A stretch of DNA of 64,000 nt from Spirochaetales bacterium (GTDB lineage: Bacteria > Spirochaetota > Spirochaetia > Sphaerochaetales > Sphaerochaetaceae): NCBI GenBank assembly GCA_018433865.1, contig JAHDQJ010000002.1:62001-126000 (forward strand), in the 5' to 3' direction. Within the stretch, counting starts at the first letter, position 1, and each line of letters begins with the position of its first letter. A program made the position numbers and the translations under genes. Shown here piece after piece: positions 1-64,000 of this stretch. The notes below the pieces were generated by a model. It was given only the letters and a program-made list of their open reading frames with translations. It was not told the origin of the DNA and ran no database searches.

Positions 1-137
1 CTCAATCCCTTCTCCAGGAAGAAGAGCATGAGAAACGGTTCATAGAACCGCAGGTTCTTCAAGAATCCATACATGCAGAACTTATAGAACTGCATGTTCC
101 GTGCGAATGTGTCGGTCTTGTCATCCCTGCGTGTCAT
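1..137 (-). CDS. MFS family transporter, N-terminal fragment
   Basis: Partial gene running off the left edge; about 45 codons are visible, starting at the ATG at 137. The N-terminus is short, polar and basic (MTRRDDKTDTF) and leads into an aromatic first helix with the segment LRFYEPFLMLFFLEKG, typical of the first membrane helix of Major Facilitator carriers. A GAGG ribosome site lies about 9 nt before the ATG. It diverges from the ABC/GntR operon, from which it is separated by 154 bp holding both promoters. Substrate unknown, since the rest lies outside the window. Confidence 0.6.
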   Translation of the reverse strand, partial: MTRRDDKTDTFARNMQFYKFCMYGFLKNLRFYEPFLMLFFLEKGL

Positions 138-164
138 GGCTTCTACCTCGATGATGATGTCTCC

Positions 165-194
165 ATCATAGCCGAATAGGCAAACTTGCGACAA
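165..194 (-). promoter_or_regulatory. Predicted promoter of the MFS gene
   Basis: On the minus strand TTGTCG (194-189), 18-bp spacer, TATGAT (170-165), 27 nt before the MFS start codon. The -10 matches 5/6 and the -35 4/6. Seen by eye only. Confidence 0.4.
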
Positions 195-219
195 TCATGA
201 AAATGAGCGTGTGATGTGC

Positions 220-248
220 TTGACAAAACTAGAGTGTTAGTGTACTAG
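220..248 (+). promoter_or_regulatory. Predicted promoter of the YtrA-type ABC operon
   Basis: Perfect -35 TTGACA (220-225), 17-bp spacer, -10 TACTAG (243-248). The leader to the ATG at 292 is about 36 nt and carries AAGGAG. The -10 lies inside the palindrome at 238-263. Confidence 0.6.
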
Positions 249-263
249 TTAGATAGAACACTA
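238..263. promoter_or_regulatory. Candidate operator for the GntR (YtrA-type) regulator
   Basis: Imperfect 26-bp palindrome with arms TAGTGT and ACACTA and inner CTA/TAG matches; about 10 of 13 positions pair. It covers the -10 and the start point of the operon that encodes the GntR regulator, so autorepression is the simple reading. The site-to-regulator link is inference. Confidence 0.5.
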
Positions 264-291
264 AGAATCCAATTCATGAAGGAGTCATCAT

Positions 292-1137
292 ATGATTCGG
301 ATGAAAGACATCAGGTTCCAATACGGCAAGAAACCCTTGTTCGCCGGCTTGGATCTCGAAATTCCCAAAGGCAACATCTATGGCTTGCTCGGGATGAACG
401 GAGCAGGCAAGACCACCCTGCTCAAACTGTTCTCGGGGCAGCTGTTCCCGCTCGAGGGTACCGCCCGGGTCTTGGGATACGATCCGGTACGGCGCAGTCC
501 CGACATGCTCTGCGATCTGTTTCATCTTCCCGAGGAATTCCTGTTGCCACGCATGCGCGCAGATGAGTACCTCAAGATCAACGCACCCTTCTATCCCCGG
601 TTCGACCACGAAGCGCTGCACCGGTACTGCAACGAATTCGGACTCGACCTCACCCAGAAACTCAATGAACTCTCGTTCGGCCAGAAGAAAAAATTCCTCC
701 TCTCATTCGGGCTTGCCTCGAACACATCGCTGCTCATCCTGGACGAACCGACCAATGGTCTCGACATCCCTTCGAAAAGCCAGTTCCGCAGGACTGTCGC
801 TTCGGCGATGACAGAGGACCGGACGTTCATCATCAGCACCCATCAGGTGCGTGACATGGAGAACCTGATCGACCCGATCATCATCATCCATGAAGGAAAG
901 GTGGTGTTCCACAACGACATGGAATCGGTGTCCGAGCGACTCGTCATGAACCTGGAGCACATGGAGCCACATGCGAACGAGGTGCTCTACAGCGAGAAGG
1001 TTCCCGGAGGATGGATGACCATCCGGGAACGGAAGGATGACGAAACCGAGACCCAAGTTGACCTGGAGACCCTGTTCAACGCGGTCATCACCCATAGCCA
1101 GGCATTCGCCGACGCCATGAAAGGAGGCCGCTCATGA
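292..1137 (+). CDS. ABC transporter ATP-binding protein (YtrB-type)
   Basis: 281-residue ATPase that would power the membrane protein encoded next to it. Walker A is GMNGAGKTT (about residues 34-42), the signature region LSFGQKKK, Walker B LLILDEP, followed by an H-loop in ISTHQVRDME. The signature is LSFGQ rather than LSGGQ, common in this subfamily. The start is set by AAGGAG eight bases before ATG 292. The stop overlaps the permease start by ATGA (1134-1137). The ATPase + permease + YtrA-type regulator set resembles Gram-positive ytr-like operons, often induced by cell-wall stress; that role here is inferred only. Confidence 0.9.
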   Translation: MIRMKDIRFQYGKKPLFAGLDLEIPKGNIYGLLGMNGAGKTTLLKLFSGQLFPLEGTARVLGYDPVRRSPDMLCDLFHLPEEFLLPRMRADEYLKINAPFYPRFDHEALHRYCNEFGLDLTQKLNELSFGQKKKFLLSFGLASNTSLLILDEPTNGLDIPSKSQFRRTVASAMTEDRTFIISTHQVRDMENLIDPIIIIHEGKVVFHNDMESVSERLVMNLEHMEPHANEVLYSEKVPGGWMTIRERKDDETETQVDLETLFNAVITHSQAFADAMKGGRS

Positions 1138-1913
1138 GACTGGCACTCGTACTCAACAGGGAAGTTCAGGAGAGCAAGAGGAACCTCCTGATCTACTCAC
1201 TCACCATCTTCCTCGTCCTGCTGTTCCAAGAGATGCTCGCTGCGTTCCTCACGAGGATGGCACGCGGTGACATCGGCGACTCGGCCTATCTGGCGAACTT
1301 CCCCGGATTCCTCTTTCTCGGCGGATTCATCGTCACCAGCGTGTTCTTCTCAGATGACATGTTCAGCAGGATCGGTCAGCATAACTGGCTTACGTTGCCC
1401 GCCTCCCCGCTCGAGAAGTTCCTTGCGAAGGCACTATTGACCTCCGTGGCGTACCCACTGGCGCTGGTGGCGCTGTTCACCCTTTCCTCGGTCGTCATCG
1501 AATTGTTGGCATTGCTGGTCTTCGGCAGCCCGTTTTCGATGTTCAACCCCTTCACGATACCGATCGGACAGATGATCCTCCACTATCTCGCAACCCAATC
1601 GATCTTCCTTCTCGGGGCGACGTACTTCAGGAAAGCACACTTCATCAAGACAGTGCTCGCGCTCGGCCTGCTCGGCGTTCTCATGGGTATCGTGGCGACC
1701 ATCTTCGTGCGGATCCTGTTCGCACCGTACATCTCAGGCATGTTCGGTTTCAATTTCACCTTCGACGACAGGATCCTGTACCAGTATGAGGGGCTGCTCA
1801 CTGTCGCCGAGTGGATCGGCCGTATCGTCTATTGGTTCATGCTTCCGGCATTCTGTTGGGTGACTTCGTATCTCAGGGTGAAGGAGGTCCAGGCTACCGA
1901 TGCAATTCAATAA
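1134..1913 (+). CDS. ABC transporter permease protein
   Basis: 259-residue hydrophobic protein with about six predicted membrane helices: a first one near residues 18-38 (LLIYSLTIFLVLLFQEML), others around 60-75, 105-135, 145-165, 175-200 and the C-terminal region. It has no ATPase motifs and no recognisable substrate signature. It starts 4 bp inside the ATPase gene after GGAGG and ends 14 bp inside the GntR gene, so the three genes are translated from one message. It presumably forms the channel for the preceding ATPase; the substrate is unknown. Confidence 0.75.
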   Translation: MRLALVLNREVQESKRNLLIYSLTIFLVLLFQEMLAAFLTRMARGDIGDSAYLANFPGFLFLGGFIVTSVFFSDDMFSRIGQHNWLTLPASPLEKFLAKALLTSVAYPLALVALFTLSSVVIELLALLVFGSPFSMFNPFTIPIGQMILHYLATQSIFLLGATYFRKAHFIKTVLALGLLGVLMGIVATIFVRILFAPYISGMFGFNFTFDDRILYQYEGLLTVAEWIGRIVYWFMLPAFCWVTSYLRVKEVQATDAIQ

Positions 1914-2274
1914 ACACACATCCATCTATCTGCAGATCGCCGACTACATGTATGACCGCATCCTGTGCGGTGAGTGGCCGGACGGGCAGAGGATACCATC
2001 GATCAGGGACATGGCGGTCCTGCTTGAGGTGAATCCGAACACGGTCACCAGGACCTACACCATGTTGCAGGAGGAAGGGACCCTTGAGAACCAGCGTGGC
2101 ATCGGGTACTTCACCGCAGCCGATGCACGAGATCAAGTGCTTTCCCGCAAGCGGGAAGCCTTCCTCAAGAGCGAACTTCCACTCTTCTTTTCCACCATCG
2201 GCCAACTTGGCCTGACCATGGATCAGATCCGGAAAGCACACGAACACTACCAACAGGAGCACGAAAAATCATGA
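1900..2274 (+). CDS. GntR family transcriptional regulator, YtrA subfamily
   Basis: 124 residues, the short form of GntR without a large effector domain. An N-terminal winged helix covers residues about 10-75: SIYLQIADYMYDRI, then GQRIPSIRDMA and the recognition helix around EVNPNTVTRTYTML. The C-terminal 45 residues form the dimerising helix region typical of YtrA. AAGGAGG lies upstream of ATG 1900, within the permease gene. It probably represses its own operon through the palindrome at 238-263 (inference). Confidence 0.9.
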   Translation: MQFNKHTSIYLQIADYMYDRILCGEWPDGQRIPSIRDMAVLLEVNPNTVTRTYTMLQEEGTLENQRGIGYFTAADARDQVLSRKREAFLKSELPLFFSTIGQLGLTMDQIRKAHEHYQQEHEKS

Positions 2275-2435
2275 GACAACAGATACGAAAGAGCAATATC
2301 ATGCTCATCGGTGCCGGGATATTCCTGGTGGTGATGATGCTCGCCTCGATAATCACCGCACGGGTTGTCTTCGACAGGACAGTGAGTTACAGGACCGTAC
2401 ACACGAGTGCAGTCTACCTCGACAACCGTTCCTAG
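2271..2435 (+). CDS. Small single-pass membrane protein (54 aa)
   Basis: A short reading frame starting in the ATGA overlap with the GntR stop, with AGGAG upstream. The product begins MRQQIRKSN, has one strong hydrophobic helix (residues about 10-30, IMLIGAGIFLVVMMLASII) and a polar tail ending in YLDNRS. Position and overlap make it the fourth gene of the ytr-like operon. Its TAG stop shares the palindrome CTAG (2432-2435) with the stop of the convergent gene. Function unknown; it may be an accessory to the ABC permease. Confidence 0.65.
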   Translation: MRQQIRKSNIMLIGAGIFLVVMMLASIITARVVFDRTVSYRTVHTSAVYLDNRS

Positions 2436-3358
2436 ATCCCGTGATCTTGCATGACGGTTTCGGGTGGCTTCTCCAACAGCTCGGGGTGTTTGATGCAACG
2501 CATCATCTCCTTCCAGGCCGAAGCCATTCCGAAACCGTCGCATATCCGCTCGTCACCGACGATCTTGAAATCGATGAACTTGCGTTCGATCGGCGAGCCA
2601 TCCCTCTGCAACACCATCTCAGAGTACTTCGGCCCGTAGGCGATGAACGCGCTGCAGGTACCGAAATTATAGATATGGTGGTAGATCGGCGCAAAGTTGA
2701 TCGAACCCATCGCGGTGACGAACACACTGCAGTGAAACGGACTGAGGCGCTGTACAGCCTTCGGCATCCACCCGTGGAAATCGAGCCACTTGATGGTCCC
2801 GATGACGAACCGGATGAGACCGGAGGGAAGATGATTGACGAACTTTGCGAATGAATCGGTTGTGTTGTCGGTCTTCACATCCTTGTTCTTCTCGATCTCA
2901 CGCTGCAACCTCACGGCGACATCGAAGATGGTGTCGGTCGGATCGTAGGCAACCTTCACCACCGTCTGCGTCCCCTCTACCGAGAGGTCCTTCTTGATTG
3001 CGAGGGAGATGCTCAGCTCGTCACGCGCGAACGCCTTGTGCCCCGCGATGAATCGATTCACATAGGGCTTCTGGCTGATCATCCGCACGATCGAAGCCAT
3101 CACCACGTCGAGGAACGTCAGGTCTTGGCCTATAGGGGAACCGTCTTGCCTCCTCTTCCGAAGATACCGTTCCACGTTCGTGACATCGATCTTGAACGAT
3201 GCAGCGACCTGGCTGTCATTGCGGGTGCTCATGATATAGGGGATGAGGGTGAAAAAGGTGTCGGTGTGCATCAACCGCCTTCCATCGTAACGGTCCCTCC
3301 ACCGTTTTTTCCCTGCGTTTCGTTGCACGGCAGCACCATATTCCCGTTTCTCTTCCAT
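2432..3358 (-). CDS. E2-like acyltransferase catalytic-domain protein, probably degenerate
   Basis: 308 residues resembling the catalytic (chloramphenicol-acetyltransferase fold) domain of 2-oxoacid dehydrogenase E2 proteins, without lipoyl or subunit-binding domains. Family-like stretches are the middle FVTAMGSINFAPIYHHIYNFG and the C-terminal region. The usual DHRxxDG active-site motif reads DERICDG, so the catalytic His is Glu. Start 3358 is chosen because GGGAG lies 7-8 nt upstream; the open frame extends to 3505 but would overlap the divergent promoter. No E1 or E3 gene is nearby. Probably not a classical acyltransferase; role unknown. Confidence 0.7.
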   Translation of the reverse strand: MEEKREYGAAVQRNAGKKRWRDRYDGRRLMHTDTFFTLIPYIMSTRNDSQVAASFKIDVTNVERYLRKRRQDGSPIGQDLTFLDVVMASIVRMISQKPYVNRFIAGHKAFARDELSISLAIKKDLSVEGTQTVVKVAYDPTDTIFDVAVRLQREIEKNKDVKTDNTTDSFAKFVNHLPSGLIRFVIGTIKWLDFHGWMPKAVQRLSPFHCSVFVTAMGSINFAPIYHHIYNFGTCSAFIAYGPKYSEMVLQRDGSPIERKFIDFKIVGDERICDGFGMASAWKEMMRCIKHPELLEKPPETVMQDHGI

Positions 3359-3426
3359 CGGATTCTCCCACTGAGGTTTGTGCCATGGTAGCATGAGGCC
3401 CAGGTGCCCATCCATAGGAATTTCGA

Positions 3427-3455
3427 TTGCCAACCCGTTCCCCGTCATGTACGAT
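3427..3455 (+). promoter_or_regulatory. Predicted leaderless promoter of the DUF1576 gene
   Basis: TTGCCA (3427-3432, 5/6), 17-bp spacer, TACGAT (3450-3455), then exactly 7 nt to ATG 3463. The expected transcription start is the start codon itself; no Shine-Dalgarno is present. Confidence 0.55.
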
Positions 3456-3462
3456 GATTCCG

Positions 3463-4734
3463 ATGATCGAACAACATGAACGCATGCGTTATCTCTCCAT
3501 CTCACTGTTCCTGGTGTTCCTCCTGACAGCGGGCATCATGGCCGACGGCCCGGTGAAAACCTTCGGGGACCTGATGACGATACAGGCCACCGGATCCCGC
3601 CTCCTGCAGGATTTCACCGCAATCGGTACAGGAGGAGCGATGGTGAATGCCGCATTGGTCGCGCTCATCGGACTGGCGGTAGTATACTTCTCTTCGGTGA
3701 CACTCGCAGGACCCACGATGGCTGCGATCTTCACGATGCTCGGATTCGGTTTCTTCGGGAAGACCGTGCTCAACTGCCTGCCGATCATGGCAGGGGTCTG
3801 GTTCTCCGCCCGCTTCGCCCGCAAGAGCTTGGGTTCATACAGCCTGATCGCGATGTTCGGCACCGCCCTCGGCCCTTTGGTGACCTATCTCATGTTCGAG
3901 CTCAATTATCCTCTTTCCCTCGCCATACCGTTGGGGATCATCGGAGGGTTCGTCGCAGGAGCGCTCCTGCCGGCACTTGCTGGCGCGATGCTCCAGCTCC
4001 ACCAAGGGTACAACCTGTACAACGTCGGTTTCACCTGCGGTTTCCTCGGGCTCTTCGCCTCCTCTGCCCTGCGCATGGCAGGCAAGATGGATCCGATCAC
4101 GATCACGTGGAACACACACCCGCATCCGACCCTGTTGCTGATCTTGCCGGTAGCCTCGGCGCTGTTGGTCATCACCGGCATCCTGGACCGAAACGGCAAC
4201 ATGAGGACCCTACCCTCCGATACCCTGCAACTGCAGAAGCTTTCGGGGAGACTGCCGACCGACTTTTTCGATGCTGTGGAGTCGGGTGCTCCTTGGGTCA
4301 ACATGGGATTGCTCGCCCTCGCCTCGATGCTCTTCATCATGATCAGCGGAGCTCCGTGCAACGGCCCGGTCCTTGGCGGGGTGTTCACCGTGGTCGGCTT
4401 CGGTGCGTTCGGAAAAACCTTGCGCAACTGCTGGCCCGTGGTGCTCGGCGTCTGCATCGGCGCGTGGGTCTTCGGCAAGCCCATCACGGAACCGGGGGTA
4501 CTGCTCGCTGCCCTCTTCGTCACCACCTTGGCGCCGATCGCAGGACAGTTCGGCATCGTCACAGGAGTAATCGCCGGATTCATCCACCTGATCATGGTCG
4601 AATCGACTGCTGCATGGCATGGAGGACTCGATCTCTACAACAACGGATTCGCAGGAGGTCTGACCGCCACCTTGGTCATCTCGATACTCCACTGGATCCG
4701 GACAAACCGGACAAAGGAGGACTTCACATCATGA
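3463..4734 (+). CDS. DUF1576 family integral membrane protein
   Basis: 423 residues, close to the family's usual length, with about ten to twelve hydrophobic helices and two internally similar halves: GFGFFGKTVLNCLPIMAGV in the first recurs as GFGAFGKTLRNCWPVVLGV in the second. Conserved polar stretches are HQGYNLYNVGFTCGF and HGGLDLYNNGFAGG near the end of each half. Such a duplicated inverted or tandem fold suggests a transporter, but no function is known for the family. The start at 3463 rests on the promoter spacing; upstream in-frame starts to 3427 would include the -35 box. Its stop overlaps the next gene by ATGA. Confidence 0.85.
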   Translation: MIEQHERMRYLSISLFLVFLLTAGIMADGPVKTFGDLMTIQATGSRLLQDFTAIGTGGAMVNAALVALIGLAVVYFSSVTLAGPTMAAIFTMLGFGFFGKTVLNCLPIMAGVWFSARFARKSLGSYSLIAMFGTALGPLVTYLMFELNYPLSLAIPLGIIGGFVAGALLPALAGAMLQLHQGYNLYNVGFTCGFLGLFASSALRMAGKMDPITITWNTHPHPTLLLILPVASALLVITGILDRNGNMRTLPSDTLQLQKLSGRLPTDFFDAVESGAPWVNMGLLALASMLFIMISGAPCNGPVLGGVFTVVGFGAFGKTLRNCWPVVLGVCIGAWVFGKPITEPGVLLAALFVTTLAPIAGQFGIVTGVIAGFIHLIMVESTAAWHGGLDLYNNGFAGGLTATLVISILHWIRTNRTKEDFTS

Positions 4735-5114
4735 AACGCAAGGAATTTCTCAACAGATTGATCGGTGAGGTTTCTAGTTTCCTGCTCGAGGGAAATCCGT
4801 TGCGCATGGTCATCTCGCTGCATCAGGAAGAGGATGGTGCCCACCTCAGCTTCTTCGATGACCGCCAACGATCAGAGGAGGAACTGAAGAGGATCCGCAA
4901 CGCGCTCAATCCCAAGCATACCCGTCCTGAGCTGGCCGAGTACTATGGGATGATGGCGGGTCACGATACCTCCTGGGATGCCCGTTTGAAGCTCATCGGC
5001 TGGCAGATCAAGCAAGCTACCGTGCAAAACACGGACAGTGGCGTACAGATCGAACTCTGGCTGGGAAGCGACTCGTTCAATCCCTCGCAATTCTCGATAG
5101 GAGAAAAGTCGTAG
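4731..5114 (+). CDS. Small soluble protein coupled to DUF1576
   Basis: 127 residues, no signal peptide or membrane helix, mixed charge (FFDDRQRSEEELKRIRNALN). GGAGG lies 10 nt before ATG 4731, inside the DUF1576 gene, with which it overlaps by ATGA, so the two are translationally coupled. I do not recognise a domain. It may be a cytoplasmic partner or regulator of the membrane protein. It ends 17 bp from the convergent guaA. Confidence 0.7.
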   Translation: MKRKEFLNRLIGEVSSFLLEGNPLRMVISLHQEEDGAHLSFFDDRQRSEEELKRIRNALNPKHTRPELAEYYGMMAGHDTSWDARLKLIGWQIKQATVQNTDSGVQIELWLGSDSFNPSQFSIGEKS

Positions 5115-5131
5115 GAGCGAAGGGAAGACCC

Positions 5132-6685
5132 TCACTCCCACTCGATGGTCCCAGGCGGCTTGCTCGTCACATCATAGAGTACGCGGTTCACTCCCGGCAC
5201 CTCATTGCAGATCCTTGCGGAAGCGCGTGCCAGGACATCGGGAGGGAAACGGTACCAATCGGCGGTCATGGCATCCTCGCTGGTGACCGCACGCAAAGAA
5301 CAGACCTCCTCATAGGTCCGCTCATCACCTTGTACTCCGACACTCTTGACCGGCAACAGACATGCCAAGGCCTGCCAGATATCACCATAGAGCCCCGCCT
5401 TCCTGATCTCATCGATGAAGATGGCATCCACCTCGCGCAAGGTATCCAAACGCTCCTGGGTGACCTCACCGACGCACCTGACTCCCAAACCGGGACCGGG
5501 GAAGGGGTGACGGTTCACGATCTCATCCGGGAGTCCGAGCTCCCTGCCCAGCTGACGGACCTCGTCCTTGAACAGCTCACGCAACGGTTCGAGCAAGGTG
5601 AACCGCAGGTCCTCGGGCAATCCGCCGACATTGTGGTGACTCTTGATCGTGACCGATGGACCTCCACTGGGACTGATGCTTTCGATCACATCGGGATAGA
5701 GGGTGCCTTGTGCAAGGAAATCGATAGCACCCGCAGCACGCGCCTCCATCTCGAATACATCGATGAAAACCTTGCCGATGATCTTACGCTTGCGTTCAGG
5801 ATCGGTGACGCCTTTCAATGCATCGAGGAAAAGCCTCCTGGCATCGGCGTATCGCAAGCGGATCTTGAAGTGGTCCCGGAATACCGAGAGCACCAGGTCA
5901 CTCTCTCCCTTGCGCAACAATCCGTTGTTCACGAAGACACAGACGAGCTGATCCCCGATCGCCCTGTGGATCAACGCCGCAACCACCGATGAGTCGACGC
6001 CACCGGAGAGCCCGCAGAGTACCTGCCTGCCGCCCACCGTCTCCCGGATGGAGGCGATCTGTGACTCGATGAAAGATTCCATGCTCCAGTCGGCATTCGC
6101 CTTGCAGATGGTGCGAACGAAGTTTGCCAAGAGCCGACTCCCTTCAGGAGAGTGGACCACCTCAGGATGGAACTGAACGCCATACCACTTCTTCTTCGGA
6201 TCCTCCACCACTGCATAGGTGCAGTTCTCGGTGGAACCCGTGCACAGGAAATTCCCGGAGAGTGACTTCACCGCATCCCCGTGACTCATCCAGACCTGGC
6301 TACGTTCGCTCAATCCGGCAAGCAACTCGGAGCGGTTGTCCTTGATCGAGAGATGGGCAAACCCATACTCCTTCTGGTGCGGACGCTCCACCTCCCCTCC
6401 GTTCATCACGGACAGTACCTGCAAACCGTAGCAGATGCCGAGGATGGGAATGCCCAGATCGAACAGCTTGGCATCAGGCCGGGGAGATCCCTCGGTACGA
6501 ACGCTCGCAGGCCCACCGGAGAAGATCAGTCCCTTCGGGGCGATGCGTGCGACCTCATCGGCGCTTATCGTGTAAGGAACGATCTGGCTGTAGACGTGCT
6601 GTTCCCTGACCCGTCGCGCGATCAGTTGGCTGTATTGCGCACCGAAATCGAGGACGAGGATCGTGTCATGCTTCGGAACTTCCAT
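5132..6685 (-). CDS. guaA: GMP synthase (glutamine-hydrolysing)
   Basis: 517 residues, normal length. It converts XMP to GMP with ATP and glutamine in the cytosol. The N-terminal class I amidotransferase domain shows the nucleophile loop GICYGLQVL (Cys near 85) and [11 protein letters not shown] with the catalytic His. The ATP-pyrophosphatase P-loop [14 protein letters not shown] follows, and the C-terminal dimerisation domain ends [12 protein letters not shown], the canonical ending. AAGGAG precedes ATG 6685. It lies 15 bp downstream of the ECF S-component gene and may be co-transcribed with it. Confidence 0.98.
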
Positions 6686-6700
6686 GGTATCTCCTTGTGT

Positions 6701-7246
6701 CTAGAGGGCTAGCGAACGGACCGGGGGATATGCTTTCAAGACGGAACGGGAAACGATGATGCCAAGGACCACCCCCACGCCAGATTGCATGAGGTTCAAC
6801 GGAATCTCGACCAAGGCGGCCTCGAATCCATAGAGGAAGCCTCCCGCGAGGTAGTAACCGCCTGCCATCACGATCATCCCGACGACACCGGCGATGACCA
6901 GGCGGATCAGGGGAGAGTCAGCTGCGACATTCCCTTTGACCGGCGAACGGGCGATGATGGCGATCAACAACCCTTGGAGCCCATGGATCAAGAACGAAAG
7001 GGGGGCCCATTGGGCATATCCGCCGATCACATCTGCAATACCCGTCCCCAATCCTCCCGCGATGGCCGCGACCCATGGGCCGAAGAGATACGCAGAGAAC
7101 ACGATGACGACATCACACAGACTGATATATCCCTTGATAGGGGTCGGAACACGTACCAAGAGGGTGAAAACCACCACCACAGCCGTCAATACGGCCATCA
7201 GGGCAATTCTCATCGCGGGTTTGTTGCCCGTTTCCCCGTTGCTCAT
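6701..7246 (-). CDS. ECF transporter substrate-binding (S) component
   Basis: 181 residues with about six hydrophobic helices. The AMRIALMAVLTAVVVVFTLL helix and the GYISLCDVVIVFSAYLFG loop resemble ECF S-components of the broad riboflavin/vitamin-type family. It would bind a micronutrient and dock on the T component and ATPase encoded upstream. ATG 7246 is preferred over the GTG at 7252 because AGGAGG would touch the GTG. No riboswitch is visible that would name the substrate. Neighbourhood with guaA hints at a purine-like ligand but is weak evidence. Confidence 0.8.
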   Translation of the reverse strand: MSNGETGNKPAMRIALMAVLTAVVVVFTLLVRVPTPIKGYISLCDVVIVFSAYLFGPWVAAIAGGLGTGIADVIGGYAQWAPLSFLIHGLQGLLIAIIARSPVKGNVAADSPLIRLVIAGVVGMIVMAGGYYLAGGFLYGFEAALVEIPLNLMQSGVGVVLGIIVSRSVLKAYPPVRSLAL

Positions 7247-7279
7247 ATGCACCTCCTCTCCTTGCGGCGTCGCCGCCTA

Positions 7280-8050
7280 TCAGATTGTATTGAACACTAG
7301 AAAGAAAACTGTCGGAATCATAACCGAAAGCAGAAAATGGGTAAAGAGTCCTCCGCGAGCCACCAGCCGACGATAGGAGGTCCTTCTCTCTCTCCGGCCC
7401 AAGCCCCGGTGTTCGAGGCTCATGGCAAGGTAGGGGATCGACTTCAGTGCCACCACCAATGCGGAGGTGACCGTAGGGACGATATCGGTGAGATGGACAG
7501 TACCTCGGGAAATCTCCTGTTGTTCGCTTGTTCGCAATGCATGGGAGTCCTGGATCATGACGAATGATTCGGCGATCGAAGGGATGAAGCGGAATGCCAA
7601 GGTGAAGACGAGCGCCGCTTTGTAGGAGAGTCCGTACCAGCGGAACGCAAGGTTGATGTCTGCCATCGGAGTGGTCCAGATGAAGAGGGTACACAGATAG
7701 GTGATCCCCATGAAACGCGCCACCAACACATTCAGGTTCTCCAAGGCCTCCCGCGTGGCGAGCACGAATGAACCGACGCGCAAGACGGCACTTCCGTCAC
7801 GATATGTCAGCGGAGTGAACAGGATCATGATCACCAGCAAGAAGAGGATCGCGCGCAGTGGCTGCAATGCTTGGCGCAACCCTGTGGCGTGCCACGCTCC
7901 CAACACGGTCGCGGCAACCAATACCCAGAGCCCAAGCGGACGCAAAGGGAGGAATACCATGACACAGAGGGCGAGGACGGTCAACAGCTTCGCCCGTGCA
8001 TCGAACAGGTAGAGCATTCCCCTGCCGGCGATGAATGTCCCGCTTGTCAT
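7280..8050 (-). CDS. ECF transporter transmembrane (T) component
   Basis: 256 residues with an N-terminal pair of helices, then helices around residues 60-80 and 110-130, and a hydrophobic C-terminus (LFTHFLLSVMIPTVFFLVF). The cytoplasmic coupling-helix region contains SHALRTSE and LEHRGLGRRER, the second matching the small-residue/Arg-Gly motif of EcfT proteins. It couples the ATPase to the S component. It overlaps the ATPase gene by ATGA (8047-8050). A small GCGGC-GTC-GCCGC hairpin lies between it and the S gene (7264-7276). Confidence 0.88.
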   Translation of the reverse strand: MTSGTFIAGRGMLYLFDARAKLLTVLALCVMVFLPLRPLGLWVLVAATVLGAWHATGLRQALQPLRAILFLLVIMILFTPLTYRDGSAVLRVGSFVLATREALENLNVLVARFMGITYLCTLFIWTTPMADINLAFRWYGLSYKAALVFTLAFRFIPSIAESFVMIQDSHALRTSEQQEISRGTVHLTDIVPTVTSALVVALKSIPYLAMSLEHRGLGRRERRTSYRRLVARGGLFTHFLLSVMIPTVFFLVFNTI

Positions 8051-9480
8051 GAGCCCACCTCCGTCTCAACCACCCGCCCGTCGATGATACGGTACTGCCG
8101 TTCAGCGAGATTTTTTGCGAAGGTCCGATCATGCGTGATCACCACCACCGCCGCCCCACGGCTTCTCAACAGTGCGACGATCTCGAACGCCGCAGCGTAG
8201 GTGACTCCGCTATCGAGCTCATCGATGATCACGAACGGACGATCGAGAACATGGTAGACCGCAGCTTGCAAGTGCTTGCGTCCACCGTAGCTCATCATCG
8301 TCGGATTCTCATCGGGATCGAGATGGAACAGGGCGGCGCAATCGATGATCATCCGCTCGCGTTCTTGCGGCGAAAGGTCCTTCCTGCGGCGCAACGACCA
8401 ACCGATCTCTTCCCGTACGGAGGGAAGGAATATCCCGTAGTCGGGATTTTGGAACAGATATCCCACCCTGACCTGCAGTTGCTTTTGGTTCACCCGCTCC
8501 CCATCGACTGTCAGGGAGCCTTCCTCACACGGGTCCAGTCCGCAAAGCACGCGACTCAGGGTACTCTTTCCTGCTCCGTTCGGACCGACCAAGGCAACCA
8601 CCTCACCGGAATCGATATGGAAGTCCTCGACACGCAACCTGAACGGTTGCGCCGAGGAAGCCGATCTTCGTGCATGGATGATCGTCAGGTCTCGTGCTGC
8701 CAACCTCCGTTGCGCATCGATATTCCCCGGTTCTTCGAATGCGGTGAAAAGCTGTTCGCTCTCGCGTTCGAAATCGATGACGATACGCTCTTCCGCACCG
8801 AAGGATATCCGGCGGTCGTGGATGCGTCCGTAGGCATCGAAGCTTCCGCGAAACTCATCAAGGTACCGGGAAGCGAACACCAGGACCGTCCGTGCCGCGT
8901 TGGTGAGATGATCCATCAAGCGGGCACGCCAGAGTTCATCCAGGTCATCGAACGGTTCGTCCATGATCCACACGGGAGCATCGATCGCATCGGTGACCGC
9001 AAGGAGAAGCCGCTTGCGTTCTCCCCCGGAAAGCTCCTGGGGATTCACCTCAGCCAGTTCCGTGAGTCCCCACGTCTCCAACGCCCGGTCAACCCGGCGG
9101 ATAATGGTATCGCGGTCGGTTCCCAGTGACTCGAGCGGAAATGCGATCTCGTCCGCGCACGTGGTCATCATCAGCTGTTCCTGAGGATTCTGGGTCACCA
9201 AGGAGATTGCACGGGTCAGTTCCCATGGTTCCGTCGCAACCAGATCCTCCCCGGCGATGCGGATCACTCCTGAGAGTTCTCCTTCCGCATGGCGGGGAAC
9301 CAACGCGCAAAGGATCCGGGAGAGGGTCGACTTGCCACTGTCGGGAGGTCCGAGGATGAGCATCCGCTCTCCTTCCTTGACCGTCAGGTCGAGGGCGGAC
9401 AAGAGGGGACGGAGACGCTGTGAACCGGAGTATTCGCGATAGGAGAATGAAAGATCCCTGACTTCGATCATGTGCTTCAT
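8047..9480 (-). CDS. ECF transporter fused double ATPase
   Basis: 477 residues with two complete ABC domains, as in YkoD-like ECF ATPases. Domain 1 (about 1-220): Walker A GPPDSGKSTLSR, signature LSGGERKR, Walker B VWIMDEPFDD. Domain 2 (about 255-477): Walker A GPNGAGKSTLSR, Walker B FVIIDELDSG, but the signature reads MSYGGRKHLQ rather than LSGGQ, so the two composite sites are unequal. It overlaps the acyltransferase gene upstream and EcfT downstream by ATGA. Energises uptake through the T and S components. Confidence 0.93.
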   Translation of the reverse strand: MKHMIEVRDLSFSYREYSGSQRLRPLLSALDLTVKEGERMLILGPPDSGKSTLSRILCALVPRHAEGELSGVIRIAGEDLVATEPWELTRAISLVTQNPQEQLMMTTCADEIAFPLESLGTDRDTIIRRVDRALETWGLTELAEVNPQELSGGERKRLLLAVTDAIDAPVWIMDEPFDDLDELWRARLMDHLTNAARTVLVFASRYLDEFRGSFDAYGRIHDRRISFGAEERIVIDFERESEQLFTAFEEPGNIDAQRRLAARDLTIIHARRSASSAQPFRLRVEDFHIDSGEVVALVGPNGAGKSTLSRVLCGLDPCEEGSLTVDGERVNQKQLQVRVGYLFQNPDYGIFLPSVREEIGWSLRRRKDLSPQERERMIIDCAALFHLDPDENPTMMSYGGRKHLQAAVYHVLDRPFVIIDELDSGVTYAAAFEIVALLRSRGAAVVVITHDRTFAKNLAERQYRIIDGRVVETEVGS

Positions 9481-10226
9481 ACGGACTCGTGGGAAAGCGA
9501 ACGGAATTGCTCTCCGATCGCGCCGTAGACCTTGTCGGGAAGCGCTTTCAACTGCTCGTCATCGAGATCGGCGGTCGGAATCGGTTCGGCCACCGAGATG
9601 CGTACGTGCACCCTCCCGATCCCCTTCTTCTGCTCGAGCGCCTTCCTCGTCCCATCGATCGTGATGGGAACGATCATCGCCTTCGCACGCGTGGCAAGCT
9701 TGAGGCTCCCACTCTTGAACTCGCCCAGCGCACCGGTCTTGCTCCTGGTACCCTCGGGGAAAACGAACATCGGCGTCCCGTTGCGGATATGGTCGACTCC
9801 CCTGAGGATCGCCTCGATGGAGGATCGGGGGCTCTTTCGATCGATATAGACGCAACGCATCGAATCGATCCAGGTATTGAGGATCGGGACCTTCCTCAGC
9901 TCGCTCTTCGCGATGAAACCGGGCCAGATGCGCAGAGCTGCGATCACAGCCGGGATATCGAGGGCGCTCTGGTGATTCGAGACGAAGCATACCGGTGTTC
10001 CGTCACGAGGGATGCGTTCCGTATGCAGTGCCTCGATCTTCATGCGCAACGACCAAAGGATCGTCCTGCTGATATTGGTCCCATTGAACCGCATCCACCT
10101 GGCGGCAATCTTCTGTGCCCCGAACACACGCAAGAGCGCAGCGGGGATGATGCCGACGAAGAGCGAGAGGATGAAGGTAGGTACCACGATCATTATGGCA
10201 ATCGCTAGATGGATCTTTTTCAACAT
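9477..10226 (-). CDS. plsC: Lysophospholipid / 1-acylglycerol-3-phosphate acyltransferase (PlsC family)
   Basis: 249 residues. An N-terminal membrane anchor (LAIAIMIVVPTFILSLFVG) is followed by the HX4D acyltransferase motif NHQSALD (about 84) and the substrate-binding FPEGTRSKTG. It would esterify lysophosphatidic acid to phosphatidic acid at the inner membrane. GGAGGG precedes ATG 10226. It sits 12 bp downstream of the MsbA-like exporter and overlaps the ECF ATPase by ATGA, so it is in the same long run of minus-strand genes. Confidence 0.9.
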   Translation of the reverse strand: MLKKIHLAIAIMIVVPTFILSLFVGIIPAALLRVFGAQKIAARWMRFNGTNISRTILWSLRMKIEALHTERIPRDGTPVCFVSNHQSALDIPAVIAALRIWPGFIAKSELRKVPILNTWIDSMRCVYIDRKSPRSSIEAILRGVDHIRNGTPMFVFPEGTRSKTGALGEFKSGSLKLATRAKAMIVPITIDGTRKALEQKKGIGRVHVRISVAEPIPTADLDDEQLKALPDKVYGAIGEQFRSLSHESV

Positions 10227-10238
10227 GGAGCCCTCCTC

Positions 10239-11957
10239 TCAGCGCAGTTCCTGGTTCCTGTAGAGCCGCTCATAGTGTCCGCCATGAGCGATGAGCTCAT
10301 CATGCGTACCCGACTCCACTATCCTGCCACCGTCCAGTACATAGATTACATCTGCATTCCGTACCGTCGTCAACCGGTGTGCGATGACAATCGCCGTTCT
10401 TCCTGCGGCAAGCCGGCCGAAGGCCTCCTGTATCTGTGATTCGCTCTCGGTGTCGAGCGAGGAGGTCGCCTCGTCGAATATGAGGATAGGGGGGTTCTTC
10501 AAGAATACCCGGGCGATCGAAATCCTCTGTTTCTGGCCGCCAGAAAGCCTTGTTCCCCGTTCCCCGACCTCGGTATCGAGTCCTTCGGAGAGTGAACGGA
10601 TGAATGGTCCGAGATTGGCTTTTTCGAGTGCCTCGAGCATTTGCTCATCGGTCGCATCGCTCTTCCCGTATTTCAGGTTCTCCCTGATGCTCCCATCGAA
10701 TAGGAAGACATTCTGTTGCACGAACCCGATATTCCGTCGCAAGGAGGTCTTCGTGACCTCCGCGACATCCTGGCCGTCGATCAGGATACGCCCCTCCGAA
10801 GGTTCGTAGAATCGTGGGATCAAGGAGACCAGCGTGCTCTTCCCTGCCCCCGACTCCCCGACGATGGCTACGGTCGAGCCACCTTCGATCTTCACCTCGA
10901 TATCCCGCAGGACTGTTTCGGACCCGTGGTCATAGCGGAAGGTGACCCGTTCGAATGAGACGGTACCCTTGTCGACCACCAGTCGGACCGCATCGTCGCG
11001 ATCCTGGATGTCACTTTGGATGTCCATGACCTCGACGAAGCGCTCGAACGCAGCCATCCCTTGCTGCAGCTGTTCGGTGAATCCGATCAAACGGTCGATC
11101 GGAGGGAGCACCACACCGACATAGAGGATGAACACCACGAGGTCGTAGACAGGAACGATCCCGAGATAAATCAGGATCGCGCCTCCGGCCACGGTGGTGA
11201 AGTAGTAGAGTTCCCTGAAGAGCATCATGACCGATTCGTAGCGGGCCATCACCTTGTATTGGTTGCTCCTGGCATCCTTGAACAGATTGTTCACCTGCTT
11301 GAACTTCTGCCGCTCATAACTTTCGCTGGTGAAGGACTGGACTTCACGTACACCCTGGATGGAGTTCTCCACCACCGAGTTGACCTCCGCTACCGTGGAG
11401 CGGACGGCGCGAAACCCCGCCTTGAGCCTGGTCCCGTATCTGATCCCATAAAACAGCATGATCGGAAGCGGGATGATGGAAATGAGTGCCAAGGGTACGC
11501 TGTTGAGGAACATGAATGCATAGGCTCCGATGATGACCACCACGGAGATGAGCAGGTCCTCAGGACCGTGGTGCGCAACCTCCGTGATCATGAACAGGTC
11601 GTTGGTGATCCTCGACATGAGGTGGCCGGTCTTCGTGTGATCGAAGTACCGGAAGGAGAGGCGCTGCAAATGACCGAACAGATCACGGCGCATGTCACTT
11701 TCCATCAGGACGCCTAGCTGGTGTCCCCAACGGACCCTGACGTAGGTACAGATCGTCTGTACCACGTAGATGCCGAGCATCGAGGAGAACACCACCAGCA
11801 TCATCGACCAATCTTGGTCCGGGATGTAGGTCCTGAGCAGTTCCCTTGTCAGCTGGGGAAAAAGTATCGAGAGCAGCGACCCGAGGATCGCAGCTCCCAT
11901 GTCCAGCAGAAAGAGTCTTCGGTATGGCCCATAGTACGAGAGAAAACGCCTAAGCAT
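10239..11957 (-). CDS. ABC exporter, fused membrane and ATPase domains (MsbA/MDR type)
   Basis: 572 residues. An N-terminal six-helix export domain (1-320, with MSRITNDLFMITEV in the coupling region) is followed by an ATPase with Walker A GESGAGKSTLVS, signature LSGGQKQRISIARV, Walker B ILIFDEATSSLD and H-loop AHRLTTVR. A half-transporter that works as a dimer; lipid or drug export is typical. It overlaps the DEAD helicase stop by 8 bp and is followed by PlsC, consistent with a lipid role, though this is contextual. Confidence 0.92.
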   Translation of the reverse strand: MLRRFLSYYGPYRRLFLLDMGAAILGSLLSILFPQLTRELLRTYIPDQDWSMMLVVFSSMLGIYVVQTICTYVRVRWGHQLGVLMESDMRRDLFGHLQRLSFRYFDHTKTGHLMSRITNDLFMITEVAHHGPEDLLISVVVIIGAYAFMFLNSVPLALISIIPLPIMLFYGIRYGTRLKAGFRAVRSTVAEVNSVVENSIQGVREVQSFTSESYERQKFKQVNNLFKDARSNQYKVMARYESVMMLFRELYYFTTVAGGAILIYLGIVPVYDLVVFILYVGVVLPPIDRLIGFTEQLQQGMAAFERFVEVMDIQSDIQDRDDAVRLVVDKGTVSFERVTFRYDHGSETVLRDIEVKIEGGSTVAIVGESGAGKSTLVSLIPRFYEPSEGRILIDGQDVAEVTKTSLRRNIGFVQQNVFLFDGSIRENLKYGKSDATDEQMLEALEKANLGPFIRSLSEGLDTEVGERGTRLSGGQKQRISIARVFLKNPPILIFDEATSSLDTESESQIQEAFGRLAAGRTAIVIAHRLTTVRNADVIYVLDGGRIVESGTHDELIAHGGHYERLYRNQELR

Positions 11958-13728
11958 CCCCTTTCTTCCTCTTGAACAACCGGGCGATCAAACCCTGTTT
12001 CTTTTGAGGTGTCTTGGGGGCGGCGGTCTCTTTGGCTGTTGCGGGTTGCACGTGTTTCGCAGGTTCGGGCGAAGCGGCTTTCATCACCGGAGAACCTTTG
12101 TTCTCCTTGGGGGCGGATGGTCTCGGGCTTGGGGAGCCTTGCCGTCTCTTTCCTCCCTGGCGTTGCTGTCCGCCTTGGGGTTTCACCGCGGCTCGTTGCG
12201 GTTCGACGGAAGGCTTTCCCTCCGTGCCGTAGACTTTCTTGTAGTAGGCGATGCGTTCTTCGAAATCCATCTTTTTGATTTCATTGTAACTCTTGTCCTT
12301 GTTTGCACTGCGTGGTGCAGCAGGTTGGACACCTTCGCGAGGAGGACGGCTGGGCCTCTTCTCGCTTCGCACCGGTTTCGCATCGGACTTGGTTGCCGAA
12401 GCGGGTCGTTCGCCGCTGCGCCTCGGCTTGGGAGAGGCAGGTCTCTTCGTTCTCGGCGAGGATCCGCGAGGCCCCCTTCCCCTGTCCGGGCGGGAGGCGA
12501 ATTCGCTTTCATCAACCAGATCCCTGAAGCGCATGGAAGCGCTTTTGTCCGCGACGGTCGGCAAGCTCTCCTCATCGGCCCAGAGCACGGGAATCTTCAT
12601 CTGGATGTAGTTCTCGATGGCCTCCAAGCCATAGACGAACTGTTCACAGGCCAGAGTGATGGCTTTCCCCGATTTCCCTGCCCGAGCGGTACGCCCGATG
12701 CGGTGGACATAGCTTTCGAAATCTTCGGGAATGTCGTAGTTGACGACCAACTCGAGATCATCGATCTGCAATCCCCGTGCGGCGACATCGGTCGCCACCA
12801 AGAATCGCAACTCACCGCTTTTCATCCTGTTGATCACTTGCAACCGCTTGGTCTGTGGCAGGTCGCCCATGAGATACTGGGTCTTGTATCCGTTGACGTT
12901 GAGCCGCTTGCTGATCTCTACGGCCTTGGCCTTCGTATTCGTGAAGATCAGGGCATTGGCAGGATCGTTCTTGGCCATGAGCCGGAGGAACAGGGCGAAC
13001 TTCTCGCTCTTAGAAATGTGGTAGAGTTCCTGGGTGATCGCCTTCACGGTGATCTCTTCCGGCTGCACCTCGATCTCGAGCGGCTCGTTCATATAATCCC
13101 AGGCAAGGTTCCTCACCCTGGTTCCCAACGTCGCGCTGAAAAGCATTGTCTGTCTCTTCTCGCGAGCGACCATCATCCTGAACATCTTCTGGATATCGGG
13201 GTAGAACCCCATATCGAACAGTCGGTCCGCCTCATCGATGATGAAGCTGTCGATGGCCTTGAAATCGAGTTTTCCCATGCTCTGGTAGTCGAGGATCCTT
13301 CCTGGGGTTCCGATGATCAGGTCTACTCCCTCGACGATCTGCTTGTCCTGCTTCGCGTATCCGACTCCGCCGAAGAAACAACCGATGCGGAAATCGGGAA
13401 TCCCGGAGGAGAGAATCTTCGCATCATCCTCGATCTGTACCGCCAGTTCCCTCGTCGGAGCGACGATCAGGGCGACTGGCAATTTGACTGAGAATGCCTT
13501 GTCAGCAGGCAATCTCCTGGCCTCATCACGGGCCTCGGCGAACTTCTGGAGCAGGGTCACGAGAAAGACTGCAGTCTTACCCGATCCCGTCTTGGACTGC
13601 ACCATGACATCCTTGCCTTGCAAGGCACCGGGGAGGACTCTCTCCTGCACAGGCATGCAATCGACGAATCCGGCAGCCTCTATCCCCTTCATCACATCTT
13701 CATGTAGTGGTAATTCATTGAACTTCAT
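11950..13728 (-). CDS. DEAD-box ATP-dependent RNA helicase
   Basis: 592 residues. The helicase core (1-385) shows the Q-motif region, SKTGSGKTAVF, PTRELAVQ, IIDEADRLFD, LFSATL and HRIGRTARAGK, all key motifs intact. The C-terminal 200 residues are basic and low complexity (Arg/Lys/Pro/Ser) and end in GLIARLFKRKKGDA, a likely RNA-binding tail. Probably remodels mRNA or ribosomal RNA. It has no ribosome site: TATAGT lies 6 nt before ATG 13728, so the message is predicted to be leaderless. Which DeaD/RhlE/RhlB role it plays cannot be told from sequence. Confidence 0.95.
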   Translation of the reverse strand: MKFNELPLHEDVMKGIEAAGFVDCMPVQERVLPGALQGKDVMVQSKTGSGKTAVFLVTLLQKFAEARDEARRLPADKAFSVKLPVALIVAPTRELAVQIEDDAKILSSGIPDFRIGCFFGGVGYAKQDKQIVEGVDLIIGTPGRILDYQSMGKLDFKAIDSFIIDEADRLFDMGFYPDIQKMFRMMVAREKRQTMLFSATLGTRVRNLAWDYMNEPLEIEVQPEEITVKAITQELYHISKSEKFALFLRLMAKNDPANALIFTNTKAKAVEISKRLNVNGYKTQYLMGDLPQTKRLQVINRMKSGELRFLVATDVAARGLQIDDLELVVNYDIPEDFESYVHRIGRTARAGKSGKAITLACEQFVYGLEAIENYIQMKIPVLWADEESLPTVADKSASMRFRDLVDESEFASRPDRGRGPRGSSPRTKRPASPKPRRSGERPASATKSDAKPVRSEKRPSRPPREGVQPAAPRSANKDKSYNEIKKMDFEERIAYYKKVYGTEGKPSVEPQRAAVKPQGGQQRQGGKRRQGSPSPRPSAPKENKGSPVMKAASPEPAKHVQPATAKETAAPKTPQKKQGLIARLFKRKKGDA

Positions 13729-13734
13729 GCACCA

Positions 13735-13763
13735 ACTATACTCGGTTTCGCGATATTAGTGTA
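13735..13763 (-). promoter_or_regulatory. Predicted leaderless promoter of the DEAD-box helicase
   Basis: -10 TATAGT (13740-13735) followed by the 6 nt TGGTGC and then ATG 13728. The -35 at 17-bp spacing is poor (TACACT, 13763-13758, 3/6) and overlaps the stop of the aminotransferase gene. No Shine-Dalgarno. Confidence 0.45.
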
Positions 13764-14580
13764 GAGCGTCAAGTTCCCAACTGCGGATCAAGGCATGGAT
13801 CGCAGAAGCATTCGTGAAGGGCGCATTGAACTCTCGGCCATCAAGTGCACGAAGCGGCATCGCCCCCATGCTGGTGGAGGAGATGAACAACTCGTCGAAC
13901 CGCCCTTCGAGGACCTCCCGGAGCTTCGGGGCTTCGAACACGATACGGTATCCCAGCTCGGAGACGGCCTTGATGATCTTGTCCCGGGTCACACCCTCGA
14001 GAACCTCCTCAGTCGCCGCGGTATATACCACGTCCCCCTCGGTCGCGAATGCATTGCTCCTGGTACCCTCGAGAATGCTGCCGCCTTTGTTGATGAGCAA
14101 GGCCTCGAACGCACCCACGGAGCCGGCCTCGCGAAGAGCGAGATAGTTCATCAGCAAGGAACAAGTCTTGTATTGCGGAAGGAAGCGCTCCCCGTGGTAT
14201 GAGACTGCCTTCACGCCCTCAAGGTAGAAACTCTGGGGGTAGCTGAGCATCGGGGAGGCTGTGATGAAGAGTCGGGCCTCAGGGCCACCCATCATGAGTA
14301 TGCGTACGGTCGCCTCTTCGATCCCATCAGCCTCCACCAGGAGCCGAAGCCAAGCGAGGATCTGCTCCGTGGTGAACCGGTGCCTGAGCTGCAATCCGTT
14401 CGCGGAGTGGAAGAGCCGTAGGATATGGTCCTCCGGATAGACGATCTTCCCCCTGATTATCCGCAACGATTCATACACGCCGAATCCATGTTGCAACTCC
14501 CGGTCATATACCGGCAAGGTCGCCTCGGTGGCTTCGACCAGATTCCCGTTGACAATCGCATGCTTGCCCAACACACTCAT
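13756..14580 (-). CDS. Class IV (fold type IV) PLP aminotransferase
   Basis: 274 residues, a typical length for branched-chain or D-amino-acid aminotransferases and aminodeoxychorismate lyases. Landmarks are YDRELQHGFGVYES near the N-terminus, the probable PLP lysine in PQYKTCSLLMNYLA (about 140), LEGTRSNAF with the cofactor-contacting turn, and DELFISSTSMGAMPL. AGGAG precedes ATG 14580. The substrate class (branched-chain amino acid, D-alanine or ADC) cannot be fixed from these motifs. It lies 25 bp downstream of ftsK. Confidence 0.88.
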   Translation of the reverse strand: MSVLGKHAIVNGNLVEATEATLPVYDRELQHGFGVYESLRIIRGKIVYPEDHILRLFHSANGLQLRHRFTTEQILAWLRLLVEADGIEEATVRILMMGGPEARLFITASPMLSYPQSFYLEGVKAVSYHGERFLPQYKTCSLLMNYLALREAGSVGAFEALLINKGGSILEGTRSNAFATEGDVVYTAATEEVLEGVTRDKIIKAVSELGYRIVFEAPKLREVLEGRFDELFISSTSMGAMPLRALDGREFNAPFTNASAIHALIRSWELDALH

Positions 14581-14605
14581 CTTCGCATCTCCTGTGGCGC
14601 CGTGG

Positions 14606-17185
14606 TCAATCGGGGAACTTCAGCAACTCTCGTGGCTTGCTTCCCCTTGCAGGACCTACCAGTCCGTCCTCTTCCATCTGCTCTACCAAGCGTGCTGCCC
14701 GGTTGTAACCGATCTTCAGCCGTCTTTGCAAGTATGAGGCGGAAGCGCTCTGGCGTTCGACCACGATCTTCAGTGCTTTTTCCATGAGCGCCTCATCGCT
14801 GGTCCCGTCAACATCGTCATCCCCGTCATCCACATCATCTTCCGGTTCCTCGTCTTCGAAGAACGCCTCGTCGAGATAGTCGGGCTCTCCCTGTGTCTTC
14901 GCGTAGGCGACGATCCGCTCGACCTCCTCGTCACTGAGGAAGGCTCCTTGTATGCGGATCGAGTGGGGATCCCATCCCGGTGCAAAGAGCATGTCACCGC
15001 GACCGAGCAGTTTCTCGGCTCCCGTTTCGTCTATGATGATCCGGCTGTCGATCTGGCTTGCCACCATGAAGGCAATCCGTGTCGGGATATTCGACTTGAT
15101 GATGCCGGTAATGACGTTCGCCGAAGGTCGTTGGGTCGCAAGCACAAGGTGGATTCCCACGGCGCGGGCCATTGCCGCCAAACGGGCAAGCAGGGTCTCA
15201 AGCTCCTTGCCCACCGTCGCCATCAGGTCGGCGAACTCATCGATGACCACCACGATGTAGGGCAGACGCTCACGAGCAAGCTTCAGCTCACCGATCTTCT
15301 TGTTGTAGGCAGTGATGTTCCGGACCGCCAAGGCATTGAGCAGCTTGTACCGACGATCCATCTCGTACAGACAGAACTCCAAAGCCTTGATGGTCTTCCT
15401 GGGCTCGGTGATGACCGGAGTGAGCAAGTGGGGGATTCCGTTGTAGACACGCAGTTCGACGATCTTCGGATCGACGAGGATCAGCCGGACCTCCTTCGGG
15501 GACCTGCGGTACAACAACGATCCAATCAATGAATTGACGCATACCGATTTTCCCGAACCGGTCGCTCCCGCGACCAACAGGTGCGGTGTCTGGGTGATCT
15601 CGATGACCACCGGTTCACCCGTGATCTTCCTTCCGAGGATCATCGGTACCTGATACTGCTTTGCATCGATGGTAGGCAGCAGGTCCTTGAACCCGATGAT
15701 GGAGCGGTTCTTGTTGGGGACTTCGATTCCCACCGCCTGTTTTCCCGGGATCGGTGCCACGATACGGACCTGCCGGGCAGCCAGCTGCAACGCGATATTG
15801 TCGGAGAGGCTGATGATCGAGCTGACCCTGACTCCGGGAGCCGGGGAGACCTCGAACATCGTGACCGTCGGTCCCTTTACGATGTCCATGAGCGTCGCTT
15901 CGACCTTGAACTGCTTGAGCGTCAAGATCAGGTTTTCTCCTGCCTGCCTTGTCTCCTCATCAATATCGGTGACGTGGTCGGGATAGGTATCGAGAAGATT
16001 CTCCGGGGGATATTCATAACGGAACTTGTTCCGGGACAACAGTGCGGAGGAACCGGCATTGGAGGAGAGCAGGCCGCCTATGCCGCTGATGAGGTCCATA
16101 TCCTCCTCTTCCTCTTCCGTGGTCTGTGCATCGACATCGATGATCTGTGGCATGGGAGCGATAGGCTTGGCCGGTTTGGTCTGCTCTGGTCGAACTGCCT
16201 CGATCCGGTCGCCCTGGGCAGACTCTTCCCCAGCAGGATCCGGTTGCCGCACAACCGGAACTTCCGGTTTCGCCGGCCTCTTCGGGATGCCATTGGGAAC
16301 GACGATCGGAGCAACCGCAGCTTCCTGTGCCATCTGACGCCTCAGCGAGGGAATGGGATCGTAGCGCTTGCCTGCAGGTATCTCCTCAGGCTCCTCGATC
16401 TCTTCGATCGGGGTATCAGCAAGCACTACCGATTCATCCTCACGGACCTTCACGCTCCCTACGTACAGCGATTCTCCCGAGGTCTCCCTTGCACCGATGG
16501 TTTTCAGCACCGGCATCTCCTTGATCTTCGGGAATTCCAGGGGAGTATGGTCATCTTCTCTCATGGGGTAGGCGATGGAGGGGGATACGGGAACGGGTGG
16601 ATCTTCCCGCTCGATCAGGACTACTGCATCCTCCTCGGTATCCTTCTCCTCCTCCGTCTGTCTCTCGCTCGGCCGGACCCGCCTGTTTTCCCGGCTGACG
16701 GATGTGGCCTTGCCTCCGCGCATGCGTGCGAAACGCACCGAGCCGATGGTGAATAGGATCCAGAGCGCCGTCTCCAGGAGAAACGAAAGGATAAGGAGCA
16801 GCATTCCCATCACCGGCTCACGTTCCAGACGGGAGAGGATCGCCATCGGCTCCTTCCCTCCGAATCGAAGCTGCAAAGCGAGGAAGACTGTGTAATACAT
16901 CAACGCACCATACGGGACCATCCACCAGAAGAAGGGACGGCGGAGGGTCGCCAGGAAAAAGAGTGCCCATATACCGAAGAGCGCGGGCAATACGTAGGAT
17001 GCATACGGAGTGGGAACTGCTATGGGTACCGCCTGGAGATGCAGGAATCGGAGCAACGCGGTCAAGTTTCCGTGCAACGGGACCTTCTCGAAAAGTTCGG
17101 CCGGCATCACCGCAGGCGCAAGCGCCAACAGTCCGAGCAAGACACACAGGGTGAAGAAAAACAAGGAAACCGAACGGACCTTCAC
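14606..17185 (-). CDS. ftsK: DNA translocase FtsK/SpoIIIE
   Basis: 859 residues. Four N-terminal membrane helices (within 1-145) anchor it at the septum. A variable acidic/proline linker (about 155-375) follows, then the RecA-like motor with Walker A VAGATGSGKSVCVN and Walker B VVVIDEFADL, and ATQRPSANVITG. The C-terminal winged-helix gamma domain (about 795-859, LQRRLKIGYNRAARLVEQM) would recognise polar sequences in the chromosome. GTG start at 17185 after GGAGG. It pumps DNA during division; it lies 21 bp downstream of uppP. Confidence 0.95.
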   Translation of the reverse strand: MKVRSVSLFFFTLCVLLGLLALAPAVMPAELFEKVPLHGNLTALLRFLHLQAVPIAVPTPYASYVLPALFGIWALFFLATLRRPFFWWMVPYGALMYYTVFLALQLRFGGKEPMAILSRLEREPVMGMLLLILSFLLETALWILFTIGSVRFARMRGGKATSVSRENRRVRPSERQTEEEKDTEEDAVVLIEREDPPVPVSPSIAYPMREDDHTPLEFPKIKEMPVLKTIGARETSGESLYVGSVKVREDESVVLADTPIEEIEEPEEIPAGKRYDPIPSLRRQMAQEAAVAPIVVPNGIPKRPAKPEVPVVRQPDPAGEESAQGDRIEAVRPEQTKPAKPIAPMPQIIDVDAQTTEEEEEDMDLISGIGGLLSSNAGSSALLSRNKFRYEYPPENLLDTYPDHVTDIDEETRQAGENLILTLKQFKVEATLMDIVKGPTVTMFEVSPAPGVRVSSIISLSDNIALQLAARQVRIVAPIPGKQAVGIEVPNKNRSIIGFKDLLPTIDAKQYQVPMILGRKITGEPVVIEITQTPHLLVAGATGSGKSVCVNSLIGSLLYRRSPKEVRLILVDPKIVELRVYNGIPHLLTPVITEPRKTIKALEFCLYEMDRRYKLLNALAVRNITAYNKKIGELKLARERLPYIVVVIDEFADLMATVGKELETLLARLAAMARAVGIHLVLATQRPSANVITGIIKSNIPTRIAFMVASQIDSRIIIDETGAEKLLGRGDMLFAPGWDPHSIRIQGAFLSDEEVERIVAYAKTQGEPDYLDEAFFEDEEPEDDVDDGDDDVDGTSDEALMEKALKIVVERQSASASYLQRRLKIGYNRAARLVEQMEEDGLVGPARGSKPRELLKFPD

Positions 17186-17206
17186 GACTTATCCTCCATG
17201 ACCATC

Positions 17207-18022
17207 TTATACTGTTGCGAACAGTCCGAACAGACCGACTGCAACCAAATAGGGGGAGAAGTACCAAAGCCGTGCTTCCCTGACCATCCACAGCAACAGC
17301 CTGAGCGCCGCAATCCCCGTGACGATCGCAGATAGGCACCCGACCAGCATCGGTACTGCTCCTATCGAGGTCATCGGAGAGTCTTTCGACAAAAGCGTCA
17401 GGACAAGGGCCCCGAGAACCGCAGGGATGGAGAGGATGAAGGAATACTCTCCCGCTTTCTTACGCTCCATTCCTGCCCAGAGCGAGGCAGTGATCGTGGC
17501 ACCGGAGCGTGAGATACCCGCCAAGGTTCCGAAACCTTGGGCAACGCCTGTGATCATCGCCTGTTTCCATCCGAGATTGCCGGAACCCTTCACGAACCGG
17601 GAAGCGAACGGAGTGGATGCAAGCAGTGCCGCACTCACCAACAGCAACATGGAGACAGACTTCCTGCTCTCAGCTTCAAGACCGAAGGCCTTGAGTCCCA
17701 GTGCGATGGCGACCGTGATGACGGTGGCTCCGATGATCGTGGCGATCAGCCGGAGGTGCGGCGCATCTTCCATGGTGTGTGTCCGGCGTACGAAACGCCA
17801 GGCCGCGGCGATCAGCTTTCCCACCAATACCCTGTAGTGAAAGACGATCACCAGGAGTGTAGCCACATGCAGCAAGACATCGAACAGCAGGGGAACCTCT
17901 GGGATATGCAAGTAATCACGGGCGAGGATCAGGTGTCCGGAGCTTGAGACCGGCAGGAATTCAGTGAGCCCCTGCACCACCCCAAGCAGCAAAGCCTCCA
18001 ATACCGATACGCCGTGTTCCAT
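17207..18022 (-). CDS. uppP: Undecaprenyl-diphosphate phosphatase
   Basis: 271 residues, polytopic. It recycles the peptidoglycan lipid carrier by dephosphorylating C55-PP. Both family signatures are present: TEFLPVSSSGHLIL near residue 22 and GISRSGATITAS near 165. The start at 18022 is set by GGAGGGACGAGG just upstream and the MEHGVSVLEALLLG N-terminus; the open frame runs on to 18472, through most of the upstream rsmG region, and should not be used. Located between rsmG and ftsK. Confidence 0.95.
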   Translation of the reverse strand: MEHGVSVLEALLLGVVQGLTEFLPVSSSGHLILARDYLHIPEVPLLFDVLLHVATLLVIVFHYRVLVGKLIAAAWRFVRRTHTMEDAPHLRLIATIIGATVITVAIALGLKAFGLEAESRKSVSMLLLVSAALLASTPFASRFVKGSGNLGWKQAMITGVAQGFGTLAGISRSGATITASLWAGMERKKAGEYSFILSIPAVLGALVLTLLSKDSPMTSIGAVPMLVGCLSAIVTGIAALRLLLWMVREARLWYFSPYLVAVGLFGLFATV

Positions 18023-18035
18023 CCTCGTCCCTCCC

Positions 18036-18728
18036 TCAGCGAATTTTTTGCATGATGCACAGGGTCCGGGAAGCATCGAGAAAGGGAATGCGAAGCTCTT
18101 CCATCCTGACGGTCCAGGAAGCCTCTTCACCACCTTGGAGCGGAATGCCGGCAGCAGACAGTTCCTCTTCGATAGCCTCCTTCCGTCCCTTGTAGGCGCA
18201 GATGAAAGCGCCCTCGGCCACGATCCTGCTGATTGGCCGCACGATATCTCCCAAGGGATGGAATGCCCTGAAGGTGACGATCCCGAAACAGTCGTCAACC
18301 TCCGACAGGTCTCTTTCAAAAACCTCGACACGCTCATGAAGGTTACAGAGTGCCAAGGCATTACGGAGAAATCCCGCTCGTCTCCCTGAACGTTCGACCA
18401 AGACGAACGGAACCTCGCTGAGCATGATCGCAAGCGGAATTCCCGGAAGTCCTGCACCTGAACCGACATCACAGATTCGGACCGACGGACCCAGGTGTTT
18501 CACCAGCGACTCGAAAATCGGCAATGCACCGAGAGAGTCGAGCAGATGCTTGATGATGAACTCACGTCCTTCTGCTCCCACGAGCCGGTAGGTTCCGTTG
18601 AAGAGATGGATCTCCTTGATATAGGTTTCGAATTGACTGCGTCGCACGTCATCGAGCAGATAACCCAATTCGGCGAGCCCCAATTCGAGCAACCTGAGGT
18701 CGGCTCGAAGATCATGCTTCGTCATCAT
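18036..18728 (-). CDS. rsmG: 16S rRNA (guanine-N7) methyltransferase RsmG
   Basis: 230 residues. It methylates G527 of 16S rRNA using SAM. The SAM-binding loop ICDVGSGAGLPGIPLAIM and the post-II region VTFRAFHPLGDI are typical. ATG 18728 (or 18725) follows GGAGG by 7 nt and lies within the last codons of mnmG (17-bp overlap), the usual mnmG-rsmG pairing. Confidence 0.93.
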   Translation of the reverse strand: MMTKHDLRADLRLLELGLAELGYLLDDVRRSQFETYIKEIHLFNGTYRLVGAEGREFIIKHLLDSLGALPIFESLVKHLGPSVRICDVGSGAGLPGIPLAIMLSEVPFVLVERSGRRAGFLRNALALCNLHERVEVFERDLSEVDDCFGIVTFRAFHPLGDIVRPISRIVAEGAFICAYKGRKEAIEEELSAAGIPLQGGEEASWTVRMEELRIPFLDASRTLCIMQKIR

Positions 18729-20532
18729 GGTCAGTCCTCCTCGCCAACAATACCATGAGAATCGCAAGATCGCTCGTACGCACTCCACTGATCCGGCCTG
18801 CCTGTCCGACAGAGAGGGGCCGCACGGCCTTGAACTTCTCCCGTGACTCCGCGGACAATCCGTCGAGTGCATCATAGTCGAAATCCTCGGGAATCCGAAT
18901 GCGTTCCATACGTGAGAACCGATCGACCTGCCGCTCCTGTCGTTTCACATAACCGGCATATTTCACGTCAAGCTCAGCTTGGTAGCACACCGGTTCCTCG
19001 AACGAGGCGAGCTCGGGAACGGACTCCATCAAGTCTGCGATGCCGATCTCCGGCTTGCGCAACAGTTCGATCGCCTTGCGGCCCTCGACCTTCCGTTTCT
19101 CAAGCAAATCCTTCACCATTTCGATGCGACTGAGTTTCTCCTGCAACCGGGCCATCGCCTCATCAGGTTGCAAGCCCACTGCATGAGCCTTCGGGGTAAG
19201 GCGCTGGTCCGCGCTGTCGTGACGCATGTTCAAACGATATTCGGCCCTGCTGGTGAACATCCGGTACGGCTCCTTGGTCCCCTTCGTCACCAAATCATCG
19301 ATCAGGACACCGGTATAGGATTCACTCCGGTCAAGGATCAACGGAGGCTCTCCCGCGAGTTTCCGTGCGGCGTTGATCCCTGCGACCAACCCCTGGCAGG
19401 CGGCCTCCTCATACCCGCTCGTCCCATTGGTCTGTCCGGCGATGAAGAGATTCTTCACGTGCTTCGACTCCAGCGAGGGATAGAGCTGTAGGGGATCGAG
19501 GTAATCGTATTCGACCGCATAGGCGGGACGCATGATCTGTGCATGCTCAAGCCCACGGATAGACCGGATGAAGGCGACCTGGACATCCTCGGGAAGCGAT
19601 GAGCTCATGCCATTGAGATACATCTCCTCGGTCCCCACACCTTCGGGCTCCACGAAAATCTGATGCCGCTCACGCTCGGGGAAGCGTACGACCTTGTCCT
19701 CTATGGAGGGACAGTAGCGTGGCCCTTTCCCGACGATCTTCCCTCCATACAGCGGGGAACGATGGATATTCTCCCGGATGATCCGGTGTGTCTCGGCGTT
19801 CGTCCACGTGATGTGGCACTGCAACGAAGGACGGTCTATCGTCTGGTAATCGAAGGAGAACGGCATCATGACCGGATCTCCCGGTTGTTCGACCATCGCA
19901 CTGAAATCGAGGGAAGACTTGCGCACCCGTGCCGGAGTACCGGTCTTGAGCCTACCTACGGTGAAGCCTTTCTGGCGCAATGCAGTTCCCAAACCGATGG
20001 CAGCACTCTCACCGAGCCGACCTGAGCGAGCTTCATACTCACCGATGAATATCTTGCCCTCCATGAACGTTCCGGTAGTCAACACCACCACAGTTGCCGT
20101 GATCCGATGTCCTCTCTCGGTCGATACACCAATTATCTTGGAGTTGTCCTCACCCAGGAGGATATCGACAACGGTATCCTGGAACAGCGCGAGCTTTCCC
20201 TGCGCCTCGAGCGTCTCCTTTGCCATGCGGTGGTACGTGAACTTGTCCGCCTGTGCCCGGGGTGCTTGTACGGCTGGACCTCTCCGACGGTTGAGGATTC
20301 TGAATTGGATCATGGAAGCGTCGATCAGGTGACCCATCTCTCCTCCCAATGCATCGACTTCACGCACCAGATTGCCTTTTGCCAACCCGCCGATCGCGGG
20401 ATTGCAGGAAAGTCGCCCGATCGCATCGAGGTTCTGGGTGATCAACAGGGTGGAGAACCCGAGCCTTGAGAGAGCAAGGGATGCCTCGATGCCGGCATGA
20501 CCGGCTCCAATGACTATCGCATCGTAATCCAT
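18712..20532 (-). CDS. mnmG: tRNA uridine-5-carboxymethylaminomethyl modification enzyme, FAD subunit
   Basis: 606 residues, normal length. With MnmE it makes cmnm5U at the wobble base of certain tRNAs. FAD-binding Rossmann motif IVIGAGHAGIEASLALSRLG at the N-terminus, the GidA signature region GPRYCPSIEDKV, and GYEEAACQGLVAGINAAR. AGGA lies 9 nt before the ATG. It begins 1 bp after the mnmE stop. Confidence 0.97.
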   Translation of the reverse strand: MDYDAIVIGAGHAGIEASLALSRLGFSTLLITQNLDAIGRLSCNPAIGGLAKGNLVREVDALGGEMGHLIDASMIQFRILNRRRGPAVQAPRAQADKFTYHRMAKETLEAQGKLALFQDTVVDILLGEDNSKIIGVSTERGHRITATVVVLTTGTFMEGKIFIGEYEARSGRLGESAAIGLGTALRQKGFTVGRLKTGTPARVRKSSLDFSAMVEQPGDPVMMPFSFDYQTIDRPSLQCHITWTNAETHRIIRENIHRSPLYGGKIVGKGPRYCPSIEDKVVRFPERERHQIFVEPEGVGTEEMYLNGMSSSLPEDVQVAFIRSIRGLEHAQIMRPAYAVEYDYLDPLQLYPSLESKHVKNLFIAGQTNGTSGYEEAACQGLVAGINAARKLAGEPPLILDRSESYTGVLIDDLVTKGTKEPYRMFTSRAEYRLNMRHDSADQRLTPKAHAVGLQPDEAMARLQEKLSRIEMVKDLLEKRKVEGRKAIELLRKPEIGIADLMESVPELASFEEPVCYQAELDVKYAGYVKRQERQVDRFSRMERIRIPEDFDYDALDGLSAESREKFKAVRPLSVGQAGRISGVRTSDLAILMVLLARRTDHDDEA

Positions 20533-20533
20533 A

Positions 20534-21901
20534 TCATTTTCCTACACAGAAGCGGCTGAATATCCGCTCGAGAATATCGTCGGAGGCAACCTCGCCGGTG
20601 AGGGAGCCGAGTGCGTGCAATGCCTCCGCGAGCTCGACTGCGACAATGTCCATCGGGAGTTCCTCCCGAGCCAAGGCCACGGCACGAACCAGAGCATCAG
20701 AGGCATGCTTGAGTTCATCACGCTGACGCGAGGATTCGATCACCAAGGCCTGTCCATCGGGGCGATCGGTCTCCTTCGTCAAGCGCCTTACCATCTCGTC
20801 GCGCAAGGTTGCGAACCCCTCCCCTCGTTTTGCACTGAGTGGGTAACTGCCCTTCGCGGGAGGTTTCGTCGTGAGATCGGTCTTGTTCCAGACCAGAATG
20901 CAACGCGGATCCTCAAGCAAGTGGCGGTATTGGGAAACGGAGGTGTCGTCATGCTCGGTCCCATCGAGCATCAGGAGGATGAGATCCGCTTCCGACAGCA
21001 GCTTCCGTGTCCTCCGTATCCCTTCCATCTCAATGGCATCCGATGATTCACGCAATCCTGCGGTGTCGTACAGTCGCACGGGAATGCCATCCAACACAGT
21101 CTTCGATTCGATGAAATCCCGTGTCGTGCCATGTACTTCGGAGACGATCGACCGTTCCTCACGCAAGAGGAGGTTGAAGAGCGTGGACTTGCCGGCATTG
21201 GTAGCTCCCGCAAGTACCACGCGCGCTCCCTCACCGTAGAGTTTCCCCATCTCATAGGTCGACAGGAGGGCATCGATCCTCCTTTTTGCCTCTTCCAGAG
21301 CCTCGAACGGGAATGCGACATCATCCGCGATCTCATCCTCAGCATAGTCCAGTTGAAGCTCCACCATGCTGACAACCTGAAGCACCTGTTGCTTGATCTC
21401 CTCGATCAGCGAGAACAGATTGCCTTCGAGCCTCCCGAGTGCGAGACTGTGGGACAACCGCGATTGGGACGAGACGATCTCCATCACCGCCTCGGCCCGT
21501 GTCAGGTCCATCCTTCCGTGCATGAACGCTCGGAAAGTGAATTCTCCGGGACTCGCCGGGCGCATGCCGACATCCTTGAGCTGCGCGAAGATCGATTCGA
21601 TCCCGGGGATGCTTCCGTGGCAGGAAATCTCCACGCTCTCTTCTCCGGTATATCCCCTCCCATCCCTGAATACGGTCACGAGCACCTCATCAATGGGATT
21701 CTTGTATTTCGGGTCGATCAGGTCTCCGTGCAGGACGGTATGGGAAGCACTCGCCCCAAGAGCCTCCGGCCGGGAGAACAATGGCTTCAATGCTTCCACG
21801 CAACCCTGTCCCGAGATCCTGATCACCGCGATCGGAGCGGTCCCCCAAGCGGTGGCAAGTGCATAGATGATATCCTTCGTGTCATAGGTGTGTACGTTCA
21901 T
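20534..21901 (-). CDS. mnmE: tRNA modification GTPase MnmE
   Basis: 455 residues. Partner of MnmG in wobble-uridine modification. The N-terminal tetrahydrofolate-binding domain begins DIIYALATAWGTAPIAVIRISG. The G domain has GATNAGKSTLFN, switch EVHGTTRDFIE, DTAGLR and NKTD. The last residues RIFSRFCVGK carry the invariant C-x-G-K ending. Start 21901 gives the canonical N-terminus; no ribosome site is present, and TATACT lies 7 nt upstream. The frame is open to 21943 but those residues do not fit the family. Confidence 0.96.
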   Translation of the reverse strand: MNVHTYDTKDIIYALATAWGTAPIAVIRISGQGCVEALKPLFSRPEALGASASHTVLHGDLIDPKYKNPIDEVLVTVFRDGRGYTGEESVEISCHGSIPGIESIFAQLKDVGMRPASPGEFTFRAFMHGRMDLTRAEAVMEIVSSQSRLSHSLALGRLEGNLFSLIEEIKQQVLQVVSMVELQLDYAEDEIADDVAFPFEALEEAKRRIDALLSTYEMGKLYGEGARVVLAGATNAGKSTLFNLLLREERSIVSEVHGTTRDFIESKTVLDGIPVRLYDTAGLRESSDAIEMEGIRRTRKLLSEADLILLMLDGTEHDDTSVSQYRHLLEDPRCILVWNKTDLTTKPPAKGSYPLSAKRGEGFATLRDEMVRRLTKETDRPDGQALVIESSRQRDELKHASDALVRAVALAREELPMDIVAVELAEALHALGSLTGEVASDDILERIFSRFCVGK

Positions 21902-21908
21902 CCGCCCA

Positions 21909-21937
21909 AGTATACGGATGCGGGTCGCACGTGTCCA
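21909..21937 (-). promoter_or_regulatory. Predicted leaderless promoter of mnmE
   Basis: -35 TGGACA (21937-21932, 5/6), 17-bp spacer, -10 TATACT (21914-21909, 5/6), then 7 nt to ATG 21901. The -35 is only 11 bp from that of the divergent epmA promoter. Confidence 0.65.
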
Positions 21938-21948
21938 TATCATGTTCC

Positions 21949-21978
21949 TTTACAAAGGATACCGCCAAAGAGTATAGT
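21949..21978 (+). promoter_or_regulatory. Predicted leaderless promoter of epmA
   Basis: -35 TTTACA (21949-21954, 5/6), 18-bp spacer, -10 TATAGT (21973-21978, 5/6), then 6 nt (CGCCGC) to ATG 21985. No Shine-Dalgarno. Confidence 0.62.
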
Positions 21979-21984
21979 CGCCGC

Positions 21985-22977
21985 ATGAACATCAAAGCTA
22001 TCGAAGAACGCAGCACCCTGATGCAAGCGATGCGCTCATGGTTCTCTCAGAATGGGTACCTCGAGGTCTCCACGCCATTGCTCTCCACGAACCTCATTCC
22101 TGAACCGACGATCGCCAATTTCTCCACCCGACTGATCAGCGAGTTCATGGGGGAACGGGAACTCTACCTTGTTCCTTCGCCCGAAGTCCATATGAAGCGG
22201 ATCATCGCGGAGACCCACCGCAGCATCTACCAGATCTCCCGGTGCTTCCGCAATCGGGAGCAGATGGGAAGCCATCATAATCCCGAGTTCACGATGCTCG
22301 AGTACTATACGGTCGGAGCCGATGACGAGGCTTCCATAGGCATCACCGAACGATTGCTGGCCGATACTGCGCTTGAGGGAACTCCGGAGCATGTGTTGCC
22401 GCCGTTCAGGCGGATGACCGTGGCAGAGGCCTGCCACACCTATGCAGGGGTCGACCTCGATACCGTACAATCGACGACCCGATTGCGGCACGAAGCCTTG
22501 CGGCTTGGCCTCTCGGTAGGAGACGAACCCGAGAGCTGGGAGGAGACCTTCAACAGGATCTTCCTCAACTTCGTCGAACCGAACCTCCCCCAGGACAAGC
22601 CGCTTGTGCTCAGTGAGTATCCCAGCCGGATCGAGTGCCTTGCGAAAAAGATTCCCGGCCGTCCCTACCGTAAGAGATGGGAGTTGTATGCGGGAGGACT
22701 GGAACTGGCCAACTGTTATGACGAAGAACGCGATGCGCAGGTGGTAGCCGATTATTATGCAGCACAATATGCGATCCTGGTGAGCCAACGCTCCGTAACC
22801 GGAGAGGTCATCCCCGATATCGATTTGAGCTTCCCAGCGATATTCGATGCCCAGTTCCCCCAGTGCTCAGGGGTGGCCATGGGTATCGACCGGCTGCTGA
22901 TGCTGCAGGGAAGGCACAAGACGATAGGGGATTTGATTTTATTCAACCTTTCTGCTATGATGGCCGACGGCCATTGA
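21985..22977 (+). CDS. epmA: Elongation factor P--(R)-beta-lysine ligase
   Basis: 330 residues, the size of EpmA/GenX: a class II lysyl-tRNA-synthetase-like catalytic core lacking the anticodon-binding domain. It attaches beta-lysine to the conserved Lys of EF-P. Motif 2 reads RCFRNREQMGSHHNPEFTMLEYY and the C-terminal motif 3 GVAMGIDRLLML. The next gene is efp, its substrate, and epmB follows 2 kb on. Start at 21985 fits both the family N-terminus and the leaderless promoter; the frame is open upstream. Confidence 0.95.
   Translation: MNIKAIEERSTLMQAMRSWFSQNGYLEVSTPLLSTNLIPEPTIANFSTRLISEFMGERELYLVPSPEVHMKRIIAETHRSIYQISRCFRNREQMGSHHNPEFTMLEYYTVGADDEASIGITERLLADTALEGTPEHVLPPFRRMTVAEACHTYAGVDLDTVQSTTRLRHEALRLGLSVGDEPESWEETFNRIFLNFVEPNLPQDKPLVLSEYPSRIECLAKKIPGRPYRKRWELYAGGLELANCYDEERDAQVVADYYAAQYAILVSQRSVTGEVIPDIDLSFPAIFDAQFPQCSGVAMGIDRLLMLQGRHKTIGDLILFNLSAMMADGH
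22933..22961 (+). promoter_or_regulatory. Predicted efp promoter inside the 3' end of epmA
   Basis: -35 TTGATT (22933-22938), 17-bp spacer, -10 TATGAT (22956-22961, 5/6), about 38 nt of leader before ATG 23006 with GAGG. Would allow efp to be made in excess of its ligase. Confidence 0.55.
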
Positions 22978-23005
22978 GGCCGAGTCCGCAACACTTACGA
23001 GGTAT

Positions 23006-23572
23006 ATGATGATTAAAGCAGGTCAGATAGACAAGGGTACTGCGCTGTTGATCAAGGGTCAGCCCTTCATCTGCGTGGAACGGGAATTCGTGAATCCGGG
23101 CAAAGGTTCGGCATTCGTCAGGCTCAAGCTCAAGAGCCCTTCCACCGGCCAGGTTCTGCGGGAGACCATGAAGAGCCAGGACAACGCAGAGGACATCACT
23201 GTCGAGGATCGTGACTGCCAATACCTCTACAATGATGGAGAGAACTTTCACTTCATGATGACCGAGACGTATGAGCAGATCGAGATTCCGATGACTACGT
23301 TCGAGGACTACCAGTTCATCATGAAGGAGGGAGAGACCTACCGCGTGACATTCTGGGAGCACCAACCCCTGGATATCCAGGTCCCCGCGAAAGTCGTATT
23401 CGAAGTGGCAGAGGCCGAGGAAGCGGTCAAGGGCGATACCGTCACCGGTGCGACCAAGAACGTGACCACCGAGACCGGCCTTGTCGTCCGCGTCCCCATC
23501 TTCATCAAGCAGGGTGAAAGGATCCTGGTCAACACGGAGACCAAGGAGTATCTTGAGCGCGTGAACAGATAA
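23006..23572 (+). CDS. efp: Translation elongation factor P
   Basis: 188 residues. It relieves ribosome stalling at polyproline. The KOW-like N-terminal domain carries the modification loop NPGKGSAFVRLK; the Lys there corresponds to the beta-lysylated residue of enterobacterial EF-P, which agrees with epmA/epmB nearby. The OB domains end with VRVPIFIKQGERILVNTETKEYLERV. Two ATGs (23006, 23009) are possible after GAGG. A strong terminator follows. Confidence 0.97.
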   Translation: MMIKAGQIDKGTALLIKGQPFICVEREFVNPGKGSAFVRLKLKSPSTGQVLRETMKSQDNAEDITVEDRDCQYLYNDGENFHFMMTETYEQIEIPMTTFEDYQFIMKEGETYRVTFWEHQPLDIQVPAKVVFEVAEAEEAVKGDTVTGATKNVTTETGLVVRVPIFIKQGERILVNTETKEYLERVNR

Positions 23573-23595
23573 GCGGGGTCACGATCCGATCGGAG

Positions 23596-23633
23596 AGGGT
23601 GGAGCACATGATGGTGCCCCACCCTTTCTTTTC
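23596..23633 (+). terminator. Rho-independent terminator of epmA-efp
   Basis: Hairpin with outer stem AGGGTGG/CCACCCT, inner GCAC/GTGC, loop ATGATG, followed by TTCTTTT. It lies between convergent genes. Confidence 0.85.
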
Positions 23634-24524
23634 TCAGGAGATCCTTCTCACCGGTCTTCCTTCGATATATCCGCGATACCCCATCGGAGCCAACTGGAAG
23701 CGCGGACCGGTATCGTCGGCCCACTCGTACCCGTAGAGGGTCGGATCGTACCGCTTCATCACATCCCATAGATCGGTGATCGCCTGTTCGAACCGTGTTT
23801 CGTCGAATGGAGGTCCTTGGAAGATCATCAGGGAACAAGGGGGCAATTCGATCACATCGAATCCGTTCGGCACCTCACCCTTCCAATCACAGGGAACCTC
23901 GACTCCTTGCAGGTACTCACCCGATCCCAATCTTCTCATCGCGAGAGGCATCCACATCCCGATCGGTTCGTTGAGAGCCTCCTTTACCGAGCTGAGCACA
24001 TCCCACGTATCGCAACCGACTTCCTCGCAGTACTCGAAGTAATGCGAAGCTTTCTGCGCGAACCGGACAACCGCTTTTCTCGCAGGTCTCTCGACAACCT
24101 GCACGAACACCGTCTTGATCACTCTTCCTCCTCCATGGTGTCTTACCATGTCTTTGGTCTTGTCGGAGAGCCTGATCGAACTGATCCTCGCGAAATCCCG
24201 GCGGAATGATTGGGGATTCATGCCGAACTGCCGCGAGAACGCCCGGGTGAAGCCCTCATGCGAGTCGAAGACGAAATCGAATGCCACATCGACGATCCGT
24301 ACATCGTTTTGCTGCAACCGTCTGGCGGCTTCGCTCAGACGGCGATGCCGCAGGTAGGAAAACGGTGCCATGCCGGTCAACTCCTTGAACATGCGCGCGC
24401 TATGCCAGGGTGAATAGCAGGCAACCCCTGCCAACTTCTGCAAGGTCACCGGTTCGGTAAGGTGATCGTCGATATAGGCAAGCATCCGCTCCACCGCCGC
24501 CTTGTGTGTATCCGCAACGATCAT
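23634..24524 (-). CDS. AraC family regulator with GyrI-like effector domain
   Basis: 296 residues. N-terminal AraC DNA-binding domain (about 1-105): two helix-turn-helix units, LQKLAGVACYSPWHSARMF and RIVDVAFDFVFDSHEGFTRAFSRQFG. C-terminal GyrI/AraC-effector-binding domain (about 130-290) that in relatives binds small hydrophobic or cationic ligands. Start 24524 follows AGGAGG by 7 nt; the frame is open to 24542. It sits convergent to efp and upstream of nothing obvious, so its targets are unknown. Confidence 0.9.
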   Translation of the reverse strand: MIVADTHKAAVERMLAYIDDHLTEPVTLQKLAGVACYSPWHSARMFKELTGMAPFSYLRHRRLSEAARRLQQNDVRIVDVAFDFVFDSHEGFTRAFSRQFGMNPQSFRRDFARISSIRLSDKTKDMVRHHGGGRVIKTVFVQVVERPARKAVVRFAQKASHYFEYCEEVGCDTWDVLSSVKEALNEPIGMWMPLAMRRLGSGEYLQGVEVPCDWKGEVPNGFDVIELPPCSLMIFQGPPFDETRFEQAITDLWDVMKRYDPTLYGYEWADDTGPRFQLAPMGYRGYIEGRPVRRIS

Positions 24525-24584
24525 TCGCAAGCCTCCTGACACTACCCTATCGGATGAGGGAGGGCGTTTCTTGACTCTGCTTGC

Positions 24585-25640
24585 TCAATCGGGATCGGGA
24601 TAGTTCCTCGGTTCACCCGAAACCGTCCTGAACATCCATGTTCCCGACTCATCCTTGCCTTCGAGGTAAGATCTTCCCAACGGAACTTTCCCTCCCCCCT
24701 CGGGAAGGTCGATGGCATACTGGGGCATCGCGAGACCGCTGAGCCGACTGCGAAGCACCGACTCCAGCTCAAGACCTTTCTCGAGAGGGACCCGCAGGTG
24801 AGCGGTCCCGCTTACCAGGTCGCCTTGGAACAGATAGTATGGTTTGACCCGGTTGGCAACCAACAGGTTCATGAGGTGCTCAAGGACCGAAGCATCATCA
24901 TTGACACCCCTCAAGAGTACCGTCTGGTTCATCACCGGAATACCCGCGTCGATGAAACGGGCAACCGCTTGCACGCTCTGTCGGGTGATCTCTTTCGGAT
25001 GATTGAACTGCGTCATCAGGTAGAGCGCACTGCAGGTGTGCGGTTTCAGTCGTGCGATGAGATCGTCGGTGATCCGCTGGGGGAATGTGGCGGGCATGCG
25101 GCTGCAGAGCCGCAGCACCAGATCAGGCCTTGCGTTCCGGATCGTGGTGATCACCTGCATAAGCCGTTCGTCCGAGAGTGTCAACGGATCTCCTCCGGTA
25201 AGCAGCATCTCACGGACCTCAGCATGATCGTGCACGTACGCAGCAACCGCATCCAGCTCAGATTCGGAAACATGACTGCATTCGGTAGCGGTGAATCGTC
25301 GTCGGAAGCAATGCCGGCAATAGGTGGCACAGCGGTCGGTGACGAGGAAGGCGACCCTGTTGCGGTAGCGATGGATGAGCCGGGGAAGTACCGAGTGTGA
25401 AATCTCGGCCAAGGGGTCCATCTGTTCCAGGCCGATGCGATCCATCTCACGGATCGAGGGCACGACCTGTCGCCTGATCGGATCGTCCGGATCCCCAGGA
25501 TTCATCAGCGAGAGATAGTAGGTACTGATCAACAGCGGGAGGGAGTCCCCATTGGCTTCGAACCACCGTCTTTCATCTTCGGTCAGGACCAGATGGTGCT
25601 CCAGTTCCTCACGGGTCGATATCGTCGCATGCATGTACAT
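24585..25640 (-). CDS. epmB: Lysine 2,3-aminomutase family radical SAM enzyme, probable EpmB
   Basis: 351 residues. The radical-SAM cluster motif is CATYCRHCF (CxxxCxxC, about residue 110), followed by MLLTGGDPLTL. In E. coli EpmB makes (R)-beta-lysine for EF-P; fermentative KamA is a relative. EpmB is preferred because epmA and efp are adjacent and no other lysine-fermentation gene is visible. The conserved PLP-site region lies near YAIDLPEGGGKVPLG. Start 25640 has no ribosome site; TACATA lies 6 nt before it. Confidence 0.88.
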   Translation of the reverse strand: MYMHATISTREELEHHLVLTEDERRWFEANGDSLPLLISTYYLSLMNPGDPDDPIRRQVVPSIREMDRIGLEQMDPLAEISHSVLPRLIHRYRNRVAFLVTDRCATYCRHCFRRRFTATECSHVSESELDAVAAYVHDHAEVREMLLTGGDPLTLSDERLMQVITTIRNARPDLVLRLCSRMPATFPQRITDDLIARLKPHTCSALYLMTQFNHPKEITRQSVQAVARFIDAGIPVMNQTVLLRGVNDDASVLEHLMNLLVANRVKPYYLFQGDLVSGTAHLRVPLEKGLELESVLRSRLSGLAMPQYAIDLPEGGGKVPLGRSYLEGKDESGTWMFRTVSGEPRNYPDPD

Positions 25641-25646
25641 GCCGAT

Positions 25647-25675
25647 TATGTACCACGTATCGAACCGCTGGTCCA
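25647..25675 (-). promoter_or_regulatory. Predicted leaderless promoter of epmB
   Basis: -35 TGGACC (25675-25670, 4/6), 17-bp spacer, -10 TACATA (25652-25647), 6 nt (ATCGGC) to ATG 25640. No Shine-Dalgarno. Confidence 0.5.
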
Positions 25676-25693
25676 GACGGACGGCATCCATGG

Positions 25694-25740
25694 GAAAGAA
25701 AAGCGGTACCAGGAACATGTGGGGATGTCCCGGTACCGCT
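25694..25740 (-). terminator. Rho-independent terminator of the TRAP/transaldolase operon
   Basis: Downstream of the transaldolase-family gene. The outer stem AGCGGTACC/GGTACCGCT continues into an inner imperfect stem (GGGACAT/ATGTTCC), then TTTTCTTT on the minus strand. Confidence 0.85.
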
Positions 25741-25764
25741 GGATTCCATCACAGGAACTGCATG

Positions 25765-26823
25765 CTACTTCAGCTTCTTCCGCTCCTCGGCGATGACGAC
25801 AAGAGATTTCTCCCATGCATCGACGAACATGTCCCTGAAATACTCGACCGCACCGTTCTTTTCAAAATCCTCTGTAGAAAGGCCGTTCTCCCAATATGCT
25901 TCCCTGAATTGGGGAAGCTTTGCGTTCAGCTCATCCACCACGATCTCCTGCGGCGGATTGAAGAGTCTGCTCTCCACGCGTGCATCGGCTTCGATCAGCT
26001 GCGTGCAAGAACCCGCTCCCAGCCAGTTCATGGTGATGTTCACATCACCGCCTACCATCTGATAGAAATCCTCCGGAGTCCTTACGCCTCCGCCGATGAA
26101 TTTCAGCTCATATCCGCGATCATGCACAAGGTTGTACACTTTCTTCGCGATCACCATGCCAGCTTGGTACAGCACATCGGGATTGATGTCGACTTTCTTC
26201 GCCGCCACATCCTTGCGCAACCATTCGTTGTAGATACCGGTGATCAAGGAGTAGTAGACGGGAGGCTTCATCCCGGTCTTCTCACTGATCCTGGTGTACA
26301 TCTCACAGATCTCGATCGTCTGCTGGACGGTCATGATCTCGGTAGCGTTGATCGGGGTATTCTCCGCGATGAGGGTTTCCATCGCTTCCAAGCCGGCCTT
26401 CGTGGCGGGAATTTTGATCATGATGTTGGGGTTCATCACGCGATTCTTCCTCGCCTCATCGAGAATGACCTGGGTCTTATCCTCATGGATCGGATCGCCT
26501 TGGATACTGACATACCCGTACTTTCCGTGGCTCTCCTTCCACAGGGGAAGGAATATGTCGGAGATTCCCTTGATCAGCTTCCTCTGGAGGATGCATTCGA
26601 CCTCGTTGTCATCCGTGGATTCCTTGAGTGCCTCGGCCAGCAGTTGCCGTGCATAGACTCCTTCGGTCGGATGGGAGAGCATCTTCCATGTATACGAAGG
26701 GTTCTGCGTACAACCGGTGGCTCCGGCTGCGATTCCCAGCTTGGCCTCTTCACGAGTCACGTTGTTGACCCAAAATTTCGTGGGCGTCAAAGCCCTCACT
26801 CGCTCAAAATAATTCTTTGCCAT
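25765..26823 (-). CDS. Transaldolase-family enzyme
   Basis: 352 residues, a TIM barrel of the transaldolase / fructose-6-phosphate aldolase class. The Schiff-base Lys is likely in IMIKIPATKAGLEAM; other landmarks are GATGCTQNPSYTW near the N-terminus and NITMNWLGAGSC. It is longer than FSA-type enzymes and divergent from housekeeping transaldolase, so it may act on a special substrate from the TRAP/SAF-dehydrogenase pathway encoded just upstream. Start 26823 (third codon of the open frame) follows GAGG with good spacing. Confidence 0.82.
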   Translation of the reverse strand: MAKNYFERVRALTPTKFWVNNVTREEAKLGIAAGATGCTQNPSYTWKMLSHPTEGVYARQLLAEALKESTDDNEVECILQRKLIKGISDIFLPLWKESHGKYGYVSIQGDPIHEDKTQVILDEARKNRVMNPNIMIKIPATKAGLEAMETLIAENTPINATEIMTVQQTIEICEMYTRISEKTGMKPPVYYSLITGIYNEWLRKDVAAKKVDINPDVLYQAGMVIAKKVYNLVHDRGYELKFIGGGVRTPEDFYQMVGGDVNITMNWLGAGSCTQLIEADARVESRLFNPPQEIVVDELNAKLPQFREAYWENGLSTEDFEKNGAVEYFRDMFVDAWEKSLVVIAEERKKLK

Positions 26824-26867
26824 GTCCATCTCCTCTCTTTGTCTTCTCTTTGTGTCCGATCCTGCGC

Positions 26868-28235
26868 TCAGGCCAACCGGAACTCTCCATTCCTCGCACG
26901 AGTCTCCATCTCCCTGCGGAGTTGGAATGCCATCGTGGTCTCATTGATCTCCACATCCTTGTAGGTAAGCGGGGCATCCTTCTTCACCGCACGGATGACT
27001 TTCGCTCCGTGGGAAAGTCCGAGAGGCAACAATCCGTTCTTCAAGCTGAAATCTGATGTCGTTGCAGAACCGTACACGGTGTAGCCGCCCTCCCCGTCGA
27101 TGATTTCGCCAGGAACGAGGTCTTTCTTCGCCTTGGTCGCGACATCGGCACAGAAGTAGAGGCTGGATCCGGTGCTCTCATGCCGCAAGGCGACCGATGC
27201 GACGCTGATGTTCAATTCCAAGCCGATGAAGTGATAGGGACGATACAGTGCCGCATACTCACCGGTGGAGTCGACCTTCACGCCATACTCCTTGAAACAG
27301 CGCTTCACATAGGGAGTCGGTGCGTGGAGCGTGACATAGACACCGAAACGGATGTTGTCATCGATCGGAGCCTTGTACCGGTCCTCGCTGGCGACACATT
27401 CGACCATGCCCGCTTTCGGAAGTATTCCACCGCGTTCGGTGGGCTTCAACACATCCTGGAGGTGGTAGAAGCTTATCGGGGGAAATCCGAGTCCCTGTTC
27501 CGGAGCCTGCAATCCCGCACCATTTGCCACTGCGGTCATTTCAATGGCGCTCTTGGTCCCGTCGAGGAACGAGTTGAACATCTTGGCATTGTAATCGCCG
27601 CTCTTGACCATCTCCTCGGAGAATCCGTAATAGCCCCAGATCGTATCGGGTGTCGAGTAGTGGTACTCGGGTTGGAAACGTGTTCCCTTTCCGGCACACA
27701 CGACCTCGAATCCGATCGCACGGGCCCAGTCGATCATCTCGAGGATGAGGGCGGGCTGGTCTCCGTATGCCATGGAGAACTTGACTCCCTCCCTCTCTGC
27801 CATGTCGGTCAGAAGCGGTCCGACCATGCAATCGGCCTCGACGCTGACCATTACCACGTGCTTGTGGGCTTGGATCGCCTTCGCAGCGTGCAACGTACCT
27901 GCTATCGGATTCCCGGTGACCTCAAGGATCACCTCGCAATCGGAAGCAATGAGCTCCATGGCATCATTGACTGCCGCAACCAGTCCCTTCTTCGCCATGT
28001 CGTTGATCTCGTTCGCATTCTTCACTTCGCGAATGTTCTCCTGAGGCCAACCGATGTGTTTGCAAGCCGAATAGATATTGGGAATCTTGAGATCGGCAAT
28101 ACCGACGACTTGGATTCCCGGAGAAAGCATGACCTGACTCAAAAACATGGAAGAAAATTTTCCAGCTCCGATGACCCCTACCTTGACAGGATTGTCTTGT
28201 TCCTGCCGTTTCGAAAGCAATTCATACAAACTCAC
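26868..28235 (-). CDS. NAD(P)-dependent oxidoreductase, homoserine-dehydrogenase-like with C-terminal SAF domain
   Basis: 455 residues. The N-terminal Rossmann domain has VKVGVIGAGKFSSMFLSQ; the middle resembles homoserine-dehydrogenase-like NAD-binding proteins; the C-terminal 110 residues look like an SAF domain (TKAKKDLVPGEIIDGEGGYT, then GLSHGAKVIRAVKKDAP). Members of this group occur in catabolic operons for branched or short sugars and sugar acids. The start is GTG 28235, after AAGGAG. It lies between TRAP permease genes and the transaldolase. The substrate is not predictable from sequence. Confidence 0.8.
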   Translation of the reverse strand: MSLYELLSKRQEQDNPVKVGVIGAGKFSSMFLSQVMLSPGIQVVGIADLKIPNIYSACKHIGWPQENIREVKNANEINDMAKKGLVAAVNDAMELIASDCEVILEVTGNPIAGTLHAAKAIQAHKHVVMVSVEADCMVGPLLTDMAEREGVKFSMAYGDQPALILEMIDWARAIGFEVVCAGKGTRFQPEYHYSTPDTIWGYYGFSEEMVKSGDYNAKMFNSFLDGTKSAIEMTAVANGAGLQAPEQGLGFPPISFYHLQDVLKPTERGGILPKAGMVECVASEDRYKAPIDDNIRFGVYVTLHAPTPYVKRCFKEYGVKVDSTGEYAALYRPYHFIGLELNISVASVALRHESTGSSLYFCADVATKAKKDLVPGEIIDGEGGYTVYGSATTSDFSLKNGLLPLGLSHGAKVIRAVKKDAPLTYKDVEINETTMAFQLRREMETRARNGEFRLA

Positions 28236-28367
28236 GGTATTCTCCTTTTTCACCAAGCACGTTGGTCTCTGGGCAGTGGGACCATCTTGTCCCCTGCACA
28301 TTCAGTATCGGGTATGTGATTCCCGGATTCCTCTTCAAAACCATGCGGTCATTCTACGATTCTCACG

Positions 28368-28856
28368 TTATTCGTGTGTTCTCCGGGACTGGAACGAGTC
28401 GATTACCCGCTCAACCACGATCAGCAGCATGATCGCACCCGATATCGGGATGATCATGTAGACAAGTCCGACCGGAACTCCCAGCTGCAAGCTCTTCTGT
28501 ACCATCGTCAAGGACGAGACTTGCCCGCCGATGACGATCATGAGAATCATGAACAGCACATCGAATGCCAGTTCCACTGCCGTTGCATACTTCTTGATCT
28601 TCGCAGGCAGCAGGTTCACGAAGAACTCAACACCCAGATGGCCGTCCTCCCCGAAGACATACGCGGCACCCAGGAACGTCACCCAGATCAGGAGGAAACG
28701 GGGAAGTTCCTCGAACTTCTCGAACGAGTAGCTGAAAATATTTCGGGATACAATCTGGACGAATACGCTGAATGACATGACTGCAACGGCGAGTATCAAG
28801 ACCAATACGGTTCCCTTGTGTATCCATCGATTCAGCTTGTGAATGAACTTACTCAT
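28368..28856 (-). CDS. TRAP transporter small permease (DctQ type)
   Basis: 162 residues with four membrane helices (about 17-37, 48-68, 90-110, 128-150). The WVTFLGAAYVFGEDGHLGVEFF stretch is characteristic of DctQ subunits. It stabilises the large permease. AAGGAG precedes ATG 28856, 15 bp downstream of the large permease gene. Confidence 0.92.
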   Translation of the reverse strand: MSKFIHKLNRWIHKGTVLVLILAVAVMSFSVFVQIVSRNIFSYSFEKFEELPRFLLIWVTFLGAAYVFGEDGHLGVEFFVNLLPAKIKKYATAVELAFDVLFMILMIVIGGQVSSLTMVQKSLQLGVPVGLVYMIIPISGAIMLLIVVERVIDSFQSRRTHE

Positions 28857-28871
28857 ACTCTTCTCCTTGCC

Positions 28872-30155
28872 TCATCCCGCCAACAGGGAGGGAATATAGG
28901 TGGTGATCCCGGGCACGAAGACCAGTATCACGATACAGATCAACAGTGCGATGACGAAGGGAATCAGCTCGGGGATGATCTCCTCGAACGTCAGTCCGGT
29001 GATGCTGCTCGCGATGAACACACAGAGCCCTACAGGTGGTGTGACCAATCCGACTCCCAATGTCACGGTGAGGATGACACCTACCTGTACCGGGTCGAGA
29101 CCCATCATGACGACAGCAGGAGCGACCACGGGAACCACCAGCAACATTGCGGCATTCGCATCGAGGAAGGTTCCGAGGATCAGAAAGAGCACGATGAGTG
29201 CGAAAAGGAAGGTAGTGGGATGGGAGAAGGTCGCTACCATCGACTCTGCGACATTCTGCGGAACCTGGGCGGCGCTCAATACCCAAGCGAACGCGCCAGC
29301 AGCCGAGATGACGAGCATGACCGTCGCCGTCGAAGTCATGGCTTTCACCACGATCTCCGGAATATCCTTGATCTTCAGGTCCTTGTAGACAAAGAATCCG
29401 AGTAACAAGGTATAGACGACTGCGATGGCTGCAGCCTCGGTCGGGGTGAACCAACCGGTGATGATGCCGCCGATGATGATCAGCGGAGCAAACAATGCAA
29501 GGATCCCCTCATAGCCGGTACTGAACACCCGCTTCAAGGAGAACTTGCTCGAGGAACGGTACCCACGCTTGACCGAGATGATCGTGGAGACGACGAGCTC
29601 GGCAAACCCGACGAGCAATCCGGCACCGATGCCAGCGAGGAACAATTCCGCGATCGAAAGTCCGGCTACGAATCCGTACAGGATCATCGGGATGCTCGGA
29701 GGGATGATGATGCCGATAGGAGAGGAGGATGCGGTGACCGCGGCGCTGTACGACTTGCTGTAGCCTTGCTCGGTCATCGCGGGAATCAGAAGTGATCCGA
29801 CTGCGGAGGTATCGGCGACAGCAGATCCGGAGACTCCTCCGAAGAACATGCTCACGACGATATTCACTGCAGAGAGCCCTCCGGGGAGGAACCCCACCAG
29901 AGCATCGGCGAATGCAACCAAACGTTTGGTCACTCCGCCCTTCTCCATGATCTGTCCTGCCAACATGAAGAACGGGATGGCAAGGAGCAACCAGGAGTTC
30001 GCACCTGCATACATCCTCTGGATGACCTGCATCAGGGGAGTATAACCTTCCCAGAGCAATGCTGCAGCTGAAGAGAGAGCCAGGGCGAATGATACCGGTA
30101 CTTTCAAGAGCAACAGAATGATCAATGTACCGAATAACACTAATGTAATGGACAT
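28872..30155 (-). CDS. TRAP transporter large permease (DctM type)
   Basis: 427 residues with about twelve helices, the ion-coupled translocation subunit. Typical segments: IPFFMLAGQIMEKGGVTKRL, SMFFGGVSGSAVADTSAVGS, ASSSPIGIIIPPSIPMILYG, and the C-terminal TPPVGLCVFIASSITG. AGGAG precedes ATG 30155. It follows the binding-protein gene after a 119-bp gap containing a long hairpin. Confidence 0.95.
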   Translation of the reverse strand: MSITLVLFGTLIILLLLKVPVSFALALSSAAALLWEGYTPLMQVIQRMYAGANSWLLLAIPFFMLAGQIMEKGGVTKRLVAFADALVGFLPGGLSAVNIVVSMFFGGVSGSAVADTSAVGSLLIPAMTEQGYSKSYSAAVTASSSPIGIIIPPSIPMILYGFVAGLSIAELFLAGIGAGLLVGFAELVVSTIISVKRGYRSSSKFSLKRVFSTGYEGILALFAPLIIIGGIITGWFTPTEAAAIAVVYTLLLGFFVYKDLKIKDIPEIVVKAMTSTATVMLVISAAGAFAWVLSAAQVPQNVAESMVATFSHPTTFLFALIVLFLILGTFLDANAAMLLVVPVVAPAVVMMGLDPVQVGVILTVTLGVGLVTPPVGLCVFIASSITGLTFEEIIPELIPFVIALLICIVILVFVPGITTYIPSLLAG

Positions 30156-30226
30156 ATACTATCTCCTAGGATGGAATGTCTTTCAGCAAAGCACTGCGCG
30201 GTGCACATCACGATTCCGAGGCAGAT

Positions 30227-30253
30227 GGCCGCAGGAAAAGTTTCCCTACGGCC
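30227..30253 (-). other. Intercistronic hairpin between TRAP binding-protein and permease genes
   Basis: 27-nt nearly perfect stem-loop: 12-bp arms GGCCGTAGGGAA / TTTCCTGCGGCC with G-U pairs, 3-nt loop. There is no U-tract afterwards, so it is more likely an RNA-stability or attenuating element that keeps the binding protein in excess than a full terminator. Confidence 0.5.
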
Positions 30254-30274
30254 AGATCAGCCCCGGTCTTGACG

Positions 30275-31294
30275 TCATTTGCCTGTGGCGATGATCTTGT
30301 CGAGGAAATCACCGAACATTTCGCGGAACATCGGGAAGGTGTTGTCGACGACGATCTTCTGGAATGCCGCCTTGTCCAGCTCGCTCCGGTCGATGACCTG
30401 CATCTTGCCCTTCAGTTCTGCAATCAGGCGATTCTCCTCCGCCTCTGCCGCTTGTGACCATGCGATTCCTGCCTCGTCGGCGGCTGCTTGGACCTGTGCC
30501 TGCTGATTCGCGCTCAAGCGCCCCCACGCCTTGTTGCTGAATGCGAGCACGTTGGGGGTGTAGGCGAAGTCGAGCATCGAGAGGTGCTTCTGCACTTCAT
30601 AGAAGCGCTGTCCCTGGACGTGCAGCAACGGGTTGTGCTGGCCGTCGACTACGCCACGCTCAAGAGCCACATACAACTCCGAGAATGCCATCGGGACGGG
30701 GTTCGCACCCAAGGCACGAAGTGGTGAGCTGTATACGGGGACTTCGGGGCTGCGGATGTTCAGGCCCTTGAAATCCTGGGGGGTCTTGATGGCACGCACG
30801 TTGTTCGTGACATGCCTGAACCCGTGCTCCCAGATTGCCAGGCCCTTGAGTTTTGCCTGCTTGCTGAGGTTGTCAAGGATTTCCTTGCCAAGCGGTCCGT
30901 TGTTGACGGCGATGGTGTGGGCACGATCCCTGAACAGGAACGGAATCTCGAATGCACCCATGAGCGGATAGTAACCGCCATAGAGTCCTGCCGAGACGAT
31001 ACCGCCGTCGATCGTTCCGAGCACCATGCCTTCGACCAGCGCCGCTTCGTCGCCAAGCGTCGAGGAACCGAACACCTGGATGTCGACGGACCCACCGGTC
31101 TTCTCAGTCACCAGTTTCACGAACAGATCCGCTGCTCCTTGCTGTGGGCTGATGGGAGCTCCAACGTGGGCTACCTTGAGCACCACAGGCTTGTCTGCGA
31201 CAGCTGCGCCCTCTTGCTCACCACCGGCGAACAGGGGCAGTGCCAACGCAACTACCATAACCATCATCATGAGCATGCGTAATGTCTTTCTCAT
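30275..31294 (-). CDS. TRAP transporter solute-binding protein (DctP type)
   Basis: 339 residues, periplasmic. The signal peptide is about residues 1-22, ending ALALPLFAGGEQEG, the style common in spirochaete binding proteins. The DctP fold shows VLKVAHVGAPISPQQGAADLFV near the N-terminus and IRSPEVPVYSSPLRALGANPVPM with the Arg of the family's ligand-binding site. The ligand is usually an organic or sugar acid. AAGGAG lies upstream. First gene of the TRAP operon; divergent from an AraC regulator. Confidence 0.95.
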   Translation of the reverse strand: MRKTLRMLMMMVMVVALALPLFAGGEQEGAAVADKPVVLKVAHVGAPISPQQGAADLFVKLVTEKTGGSVDIQVFGSSTLGDEAALVEGMVLGTIDGGIVSAGLYGGYYPLMGAFEIPFLFRDRAHTIAVNNGPLGKEILDNLSKQAKLKGLAIWEHGFRHVTNNVRAIKTPQDFKGLNIRSPEVPVYSSPLRALGANPVPMAFSELYVALERGVVDGQHNPLLHVQGQRFYEVQKHLSMLDFAYTPNVLAFSNKAWGRLSANQQAQVQAAADEAGIAWSQAAEAEENRLIAELKGKMQVIDRSELDKAAFQKIVVDNTFPMFREMFGDFLDKIIATGK

Positions 31295-31488
31295 ACAGTT
31301 TCTCCTTTTTCAGCCAGCATGATGTTTTTATGACAAACTTGCTGTGCTGTAACTTGTATATTACCCTAGCCCACCGTCACCGCCTCCCGTTTAGACCTCG
31401 AGGGTTCTACTATTCTCAGATTGACAAAGGTTATCAAAAGCTCTCCCCGGCACTTGCATTCTTGGTACAACACCCGTAAGCTGTGAAC
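31295..31488. promoter_or_regulatory. Divergent control region of TRAP operon and AraC regulator
   Basis: 194 bp without a gene. On the minus strand TAATATACA lies about 60 nt before the dctP-type start, a possible -10. On the plus strand TTGACA (31421-31426) has no matching -10; TTGCAT at 31454 is treated separately. The AraC binding site is probably here, but I cannot point to a clear repeat. Confidence 0.35.
31454..31482 (+). promoter_or_regulatory. Possible leaderless promoter of the AraC regulator
   Basis: TTGCAT (31454-31459, 4/6), 17-bp spacer, weak TAAGCT (31477-31482, 3/6), 6 nt to ATG 31489. The geometry matches the other leaderless genes, but the -10 is poor. Confidence 0.25.
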
Positions 31489-32385
31489 ATGAAAGGGCAA
31501 ACGCGAGTCATCTCCTTCTCTCACGGATTGCAAGCTTCGTACAGCAATGAAATTGACTGGAGCCACTTCCACCAACATAGCAGTGAAATCGAGATGGCTT
31601 TCCACCCTGTAGGACCGGTAACCTATCTGTTCGGAGGTCGCGAGGAGGCGATTCTCCAGGGGGAGACGTTCCTGTATTGGGGAGCGATTCCACACAGGGT
31701 GATCGAGTCAATGGAGGGTGATACATGTTATTTTCTCACCATACCCGTTTCGCTTTTCGTGCAGATGTCACTGCCTGCAAGTTTCGTCAGGCAGATATTC
31801 TCGGGTGAAATCTTCAAGGAAAAAAGCCCGATCATGCGAGAGATCGACCTGTTGTTCTTCCACCATAGCAAAGGGCTTGCGGCGGGTGAGAACGACTTTC
31901 TGAGCAGGAGCGTCCTCTATTGGGTCCAATACCGACTCTTCCGTTTCCTTTCGAACCTTGAACATCCCCTGGACGAAACCGAATCGCAGCACATCCCGAA
32001 GGTCAATCCATTGCAACAGGAAACAAAGACGGAATATGTGAAGGTGAAGAAGGACAAGACCGTCGAGAAGATGTACAAGTTCATCACGAGCAATTATCTT
32101 AAGCAGGTCGCGATACAGGATGTGGCCGACCACGTCAACTTGAACGCGAATTATGCGAATACCTTGTTCCGGGAGAGTACCGGACTGAGCATCGGTCGGT
32201 TCATCAGCATGATGCGCATCTATAAATCGCAATCCTTGCTGTTGACCACCGATCTCAAGATCATCGATGTCGCCCTCGACTCGGGGTTCCAATCGCTGGG
32301 GAATTTTTACAAGTCGTTCCAGCAACAGGTTGGGGAGAGCCCCTCCCAATACCGTTCCAGACACATGCCGAAACTCGAACTGTGA
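31489..32385 (+). CDS. AraC family transcriptional regulator
   Basis: 298 residues. N-terminal cupin-like sensing region (about 1-150) with SHFHQHSSEIEMAFH as the metal/sugar-pocket type start. C-terminal AraC domain (about 190-295): DVADHVNLNANYANTLFRES and IIDVALDSGFQSLGNFYKSF. Divergently placed from the TRAP operon and close to an MFS gene, so it probably controls one or both. ATG 31489 or GTG 31483 are possible; neither has a clear ribosome site. Confidence 0.9.
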   Translation: MKGQTRVISFSHGLQASYSNEIDWSHFHQHSSEIEMAFHPVGPVTYLFGGREEAILQGETFLYWGAIPHRVIESMEGDTCYFLTIPVSLFVQMSLPASFVRQIFSGEIFKEKSPIMREIDLLFFHHSKGLAAGENDFLSRSVLYWVQYRLFRFLSNLEHPLDETESQHIPKVNPLQQETKTEYVKVKKDKTVEKMYKFITSNYLKQVAIQDVADHVNLNANYANTLFRESTGLSIGRFISMMRIYKSQSLLLTTDLKIIDVALDSGFQSLGNFYKSFQQQVGESPSQYRSRHMPKLEL

Positions 32386-32429
32386 TGGATACATCGCAAT
32401 AAGTCCAAAATACGCGTCATATTATTCTT

Positions 32430-32458
32430 TTGCATCGTGAAGCGTTTCCTGCTACACT
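32430..32458 (+). promoter_or_regulatory. Predicted promoter of the MFS gene at 32484
   Basis: TTGCAT (32430-32435), 17-bp spacer, TACACT (32453-32458). About 19 nt of leader to the ATG with GAGG. Confidence 0.55.
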
Positions 32459-32483
32459 TTCCAGCAGATTATGTGAGGTACGC

Positions 32484-33800
32484 ATGACAGACACAAAACC
32501 ACGAAAAAGCATGAAGGGGTATTATCTTACCACCTTCCTCATCGGCCTGGGATTCTTCACCATGGGCCTGATGGATCCCCTGTATGACACCTATATCCCG
32601 ATCTTCCTCGGTCGGTATATCGAATCGAACGCGGTCATCGGGACGATCATGACACTGGACAACATGTTCGCGATCTTCCTTATTCCGATCTTCTCTGCGA
32701 TCAGCGATCGCACGCACACGCGTATCGGCAGAAGGATGCCGTTCATCATCACGTTCCTTCCGCTCAGCGCATTCGCGTTCGGGTTGATTCCCTTCTCCGC
32801 ACTCTCGTCGCTTGCATTGCTCATCATCCTTATCTTCGGGTTGAACGTCTTCAAGCAATCCGTACGGGGACCGGTCGTCGCTCTCATGCCCGACATCATC
32901 CCAGGGGAGATCAGATCCGAGGCCAACGGTGTGATCAACACCATGGGAGGCATCGCGACCATCGTCGGTACCATAGGTCTCGCCCAGCTGATGAACGTCA
33001 AGGTCAACCTCCCCTCAAGAGGACCGACGGACAACATCCTCGCATTCCCGTTGGCAGGAATCCTGGTGGTCATCGCGGCACTGCTCCTGTTCTTCTTCGT
33101 CAAGGAGAAGAACGGAAACCACGATGAAAGGGCTTCGCGGGAGAAGGTTCCCATCCTGAAGTCGCTGAAGCACATCTTCGGTGAACAAGACAAGAGTGCA
33201 TTCTTTGTCCTCGTCTCGCTGCTCTTTTGGTTCATCGGCTACCAAGGGGTCCTTCCGTTCGTCGGCAAGTATTCGGTCGAGGTCCTGAAGACCTCCTCGG
33301 GAAGCGCGGCACTCGCTGCGGGCATGGTGGGAATCGCCTATGCCATCTTCGCGATTCCCAGCGGACTGATCGCCCATCGGCACGGGCGCAAGAAGACCAT
33401 CCGTGTTGCGCTCATCTGTATCTTCACCGTACTTATGCTCATATTCGTCCATAGCGTGACGTTCACGGGTGAAGGAGTGTCGCAGATGACCCGGATGATT
33501 CCGTTCTGGGCACTCATGTTCCTTTTCGGCATGTTCTGGGTGACCGTGATCACCAATTCATTCCCGATGCTTTGGCAGATGGCAGACTATTCCAACATGG
33601 GTATCTACACCGGGCTGTATTACTTCTTCAGCCAATTGGCATCGATCATCGCCCCGCCGATCACCGGTGCGTTGATAGACCTGTTCGGATATGGGTCGTT
33701 GTTCGTTTTCGCTGCCGCGTGCATGATGGTGGCATTCTACTTCATGTCCAAGGTCACCAGGGGCGAACCGCACGATGATGCGAAACCAATGACCGCTTGA
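32484..33800 (+). CDS. MFS family sugar-type transporter
   Basis: 438 residues, twelve helices. The motif-A loop SDRTHTRIGRRMPFI after helix 2 and HRHGRKKTIRV at the equivalent place in the second half mark an MFS carrier; the SDRTxxRxGRRxP form is typical of the GPH/SUC (SLC45-like) disaccharide group. It follows the AraC regulator by about 100 bp with its own promoter. A sugar or glycoside is the likely cargo. ATG 32484 has GAGG 8 nt upstream. Confidence 0.88.
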   Translation: MTDTKPRKSMKGYYLTTFLIGLGFFTMGLMDPLYDTYIPIFLGRYIESNAVIGTIMTLDNMFAIFLIPIFSAISDRTHTRIGRRMPFIITFLPLSAFAFGLIPFSALSSLALLIILIFGLNVFKQSVRGPVVALMPDIIPGEIRSEANGVINTMGGIATIVGTIGLAQLMNVKVNLPSRGPTDNILAFPLAGILVVIAALLLFFFVKEKNGNHDERASREKVPILKSLKHIFGEQDKSAFFVLVSLLFWFIGYQGVLPFVGKYSVEVLKTSSGSAALAAGMVGIAYAIFAIPSGLIAHRHGRKKTIRVALICIFTVLMLIFVHSVTFTGEGVSQMTRMIPFWALMFLFGMFWVTVITNSFPMLWQMADYSNMGIYTGLYYFFSQLASIIAPPITGALIDLFGYGSLFVFAAACMMVAFYFMSKVTRGEPHDDAKPMTA

Positions 33801-33809
33801 CGTGGAAAC

Positions 33810-33840
33810 GGCCATCAGGAATCCCTGGTGGCCGTCTTCT
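33810..33840. terminator. Terminator between convergent genes
   Basis: Hairpin GGCCATCAGG / CCTGGTGGCC with loop AATC (33810-33833), then GTCTTCTT on the plus strand. It may also stop the minus-strand gene, whose downstream run is GTTTCC. Confidence 0.7.
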
Positions 33841-33856
33841 TACAGGCGTATCGCAA

Positions 33857-34660
33857 TCACTCCCAGATCAGTTTATCCAGGACCTCATCCACCGCGTTCT
33901 TGCGCCGCTCGAACGCTTCCTTCGAGAATGAGACAGGATTGACATACTCGGTCGGCCCTTCGGGGACACTCACCGGAGTCCACAGATACGTCACCGGAGC
34001 AGGTCTCACGAACGGCATCACCGTGGTGACCTTAGTGGGAACCTTCGGAGGTTCGGGGATACGCTTCACCGGCCTGTCATGCACCTCCGGTTCGATCACC
34101 CTTCGCTCAGGTTCCGCAATAACGGCCTCCGGTTCCGTTTCCGTGATTTCGGGTTCGATCACCTCGACGGACTCGATCACAGGTTCCTCTTCGGCCACGA
34201 CCACAGGTTCCGCTTCCGCGACCCCGGGTTCGATCACTTCGACGGGCACGATTTCAGGTTCGGCCAAAGGTGCTTCTTCCACGACGGGCTTCGGAGCCTC
34301 ATAAGCGGAGACGGTCATGCGCAATACGGGAACAGCCGGTACAGGCGGTTTCACCGGGACCATCGGAACTTCAACCGCAGCTTCTTCGATCACCACAGGC
34401 TCTTCGATGATCGCAGGTGCAACCGGCGCGACAGGTACCGGCGTCGTCGGCGGGGCAACCGCGGGAACTGTCGTGACGGGAACCTCGGGCTCCTTTGCAG
34501 GCTGTGCAACCTTCGGGCTTTCCTTCACCACGGCGACCGGGACTTCGGTTTTCACCGGGATCTTCTCCACCATCGGACGGAAATAGAGTACCCCGGCAAA
34601 GATGAAGATGCTCAGCGAGATAGTGATTCCCAATGCAATGTAGATACCTGTCTTTCTCAT
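33857..34660 (-). CDS. Membrane-anchored Pro/Glu/Val-rich protein
   Basis: 267 residues. One N-terminal membrane helix (about 6-28, IYIALGITISLSIFIFAGVLYF), then about 180 residues of low complexity built from variations of V-P-V, EEPVV and VIEPE, followed by a distinct C-terminal 55 residues (RPAPVTYLWTPVSVPEGP ... FERRKNAVDEVLDKLIWE). The layout resembles a periplasm-spanning linker with a small end domain, as in TonB-like or wall-binding proteins, but no known C-terminal domain is recognised. AGGAAAC upstream. Placed 13 bp after coaE. Confidence 0.7.
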   Translation of the reverse strand: MRKTGIYIALGITISLSIFIFAGVLYFRPMVEKIPVKTEVPVAVVKESPKVAQPAKEPEVPVTTVPAVAPPTTPVPVAPVAPAIIEEPVVIEEAAVEVPMVPVKPPVPAVPVLRMTVSAYEAPKPVVEEAPLAEPEIVPVEVIEPGVAEAEPVVVAEEEPVIESVEVIEPEITETEPEAVIAEPERRVIEPEVHDRPVKRIPEPPKVPTKVTTVMPFVRPAPVTYLWTPVSVPEGPTEYVNPVSFSKEAFERRKNAVDEVLDKLIWE

Positions 34661-34673
34661 GGCCCGCTGTTTC

Positions 34674-35267
34674 CTATATGCCCATAGTAGCGCAAAACTC
34701 GTGCACTTGTCGATGAATAAATGGCTTTCTCCCCCAATTCTCGAGAATATGGACGGATTGAGCCCCCTTTATTTCCCGTACAGTGATATCCTGTTGCGCT
34801 TTCTCCATGCGCAAGAATGATTTGATGGTGGATCCGTCTCTGTGCATCGACCGAAGAAGCCGCACCAGTACCGGCGCATGTACGAAGCAGACGGCATCAC
34901 AGAGGACATCCAGCTTCATCCGCCCAAGGAGTGCGGCGTTGATCACGAGAGCCCGCTTGTCGGCCTGTGCATGTGCTTCGATCAACATCATGCACCGCCT
35001 CACCATATGCGGATGGACGATCCGCTCGAGCGCCTTCAGTCTTTCGGGATCTGCGAACACCAAGGATCCGAGCCGCTTGCGATCGACCGAACCGTCTTCC
35101 CGGATGATGGTGTTTCCAAACTCACTCACCAGCTGATCGCCGACCTCTCCGAGAACCTGGTGCCCAAGTTTGTCGACATCGATGACGGGAATATTCCTTT
35201 CGGCAAAGAGGGTGGCTACATGGTCTTTCCCCGCACAATACCGTCCGGTCAATCCAATGATCGTCAA
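34674..35267 (-). CDS. coaE: Dephospho-CoA kinase
   Basis: 197 residues. Last step of CoA synthesis. P-loop IGLTGRYCAGKDHVA at the N-terminus (GxxxAGKD, slightly unusual in having Tyr-Cys where Gly/Ile-Ala are common), followed by the DVDKLGHQVL motif and VVDHES-type region replaced by VINAALLGRMKLDVLCD. TTG 35267 is chosen because GGGGGG precedes it by 7 nt and it gives the family N-terminus; it overlaps the polA stop by TTGA. ATG 35282 is an alternative. Confidence 0.88.
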   Translation of the reverse strand: MTIIGLTGRYCAGKDHVATLFAERNIPVIDVDKLGHQVLGEVGDQLVSEFGNTIIREDGSVDRKRLGSLVFADPERLKALERIVHPHMVRRCMMLIEAHAQADKRALVINAALLGRMKLDVLCDAVCFVHAPVLVRLLRSMHRDGSTIKSFLRMEKAQQDITVREIKGAQSVHILENWGRKPFIHRQVHEFCATMGI

Positions 35268-38008
35268 TGCATTTCCCCCCATGAAAGGCCGACCTCGAGA
35301 CTCACGCGAAGCGGGACGGAGAGCCGGTATGCGCCTTCCATCTCCCGCTTCACGAGGAGCTGCATCGCATGAATCTCCTGCTTCGGCACCTCGAAGATCA
35401 GTTCGTCGTGCACCTGGAGCAAGAGCTGTCCGCGCATGCCTTCACGTTCCATGGCAGAAAAGACATTGAGCATCGCAAGCTTCATGATATCTGCGGCAGA
35501 ACCTTGTATCGCCGTATTGATGACGATCCTCTCCGCACCCTGGCGTTCCACCGCATTCTTGCTGAGAATCTCCGGTACGGGTCTTTCCCTGCCAAGGATT
35601 GTGGAGACCCGCTGTGTCTGACGGGCACTTTCCAGCACCCCGTCCATGAACGCCCTGACACCGGAAAAGCGATTGAAATAATCATCGATGAACTGTGCGG
35701 CATCTTTCCTGGATATCTGCAACTCGTTGGAGAGCCTGAACGCACTCATGCCGTACATGACACCGAAGTTGATCGTCTTGGCGATCCGACGCTGGTCGGG
35801 CATCACCAATTCGGGAAGGAGATTGAAGATGATGGCCGCGGTATGTGTATGGATGTCCTGCCCGTGAAGAAACGCCTCCTTGAGCCCTGGATCGTCAGCG
35901 AGGTGCGCCAAGACCACGAGCTCGATCTGCGAGTAGTCTGCAGAGAGGAACAGATGATCCGGAGCGGGAACGAATGCATCCCTGATGCGCCGTCCGTCAT
36001 CATTGCGTATCGGGATGTTCTGGAGGTTCGGATTCCGGCTTGAGAGTCTTCCCGTCGCGGTGCCAGTCTGGGTGAACGAGGTGTGGATGCGTCCGGTTTC
36101 CCGGTTGATCATGAGCGGCAGGGTATCGATGTAGGTATTCTTGAGCTTCACCAACCCCCTGTTCATCAGGATCAGGCGGGGAACCGAATCGAAGGGGGCG
36201 AGCTGTTCCAGCGTGTCGGTCGCAGTGGAGAATCCTGTCTTGTTCTTCTTCCCGGTGGGAAGCTTGCGCTCCTCGAAGAGCACCTCCTGGAGCTGCTTGG
36301 TCGAATTGATGTTGAAGGGATGCCCCACCTCGTCATAGATCTCCTGCTCGATCTTCCCGAGCCGTTGCACGATCTCCGAGTCGAACTCCTCCAGCCGCTT
36401 CTGCTCTAGGCGAATGCCGGCCAGCTCCATCTTGCTGAGAATCTTCACCAAGGGCATCTCGACTCGCTCGAACAGCTGGGTGAGACTCCTTCCTTCCAAT
36501 TCCTTGGCAAGGACTTCATAGAGACGCCAGGTGATATCGGAATCCTCGGCTGCATACCGGACCGCCTGATCGAGCGGCACATCGGCGAACGATCCGTCCT
36601 TATCGGGTACGACATCGGTGAATCTCACCGTTTGATAGCCTCCGAGATACTTGTCGGCCAAATAATCCATGTTATAGACGCCGCTGGAGGAGTCAAGCAA
36701 CCAAGCTGCGATCATGGTATCGAAATACAACGTGGCATCGGCGATTCCCCACCTGACCAAGACCTTGTAGTCATACTTCAAATTCTGTCCTACCAACGCA
36801 GTCTTGCGGTCCACGATGCAACGGCGGAGCAAATCCCTTGCCGCGACGGAAGGAACCACCGGTTTTCCCTCGGCAACAAGCGGTACGTACCAGGCCTCGA
36901 ACGGTCTGTCGGTAAAAGAGAATCCTACGGGCTGAGCCACCATCTCATCGGTGGAAGTGGTTTCGAAGTCGAATGCCATGATCTTGCCATCGGCCATCCG
37001 GTCAAGCAGTTTCTCCAATTCACCAAGGTCGGTGACCGCATGGTACGTACCCGCTTTGTTCCACATTCCCGCGTGCCCTTGCGGGCGTGATTCTTGCGGT
37101 TCGGAGACTGCGACGCCTTTGCCCAGCGATCCGATGGCTGAGACCAATGACTTGGCATTCGCCTCCTCGAACAGCGGTATCGCCTTCTGCCAGTCGACCG
37201 TATCCACCCTGAACCGGTCAGTATCGAAGTCGGTGATATCGACCACATCGTGACGTAAGGTCACCAGGGTCTTGCTCAGGAACGCCATCTCCTTCGATCC
37301 GGAGAGCTTGCTTGCCACTCCTGCGGAGAGTGCATCGAGGTTTCGATAGATCGTCTCGAGATCACCGTGTTCGGCGAGGAGCTTGATCGCTCCTTTCGGA
37401 CCGATGCCCGCGACACCAGGAACGTTGTCGGAGCTATCCCCGATCAGTGCAAGGTAATCGATGACCTGGTCGGCCCGGATGCCGAACTCCTCGAGTACCT
37501 CCTGCTGGCCGAACAGACGATACTTGTTCTCCCCTTTCTTCGGAGGCCTGAGAGCATGTACGTCATCGCGAACCAGCTGGAGCAGGTCCTTGTCACCCGT
37601 GACCATGACGCTCCGGATTCCCTGGCGTGAGGCACAGTCGATCAGGCTGGCGATGACATCATCGGCTTCCCAACCATCCAATCCGATACGCGGGATGTTC
37701 GCGGCCTCGAGGATCTGCTGGATCCGGGGAACCTGTGCGTGCAGATCCTCGGGAGCTGCATCGCGGTTCGCTTTGTACGGTTCATAGAGTTGGTGACGGA
37801 ATGTCGGAGCAGCGGTATCCATGGCCACCACCAGATAATCGGGATGGTAATCACGGATCAGCATGAACAAGGTGTTGAAGAATCCGAAGAGGGCCGAAAC
37901 GTTGTTACCCTGTGCATCACGAAGCGGGCGGTTGATGAACGCAAAGTACGAGCGGTAGATCAGACCGTATCCGTCTATGATATAGAGAGTGTTGCTGGAC
38001 TCACTCAT
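35264..38008 (-). CDS. polA: DNA polymerase I
   Basis: 914 residues. N-terminal 5' nuclease (1-290: YIIDGYGLIYRSYFAF, VTGDKDLLQL), then a 3'-5' exonuclease domain in which the catalytic DxE is kept (MAFDFETTSTD, about 345), then the polymerase: SADYSQIELVVLAHLADD (motif A), RRIAKTINFGVMYGMSAF (motif B/O-helix) and LLQVHDELIFEVP (motif C). All three activities therefore look intact. GGAGC precedes the ATG, which overlaps the stop of the MBL gene by ATGA. Followed by coaE, an arrangement seen in many bacteria. Confidence 0.97.
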   Translation of the reverse strand: MSESSNTLYIIDGYGLIYRSYFAFINRPLRDAQGNNVSALFGFFNTLFMLIRDYHPDYLVVAMDTAAPTFRHQLYEPYKANRDAAPEDLHAQVPRIQQILEAANIPRIGLDGWEADDVIASLIDCASRQGIRSVMVTGDKDLLQLVRDDVHALRPPKKGENKYRLFGQQEVLEEFGIRADQVIDYLALIGDSSDNVPGVAGIGPKGAIKLLAEHGDLETIYRNLDALSAGVASKLSGSKEMAFLSKTLVTLRHDVVDITDFDTDRFRVDTVDWQKAIPLFEEANAKSLVSAIGSLGKGVAVSEPQESRPQGHAGMWNKAGTYHAVTDLGELEKLLDRMADGKIMAFDFETTSTDEMVAQPVGFSFTDRPFEAWYVPLVAEGKPVVPSVAARDLLRRCIVDRKTALVGQNLKYDYKVLVRWGIADATLYFDTMIAAWLLDSSSGVYNMDYLADKYLGGYQTVRFTDVVPDKDGSFADVPLDQAVRYAAEDSDITWRLYEVLAKELEGRSLTQLFERVEMPLVKILSKMELAGIRLEQKRLEEFDSEIVQRLGKIEQEIYDEVGHPFNINSTKQLQEVLFEERKLPTGKKNKTGFSTATDTLEQLAPFDSVPRLILMNRGLVKLKNTYIDTLPLMINRETGRIHTSFTQTGTATGRLSSRNPNLQNIPIRNDDGRRIRDAFVPAPDHLFLSADYSQIELVVLAHLADDPGLKEAFLHGQDIHTHTAAIIFNLLPELVMPDQRRIAKTINFGVMYGMSAFRLSNELQISRKDAAQFIDDYFNRFSGVRAFMDGVLESARQTQRVSTILGRERPVPEILSKNAVERQGAERIVINTAIQGSAADIMKLAMLNVFSAMEREGMRGQLLLQVHDELIFEVPKQEIHAMQLLVKREMEGAYRLSVPLRVSLEVGLSWGEMH

Positions 38009-38787
38009 TTGGGGGCTCCTTCGGCTCTGGTGGGGATGCTGATGGTCAGGTTGTCATGTGCGGGAGACATCGTGGGAGGAAGATACTGTTCAAGCTCCGC
38101 GTGGTCCACCCGGTGTGTAAGATGGGTCAGGTAGGTATGTCCCGCACCTATCTGCTCTGCGGCGGCGATTGCCTCGTCGATGCACATGTGGGTCGGATGT
38201 TCCTTGTAGCGAAGCGCATCAAGGACCAGGACCTCCAGGCCGTCCAGGAGCGCGAGACTCTCCGGTGGTATGTGCTTGCAGTCGGTCAGGTAGGCGAAAT
38301 CTCCGATACGATACCCGAAGACCTGCCGGCACCCATGGACCAAGGGAACAGCTACGAAACGCATAGAGCCGATCGCAACTCCTGAGGGAGGAACCTCATG
38401 GAGCCGAAGTTGCGGGATGTTCCCCCGCCAGGAGTGTTCCCCGACCGCGTAGGGAAACCGTTGCCGAATATCCTCGAGCACTTGGGAGGGACCGTATACA
38501 TCCAGAGGTGAGACTTCGGAGAACACGCGAAGGTCGTCGATGCCATTCATGTGATCGGCGTGATTATGTGTATAGAATACTGCGTGCAAGTGCGTGATGT
38601 GGGCTCGAAGCGCTTGCAAGCGGAACTCGGGTCCGGTATCGATGACGACACTTTCGGAATCATCCCGGATGAGCAGGGATGACCTGAAGCGCTTGTTTCT
38701 CGGATCGTGAGAGGTACAGACATCGCATGTACAGGCGATACGGGGTACCCCATGCGATGTTCCGGTGCCAAGGAAGGTGATTTGCAT
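38005..38787 (-). CDS. MBL-fold metallohydrolase, PhnP-like
   Basis: 260 residues. The start MQITFLGTGTSHGVPRIAC with CTCDVC and DPRNKRFRSSLLI matches the PhnP/cyclic-phosphodiesterase branch of metallo-beta-lactamases. The metal motif THNHADHMNG is intact and THLTHRVDH lies near the C-terminus. Cytosolic phosphodiesterase of unknown natural substrate. The ATG overlaps the upstream stop as TGATG, with no separate ribosome site, so translation is coupled. Confidence 0.9.
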   Translation of the reverse strand: MQITFLGTGTSHGVPRIACTCDVCTSHDPRNKRFRSSLLIRDDSESVVIDTGPEFRLQALRAHITHLHAVFYTHNHADHMNGIDDLRVFSEVSPLDVYGPSQVLEDIRQRFPYAVGEHSWRGNIPQLRLHEVPPSGVAIGSMRFVAVPLVHGCRQVFGYRIGDFAYLTDCKHIPPESLALLDGLEVLVLDALRYKEHPTHMCIDEAIAAAEQIGAGHTYLTHLTHRVDHAELEQYLPPTMSPAHDNLTISIPTRAEGAPK

Positions 38788-39233
38788 CAGAGGCTGTCCA
38801 ATGCTCCCGAGAGGATGCGTTGCAGCGATTTCAGTTGTCGCGAGGAGAACGATCCCAAGCGTGAGAACCCATCGGAGAGTTTCGAACCAAGTCCTGAAGC
38901 GTTGAAACTGCCAAAGTCTATGCCTTCACCGGCAGAAGCGAGAAAATCGACGACCGCATCCTTGCCCTCCTTCGCCGCATTGCTGAGCTTGCGTTGGAAA
39001 TCAGGAGCGTCCAACTTAGCCATGTACTCTTCGATGGCAACCTTCGGAACCCGCGCCTCCTCGAGGATGTCGCTCACGGCTTTCTTCAGTTCCTTGGTAT
39101 CGCGAGAGGATTGATAACTGAATCCGAAAAATTCCTCCGCAACCGAAGGGACGAATAGATAGAGGATGAAAAATGCCAATACAGCGATGAGAATCGCCGT
39201 GAAAAAGGATCCGATGAAACTGAATTTCCTCAT
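38787..39233 (-). CDS. Single-pass membrane protein of unknown function
   Basis: 148 residues. Membrane helix at about 6-32 (IGSFFTAILIAVLAFFILYLFV), the rest soluble and helical with many Lys/Glu/Ala, plausibly periplasmic. No recognisable domain. AAGGAG precedes the ATG and TATGAT lies about 40 nt upstream. First gene of a unit with the MBL hydrolase, polA, coaE and the Pro-rich protein. Confidence 0.65.
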   Translation of the reverse strand: MRKFSFIGSFFTAILIAVLAFFILYLFVPSVAEEFFGFSYQSSRDTKELKKAVSDILEEARVPKVAIEEYMAKLDAPDFQRKLSNAAKEGKDAVVDFLASAGEGIDFGSFNASGLGSKLSDGFSRLGSFSSRQLKSLQRILSGALDSL

Positions 39234-39306
39234 GGTTTCTGCTCCTTATGGAATCGACACACATAGTATCATACTTTGAGGAGCCTCACCAGTTATGGCG
39301 AACCGG

Positions 39307-39951
39307 TCAGAAGAACGAGGTGATGAACGAGGCTCCCACCTTTCCCTTGCTCCAATCGGGCTCCAAGAGCGCCAATTCGGGATGTGCATAGGAAAATCCC
39401 AGCGATGGGACCTGGTAATGGACACCTATCGTGAATCCGCCGAGATTCAGGTCGAGACGCATGCGATAGGCTGCCGTGATATTGGCGAAGAATTCAGAGA
39501 GCGTTGCCTGGTTGTGGACATTATCCTCCGACCCTGCCCAGAAGTTGATATGGAAGCCAGGATTCACATCAAAACCTACCAAGGGGCCGGCTGCGATGCT
39601 CAGGCGGGTGAACGCCGCGACCTCTGTCGAGAATCCGACGGAGACCATCCCGAACAACCGCTGGGCAACATCATCTTCGAACACCGGTTTTCCCTGCTCG
39701 GTGACATCGATGATCTTTCCTTGCTGGATCAGCATGTACCCGTCAAGTTGTATCCCCAAGATGCGAGAGCGCAACTCCCCTCCGGTCGCCCAGTTATGGA
39801 CATCGATCACCTGCGCCTGGTGCAAACCGGGGTTGAACGGCTCTATCTGGAATTGATTGATGGATCCGAAACCGAGCGAAAACAGCCCGGATGCCCACGA
39901 AAGGGAGGGAAGGAGGAGGATAAGGCTGAAGAAGGAAACAAGTTTTTTCAC
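39307..39951 (-). CDS. Exported beta-barrel candidate (paralogue 3 of 3)
   Basis: 214 residues from GTG 39951, which follows GGGAGAG. The signal peptide KKLVSFFSLILLLPSLSWA is followed by alternating hydrophobic/polar strands and the protein ends KVGASFITSFF, a terminal Phe as in outer-membrane barrels. It shares general pattern (an inner NW.xG..LR.R strand, YRMRLDLNLGGFTIG..Y near the C-terminus) with the next two upstream genes. Surface or outer-membrane location is inferred; function unknown. Confidence 0.7.
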   Translation of the reverse strand: MKKLVSFFSLILLLPSLSWASGLFSLGFGSINQFQIEPFNPGLHQAQVIDVHNWATGGELRSRILGIQLDGYMLIQQGKIIDVTEQGKPVFEDDVAQRLFGMVSVGFSTEVAAFTRLSIAAGPLVGFDVNPGFHINFWAGSEDNVHNQATLSEFFANITAAYRMRLDLNLGGFTIGVHYQVPSLGFSYAHPELALLEPDWSKGKVGASFITSFF

Positions 39952-39980
39952 TGATCTCTCCCTGGCGAAGCGAAAATTGT

Positions 39981-40003
39981 GCCCCGTGTTTGCAGCACGG
40001 GGC
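39981..40003 (-). terminator. Terminator after the second beta-barrel candidate
   Basis: Perfect 8-bp stem GCCCCGTG/CACGGGGC, loop of 7, followed by ACAATTTT on the minus strand. Confidence 0.75.
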
Positions 40004-40029
40004 CAATTACCCAGAACCAAAACCGAATC

Positions 40030-40638
40030 TTAGAAAAGGGTGAACAGCAACGAAGCGCCGATCGTACCACCGTTCTCGAACTTCGGCATCAGTTTGTCAT
40101 AATTCGCTTCCTGGAAGGTGAATCCATCGGAATCGATGATGTAGTTCAAGCCGAAGAGGATTTTCCCGAGCTTCAGGTCGACCGTCGCACGGTAGGTCAT
40201 CGGGGCGTTCATGAACGCAGCAGCCAGGTCGGTATCACCAGAGACGGGTCCGGTCGGTCCGATCACTTGAGCGTTGCTCCAATCCTCATCGAACGTCACG
40301 GCCATCCGGGGACCCAAGCCCAAGCCGACACGCAACAGCCCGAGGAAATCAAGCGAGAGTCCACCAGTGACGAGTCCGCCGATCCTATGTCCTGTGGCAG
40401 TGGTCGAATAGAGCCCGGCGACACCCACTTCCGCGAAGAGGACACGCAGCCTCAGGTCGGGACCGAACGCATAGTTCTCGATATCGGCCATGCCTTCCTG
40501 CCACTCCATATTCTCACTGATCGCAAAGCTTCCATTGTACTGAGCCGTTGCACCGAGACTCAAATCAAGGATCCCTGCCGAAAGCGCTGCCGGAACCAAC
40601 AAAAGCACGGCAAGCAGAACCAACATTGTCTTTTTCAT
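40030..40638 (-). CDS. Exported beta-barrel candidate (paralogue 2 of 3)
   Basis: 202 residues. Signal peptide MKKTMLVLLAVLLLVPAALSAG, then short amphipathic strands (LDLSLGATAQYNGSFAI, LRLRVLFAEVGVAGLYS, ATVDLKLGKILFGLNYII) and the ending TIGASLLFTLF with terminal Phe. Clear AAGGAG. A small GGGGAT-CGC-ATCCCC hairpin (40660-40674) lies in its leader. Confidence 0.72.
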   Translation of the reverse strand: MKKTMLVLLAVLLLVPAALSAGILDLSLGATAQYNGSFAISENMEWQEGMADIENYAFGPDLRLRVLFAEVGVAGLYSTTATGHRIGGLVTGGLSLDFLGLLRVGLGLGPRMAVTFDEDWSNAQVIGPTGPVSGDTDLAAAFMNAPMTYRATVDLKLGKILFGLNYIIDSDGFTFQEANYDKLMPKFENGGTIGASLLFTLF

Positions 40639-40721
40639 GACAAAATCTCCTTTTCCTTCGGGGATCGCATCCCCTACGTCTTGATAACATCAATGAAACC
40701 GAAAGGTTTCAAACCGTTTCC

Positions 40722-41342
40722 CTAAAACAAAGCCAATTGCATCATCATGCCGATCTTGTCGTTTCCTGCCGAACGGAACAGGTCGACCCATCCCCCGGGT
40801 TCTCCCAACCGTCCGACACTCGCCATGCTGTCCATCAAGTAGTAAAGACCCACCTTTGCCGAACCGAACAGTACGTCGAGTCCGAAGCGGAGATGGAGCG
40901 GAGAATCGACCACCACATCCCTGAAGGTCACCTCGGAGGCCGATCTTCCGATGATCCGAGCCTCCGAACCATCCTCAGGATAGGTGAAATCGGTCGTAAG
41001 CCCCCCTCCTGCAGTGAGGTAGACCGATCCGGTCACCAACGGAACCTGGAACGCTACCGAAGAAAGCAGGGACAAGGCCTCACTCCCCTCTTGGTTTCCG
41101 TTGGGCAACATCGCAAGGAACGAAAGGTCGAGGAAGGCAAGCCGCGTGTTCAGCCCCACTCCGATCGTCCAGTTCTCTCCATTGCCCATCCCTTGGATGA
41201 ACGTATCGAAATCCTCCGGGTCGTTCGTATCGTAGATACCGGAAAGTCCGAGGCCGACCTCGAAAAGACTCCGGGCACCCACCCCTGCGGGTATCAACAG
41301 CAGTATGATCATGATGAAAATAAAGCTTCTGTGTATACGCAA
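40722..41342 (-). CDS. Exported beta-barrel candidate (paralogue 1 of 3)
   Basis: 206 residues from TTG 41342, giving the signal peptide RIHRSFIFIMIILLLIPAGVGA. Strand-rich body (WTIGVGLNTRLAFLDLSFLAM, LRFGLDVLFGSAKVGLYYLM) and the ending KIGMMMQLALF. The start is less sure than for its neighbours; GGGGA lies upstream of the TTG. First of the three tandem genes; probably an outer-membrane protein. Confidence 0.65.
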   Translation of the reverse strand: MRIHRSFIFIMIILLLIPAGVGARSLFEVGLGLSGIYDTNDPEDFDTFIQGMGNGENWTIGVGLNTRLAFLDLSFLAMLPNGNQEGSEALSLLSSVAFQVPLVTGSVYLTAGGGLTTDFTYPEDGSEARIIGRSASEVTFRDVVVDSPLHLRFGLDVLFGSAKVGLYYLMDSMASVGRLGEPGGWVDLFRSAGNDKIGMMMQLALF

Positions 41343-41533
41343 CGCCCCAAATCCCCTTTATGCATACCAATATCGGTTATGTATCGATATTATAACAGCC
41401 GAATAGCCAAAAAGGATACAAGTATTTTACCGATTTCCTGTCAATTTGTTGCAGAGGTTAATTTTACAGTTATCATGGAATTGTCATTTCCTTGCCATGC
41501 CTATAGTAAGCAAAAGATTACTTCAATCCGTTT
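41343..41533 (-). promoter_or_regulatory. AT-rich upstream region of the beta-barrel genes
   Basis: 191 bp between nadE and the first beta-barrel gene. A perfect TATAAT (minus strand 41394-41389) lies 46 nt before the TTG start, without a good -35. A TTGACA at 41444-41439 is too far away to pair with it. No clear terminator for nadE was found. Confidence 0.4.
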
Positions 41534-43444
41534 TCAGAACTGATCCAATTCTTCTAGCCAGAGGGTGGCACACGCGTCGCTCGGCATCCGCAAATCCCCG
41601 CGAGGACTGAGTGCAACCGAGCCGACTTTCGGTCCGTCGGGCAGGCAGGAGCGCTTGAACTGTTGGGAAAAGAACCGACGATAGAATGTCCTGAGCCACT
41701 TGAGGATGGTCGCATCATCATAGGATCCTTGGAATGCTACCTTCGCCACACGGAAGACTTTCGCTGGCGAGGAACCGCGACGGAGCATATGATAGAGGAA
41801 AAAATCATGCAATTCGTACGGCCCCACGATATCCTCAGTCACCTGTGAGATGACCCCATCCCGCGCAGGGAGAAGCTCCGGACTCACCGGGGTATCGAGC
41901 ACATCCGTGAGGACTCGTCTCAACGCTTCCGATCCGGTGGTCTTTGCCACATAGGAGACCAAGTGACGGATCAAGGTCTTGGGAACCGCAGCGTTCACGC
42001 CGTACATGGACATGTGGTCGCCATTGTAGGTCGCCCACCCAAGAGCCAGTTCCGAGAGGTCCCCGGTTCCGATCACCAGGGCTCCCTCCTTGTTCGCAAC
42101 GTCCATGAGCACCTGCGTCCGCTCCCGTGCTTGCGAATTCTCGAATGTGACGTCATGCACCGACGGATCATGGGAGATGTCGGAGAAATGCTGCATCACC
42201 GACTTGGTGATATCGATCTCGCGGATGGTCACGCCAAGCGATCGTGCAAGCGCCCATGCGTTCGTCCTGGTCCTCTCGGTGGTTCCGAAGCAGGGCATCG
42301 TGATCGCGATGATCCCCGTACGGTCAAGCGCAAGCCGATCGAACGCCTCGACGGCAACCAGAAGAGCCACTGTGGAGTCCAATCCCCCCGACAGTCCTAT
42401 GACAACCTTCTTGCTGCCGGTATGCAGCAAACGCTTGCCCAATCCGACCGATTGGATCATCAGGATGGTCTTGCACCGCTCGGAGCGATCATCATCCCCA
42501 GAGGGAACGAAGGGATAGCGGTCGATCGGATCCCGGAGTTCCGTCTCCCGTACCGCATGCGAGAAGAGCACGACATCATAGGAGCCGTCCGAACCACTGG
42601 TGAAGGTGTTCGTCCGCATGCGTTCGTTCGCCAGAAAGGCAAGATCGACCTCACGGACCAAAAGGCCTTCGAACGGGACTTCGCTCTCGGCAAGCAGGAT
42701 GCCGTTCTCGGCAATCAGGTTGTGGCCGGCGAACACCATGTCACCGGTCGATTCTCCCGCTCCTGATCCCGCATAGAGATACGCTGCCATCAGTCGGCCC
42801 GATTGATTGCATACCAATTGTCGCTTGTACCCAGCTTTTCCCACCAGTTCATCGCTTGCCGAGAGGTTCGCCAGGATCGTTGCCCCATGGATCGCATGCC
42901 GGGACGAAGGAGGCATCGGAGCCCACAAGTCTTCGCAGATTTCCAATGCGAAGGAGAAGTGTTCCACACTCTCTGATGAGAATATGATGTCGGTACCGAA
43001 GGGAGCGGTCGATCCGCAGAGACCGATCAGCCCGTTCTCCTCGGGAGCGGGAACGAACCATCGCTGCTCATAGAACTCGCCGTAGTTCGGCAGGAAACTC
43101 TTGGGAACGACACCGAGTACCTCGCCGCCTTGGACAGCGACGGCACAATTGTAGAGCTTCCCCTGCCACCTGAGCGGCAGGCCGACCACCGCGACGACCT
43201 CCATCTCCTCCGAGGCCGAGACGATCGTCTCGAGTGCTTCGAGAGCACCTTGGAGAAGCACCGGCTGGAGAAATAGGTCCTGGCAGGTATAGCCACTCAG
43301 GCCAAGTTCGGGAAACACCACGAGGGAAACACTCTGTCGTTCTGCCTCACGCATGAGATCGATCGTCTTCCCTGCATTGTAATTGCAATCGGCGACCCGG
43401 AGTGCCGGGGTAGCTGCTGCGACCCGAATGAACCCATCTCTCAT
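41534..43444 (-). CDS. nadE: Glutamine-dependent NAD+ synthetase
   Basis: 636 residues. It amidates nicotinate adenine dinucleotide to NAD+. N-terminal carbon-nitrogen hydrolase (glutaminase) domain with VVFPELGLSGYTCQD (Glu), and FALEICEDLWAPMPP (Cys). C-terminal synthetase with the P-loop VIGLSGGLDSTVALL and IGTGDLSELALGWATYNGDH. Start 43444 follows GGAGGG; the open frame to 43786 is not family-like and overlaps the methyltransferase gene. Third in line after crp/fnr and the methyltransferase. Confidence 0.95.
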   Translation of the reverse strand: MRDGFIRVAAATPALRVADCNYNAGKTIDLMREAERQSVSLVVFPELGLSGYTCQDLFLQPVLLQGALEALETIVSASEEMEVVAVVGLPLRWQGKLYNCAVAVQGGEVLGVVPKSFLPNYGEFYEQRWFVPAPEENGLIGLCGSTAPFGTDIIFSSESVEHFSFALEICEDLWAPMPPSSRHAIHGATILANLSASDELVGKAGYKRQLVCNQSGRLMAAYLYAGSGAGESTGDMVFAGHNLIAENGILLAESEVPFEGLLVREVDLAFLANERMRTNTFTSGSDGSYDVVLFSHAVRETELRDPIDRYPFVPSGDDDRSERCKTILMIQSVGLGKRLLHTGSKKVVIGLSGGLDSTVALLVAVEAFDRLALDRTGIIAITMPCFGTTERTRTNAWALARSLGVTIREIDITKSVMQHFSDISHDPSVHDVTFENSQARERTQVLMDVANKEGALVIGTGDLSELALGWATYNGDHMSMYGVNAAVPKTLIRHLVSYVAKTTGSEALRRVLTDVLDTPVSPELLPARDGVISQVTEDIVGPYELHDFFLYHMLRRGSSPAKVFRVAKVAFQGSYDDATILKWLRTFYRRFFSQQFKRSCLPDGPKVGSVALSPRGDLRMPSDACATLWLEELDQF

Positions 43445-43496
43445 CGATCGTCCCTCCAACGTTGAGCAGTGTACCACACACCGTACGCTGTGAACA

Positions 43497-44252
43497 TCAC
43501 CGTACCTGCAGCAACCATGTGACTCCGACAATGGTGTTTGCAAGCTCCTCGCACTCAGCCCTCTGGTCCTCGACATAACGGATGAACATGTCCGAGAGGT
43601 CGGGATACGCTCCGCAGAGCTCCTGTGCCCGTTGTTCGATGCACGCTTGATTCCTCTCATTCTCCGATTGCAGCCACCCGCTATCGACAGGGACCTCGGC
43701 AACGACGGCATATCCTGTAGTCCCGAACAGGTCTCGCCATTGTGCGAGTGTCGGGTACCCGCTGCCTTCGGGACCCCAGGCATCATCGATCACGAGATAA
43801 CCGCCGCTTCTCACGACAGGCCTCAGGCTGGAGAGACACCGCCTCTGGTCGCCGAAGACGGGACCGACCGCTCCGTAGATCGCGACATCGTAGCCCCGTT
43901 CCGTCTGTACCGATCGACGCAGGTCCTCTACCACGAAGTTGCACAGCGAGGAGAGATTTGAAGCCTCCGCCCGGGCTTTCGCCTCCGCGATGAAGGCTTC
44001 CATCAGGTCCCTTCCCTCGACACGGCAGGAAAACCGGGAAGCGATTTCCAGGGAAACCGCACCCTTCCCGCACCCCAGGTCGATGATCCGGGAGGATTCG
44101 TCAGGACATGCATGCAGCGCAAGCAACCCGGCGATTTCACGGCTGTCGCTTCCGAGCTCGAAGATGTCTTGCAAGAGATAGGGAAGGAAGGGTATGAGAC
44201 GCGTGTCCGAAGCGGTCAACGAAGCGGCCAGGGTTTCGTCGTATCCAGACAA
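43497..44252 (-). CDS. SAM-dependent class I methyltransferase
   Basis: 251 residues. The SAM loop IIDLGCGKGAVSLEIASRF (motif I) is followed by motif II-like LCNFVVEDLRR and the post-loop YDVAIYGAVGPVFG, and YLVIDDAWGPEG. Target unknown. The start is probably TTG 44252, 7 nt after GGAGG; TTG 44270 upstream would leave no ribosome site. Only 11 bp downstream of the Crp/Fnr gene, so probably co-transcribed with it. Confidence 0.82.
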   Translation of the reverse strand: MSGYDETLAASLTASDTRLIPFLPYLLQDIFELGSDSREIAGLLALHACPDESSRIIDLGCGKGAVSLEIASRFSCRVEGRDLMEAFIAEAKARAEASNLSSLCNFVVEDLRRSVQTERGYDVAIYGAVGPVFGDQRRCLSSLRPVVRSGGYLVIDDAWGPEGSGYPTLAQWRDLFGTTGYAVVAEVPVDSGWLQSENERNQACIEQRAQELCGAYPDLSDMFIRYVEDQRAECEELANTIVGVTWLLQVR

Positions 44253-44263
44253 ACCGTCACCTC

Positions 44264-44956
44264 CTACCAAGGATTTTCCACATAGCGCTCCAAGGAGGCT
44301 CGGTCGAGGATGTGGATACCCCGCTGCCCCTCCAGAGCCAGCAATCCCTCCGCCTGGAAGGAGGAGAGCCTGCGACTCAACGTCTCCTGCGTCATCCCGA
44401 GCAAGGAGGCCAAGTCTCCCTTGGAGAGATTCAGGACGAATGAGTCCCGTTCACCCGATGTCTCCAGCAGATAACGGGCAAGACGTTGCTCCACGCTGAG
44501 CAGATTTGTCTGCTCGAGCAAGCTTTCGGTCTGCTCGAGGCGATCGCTGAGTTGTTCCATGACCTTGAACGCGATCGAGGGAATCCTCTCCATCAGGTTT
44601 CGCAACCTATCCCACGCGATCACGCACATGCGGGATGACTCGAGCGCGATTGCCGAGTCGGTCTGGTGTTGCGCGCTGAACAAGCTCAGCTCCCCGAGGA
44701 ATTGGCCGGGACCGACGGTCCTGATCACCTGCTCCTTTCCATCGGAAGAGAGACGGTAGACCTTCACGAGTCCGGTGTGCAACACATACAGCTCACCTCG
44801 GATATCCCCGACACGATACACCGCCTCTCCCTTCGAGAAGGTCTTTTCCCGGGTAATCGAAGCCACCTGCTCCATCTCATCGTGGGTCAGGTGGCTGAAG
44901 ATGGGGACGATATCGATACAATTGTAGGGCCCGTGCCCGATGCAAGCGCAATTCAT
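44264..44956 (-). CDS. Crp/Fnr family regulator with Fnr-like cysteines
   Basis: 230 residues. The N-terminus carries Cys 3, 5 and 12 (MNCACIGHGPYNCIDIVPIF) and a further Cys lies at about 110 (SRMCVIAW), the layout of oxygen- or redox-sensing Fnr proteins with an Fe-S cluster. cNMP-like barrel (about 15-130), dimer helix and Crp helix-turn-helix DLASLLGMTQETLSRRLSSF. No ribosome site except AGGAG touching the ATG; TATAGT is 6 nt upstream. The frame is open to 45022 but the promoter excludes that. Confidence 0.92.
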   Translation of the reverse strand: MNCACIGHGPYNCIDIVPIFSHLTHDEMEQVASITREKTFSKGEAVYRVGDIRGELYVLHTGLVKVYRLSSDGKEQVIRTVGPGQFLGELSLFSAQHQTDSAIALESSRMCVIAWDRLRNLMERIPSIAFKVMEQLSDRLEQTESLLEQTNLLSVEQRLARYLLETSGERDSFVLNLSKGDLASLLGMTQETLSRRLSSFQAEGLLALEGQRGIHILDRASLERYVENPW

Positions 44957-44962
44957 GCTCCT

Positions 44963-44991
44963 ACTATACTGTGAAAAGTTCAGCGGGGCAA
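44963..44991 (-). promoter_or_regulatory. Predicted leaderless promoter of the Crp/Fnr gene
   Basis: -35 TTGCCC (44991-44986, 4/6), 17-bp spacer, -10 TATAGT (44968-44963, 5/6), 6 nt (AGGAGC) to ATG 44956. Confidence 0.6.
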
Positions 44992-45044
44992 TCTCTTGCC
45001 TTGACTGTCTTTGCCGCGGCACGACAGATCACCGGGCGATTCTC

Positions 45045-46055
45045 TTACCGCTTGGGAAGTTGCAGGTTCCACGCTTTCCAGATCGATCCGACCGATTCGG
45101 CTCCATATCCCACCACACTGAGAACCGCGAGGATGGTAGGAACCGCACTCCAGATCTTTCCCACGGTCGTTCCCGCGCCGAACTCCTTCTGTGCCAGTTG
45201 TCCGATCTGATAGGCAAAATCGGGATTCCAGATTCCTGTGCCCAATATGATGTAGAGCGTTATCCCCAACGAGACCGCCTTCAGCGAGATGGAAATCAAT
45301 GCGAGCGGCTTGGTATGGACCCCATAGTAGAGCCTGACGAATTCGATGCACATGTCGATGACGATGGTCAGGTTGATCAGCCAGAGCACACGCCGGAAGA
45401 CCGCGGGAACCAATGGATTGAGCACCAAGACCGAAGGATCGAGGTTTGCGATCCTGATGAACCAAGGCAATGAGTTGATCACGGCGAAGAAGAGCACGAG
45501 AAAGACCAGGGAAGCGATCGGACTGCTTCGGGGGATGAGCGCACTCTGGCGGGGGACCTCAGGCAAATCATCTGGATTCCATACGAATTCCTCCTGCGTT
45601 GCCTTTCGGAAGCTTTGGCATCGCTCCATGATCGCAAACGTCACGGTGATCCAGGCAAAAGCCTGGGCAAATGCGGAGAACAACGACCCGATCACCTTTC
45701 CCAACGCGACGGCGAAGGAGGCGGGAGGATCGATTGCAAAACCGATTCCCATCGAGATCAGCATTCCGATACCGACCGCGAATGCGACGATCTTCAGGAT
45801 GAGCAGGTAGAGGTCGTAGAACCGGCTCCCGATCAGGTGACGCTGCTCGCCGCGGTAACGGTCGGCAAGGTCGGCGGGGTTTCCGAGCTCAAGCAACACA
45901 CCCCTGAGCGCATCGGAAGGTTCAGGCCCATCCTTCGTCATCTCTTCGATCAACCCGCGCAACTCAAGCGATACATCCTCTCGTTGTGCCACGGGCAGGC
46001 GTTTGACCACCTCATGGATATATCGTTCCATCATGTCCAGCTGTTTCTGTTCCAT
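45045..46055 (-). CDS. HAAS-domain membrane protein (PadR partner)
   Basis: 336 residues. An N-terminal helical HAAS/DUF1700-type domain (about 1-65: MMERYIHEVVKRLPVAQREDV, ELGNPADLADRYRG) is followed by about six membrane helices. Such proteins are regularly encoded next to PadR regulators and are thought to sense membrane or envelope stress. ATG 46055 with GGAGG, 5 bp after the padR stop. Mechanism unknown. Confidence 0.83.
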   Translation of the reverse strand: MEQKQLDMMERYIHEVVKRLPVAQREDVSLELRGLIEEMTKDGPEPSDALRGVLLELGNPADLADRYRGEQRHLIGSRFYDLYLLILKIVAFAVGIGMLISMGIGFAIDPPASFAVALGKVIGSLFSAFAQAFAWITVTFAIMERCQSFRKATQEEFVWNPDDLPEVPRQSALIPRSSPIASLVFLVLFFAVINSLPWFIRIANLDPSVLVLNPLVPAVFRRVLWLINLTIVIDMCIEFVRLYYGVHTKPLALISISLKAVSLGITLYIILGTGIWNPDFAYQIGQLAQKEFGAGTTVGKIWSAVPTILAVLSVVGYGAESVGSIWKAWNLQLPKR

Positions 46056-46060
46056 GCAGC

Positions 46061-46414
46061 TCACTCCTCCCTCAACAATCCGATCATGTTCTTGGTGATC
46101 TCCTGCCATTCGGCAGTCAACAATCCGAGCATCACCTTCCCCTGTGCAGTCAAGACATAGTACTTGCGCGGTTTCGGTCCGGAAGTCTCCCAGACACTCT
46201 CGAGCAATTGCTGGGCCTCAAGCCTCCGCAACAGCGGATACAAGGTTCCGGCCTCTGCGGCTATACCTCTCGCACCGAGCTCCTCGACCAGAGAATAGCC
46301 GTACTGAGGTCTCTGCAGTCGGCTCAATACACCCAACACCAAAGTGCCGCGACGAAGCTCAAGCCGAAGATTCTCAAGATTCTTGTCGAACTCTCTCTGT
46401 TCTTGATCATTCAT
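46061..46414 (-). CDS. PadR family transcriptional regulator
   Basis: 117 residues. PadR winged helix: LELRRGTLVLGVLSRLQRPQYGYSLVEEL, then AEAGTLYPLLRRLEAQQLL and the wing PKPRKYYVLTAQG. A repressor forming an operon with the HAAS protein. ATG 46414 has no ribosome site, but TATCAT lies 6 nt upstream. Confidence 0.93.
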   Translation of the reverse strand: MNDQEQREFDKNLENLRLELRRGTLVLGVLSRLQRPQYGYSLVEELGARGIAAEAGTLYPLLRRLEAQQLLESVWETSGPKPRKYYVLTAQGKVMLGLLTAEWQEITKNMIGLLREE

Positions 46415-46420
46415 GGTTGG

Positions 46421-46450
46421 ATGATACTGTATGACACACACTATTGTCAA
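46421..46450 (-). promoter_or_regulatory. Predicted leaderless promoter of padR with possible PadR site
   Basis: -35 TTGACA (46450-46445, 6/6), 18-bp spacer, -10 TATCAT (46426-46421, 5/6), 6 nt (CCAACC) to ATG 46414. The overlapping ATAC-A-GTAT palindrome could be a PadR half-site pair; this is inference. Confidence 0.62.
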
Positions 46451-46452
46451 TA

Positions 46453-46493
46453 TAAAAATATAGGGTGCTCTTGAATATTTTCAAGAACACCCT
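46453..46493 (-). terminator. Terminator of the DUF2202 operon
   Basis: On the minus strand arms AGGGTG-TTCTTGAA and TTCAAGA-CACCCT around a short loop (46493-46462), then ATATTTTTA. The U-tract runs directly into the padR -35 box. Confidence 0.88.
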
Positions 46494-46515
46494 GCGGTCA
46501 AGACAGTGAATGAAC

Positions 46516-47163
46516 TCAGCGACTGTTCAGGATTTCCGCCAATCGCTCGCTCGAGATATGACGAGCCTCATAGGAAGTCCCGTTGCGCTCGAGCAACCCC
46601 GCGAAGGATCGCATGTGATTCTCCGAACCACGCAACAGGGCGCTGTACACTCTTACGGTATCGGGATCATCGGTGTCTGCAAGCAATCTCTCCAAATCCG
46701 CAATATCCAGGTCCTCGATGATCGCACCTACGATCAGTGCATCGATCGGACTTTTCATCCCGAGCGTCACCAACTCCTCATACAGCGAAGCGATCGTCGC
46801 ATGGGTAAATTGGCCGGCAGGACTGTGTGCAACAGGATCGGCAATCCCCTTGGCCTGCATCAAGGCCGCCACGGCATCCATGTGCCGCTGTTCGCTGCGT
46901 GCGATGTTTGCGAAAGTCCTGATCCCCCACTTCTCATGGAGAGCCACATAGACATCACGGGCAAGTTTCTCCTCCTCTCTCATCAAGAGAATTCCCTCTT
47001 CACCCGATGCGGGGCCGGATTCGGCGACCACACCCGAAGAATCGGGATCGATCACGCTTTCTACCGACTGGACATACTCTGCTGCACCCTGTGCCACTAT
47101 CGGTGTGGCAAGCAGGACAGACAGCAGAAGCACACTCACCATCATCACGTTCTTCTTGATCAT
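46516..47163 (-). CDS. DUF2202 ferritin-like exported protein
   Basis: 215 residues. Signal peptide about 1-26 (MIKKNVMMVSVLLLSVLLATPIV). The helical DUF2202 body shows MREEEKLARDVYVALHEKWG, ANIARSEQRHMDAV and a matching later SLYEELV...GAIIEDLDI, with Glu/His residues in the ferritin-like pattern. Probably a four-helix, metal-binding envelope protein; the activity is unknown. It lies 13 bp after a small exported protein. Confidence 0.85.
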   Translation of the reverse strand: MIKKNVMMVSVLLLSVLLATPIVAQGAAEYVQSVESVIDPDSSGVVAESGPASGEEGILLMREEEKLARDVYVALHEKWGIRTFANIARSEQRHMDAVAALMQAKGIADPVAHSPAGQFTHATIASLYEELVTLGMKSPIDALIVGAIIEDLDIADLERLLADTDDPDTVRVYSALLRGSENHMRSFAGLLERNGTSYEARHISSERLAEILNSR

Positions 47164-47176
47164 GACAGTCTCCCGG

Positions 47177-47593
47177 TTACCGAGCCCAAGGCGGACCGAA
47201 GGAAGCGCCGCGAGCTCCGTTCATGCCTGGACGTGAACCCGAGAACCTTCTGTTGGCAGTATCGCGATCCTGTTGGTCCGAGAAATTCCCTCCTTGCCGT
47301 CGGGAGTCTCCGCTCATGCGTTCACTCCTGTTCTCCTCCCGCTGTGCTGCCCGCTCATCCTGCCATGCAGCGATTTCCTGTGCATCGAACTCGCCATCGA
47401 GACACGGACAGGACTCCACTGAGGCGGGATCGAGCGATTGCCATCTCTGCACAGGCCTCTCTTGCGATACATCGGAAGACCCGATCACCGCACCTGCACC
47501 GAATCCGCCACGACCGATCGCACCGGCAGCGAGTATCGAGGCGACCACGAGGAACATCATCATCATGATGAATACGCGCTTCTTCTTGTTCAT
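47177..47593 (-). CDS. Small exported protein, Cys-Pro-Cys and Arg/Gly-rich
   Basis: 138 residues. Signal peptide MNKKKRVFIMMMMFLVVASILAAG, then a Gly-rich stretch, ESCPCLDGEFDAQEIAAWQDE, and a tail rich in Arg, Gly, Ser, Asn and Asp. No known domain. The CPC motif and acidic DGEFD stretch (EF-hand-like in look) suggest a metal- or redox-related role together with the DUF2202 protein, as inference. GGAG precedes the ATG; GAGCC-TATC-GGCTC (47607-47620) forms a small hairpin beside it. Confidence 0.65.
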   Translation of the reverse strand: MNKKKRVFIMMMMFLVVASILAAGAIGRGGFGAGAVIGSSDVSQERPVQRWQSLDPASVESCPCLDGEFDAQEIAAWQDERAAQREENRSERMSGDSRRQGGNFSDQQDRDTANRRFSGSRPGMNGARGASFGPPWAR

Positions 47594-47697
47594 GGAACTC
47601 TCCTTCGAGCCTATCGGCTCTTGTTTGCTATGACCGAAGGATAGTGGTCCTGCATGAACGGAAGCTGTGCAGAAGATAAAGATTGGGTAAATGATGA

Positions 47698-48234
47698 TTA
47701 TTTCCGGGCGATATATCCGCCGCTGATCACCTTCGAGTCCGTGACGACGATGACCGCACCGGGAAGATTGGTGTTGATCAAGGATACCGCCTCTGCGATG
47801 CGCTTGCGCTTCAGGTGAAGCAACAGGATGTCACGTTCTCCATTCCTTCCCGTCCCGTGGATGACCGTTGCGGCGAAGTTCTGATTCCTGAGCGTATCTG
47901 CCAATGCTTTGCTCTCGGGACTTTCGGGAACGATCACCTGGATCGAACTGAGACCGAACGCAAGCTTGTCCTCGAACCACGAACCCAAGTAATTGCCCAC
48001 AGAGAATGCGAGTGCGAAAACGACGATCCTGAGCGGATCCTCTTGGTATCCTTGCAAGACGGTGCCGGTGATGATCAACCACAGCAGGATGTCGAAGAAC
48101 GCGATGATCGTTCCCTTCATCCTTTCACCACGATTGATCAGTACCATGCGCAAGGTAGAGACCGTGACCTCGAGGATCTTTCCGAAAAAGATAATGAAAT
48201 AAATGCCGATACCCAAATTATCCAAGAAATCCAT
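47698..48234 (-). CDS. UPF0316 / DUF2179-type membrane protein
   Basis: 178 residues. Three N-terminal helices (about 8-30, 40-60, 65-85; GKILEVTVSTLRMVLINRG is the family signature region), then a cytoplasmic domain (ALADTLRNQNFAATVIHGTGRNG ... RKRIAEAVSLINTNLP) of the DUF2179 type, thought to bind a small ligand. Start ATG 48234 after AAGGAG. TATACT lies about 38 nt upstream. No known function. Confidence 0.85.
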   Translation of the reverse strand: MDFLDNLGIGIYFIIFFGKILEVTVSTLRMVLINRGERMKGTIIAFFDILLWLIITGTVLQGYQEDPLRIVVFALAFSVGNYLGSWFEDKLAFGLSSIQVIVPESPESKALADTLRNQNFAATVIHGTGRNGERDILLLHLKRKRIAEAVSLINTNLPGAVIVVTDSKVISGGYIARK

Positions 48235-48280
48235 CACCTTCTCCTTCCACTGGCCGTTCCCTGTGAAAGTATAGCCAATA

Positions 48281-48949
48281 TCACCGCGAATTGGAACCGA
48301 CTTGCCGCCGGTATAATACCAAAGAAACAACTGTCAGGATCACGACGATGCCGACGGAGATGATGAACTGAGGAGACCCTGGGTTGTCAAGGCTCGTTCC
48401 CACGGTGGTGGTTGCGATCATGGTGGGCATCAAGCCGAGCAATCCCCCTCCCACATAGGCGGGATAGGGCACACGCAAGGAACCCAAGGCGATATTCGTC
48501 ATCTCATGCGGAATCTTGCCGATGAACTTGACCGTGAACGCAAAGAGGAAGGAGGAATTGCGGCTCAAGGACTCAAGCTTTCCAAGCCGTGGGAACTTGC
48601 CCACCAATCGCTCCACGGCCGCCTTGCCCGCATACCTGCCGACCAGATAGGGTACTTGCATGTTCACCACGATCCCGCATGCGTTGATCAGCAATGCCCA
48701 GGCCAGCGGAAAGATGCTCCCCACGCCGATATAGAGCAGTGCGAAAGGCAGCCCGATGGAGACGGACTTGAGCAGATACAGTCCCATGAATGCTGCTGCC
48801 GTGAGCCACGGACGATGGGCCGCTCCTTCAGCCAGAGCCTCGATGGTCGAGACGCCGTTGCGAACGACATAGAGACTCATCATCACAATGAGTGCTGCGA
48901 GAGGCATCATGCGAAGGAACTTCCAGGATAGACGTCTGAGCTCACCCAT
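48281..48949 (-). CDS. TVP38/TMEM64 (DedA-like, VTT domain) membrane protein
   Basis: 222 residues with five to six helices. Family signatures: GVGSIFPLAWALLINACG and the RFxGKIPHExTN-type segment FTVKFIGKIPHEMTNIALGSL. A likely lipid scramblase or transporter in the inner membrane, by family. Start 48949 with AGGAA; overlaps the stop of the AI-2E-type gene. Confidence 0.85.
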   Translation of the reverse strand: MGELRRLSWKFLRMMPLAALIVMMSLYVVRNGVSTIEALAEGAAHRPWLTAAAFMGLYLLKSVSIGLPFALLYIGVGSIFPLAWALLINACGIVVNMQVPYLVGRYAGKAAVERLVGKFPRLGKLESLSRNSSFLFAFTVKFIGKIPHEMTNIALGSLRVPYPAYVGGGLLGLMPTMIATTTVGTSLDNPGSPQFIISVGIVVILTVVSLVLYRRQVGSNSR

Positions 48950-50102
48950 CCGACTGTTCCTGTGATTCCTCACCCGAGAATCCTTCAAGCCGCCTTTTAC
49001 TTCTCAGGCGAGCTTCGATCGATTCCCCGAGCAATACATGCACCACGGCAGCAAGCGGGACACCTGCGAGCATCCCCGTGACCCCGAAGAGGCTGCCGCC
49101 GATCATGACCGCAGCCAGTACCCACAATGCGGGCAATCCTATCGATTCGCCGACAACCCTCGGGTAGATGATGTTCCCTTCGATCTGCTGCAATACCAAG
49201 AAAAGCGCGAGAAACCAGAGCGCCTGCATGGGATCGACAGGAAGCATGAGCAGCATGCCGACCACCGCCGCGATGAAAGCCCCCACGATGGGGATGAATG
49301 CGCTGACCGAAACAAGTGCAACCACAAGAAGTGCGTAGGGAAACCGGAAGAGCAGCATCGATACCAGGAACATGAGACCCAGGATGACCGCCTCGGTGCA
49401 GGTTCCGCTCACGAACTTGCTGAAGGTAGCGTTCACAAGCCGGGCAGCATGGAGGATCCTTTCGACGTGCCGGTCGGGAAGGTACGCTGCAAGCGCCCTC
49501 TTCGCCTGGCTCTTCAAGTGCTCCTTTCGCGCCAGCATATAGATTGAGAAGACCGCTGCAAGGAGGAATTGGACCAGCTTCCCCACCAGCGAGCTCGCGA
49601 AATTGACAGTGGTCCCGACCAACCTCGCTGAACCGTCGCGCAGCAGTCCGGTGAGCGACGATTTCATGCTTGTCCATGAAATGTCGAGTTCCTCAAGCCA
49701 AAACCCGACGTCAGGGTACCGCTCTCCCATCGACTCCCCGAACAGCTTGAGACTGTCCAGGAAACTCGGGAGTGCAGAGACAAGGTTCTCGAGAGCACCG
49801 ACCAGCTCGGGAATCACGATCAGCATGACGGCCGCCAAGCCCAACATGACACACAGAAGGGTGATCAGGATCGACATCGCCCTTCTGAACGGCTTCCGTC
49901 CTTTTCTGAATATACGTCGTTCCAGAGACCGGACAGGCACATTGAGGATGAAGGCGATGGCACCACCGGCTACCAAGGGGCTGACGACAGACCAGAGCCT
50001 TCCGATCCAACCGAAAAGCACCACATGGTTGGTCAACGCCCAATAGAGGACTACTCCTCCCGCAACCAGGACCCATAAGCGTCTCATCATCGACTTTTCC
50101 AC
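48942..50102 (-). CDS. AI-2E/PerM family transporter
   Basis: 386 residues with about eight helices. The C-terminal part (VSAFIPIVGAFIAAVVGMLLML, LVLQQIEGNIIYPRVVGESIGLP) is diagnostic of the family; members act in export of small molecules or Na+/H+ exchange. GTG 50102 is chosen because AAGGAG lies 8 nt upstream; an ATG at 50120 lacks a ribosome site. Confidence 0.88.
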   Translation of the reverse strand: MEKSMMRRLWVLVAGGVVLYWALTNHVVLFGWIGRLWSVVSPLVAGGAIAFILNVPVRSLERRIFRKGRKPFRRAMSILITLLCVMLGLAAVMLIVIPELVGALENLVSALPSFLDSLKLFGESMGERYPDVGFWLEELDISWTSMKSSLTGLLRDGSARLVGTTVNFASSLVGKLVQFLLAAVFSIYMLARKEHLKSQAKRALAAYLPDRHVERILHAARLVNATFSKFVSGTCTEAVILGLMFLVSMLLFRFPYALLVVALVSVSAFIPIVGAFIAAVVGMLLMLPVDPMQALWFLALFLVLQQIEGNIIYPRVVGESIGLPALWVLAAVMIGGSLFGVTGMLAGVPLAAVVHVLLGESIEARLRSKRRLEGFSGEESQEQSDG

Positions 50103-50140
50103 CGTGGGATCTCCTTGCATGCTGGCCGACAGCTTTTTCC

Positions 50141-50172
50141 TATAGTACAGTGTACCGGAACCATCGTATAGT
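50141..50172. promoter_or_regulatory. Divergent promoter region of perM-like and cupin genes
   Basis: Plus strand: TATAGT (50167-50172) with a 17-bp-spaced AGTACA. Minus strand: TACTAT (50146-50141). Between them GTACA-G-TGTAC (50145-50155) is a perfect palindrome, a possible shared operator. Confidence 0.45.
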
Positions 50173-50205
50173 GGATGCACCCGTTTGTCCGGGGAAGGAG
50201 AACCC

Positions 50206-50529
50206 ATGATCGAGAAATCCTATGTCTATGCAACCGACAACGCGAAGCATATCGAGAAACTTGTGGATGACGATCCGGTGATGATCAACCACATGGTACT
50301 GCCGAAAGGCGAGTGTGTTCCCGACCATCATGCGAACTCCCATGTGCACATGATCGTGGTGCGGGGCAACCTGACCTTGGAACTGGGAGAGCAAAACCCG
50401 CACGTCTACAGCCGCGGCTCCATCGTACACATCCCCTACAATACCTTCATGCGGGTTCGCAACGAGCACGACGAGACCTGCGAGTTCTTCGTGGTGAAGA
50501 GCCCGAGCCCACGCATCTACGGCAAGTAA
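50206..50529 (+). CDS. Small cupin-domain protein
   Basis: 107 residues, a single cupin_2 barrel. Cupin motif 1 is DHHANSHVHMIVVRGNLTLELG (His residues for a metal) and motif 2 VHIPYNTFMRVRNEHD. Probably binds a metal and a small ligand. GGGGAAGGAG precedes ATG 50206. It ends 8 bp from the convergent KdsC-like gene and is not obviously in an operon. Confidence 0.85.
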   Translation: MIEKSYVYATDNAKHIEKLVDDDPVMINHMVLPKGECVPDHHANSHVHMIVVRGNLTLELGEQNPHVYSRGSIVHIPYNTFMRVRNEHDETCEFFVVKSPSPRIYGK

Positions 50530-50537
50530 GAGGTTGG

Positions 50538-51062
50538 TCAGCTGCCGGGGAACCGGCCATGTTTCGCATAGGTCTCGATCAGCTGGGGAAAGTCGGGATG
50601 GTCGGCCAGGATATGCTCGACAAACTCCCTGAACGCTCCGTAGCCGCCCGGTGTGGCGCACACATGGTCGACCCGATCACGGACCCATTTCGGTGCGCTC
50701 GAGGGACAAGCGCTGAACCCCACCTGTTCCAATAGCGGCAGATCGTTCAGATCGTCACCGATGTAGGCGGTATGCTCAAGGGAAACACCGAGCGAATCAC
50801 AGAGCTGCCTCGCCGTGGCGAGCTTGTCCTTCACTCCCATATGGATATGGGGTGTCTTGAATTTCAACGCAACCAGCTGGGCCATCGGGATTTCCTCAGC
50901 GGTGATGATTCCTACGGGAATGCCAAGGTTCCGGCAATACCGCACCCCCCATCCGTCATAAACGCTGAATCGTTTCATGTATTCAGTCTCGGCGGTGAAG
51001 TAGAGCCCGCCATCAGTCCAGACCCCGTCGATATCACTCAAAACCAATTCGATCTTCTGCAT
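50538..51062 (-). CDS. KdsC-like HAD phosphatase
   Basis: 174 residues, a cap-less C0-type HAD. Motif I LSDIDGVWTDGGLYF, motif II region IITAEE, and motif IV YIGDDLNDLPLL all fit the KDO-8-phosphate phosphatase family. Whether the organism makes KDO is not shown here; no other KDO gene is in the window, so another sugar-acid phosphate is possible. GAGGAG upstream. It is last in the rpe-kinase-dehydrogenase row but separated by a hairpin. Confidence 0.85.
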   Translation of the reverse strand: MQKIELVLSDIDGVWTDGGLYFTAETEYMKRFSVYDGWGVRYCRNLGIPVGIITAEEIPMAQLVALKFKTPHIHMGVKDKLATARQLCDSLGVSLEHTAYIGDDLNDLPLLEQVGFSACPSSAPKWVRDRVDHVCATPGGYGAFREFVEHILADHPDFPQLIETYAKHGRFPGS

Positions 51063-51138
51063 GTCCGCTCCTCATATACAGAAGATGGCCATAATCTGGA
51101 GTATCGTCCACCCATTGGTCCGCTTGGCTTGATGAAGC

Positions 51139-51160
51139 GGGGCCGATGTGTATCGGCCCC
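51139..51160 (-). terminator. Strong hairpin after the dehydrogenase gene
   Basis: Perfect 9-bp stem GGGGCCGAT/ATCGGCCCC with a 4-nt loop. It is followed by GCTTCATC, a weak U-run, so it may be a partial terminator before the KdsC-like gene. Confidence 0.6.
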
Positions 51161-51170
51161 TGCATGACGG

Positions 51171-52052
51171 TCACAGAATTCCTGCCATCTCCTCGAAGAC
51201 CTTGACGACAGCCGAGGCATTCTCCTCGCCGTAGCCTTTGTTGAGGCCGACCTTGTTGATCTCGTGTACGATGTTCGAAAGCAGCACGGGGACATTGAGC
51301 GATTCGCTGTAGTTGCGGATCAGCTCCGTATCCTTCACCATCGTCCTCAGGTGGAAGGCGACCTCGAAATTGCGGGATATGATCGAATTGCCGACACCAT
51401 CGACCACAGGAGAGCGGAAGTCGGAGTCCATCCACACACTGAGGACCTCCTTCGGGTCGAGTCCTGCCTTCTTCGCCAGGACCATCGATTCGCATAGCGC
51501 CGCGACAATCGTGGAGACCAGGTGGTTCCCGCACAACTTCGTTGCATATCCTTTGCCGCTCCCACCCATGTAGTGGACCGTCTCTCCCACGATCTGCAGG
51601 ATCGGAAGTGCCTTTCGGTAGGTATTCTCATCTCCCCCCGCCATGATCCACAATCCGCCGGAGTTGGCTTCGCCCTTCGATCCGTGCACCGGAGCATCCA
51701 GGAACCCGGCTCCCTTCTTCGCGAACTCCTTCGCAAGCCACAGACCGGTATCGGGCAGCTGCGTGCTCATGTCGATGAAGACCTGACCGTCCTTTGCGTT
51801 TGCGAACAGTCCGTCATCACCAAGAACGACCGAATCGAGTGCTTCCTTGTTCCACATCATGATGATGACGAAATCGGCAGCCTCTGCCGCCTTGGCAGGA
51901 GTCTTCGCATAGGTGGCTCCTGCGGCGACCAGGTCTTTCGCGTTGGATTCGGTCCTGTTGTAGCAGGATACACTGTACCCTTGCTTCAAAAGCACCTTGC
52001 CCATCCCGGTTCCCATGATCCCCGTTCCCATGATTGCTACATGCTTCCCCAT
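51171..52052 (-). CDS. NAD(P)-dependent beta-hydroxyacid dehydrogenase (HIBADH/GarR family)
   Basis: 293 residues. Rossmann motif VAIMGTGIMGTGMGKVL at the N-terminus, FIDMSTQLPDTG for the substrate site, GFLDAPVHGSKGEA, and the catalytic Lys in GYATKLCGNHL. Relatives oxidise 3-hydroxyisobutyrate, tartronate semialdehyde or similar. Start 52052 follows AAGGAG. It lies downstream of the FGGY kinase with its own hairpin-led leader. Confidence 0.9.
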   Translation of the reverse strand: MGKHVAIMGTGIMGTGMGKVLLKQGYSVSCYNRTESNAKDLVAAGATYAKTPAKAAEAADFVIIMMWNKEALDSVVLGDDGLFANAKDGQVFIDMSTQLPDTGLWLAKEFAKKGAGFLDAPVHGSKGEANSGGLWIMAGGDENTYRKALPILQIVGETVHYMGGSGKGYATKLCGNHLVSTIVAALCESMVLAKKAGLDPKEVLSVWMDSDFRSPVVDGVGNSIISRNFEVAFHLRTMVKDTELIRNYSESLNVPVLLSNIVHEINKVGLNKGYGEENASAVVKVFEEMAGIL

Positions 52053-52089
52053 AGCGTATCTCCTTTTGATTTCATTGATCTTTATGCAA

Positions 52090-52119
52090 GGTGCCGAAGA
52101 TCCGATTCTTTCCGGCACC
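52090..52119 (-). other. 5' leader hairpin of the HIBADH-type dehydrogenase
   Basis: Stem GGTGCCG/CGGCACC extended by AAAGA/TCTT. TATACT lies at 52133-52128, so a transcript from it would begin right at this hairpin; transcripts from upstream would meet it as an attenuating or stabilising element. Confidence 0.4.
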
Positions 52120-52138
52120 TATCCATCAGTATACCACT

Positions 52139-53683
52139 TCAAGATTCGAGCGTCTGTACCAACCGCTTGGAATCCTCCTTCAGGTGTTCATAGGTAGATT
52201 CGTACTGGCGCACATACTCCTTGTACAGCTCATGGTTTTCCGCGATCGGTTCGATGACCTTCTTGATCCGTACCATCTTTTCCGCGGCATTGCCAAGGTC
52301 GGGGTGTATGCCTGCCGCAACGGTAGCGGCAATGGCACTGCCGAGCGAGACTGCCTGCTGCTCGACAGGAATGGTGATCCGCTTGCCCGTAACATCGGCG
52401 TGGATCTGCATCCACAGATCGCTCTTGGTGGCTCCTCCGCAGGTGATGATCTCATCTATGTAGACGCCACCCTCCTCCATCCGTTTCAGGATGATGGCCG
52501 TACCATACACCACACCCTCCATGATTGCCCTGAACAGGTGCCCGGTTGTATGTTTCAACGTCAGGCCCCGGATGACGCCCCTGCTGTTCGCATCGACCCA
52601 CGGAGTCCGGTTGCCTTGCCAGTGCTCGAGCACGACCAAGCCTTCCGAGCCGGGAGGGACCTTTGCAGCTTTCTCATCCAGCAAGCGATAGATGTGGATG
52701 CCTCGTTCCTCCGCTTCCTTCTTGAGATCGGCGTTGAGGAAATTGGTGACGAACCACTTGATGATCGAGCCGGTCGAGATCTGTCCGGCTTCGACGACTT
52801 CCATGCCAGGAACGATTGCGCTCGGGAAGGTTCCGAAGATGCCGGGAGCATGGAGCTCCGTTTCGGTCATGCCGATGTGCAACTGTGATGAGCCGGTGAT
52901 GAGCGCCAGCTTGCCCGGCTTGAGCGCATTCACGCCGATCACGCCCATGTAGGCATCTGCTCCGCCACCCGCGACGGGGATGCCTTCGCGCAACCCGGTG
53001 AGTGCGGCGACCTTGGCGCTCACGCCTCCGATCACCTCGCCGAGATTCACCACCCGCTTCGGGAGCTTGTCAAAGATGTCACCCAACCCGATCTTCTCAT
53101 AAAGCGAGACCGGAAATCCTCCCTCTTTCTGGTTGTAGAACCATCTGATCGAGACCGTACAGATATTTGCGGTCACTTCTCCGGTGAGCCAGTAGGCTAT
53201 CCAGTCGGTATGTTCGAAGATCATGGAAGCTTGTGCATAGATTTCCGGTTCATGCCGCTTCACCCACAGGTTCTTGCAGGGGAACCATTCTGCGGAGACC
53301 TTTCCGTGTCCGACGTACTTGAGTGCACCATCGCCGCAGGCAGCGATATCATCCGCCTCTTTCGCCGCGCGGATATCCATCCACATGATCGCATCGCGCA
53401 GCGGCTTGCCTTCGCTGTCGAGATGGACTACCGTACAGCTGGTTCCGTCGATGCCGACACCTTCGATCTGTTCGGGCCGCACGGGACTGTCCTTGAATGC
53501 AAGCCGGATGGATTCCACCATCGAGTCGGTCCATTGCTGCACGCTCTGCTCGCACCACCCGGGATGCTGGTGTATGTTCGTGTTCTCACTGCATCCGAAA
53601 CTGATGCAATCGCCCTTCTCGTTGTAGATTCCGGTCCTGATGCTCTCCGTTCCTGCATCAATTCCCAATACGTACCGTTCCAT
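52139..53683 (-). CDS. FGGY family carbohydrate kinase (first of two)
   Basis: 514 residues. Phosphorylates a sugar or sugar alcohol with ATP. N-terminal ATP-fold LGIDAGTESIRTGIYNEKG, substrate-side GVGIDGTSCTVV, and C-terminal GGGADAYMGVIG and ITCGGATKSDLWMQ. It looks nearer ribulokinase-type members than glycerol kinase, but the substrate cannot be named. Start 53683, not 53689, because of ribosome-site spacing (GAGGGGG). Placed 24 bp after the Rpe-type epimerase gene, suggesting a pentulose or related ketose. Confidence 0.92.
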   Translation of the reverse strand: MERYVLGIDAGTESIRTGIYNEKGDCISFGCSENTNIHQHPGWCEQSVQQWTDSMVESIRLAFKDSPVRPEQIEGVGIDGTSCTVVHLDSEGKPLRDAIMWMDIRAAKEADDIAACGDGALKYVGHGKVSAEWFPCKNLWVKRHEPEIYAQASMIFEHTDWIAYWLTGEVTANICTVSIRWFYNQKEGGFPVSLYEKIGLGDIFDKLPKRVVNLGEVIGGVSAKVAALTGLREGIPVAGGGADAYMGVIGVNALKPGKLALITGSSQLHIGMTETELHAPGIFGTFPSAIVPGMEVVEAGQISTGSIIKWFVTNFLNADLKKEAEERGIHIYRLLDEKAAKVPPGSEGLVVLEHWQGNRTPWVDANSRGVIRGLTLKHTTGHLFRAIMEGVVYGTAIILKRMEEGGVYIDEIITCGGATKSDLWMQIHADVTGKRITIPVEQQAVSLGSAIAATVAAGIHPDLGNAAEKMVRIKKVIEPIAENHELYKEYVRQYESTYEHLKEDSKRLVQTLES

Positions 53684-53707
53684 GGACATTCCCCCTCTCG
53701 ATTTGGA

Positions 53708-54361
53708 TTATGCGATCAAGGACTGCAAGAGTCCGACATTCTCTTCGATGGAGCCGCAGAAGATGCCGCTGCCGATGATCGCGATATCTGCACCGGCGGC
53801 CTTGACCGACCGGATCGTATCCTTGTTCACGCCGCCATCGACGGAAATCTTCGTGCGCAGTCCGTGGCGGCTGATGTAATCCGCGCTCTGCTCGACCTTC
53901 CTGAGCACCGTCGCATTGAAGGGCTGCCCTCCGATTCCCGGGTTCACCGCGAGGATGTTCACCGCCTCGACTCGCTCCAGCATCGGCTCGATCAGCGCAT
54001 AGGGATTGTCGGGCACGAAGGTGAGGCAGACATCCCGTCCCTGCTCATGAACCGTGTCGATCATCCGATGCAGGGCCTCCCCGGCCGTCTCGAACTGAAG
54101 ATTGAGACGATCCGCATCCGTCTGCAGGAACATGGAGAGGATCGATTCCATGTTGTGCACCGCAAGATGGACATCGAAGTAGGATTTCGTGACCGTCCGC
54201 AAATCGGTGATCAGCTGACTGCCGAACAGCAGATATTTCGTATAATGCCCATCACTGACGTCAAAGTGGAAGGAAGATATCCCGCACCGCTCAGCCTCCA
54301 GAAGATCCCGTGCGATATAGGCATGATTTGCAGCCAGCAGGGAAGCACACAGTTCCATCAT
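53708..54361 (-). CDS. Ribulose-phosphate 3-epimerase family protein
   Basis: 217 residues, a TIM barrel. Metal/catalytic residues are kept: SSFHFDVSDGHY, DVHLAV and SVDGGVN. The DGHYTKYLLFG loop differs from the DGHFVPN of housekeeping Rpe and is more like AlsE/SgcE-type epimerases, so the substrate may be a different ketose phosphate. GGAGG precedes ATG 54361. First gene of the minus-strand operon with the FGGY kinase. Confidence 0.87.
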   Translation of the reverse strand: MMELCASLLAANHAYIARDLLEAERCGISSFHFDVSDGHYTKYLLFGSQLITDLRTVTKSYFDVHLAVHNMESILSMFLQTDADRLNLQFETAGEALHRMIDTVHEQGRDVCLTFVPDNPYALIEPMLERVEAVNILAVNPGIGGQPFNATVLRKVEQSADYISRHGLRTKISVDGGVNKDTIRSVKAAGADIAIIGSGIFCGSIEENVGLLQSLIA

Positions 54362-54440
54362 GTTCACCTCCAACCTTCCGTGGGAACCAGTATAGCACGA
54401 AGGCATTTGTTTCTGACAAGGACAACCCAGTCCTCTTTTC

Positions 54441-54468
54441 AGTATACCAGTATTTTTACATATGTAAA
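54441..54468 (-). promoter_or_regulatory. Predicted promoter and operator of the epimerase-kinase operon
   Basis: -35 TTTACA (54468-54463), 16-bp spacer, -10 TATACT (54446-54441). The -35 is half of a perfect 14-bp palindrome TTTACATATGTAAA (54455-54468). A further TTTTACAT copy lies at 54484-54491, about three helical turns away. Good candidate binding site for the DeoR regulator encoded at 55181 (inference). Confidence 0.5.
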
Positions 54469-54507
54469 TCTGATTCGACTATCTTTTACATTAGTCATGG
54501 ATTGTCA

Positions 54508-54536
54508 TGGACAACCAGGAATGGTCGCGCTATACT
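54508..54536 (+). promoter_or_regulatory. Predicted leaderless promoter of the C_GCAxxG gene
   Basis: -35 TGGACA (54508-54513, 5/6), 17-bp spacer, -10 TATACT (54531-54536, 5/6), 6 nt (GGCGAC) to ATG 54543. The hexamers and spacing are the same as at mnmE. Confidence 0.65.
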
Positions 54537-54542
54537 GGCGAC

Positions 54543-55079
54543 ATGGACGACACAAGAAAAGAACAGCTCGCGCAACGAGCCTATGCATTGGGATTCTCCT
54601 ACGAACAGACCTACCGAGGGTGTGCACAGTGCACGCTTGCTGCATTGCAGGATGCCCTTGGCCTTCCCGACGATCAGGTGTTCCGCGCAGCAAGTGCACT
54701 CTCCTCAGGCGGCGGACTCACCTGTGCAGGCTCCTGCGGCGGATTTGCTGGCGGACTGCTGTTCATCGGCTCACTGCTCGGCAGAAGACGCGAGTTCTTC
54801 GACAATGACCAGGAGTTCAAGTACCTTTCATTCGATCTCGGCAGAAAATTGCACGACCGATTCATCGCCGAGTACGGGACCGTGACGTGCAACTGCATCC
54901 ATCTCAACCTGTTCGGGCGCACGTACGACATGCAGGACCCTGTCGACAAACAGCAGTTCAACGATGATGGCGCACACACCGACAAGTGCACCTCAGTGGT
55001 CGCCAACGCAGCCCGCTGGACGGTAGAAATCATCTACGATGTACTTGCAGAGAGGGGCTTGCTTCCCGAGAACCCATAA
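54543..55079 (+). CDS. C_GCAxxG_C_C family protein
   Basis: 178 residues with the cysteine pattern that names the family: YRGCAQCTLAAL, then LTCAGSCGGFAGG, VTCNCIHL and DKCTSVV. Cysteines may bind a metal or cluster; some relatives are linked to redox proteins, but no function is established. It has no ribosome site and is predicted leaderless. Divergent from the epimerase operon and upstream of deoR. Confidence 0.82.
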   Translation: MDDTRKEQLAQRAYALGFSYEQTYRGCAQCTLAALQDALGLPDDQVFRAASALSSGGGLTCAGSCGGFAGGLLFIGSLLGRRREFFDNDQEFKYLSFDLGRKLHDRFIAEYGTVTCNCIHLNLFGRTYDMQDPVDKQQFNDDGAHTDKCTSVVANAARWTVEIIYDVLAERGLLPENP

Positions 55080-55102
55080 GGACATCCTACGGATCTTCAG
55101 GC

Positions 55103-55131
55103 TTGACAGGAACCCTGTTTGTTTGTATTGT
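55103..55131 (+). promoter_or_regulatory. Predicted promoter of the DeoR-BtpA operon
   Basis: -35 TTGACA (55103-55108, 6/6), 17-bp spacer, -10 TATTGT (55126-55131, 4/6). Just downstream an inverted repeat AACAACA-(T-run)-TTGTTGT lies around 55139-55157, a possible operator. Confidence 0.5.
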
Positions 55132-55180
55132 GTTCATAACAACATTTTTTTTGTTGTAATTATCATACGATGAAGGGTCC

Positions 55181-55960
55181 ATGCAAAGCTCGGCGAAACG
55201 GAAACAGTACATCCAATCCAAACTCGATGCAGACCAGTCGGTCCAGGTAGGAAAGCTGGCCCAGGAGCTTGGCGTGTCGGAGATGACCATCCGCAGGGAC
55301 CTGAACGACCTCGAGCGGATCGGTGTACTGAGAAAGACCCACGGCGGTGCGGTGAAGGATGTAAGTCGCTCGTACGAGCCACCATTCAGCCTTCGCATGC
55401 ACGAATCGCTTGAAGAGAAACGGAGGATCGGGCGTGAGGCTGTCCGCTATGTGAACGAAGGAGATACCATCGCCATCGATTCGGGGACGACCACGATCGA
55501 ACTCGCAAAGGAGCTGGTCTCGTTCAAGAACCTCACGATCGTCACCACCAGCATCCACATCGCAATGATCTTCCTCGACCATCCCAGCATCACCGTACTG
55601 CTTTCCGGGGGAGTATTGCGAAAACACGAAGGATCCTTGGTCGGGAGTTTCGCGCGTTCTACGTTCAACTCCCTCTATTTCGATACGTTCTTCGTGTCTG
55701 CCGCGGCGCTGAGCGAAGAGGCAGGACTTTCCGACTACATCATCGAGGATGCAACGGTCAAGCGGATGATCATGGAGCACGCGAAGCGGACGGTAGCACT
55801 GGTGCATGCCGAAAAATTCGGACAAGCCGCGTTCGCCCAGATCGCACCGTTGGATGAGATCGATGTCCTGATCACAGACAAACAACCCTATCCTGCATTG
55901 CAGCACGAGTTGCAGAGGCAGAAGGTGACGACAATCATTGCACACGCAAAGGAGAATTGA
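55181..55960 (+). CDS. DeoR family transcriptional regulator
   Basis: 259 residues. N-terminal DeoR winged helix (VGKLAQELGVSEMTIRRDLNDLERIGVL, then RKTHGGAV). C-terminal sugar-phosphate sensor domain with GDTIAIDSGTTTIELAKEL and LVGSFARSTF. Such proteins respond to phosphorylated sugars. It leads the operon with BtpA, M29 and the second FGGY kinase and probably also controls the divergent epimerase operon. AAGGG precedes the ATG. Confidence 0.92.
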   Translation: MQSSAKRKQYIQSKLDADQSVQVGKLAQELGVSEMTIRRDLNDLERIGVLRKTHGGAVKDVSRSYEPPFSLRMHESLEEKRRIGREAVRYVNEGDTIAIDSGTTTIELAKELVSFKNLTIVTTSIHIAMIFLDHPSITVLLSGGVLRKHEGSLVGSFARSTFNSLYFDTFFVSAAALSEEAGLSDYIIEDATVKRMIMEHAKRTVALVHAEKFGQAAFAQIAPLDEIDVLITDKQPYPALQHELQRQKVTTIIAHAKEN

Positions 55961-55961
55961 A

Positions 55962-56765
55962 ATGAAGTGGTTGCAAGAAGTATTCAATGTAAGGAAGCCG
56001 GTGATCGCCATGTGTCACCTGCAGCCCCTTCCGGGCGACCCCGGATACGATAAGGAAGGCGGAATCGCGAAGGTTCTCGATCTCGCCAGGAAGGACCTGA
56101 AAGCCCTGCAGGACGGTGGTGTGGATGCCGTCATGTTCTCGAATGAGTTCAGCCTGCCCTACCTCACCACGGTCGAGCCCATCACCTATACCACGATGGC
56201 ACGGATCATCGGCGAGCTGAAACACGATATCACGATTCCCTATGGGGTGAACGTGCTGTGGGATCCGAAGGCATCGATCGACCTTGCGGTCGCGACCGAC
56301 GCGCTCTTCGTGCGTGAGATATTCACCGGTGTCTATGCGAGTGACTTCGGTCTGTGGAACACCAATGTCGGCAGCGTGGTCCGTCACCGGATGCACGTCG
56401 GAGGCGAGCACGTGAGACTGTTGTTCAATATCGTCCCCGAGGCCGCGTCCTATCTCGGCCAGCGGAACATCGTGGACATCGCCAAATCCACGGTATTCAA
56501 CAACAAGCCCGATGCGTTGTGCGTCTCAGGTCTCACCGCAGGTGCAGAGACCGATTCCTCGGTGCTCAAGGCAGTGAAGGATGCGGTCCCGGGAACCGCG
56601 GTGTTCGCAAACACCGGCGTGCGGCTCTCGAACGTCCAGCAGCAGCTTTCGATCGCCGATGGTACGGTGACCGCGACCACATTCAAGCGTGACGGGGTTT
56701 TCGAGAATGAAGTCGACGTGAAGCGGGTCAAGGAATTCATGGACAAGGTCAAGGAAATCCGCTGA
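55962..56765 (+). CDS. BtpA/SgcQ family protein
   Basis: 267 residues, a predicted (beta-alpha)8 barrel. Family landmarks: IAMCHLQPLPGDPGY at the N-terminus, ALQDGGVDAVMFSNEFSLPY, IPYGVNVLWDPKASIDLAVA and VSGLTAGAETDSSVL. Named after a cyanobacterial photosystem I protein but widespread in sugar operons, such as E. coli sgcQ; activity unknown. AAGGAG precedes ATG 55962, 1 bp after the deoR stop. Confidence 0.85.
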   Translation: MKWLQEVFNVRKPVIAMCHLQPLPGDPGYDKEGGIAKVLDLARKDLKALQDGGVDAVMFSNEFSLPYLTTVEPITYTTMARIIGELKHDITIPYGVNVLWDPKASIDLAVATDALFVREIFTGVYASDFGLWNTNVGSVVRHRMHVGGEHVRLLFNIVPEAASYLGQRNIVDIAKSTVFNNKPDALCVSGLTAGAETDSSVLKAVKDAVPGTAVFANTGVRLSNVQQQLSIADGTVTATTFKRDGVFENEVDVKRVKEFMDKVKEIR

Positions 56766-56789
56766 CGAAGCGACAAGGAGCACACAGCC

Positions 56790-57860
56790 ATGGACCAGAG
56801 ATGGAAAAGACTTGGAGCATTGTTGGTGAACTATTCGACCCGCGTCCAACCGGGCGAACGGGTGATGATAGCCATGATCGAACCGGAAACATTCCCTCTG
56901 GCCTTGGCGGTGTATGAAGCTGCCGTGAAGGCGGGGGGCCTTCCCCAGGTACAGTTGCTCTCGGAGCGGTTCCGGCGTGCACTGTTAGGTTTCGGTAACG
57001 AGAGCCAGGTGAACTGGGTACCTGAGATCGAGCTCTACGGAATGGAGTGGGCCGATGTCTACATCGGTCTGCGTGGTGCCCATAATCTTTATGAGCTCCA
57101 GGACATCAGTGCAGCGAAGCTCGCGGCCAACCAATCGGCGATGGGGAAAATCTCGAGTGCACGGTGGAAGCATACCCGATGGACTTTGGTGCGGGTGCCC
57201 AACGAATCGTTCGCACAACAAGCGCAGACAAGTCATGAACAGATAGAATCGATGTTCTTCGACTCCTGCTTCCTCGATTGGGAGAAGGAAGGTGCCAAGT
57301 GGGCACGTTGGGCAGAGCGTCTCGAGAAGGGCAAGGAGATCAGGATCACCGGGTCGGGAACCGACCTTTCCTTTTCAGTCGCCGGGCGCAAGTGGGTTCC
57401 CTTCGCAGGAGTCAACAATATGCCTGACGGAGAAATCGCGACCGCCCCTGTGGTGGAGACCGTCGACGGAACGATCCGTTTCGACCACCCGGGAGTACTC
57501 AGCGGACGGTTGATCCACGGAATCGAGCTCACCTGGCGTGAGGGGAAGCTGGTCAAGGCCTCCTCGGAAACCGAACGGGAATTCTTCAAGTCGGTGATCT
57601 CGAAGGATGCAGGTTCCTCGAACATCGGTGAATTCGCATTCGGCACCAATTACGGGGTCGATCGGTTCTGCAACGACATCCTTATAGATGAGAAGATCGG
57701 CGGGACGATCCACATCGCACTCGGCCGGGCTTATCCGGAGTGTGGGGGAACGAACGAATCCTCGATCCACTGGGACATCATCAAGGATATCCGGAAAGAG
57801 GGCCGGGTCACACTCGACGGAGAAGTGATCCTGGAAAACGGCAAGATACTCCTGGACTGA
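56790..57860 (+). CDS. M29 family aminopeptidase
   Basis: 356 residues. Aminopeptidase T/AmpS-type metallopeptidase. The metal-ligand residues appear kept: Glu in NNMPDGEIATAP, Glu in SNIGEFAFGTN, His in GTIHIALG and the His-x-Asp of SIHWDII. Hence probably active. Unusual place for a peptidase, inside a sugar-kinase operon; E. coli sgc has an M42 peptidase (SgcX) in the same role. AAGGAG upstream of ATG 56790. Its natural substrate may be an aminoacylated or glycated sugar, as inference. Confidence 0.9.
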   Translation: MDQRWKRLGALLVNYSTRVQPGERVMIAMIEPETFPLALAVYEAAVKAGGLPQVQLLSERFRRALLGFGNESQVNWVPEIELYGMEWADVYIGLRGAHNLYELQDISAAKLAANQSAMGKISSARWKHTRWTLVRVPNESFAQQAQTSHEQIESMFFDSCFLDWEKEGAKWARWAERLEKGKEIRITGSGTDLSFSVAGRKWVPFAGVNNMPDGEIATAPVVETVDGTIRFDHPGVLSGRLIHGIELTWREGKLVKASSETEREFFKSVISKDAGSSNIGEFAFGTNYGVDRFCNDILIDEKIGGTIHIALGRAYPECGGTNESSIHWDIIKDIRKEGRVTLDGEVILENGKILLD

Positions 57861-57872
57861 GGAGCGATGAAG

Positions 57873-59357
57873 ATGAAACCATGTTTCCTGGGGATAGATA
57901 TCGGGACAGGTTCCGCGAAAGGAACGGTAGTCGGTCTTGACGGGACCGTCCTCGCCGAGGCATCGGTATCGCATGCGCTGAGCTCCCCCGAGCCGGGATG
58001 GTTCGAGCAGGATGCCGATGCGATCTGGTGGCATGACACCGTCCACCTTGCGAGAAAGCTGCTCGAACAACTTTCCGGCAAGGGAGTTCCCGCTTCGGCG
58101 TTGCAAGGCATGTGTGTCAGTACCACCGCCCCCTGCGTACTTCCGATCGACAAGTCGGGAAAGCCACTGCGACCGGGGATCATGTACGGTATCGATACCC
58201 GAGCCTCGCGGCAGATCGCACAGATCGAAGAGGCAATCGGGAAGGAACGCATCTTCGCGATGACCGGCCAGCACCTTTCCTCCCAATCATGCTGTCCCAA
58301 GATCATGTGGATCGAGCAACATGAGAAAGAGGTGTGGGCAAAGACCGATACGATACTCACCTCCAGCGGATATATCGTGTTCCGCCTCACCGGAAGAAAG
58401 ACCGTAGACACCTATGATGCCATCGGATACGCACCGCTGTTCAACATCCGGCAGAAGAAGTGGGACACCACATACGAAGCACAGCTGTTCAGCACACGAC
58501 TGCTCCCGGAGATCCTCTGGACCACGGAGATCGCGGGAACGGTAAGCAAGCATGCTTCACAGGAGACCGGGCTGCCCGAAGGATTGCCCGTTCTCACCGG
58601 TACCGCAGATGCGGCGGCGGAGGCGATGAGCTGTGGCGTGAGCGCAGTCGGGGACATGATGATGATGTATGGCAGCAGCAACTTCTTCATCATGCTCACC
58701 TCCGCGCTCAAGCCGATCCCCCAGTTCTGGGCATCGAACTATCTTGTTCCCGGAACCACCGTGCTCACGGGAGGCATGGCAACCGTAGGAAGCCTCTTCA
58801 CCTGGTTCAACCAGACCTTCCCGGGCAGGACCTTCCGCGAATGGGAAGCTCTCGCCGCCGACTCCAGACCGGGGGCGAACGGAGTGACGATCCTTCCCTA
58901 CTTCGCCGGAGAACGCACACCACTGTTCGACCCCCATGCGAAGGGGGTGTTCTTCGGCATGCAGCTCACGACAAGTCCCGGTGACATGTTCCAGGCGCTT
59001 CAGGAGGCGATTGGATTCGGAGTCAGGCACAACCTTGAGGTTCTGGGGAAAGCGGGAGAGCGAGCGAACCGCATCATCGCGATCGGCGGAGTCACCTCGA
59101 GCGACATGACGATGCAGATCATCACCGATATCGCCGGCTGCCCGCAACAAATCCCCTCCCAACGGTTGGGAGCGTGCTATGGCGACGCGTTCCTCGCCGC
59201 ATACGCAACCGGGGCGATCGACTCGATGGAACAGATCCATGATTGGGTGAAGATCGAGAAGGAATATGTGCCGAACCCTGCTCATGCCGAGGCATACGCA
59301 CAATCCTACGGAACCTACCGCGAACTCTATGAGACGACGAAACACCTGATGAAATGA
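57873..59357 (+). CDS. FGGY family carbohydrate kinase (second of two)
   Basis: 494 residues, xylulokinase-like. FLGIDIGTGSAKGTVVGLDG (ATP fold), MYGIDTRASRQ in the substrate domain where xylulokinase has W-D-R, GTADAAAEAMSCG and AIGGVTSSDMTMQ. Start 57873 is preferred to 57867 by ribosome-site spacing (GGAG). Last gene of the DeoR operon. Its relation to the first FGGY kinase is distant; the two probably act on different sugars. Confidence 0.9.
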   Translation: MKPCFLGIDIGTGSAKGTVVGLDGTVLAEASVSHALSSPEPGWFEQDADAIWWHDTVHLARKLLEQLSGKGVPASALQGMCVSTTAPCVLPIDKSGKPLRPGIMYGIDTRASRQIAQIEEAIGKERIFAMTGQHLSSQSCCPKIMWIEQHEKEVWAKTDTILTSSGYIVFRLTGRKTVDTYDAIGYAPLFNIRQKKWDTTYEAQLFSTRLLPEILWTTEIAGTVSKHASQETGLPEGLPVLTGTADAAAEAMSCGVSAVGDMMMMYGSSNFFIMLTSALKPIPQFWASNYLVPGTTVLTGGMATVGSLFTWFNQTFPGRTFREWEALAADSRPGANGVTILPYFAGERTPLFDPHAKGVFFGMQLTTSPGDMFQALQEAIGFGVRHNLEVLGKAGERANRIIAIGGVTSSDMTMQIITDIAGCPQQIPSQRLGACYGDAFLAAYATGAIDSMEQIHDWVKIEKEYVPNPAHAEAYAQSYGTYRELYETTKHLMK

Positions 59358-59368
59358 CTCATCAGGTG
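59343..59368. terminator. Hairpin between convergent FGGY kinase and AllA-like genes
   Basis: Perfect 10-bp stem CACCTGATGA/TCATCAGGTG overlapping the kinase stop codon. On the minus strand it is followed by TTTCGTC, on the plus strand by CCTGGGTC; termination is more likely for the minus-strand operon. Confidence 0.6.
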
Positions 59369-59396
59369 TCCTGGGTCCTGTACTGAAGCTTTCCAG

Positions 59397-59897
59397 CTAT
59401 CTCACGACAAAGTAACAGCCGAACTGCGCGTCAAGCTCATAGGCGAGGAAATCCTCGTCAGGGGTGTTCTCGTAGAACAGCACGAACGTGTTCGCAACCT
59501 CGGCCTGTGTCAGGGGGGCGTGATGCCACACTCCTTTCTTGAACCTGACGGCGCTCCCTTTCGGCACGGAGAAGGCCTTGACCGTATCGAGGTCGGGCAT
59601 CTTCGGATCAGCCGCGTTCGAGAGCGCGGCAACCACGATGATGTCCTCCGTGGGAATGAGCACCTCACTGGTCCGTTCGTGCCGTTCCAATGTATGCTCC
59701 TCAAGTCCGTTCCTTCCATAGGTCCTGACGATGGAGACCGAGGTATGTCCCTCGTGGTCCATCACCGCCAGTTTGTTCCAGAACGCGAGTTCCTCACCAC
59801 TGCTGTCCGGCTTTCGAAGCGCGCTCGAGATGCATTGTCCATAAGGGGCAAAGCTTGCATCGGTTGCGGGAACCTGATGGATTTCGATCCTCTTCAT
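59397..59897 (-). CDS. Ureidoglycolate-lyase (AllA) family protein
   Basis: 166 residues, cupin-like. Features of the family: FAPYGQCISSA near the N-terminus, ERHERTSEVLIPTEDIIVVAAL, VRFKKGVWHHAPL with metal-type His, and FVLFYENTPDEDF. No allantoin or purine-degradation gene is near; it closes an operon with DhaK, DhaL and sugar permeases, so a role in sugar-acid metabolism is more likely than ureidoglycolate. Clear GGGGGG ribosome site. Confidence 0.82.
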   Translation of the reverse strand: MKRIEIHQVPATDASFAPYGQCISSALRKPDSSGEELAFWNKLAVMDHEGHTSVSIVRTYGRNGLEEHTLERHERTSEVLIPTEDIIVVAALSNAADPKMPDLDTVKAFSVPKGSAVRFKKGVWHHAPLTQAEVANTFVLFYENTPDEDFLAYELDAQFGCYFVVR

Positions 59898-59912
59898 CTC
59901 TTCACCCCCCTC

Positions 59913-60545
59913 TCACGCCACGTAATCGGCAAAGACCTGTATGACCATCGCGCCGACCGTGGCTCCGGGATCCTGTGCGGTACGGGACTTCTCCTGATAA
60001 TAGGCGGCCCTTCCATGCTGTGCGACCATATCCTTCGTAGCTTCGACCCCTGCGAACGCCGCATCCTTCGCCGCAGCCATCGCATCTTTCAACGAAGCAC
60101 CCGAGGAGGCCTGTTCAGCCAATACGCGGGCAGCGGGCTCCAAGGCATCGATGATCGTCTTCTCGCCGACCTTCGACTTGCCTCTCTCGGCAATGCCGTC
60201 AGTGAAGGCACGCCAGAAATCAGCCATATCGGCTGCATTGACGGTGTCCTTTCCTTTCAGGGCTTTGCCTGCACGCATGAAACCGGTAGCCATCAACGTT
60301 CCCATCGTAGAGGGAGCTGCCTTCGCCATCGTAATCCCTGCTTTCATCACCAGTGAACCGATCTCATCATCGGCATACTCGGCTGCGAATTCGCTTGCAG
60401 ATTTGAACACGGCAGCCATCGTGAGGCCGAGGTCGCCATCTCCCATCACGCTGTCCAACCCGATGAGGTATTCCTTCTGTGATTCGCTCATCGATTTCAA
60501 GGCCGAGAAGATGGCCTGAAAGTCCTTTTTCGACAAAGTTTCCAT
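59913..60545 (-). CDS. dhaL: Dihydroxyacetone kinase, nucleotide-binding subunit DhaL
   Basis: 210 residues, all-helical ADP/ATP-binding subunit. LDSVMGDGDLGLTMA carries the Asp residues that hold Mg-nucleotide; STMGTLMATGFMRAG and PGATVGAMVI follow. It transfers phosphate to the ketose held by DhaK. No DhaM (PTS) gene is in the window, so use of ATP or of a distant DhaM is open. 23 bp after dhaK; AAGGAG present. Confidence 0.92.
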   Translation of the reverse strand: METLSKKDFQAIFSALKSMSESQKEYLIGLDSVMGDGDLGLTMAAVFKSASEFAAEYADDEIGSLVMKAGITMAKAAPSTMGTLMATGFMRAGKALKGKDTVNAADMADFWRAFTDGIAERGKSKVGEKTIIDALEPAARVLAEQASSGASLKDAMAAAKDAAFAGVEATKDMVAQHGRAAYYQEKSRTAQDPGATVGAMVIQVFADYVA

Positions 60546-60568
60546 CGTTCGCTCCTTTGCGCCCTCTA

Positions 60569-61573
60569 TCAGAGCTGGACCTGTTCGAAGAACGGCGTAT
60601 TGGCGGGCATGGAGAGATAGGTCTTCAGCTCATCGTCTAGTTTCAGCAATGTGATCGAAGCTCCGGACATCTCCATCGAAGTCGCGAACTCACCCACATA
60701 GACATGGAATACCTTGATCCCGTGCTCCTTGAGCATCTCATCCACCTTCCGGTACATGATGTAGAGCTCTTCCTTCGGAGTGGCACCCAGTCCGTTGACC
60801 AGGACGGCGACTTCATCCCCCTTCACATAGGGCAGGTCCGCAAGGATCGCATCAAGCATCTGCTTCACGACCTCATCGGCACTTTTCAGCGGTCCGCGCT
60901 CGATACCGGGCTCGCCGTGGATACCCATACCGATCTCCATCTCGCCTTCGCCGATGGAGAAGGAAGGCTTGCCTACCTCGGGAACGATACATGGGGAGAG
61001 CGCGACACCCATGGTCCGGACATTGTCGCACGCCTTCATGGCGACGCGCTTCACCTCATCAAGATCCTTCATCGCCGCGGCACATGCGCCAGCCACCTTA
61101 TAGACGAAGAAAATGCCTGCGACTCCACGGCGCTTATGCTCTTCTCCCTTCTTCGATGAGGCGACATCCTCGCCGGCGACCACCTGCTCCACCCTGATAT
61201 CCTCCATGTCGGCCATCTCGGCAGCCATGTCGAAATTCATGATGTCGCCACCATAATTGCCATAGATATACAGGACTCCCGCGCCGGAGTCGATTGCCTT
61301 GGTCACCTCGAGCATCTGTTCAGCGCTCGGGGACTGGAAGACCCCGCCGACGGAACAACCATCGAGGATGCCATCCCCCACATAGCCGAGGAAGAGCGGA
61401 AGGTGGCCGCTTCCACCACCGGTAGCCAAGCCGACCTTCCCTTTCTTGACCTTAGCGGTCACGACACAACGGAGATCATCATTCACATACGTGAGCTTAT
61501 CGGGATGGGCTGCCATGATTCCCCGGATCATGTCATCGACAAATGTCTCTGGCTTGTTCAAGAACTTTTTCAT
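60569..61573 (-). CDS. dhaK: Dihydroxyacetone kinase, substrate-binding subunit DhaK
   Basis: 334 residues. It binds the ketose as a hemiaminal on a His: GMGIHGEPGIERGP contains it. GGGSGHLPLFLGYVGDGILDG and YGNYGGDIMNFDMA are the sugar/dimer motifs. Relatives act on dihydroxyacetone and on erythrulose-type C4 ketoses. AGGAGG upstream. Lies between sugar permeases and DhaL. Confidence 0.93.
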   Translation of the reverse strand: MKKFLNKPETFVDDMIRGIMAAHPDKLTYVNDDLRCVVTAKVKKGKVGLATGGGSGHLPLFLGYVGDGILDGCSVGGVFQSPSAEQMLEVTKAIDSGAGVLYIYGNYGGDIMNFDMAAEMADMEDIRVEQVVAGEDVASSKKGEEHKRRGVAGIFFVYKVAGACAAAMKDLDEVKRVAMKACDNVRTMGVALSPCIVPEVGKPSFSIGEGEMEIGMGIHGEPGIERGPLKSADEVVKQMLDAILADLPYVKGDEVAVLVNGLGATPKEELYIMYRKVDEMLKEHGIKVFHVYVGEFATSMEMSGASITLLKLDDELKTYLSMPANTPFFEQVQL

Positions 61574-61627
61574 ACGTCCTCCTGGTTTTCCTTTATTTTG
61601 ATTTTCTGTCGTTCTGCCATCACATGC

Positions 61628-62665
61628 TCAGGATGCCGTCGCGGCAACCTGTTCCTTCATCCGTTTCACCCGCTTGTAATCACCATACTGCTGTGCGATG
61701 AAGTTGATCGCCATGACGAGCAGGAGCGCGAACCCCCACATGAACTTCCTGAAGAACGGGCTGAAGGCCATGATGTTCAATCCGCTCTGGGTGACCTGAA
61801 GCGTGATGATCGCCATGAGCAGTCCGGGGATGTTCCCGAAACCGCCGTCCGGATCGGCACCACCGAGCACCACGACGAGGATCGCCTGGAGCAAATAGGC
61901 AGAACCGTAACCGGGGCGCATCGAGTTTGCGCGCGATATCATGATGATCGAAGCGACTCCCGCCAACAGCGCCGTGACGATGTAGGTCTTGATGATCACC
62001 TTGGAGTTGTCCACTCCGGAGTACCGCGATACCGTCGGGTTGGTTCCGAGCATGTACATGTTGAATCCCTGTTTTGTTCGATTGAGGAGCAGAGCAACTA
62101 AAACCGCACCTATAACGAAAAGGATGAAGGGAATCGGGATGCCGAGCACGACGCCGTTTCCGATCGTCATGAATGCGTCGGGAAATCCTCCGATGCTGTA
62201 CCCTTTCGTGATGACGGTCGCCAATCCGAGGAACAGGCCTTGCGTCCCCAAGGTTGCCAGGATTGGCGGAACGCCGACGAACGCTATCATCATGCCATTG
62301 AACAGACCGCAGAGCACCGCGATTCCGAGCACTGCGATGATTGAGAGGAATATCGCGGTTCCCGCGGGCATCCCCGCGGTATTCGCCGAATTCAGGATGA
62401 CCGCAGCAACAACTCCCGTGAAGTTCGCTGCCGCGACGACCGAGAGATCGATCCCGCCGGTGATCATCGCAAGCATCATCGCGAGTGCGAGGAACCCGAA
62501 CTCGGGGAACTGCGACGCCATGGACTGTATGTTGCTCCCCCTGAGGAAACTTGTGGGCAACAGGATCGTCATGATGATGATCGAAAGCAACATGATGATG
62601 AACAGGTATTTGTTTTTCGGTTCCTTGAACTTGTACTGTGTCAGTTTGGAAATATTCAGCTTCAT
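61628..62665 (-). CDS. Sugar ABC transporter permease (RbsC type), second
   Basis: 345 residues with eight to ten helices. GFLALAMMLAMITGGIDLSVVAA is the family's signature region; FNGMMIAFVGVPPILATLGTQG and VVLGGADPDGGFGNIPG follow. Inner-membrane channel subunit for a sugar or polyol. Start 62665 follows GAGG; the long open frame to 63130 is spurious, crossing the other permease gene. A stop of 11 bp separates it from the first permease. Confidence 0.93.
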   Translation of the reverse strand: MKLNISKLTQYKFKEPKNKYLFIIMLLSIIIMTILLPTSFLRGSNIQSMASQFPEFGFLALAMMLAMITGGIDLSVVAAANFTGVVAAVILNSANTAGMPAGTAIFLSIIAVLGIAVLCGLFNGMMIAFVGVPPILATLGTQGLFLGLATVITKGYSIGGFPDAFMTIGNGVVLGIPIPFILFVIGAVLVALLLNRTKQGFNMYMLGTNPTVSRYSGVDNSKVIIKTYIVTALLAGVASIIMISRANSMRPGYGSAYLLQAILVVVLGGADPDGGFGNIPGLLMAIITLQVTQSGLNIMAFSPFFRKFMWGFALLLVMAINFIAQQYGDYKRVKRMKEQVAATAS

Positions 62666-62676
62666 GGTTCTACCTC

Positions 62677-63693
62677 TTACTCCTCTTCCTTCACGATGAT
62701 CCGACGACCGCTGTCCTGGAACTTGGCCTGCAGGTAGGTGATGGACACACCGATGAGGAGGACCAGTCCGACGAAGAATTGCTGCCAATAGGAGGAGAGT
62801 CCGATCATGATCAGGTTCTTCTCGAGGATCGTGATGAGGATGACTCCGATCATCGTTCCGGTGATGGTTCCCGAGCCTCCGCTGATGCGAGCTCCTCCGA
62901 GGACTACCGCTGCGATGACGCTCAATTCGGTTCCGACCAGATAGTTCGGGTTGCTGTAGCGGATCAGAGACAGGTGCATGACTCCCATGATGCCTGCGAG
63001 CAGTCCCGCATACATGTAAACGAAGAACTGAATGCGCCGGGTGTTGAATCCTGCCCGCTTCGCAGCTTCCAGGTTTCCCCCGATCGCGAAGATTCCACGA
63101 CCGATCATGGTGAACTTCAGGATGAACCATGTGACCAGGATGATCACCACCAGGATGACGAAGAACACCGACAGTCCGAAAGTTGATCCGTCGGGCCTGG
63201 ACACGTTCAGCACGTTGAATGCACCGAAGTCCTTGATGCTTTGCGGAAGCCCTCCGACGTTCACGGCTTTCGTACCTACGAACTCAAGCATCGCACCATG
63301 ATACAGACTGCTCGTACCGAGCGTCACGATAAGGGTGGGAAGCTTGAAGAGTGAGACGAATACCGCGTTTATCGCTCCGAGAGTGACTCCCAGGAGCATC
63401 GAGATGGCAAATGCGAACCATATGTTGTCGAATCCCGTCGCGATCAGCACGTTCACCGAAATATACTGCCCGACGATCGCGATCGTCGTACAAGAGACAT
63501 CGACTCCACCCGAGATCAAGACGAGAAAGATGCCGATCGCAAGGATGGCGGTTCCCGAACTGCTCCTGAGCAAGTCGAAGAGATTCTCCAGTGTCAGGAA
63601 CGCCGGGTTGATGGCTGTGACGAAGGCGGAGAAGAGAATGACGATGAACAATACATATGTTTCGCTATGTCTGAACAGCTGTTTGATCTTCAT
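62677..63693 (-). CDS. Sugar ABC transporter permease (RbsC type), first
   Basis: 338 residues, paralogous in layout to the next permease: AILAIGIFLVLISGGVDVSCTT, FKLPTLIVTLGTSSLYHG and VVLGGARISGGSGTITG. Two different permeases suggest a heterodimeric channel, as in LsrC/LsrD. CAGGAG lies 7 nt before ATG 63693, which overlaps the ATPase stop by ATGA. No binding protein is seen in the window; it may lie beyond the right edge. Confidence 0.93.
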   Translation of the reverse strand: MKIKQLFRHSETYVLFIVILFSAFVTAINPAFLTLENLFDLLRSSSGTAILAIGIFLVLISGGVDVSCTTIAIVGQYISVNVLIATGFDNIWFAFAISMLLGVTLGAINAVFVSLFKLPTLIVTLGTSSLYHGAMLEFVGTKAVNVGGLPQSIKDFGAFNVLNVSRPDGSTFGLSVFFVILVVIILVTWFILKFTMIGRGIFAIGGNLEAAKRAGFNTRRIQFFVYMYAGLLAGIMGVMHLSLIRYSNPNYLVGTELSVIAAVVLGGARISGGSGTITGTMIGVILITILEKNLIMIGLSSYWQQFFVGLVLLIGVSITYLQAKFQDSGRRIIVKEEE

Positions 63694-64000
63694 GCATCGG
63701 CTCCTGTTTCAACTCGCTTGGCGATGACATCAAGGAGTTCATCCCTGCTGATGGTCGTCGAATCCTTGATCTCCCGGATGATCCGACCGCCTGACATGAC
63801 CAAGATCCTGTTGCAGTTGTCCAGGATCTCCTGGGCCTCATCCGAGATCATGATGATTCCCATGCCCTGGCGGGCAAGATCCCTGATGATCTCATGGATG
63901 GTATGCTTGGACCCGATGTCGATCCCGATCGTGGGTCCATCGAGAATGAAGATCTTCGGATCTGTGGCAAGCCACTTCGCGAGAACCACCCTCTGCTGGT
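63690..64000 (-). CDS. Sugar ABC transporter ATPase (RbsA type), C-terminal fragment
   Basis: Partial; about 103 codons, the N-terminal part outside the window. The visible segment starts QQRVVLAKWLATDPKIFILDGPT, i.e. the end of the signature and Walker B of the second ABC domain. Walker B reads LDGPT where most have LDEPT, so the catalytic Glu is Gly; in RbsA-like proteins the second site is often degenerate. The H-loop position has a Ser/Asp (IMISDEAQEI). Confidence 0.88.
   Translation of the reverse strand, partial: QQRVVLAKWLATDPKIFILDGPTIGIDIGSKHTIHEIIRDLARQGMGIIMISDEAQEILDNCNRILVMSGGRIIREIKDSTTISRDELLDVIAKRVETGADA

Follow-up and report, generated by a model that had tools for sequence, protein, structure and literature searches.

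The window, by which we mean the whole stretch of 64,000 nucleotides analysed here, comes from a 2.9 Mb genome and carries a cluster of sugar genes with the following features (coordinates, strand, assignment and its basis):

51171..52118, − strand: dehydrogenase of the hydroxyisobutyrate/tartronate-semialdehyde type (profile match)
52139..53689, − strand: second FGGY kinase, ribulokinase-like, score below the cut-off (profile match)
53708..54406, − strand: ribulose-phosphate 3-epimerase family protein (profile match)
55139..55157, no strand: short inverted repeat ACAACA-T7-TGTTGT, 5' of the DeoR gene (read by eye)
55181..55960, + strand: DeoR-family regulator, first gene of the operon (profile match)
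55962..56765, + strand: BtpA/SgcQ-type barrel protein, likely ATG at 55962 (the mechanical ORF runs from TTG 55938)
56790..57860, + strand: M29 metallopeptidase of the operon-type subfamily, 356 aa (ORF and Pfam Peptidase_M29 match)
57867..59357, + strand: FGGY carbohydrate kinase, nearest to xylulose-kinase models (though below their cut-off) and to PDB 3ifr
59397..59897, − strand: ureidoglycolate-lyase-like protein, also present in some spirochaete loci of the M29 cassette
59913..60545, − strand: DhaL-like (Dak2) kinase subunit (profile match)
60569..61573, − strand: DhaK-like kinase subunit (profile match)
61628..62668, − strand: sugar ABC permease, Rbs type; start at about 62668, set by eye within a longer mechanical ORF
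62677..63693, − strand: second sugar ABC permease, Rbs type; the ATPase and binding protein lie beyond the window end (L171)

The DeoR, BtpA, M29 and FGGY genes follow one another in this order on the + strand, separated by 1, 24 and 6 bp, so the M29 gene does sit between BtpA and FGGY with short gaps on either side (24 bp and 6 bp), as the original prediction had it. Its start at 56790 is preceded by AGGAG, the BtpA gene ending at 56765, and the inverted repeat at 55139..55157 is a possible operator of the operon. Past the end of the window (L171, G000:C18), we found the genes of the transporter ATPase and its binding protein and, named by eye, those of a LacI-type regulator and an E1/E2 dehydrogenase set; this set consists of E1 alpha, E1 beta and E2-type genes 3' of the transporter (L171:5427-8739, by eye), and E1-type and transketolase-type genes are likewise found 3' of the transporter in L038. 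The DhaL and DhaK genes of the window (59913-61573) are kept in several spirochaete cassettes; beside them we noticed no DhaM gene, and their product may phosphorylate another ketose. A putative redox protein of the C_GCAxxG_C_C type (54507-55079) separates the divergent halves of the locus, and at the left edge of the sugar cluster an ORF resembling HAD-type phosphatases (50538-51062) adjoins a cupin-like one (50185-50529), both read by eye.

The M29 enzyme and its subfamily

The window protein matches the Pfam family Peptidase_M29 (PF02073) with 195 bits, for a cut-off of 27. Aligned via a Listeria homologue, its residues E215, E281, H308, Y315, H327 and D329 correspond to Glu216, Glu281, His308, Tyr315, His327 and Asp329 of Lmo1603, the aminopeptidase T of Listeria monocytogenes, a protein of the same length class whose six catalytic residues have nearly the same numbering, and in which single mutants of each of the six are described as having lost activity (PMC4661694). 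All six are kept: the two Glu, the His and the His-x-Asp motif reported from the sequence at the outset are there, and the catalytic Tyr (Y315) is to be added to them. Across the alignment of the 89 operon-type rows defined below, five of these residues are present at 100% and Y315 at 98%, and the enzyme looks active from its intact catalytic set, in line with the first impression.

The predicted structure, built from a 58-sequence alignment (mean pLDDT 94), shows the same full-length fold and the same metal ligands as AmpS (1zjc; Z 39.5, rmsd 2.4, 349 residues aligned), PepS (4icq/4ics; Z 39.3) and AmpT (2ayi; Z 36.4). These three differ from it by their sequences, with 22 to 24% identity in structural alignments, and by the length of their solved chains, 397 to 413 residues vs 356. 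NicX, a 2,5-dihydroxypyridine dioxygenase of about 350 residues (7cn3, 7cup), also has the same overall fold, but the model is closer in structure to the aminopeptidases than to NicX, the comparison giving Z 26.1 (rmsd 4.3, 300 residues aligned) against 36 to 39 for the aminopeptidases. The Listeria record that we took as the homologue of Lmo1603, annotated as M29 aminopeptidase T, is 35% identical to the window protein, but its gene lies near murC outside any sugar operon, it belongs to a separate clade, and it differs at R313, E31 and G119.

In the M29 tree, built by a quick method with SH-aLRT support only, the 89 operon-type rows lie on one side of a branch (support 86) and 25 sister rows on one side of another (81); the 89 rows stand for 86 loci, three of them being extra copies in L115 and L119, and two row pairs are the same sequence. 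Membership of the window protein in the Lmo1603-type aminopeptidase T clade was considered and discarded, the protein being placed within the 89-row operon clade. Residues E31, G69, G119 and R313, among others, are invariant in this clade, and the sister group mostly has other residues at these positions. R313, which lies between the metal ligand H308 (five residues back) and Y315 (two residues on), is found in 89/89 operon-type rows, the sister group having Asn (15/25) or Gln (5/25) at this position. The window genome itself also carries a sister-type M29 gene (G000:C4). When the M29 protein was searched against a viral collection, no relative was found there.

Linkage of M29 to BtpA and FGGY across genomes

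Scanning a bacterial genome collection yielded 276 M29 relatives, of which the best 80 were kept, and the neighbours were called with family models made from the loci themselves. Within 6 kb of M29, in these best 80 of 276, BtpA is present at 63/80 loci, FGGY at 66/80 and both at 58/80; M29 directly adjoins BtpA or FGGY (less than 150 bp, same strand) in 55/80, and a DeoR gene lies within 6 kb in 33/80. One has to keep in mind that in 42 of the 80 loci at least one flank is shorter than 6 kb. Among the 38 in which both flanks reach 6 kb, BtpA was found in 34, FGGY in 31 and both in 31; the four well-flanked loci devoid of BtpA are L075, L080, L120 and L133 (the last has a BtpA gene about 8 kb off), FGGY is absent from seven, and both absences count against the pathway reading developed below.

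The 80 loci, being the best of 276, are not a random sample, and we therefore relied on a sister-group control. Around 20 sister M29 loci of the Listeria aminopeptidase T type (15 from spirochaete-class genomes and five plasmid records including Listeria, with flanks of about 3 to 10 kb), BtpA was found at none and FGGY at a single one, about 6 kb away. The gene order of the cassettes is variable, with BtpA-M29-FGGY as well as M29-FGGY-BtpA and the transporter on either side, so that we are not dealing with a single unshuffled stretch of DNA. The labelled tree rows come from Spirochaetota, Chloroflexota, Thermodesulfobacteriota, Atribacterota, Actinomycetota and Bacillota, as well as, with one locus each, from Acidobacteriota, Armatimonadota, Verrucomicrobiota, Bacteroidota, Deinococcota and Thermomicrobiota; most are MAG records, but named strains are included, such as Bifidobacterium cebidarum, Pseudonocardia kunmingensis and Bellilinea caldifistulae. 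Since the arrangement is kept in so many phyla, a chance association is excluded. As the enzyme looks active and lies beside BtpA and FGGY in most loci, M29 probably works in a sugar pathway.

Among 61 related genomes, an operon-type M29 (criterion of at least 44% identity) was found in five, the window's included. Linkage in close relatives, on which the original prediction was to stand or fall, is retained where the gene exists: FGGY is next to M29 in all four other carriers and BtpA in three of them (so in four of the five carriers in all), the fourth contig being 3.4 kb long. It does not extend to the closest genomes, as those of the same genus or family are without the gene; since none of the four other carriers belongs to either, the distribution of the cassette is patchy, and it is probably mobile. 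Seen from the BtpA side, 149 spirochaete-phylum genomes gave five BtpA matches above 200 bits, including the window's: M29 lies within 5 kb in three, one match sits at a 5.6 kb contig end without M29, and G097 holds one of the five with M29 absent.

BtpA, the sgc operon and companion peptidases

Proteins that E. coli and Salmonella records annotate as SgcQ share 68% identity with the window BtpA. In the BtpA tree, a starred clade of 62 rows (100/100) holds the window BtpA together with the SgcQ proteins of E. coli K-12 and Salmonella; 58 of its 62 rows are M29-linked, and 8 of the 66 M29-linked rows fall outside it. The grouping of SgcQ with the BtpA of L119 and L130 has a support of 92/67 only, and larger starred clades joining SgcQ with M29-linked BtpA reach 99/85, 100/89 and 100/100; this tree carries a long-branch warning for L164, L115, L162, L101, L038, L139 and L163. 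The predicted BtpA model is a TIM barrel (pLDDT 95), which fold comparison places among phosphate-binding-type barrels (KDPG aldolase, HisF, GGGP synthase and HPS, with ties within one Z unit), and a PDB sequence search gave no convincing relative (best E 0.11).

The sgc operon of E. coli comprises, as annotated in the records, the DeoR-type SgcR, the epimerase SgcE, SgcQ, and SgcX, which is an M42 peptidase; Salmonella sgc likewise pairs SgcQ with M42. The view that peptidases are unexpected in such an operon thus finds no support: sgc has one in both species, and the Oscillospiraceae cassette L119 has M42 as well as M29. The window shares with sgcABCEQX a BtpA of the SgcQ clade, a DeoR-type regulator, a gene of the ribulose-phosphate-epimerase family and a gene of a metallo-aminopeptidase family; since SgcE and the window protein were the input for the epimerase model, its matches in these two are uninformative. 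The two differ in that sgc has M42 for M29 and a PTS for the ABC transporter and FGGY kinase: no galactitol-type PTS was found beside the window operon, which is accompanied by Rbs-type ABC genes and FGGY kinases instead, and the SgcX-based model gave no M42 match between positions 48000 and 64000 of the window, M29 being there in its place. The substrate of sgc is described as unknown in a 2026 study, according to which the operon is induced on nitrogen-containing carbon sources and its mutants have no growth defect (PMC13343008).

Peptidase-type enzymes are recurrent in BtpA sugar cassettes. The L119 operon reads binding protein, ATPase, permease, permease, DeoR, M42, FGGY, BtpA, M29, M29, M29, one M42 and three tandem M29 genes sharing a BtpA/FGGY operon (L119:5364-12175). 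Locus L124 (Oscillibacter) has a single M29 and, past the transporter and DeoR at a distance of 6 to 7 kb, two M42 genes with FGGY; BtpA was not found within the 16.5 kb of sequence of this locus. In L057, L059 and L071 (Desulfobacterales type), M24 and creatininase-family genes lie 3' of FGGY, and their near relative L060 gave no match to either. C-N bond hydrolases thus recur in BtpA/FGGY cassettes, beside M29 itself in small numbers only: M24 at 3/80 and M42 at 2/80 (L119 and L124) of the best 80 of 276 loci.

Five plasmid BtpA loci, of 148 records, were read. Those of Thermus, Labrenzia, Rhizobium and Shinella carry FGGY but not M29, and their BtpA falls outside the large SgcQ-type clade, that of Rhizobium (L139) being joined with weak support (83/60) to a smaller M29-linked BtpA group. 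The fifth, from Phyllobacterium (L136:4205-8822), has an SgcQ-type BtpA whose neighbours are genes for a PIG-L deacetylase, an alpha/beta hydrolase and a xylose-isomerase-like protein, with neither FGGY nor M29 nor M42, so SgcQ-type BtpA does occur without an M29 or M42 partner.

Substrate, proposed pathway and alternatives

In three cassettes (those of the window genome, L088 and L109), the binding protein has 5bra as best PDB match and 9i1m as second. The latter is AauA of enterohaemorrhagic E. coli in complex with D-ribulose, bound with a KD of about 2 uM (PMC12307932), which the three proteins match with 170 to 226 bits. In the alignment, the binding protein of the window genome keeps five of the six AauA sugar contacts named in that paper (Lys37, Trp43, Glu118, His167 and Glu196, with Met for Ser223), and that of L088 keeps four of six (Asp for Glu196, Ala for Ser223). 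As a counterweight to D-ribulose, 5bra is named ribose-binding, and three plasmid relatives of it, read among 764 records, lie near rbsK and deoC, that is, near ribose/deoxyribose genes. The alignments point to a pentose- or pentulose-like ligand, perhaps altered near C5. In other cassettes (17/80 of the best 80 of 276), MalFG-type transporters lie within 6 kb, and the ligand may therefore differ between cassettes.

The smallest cassette that looks complete, L109 of Bifidobacterium cebidarum, consists of a binding protein, an ATPase, two permeases, DeoR and three enzymes, BtpA, M29 and FGGY. To our knowledge, no activity has been assigned to any operon-type M29. The membership of M29 in the cassette, its conserved catalytic set, its separate clade and the presence of M42 in the same kind of cassette are directly supported, and from these we infer a pathway, including the order of its steps, the substrate, the type of bond, and what BtpA and FGGY do in it. 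The cassette would consist of a sugar ABC transporter (of pentose type in the window), the BtpA/SgcQ barrel, the FGGY kinase and M29, often with a DeoR regulator. The transporter would import a small pentose-like compound; M29, using a predicted dinuclear metal centre with two Glu, two His and one Asp as ligands, would hydrolyse an amide- or ester-type bond in this compound or in an intermediate; the kinase would phosphorylate the sugar part; and BtpA, as a phosphate-binding-type TIM barrel, would yield a product entering central metabolism.

The Rbl/Aau D-ribulose systems are the closest point of comparison on the transport side, AauA being related to the cassette binding proteins and Rbl also having an FGGY kinase; the words BtpA and aminopeptidase are absent from the main text of their description, in which the transporter and kinase are the parts that Citrobacter rodentium needs for D-ribulose (PMC12307932). 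If these two suffice for plain D-ribulose, M29 and BtpA must handle something extra. The amide- or amine-linked sugar conjugate suggested by the original prediction is a fair guess, with the qualification that the resemblance of the binding protein to a D-ribulose binder argues for a small, pentose-sized substrate.

That the operon-type M29 hydrolyses an amide- or ester-type bond within a sugar-catabolic cassette is a proposal that we make with moderate confidence. The main rival is a non-peptidase, metal-dependent reaction, for which the M29 scaffold would have been repurposed to act on a sugar or sugar phosphate (isomerisation, lactone opening or C-C cleavage). Two facts that count against hydrolysis speak for it, as the transporter of the three cassettes appears pentose-specific, with little room for a conjugate, and the dioxygenase NicX is a precedent for non-peptidase chemistry on this fold; in addition, R313, invariant and close to the catalytic Tyr (two residues ahead of it), may contact an anionic group of the substrate and could bind a phosphate or carboxylate. 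However, all six aminopeptidase residues of Lmo1603 are kept, and M42, an unrelated family, is found in the same kind of cassette. Aminopeptidase chemistry is what the M29 and M42 families have in common. We prefer hydrolysis because the full aminopeptidase set is retained and an unrelated aminopeptidase family replaces or joins M29, and we consider the repurposed scaffold a serious but rather unlikely alternative.

An ordinary broad-specificity aminopeptidase that happens to reside in the operon, with no role in the pathway, is improbable. Such an enzyme would share the fold and active site of the M29 aminopeptidases, as ours does, and M29 genes are common in the window genome, which has three further matches; yet the linkage is kept in many phyla despite the changing gene order, BtpA is missing from all 20 sister loci, and the operon-type proteins form a separate clade with invariant residues of their own. 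That M29 processes, instead of a metabolite, some peptide or protein with a part in regulating or assembling the pathway would suit the peptidase fold and the three tandem M29 genes of L119, but is highly improbable when the remaining cassette genes are for metabolite uptake and phosphorylation.

Going one step further than hydrolysis by M29, a widespread and undescribed pathway of M29, SgcQ-type BtpA and FGGY might split a small amino-acid-linked (amide or ester) pentose derivative, E. coli sgc being the same pathway with M42 for M29 and a PTS for the transporter and kinase; this wider explanation is a tentative one. Three results count against the hydrolytic pathway proposed above: an epimerase paralleling SgcE lies within 6 kb of M29 at 3/80 only of the best 80 of 276 loci, the M42 neighbours are as rare as given above, and no recurrent amino-acid pathway appeared among the neighbours, as judged from the 25 commonest of the 87 families among 53 hand-picked genes (of 174 unassigned neighbours), 20 of which were scanned singly.

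We thus regard the window protein as a functional variant of the known M29 family in a conserved cassette. Literature searches, most subscription journals being out of reach, showed among the papers listed no description of the cassette and no account of M29 in BtpA or FGGY operons. The M29 cassettes, some of them in named strains, add independent organisms in which to approach the question of sgc function, which becomes testable from a second side, and their binding protein allows ligand screening. Given this linkage, many genes annotated as aminopeptidases may be sugar-pathway enzymes.

Some cassettes hold further genes. IF-2B-family genes lie within 6 kb of M29 at 8/80 of the best 80 of 276 loci (L121, L123, L125, L128, L129, L132, L134 and L135), often two in tandem, and L121, L123 and L125 also have luciferase-like monooxygenase genes. 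The IF-2B family includes sugar-1-phosphate isomerases, and these loci may represent a variant pathway. In an Anaerolineales locus (L068:11113-12267), a RuBisCO-like gene lies 45 bp 3' of M29, with BtpA and DhaKL at the same locus. Taken together, the binding protein, FGGY, IF-2B and the RuBisCO-like gene speak of pentose phosphate-type chemistry. An aminotransferase gene (L058:6960-8141) lies near a cassette closely resembling the window's, and in the Atribacterota loci L081, L089 and L092, a URO-D-family gene is found about 200-250 bp 5' of M29.
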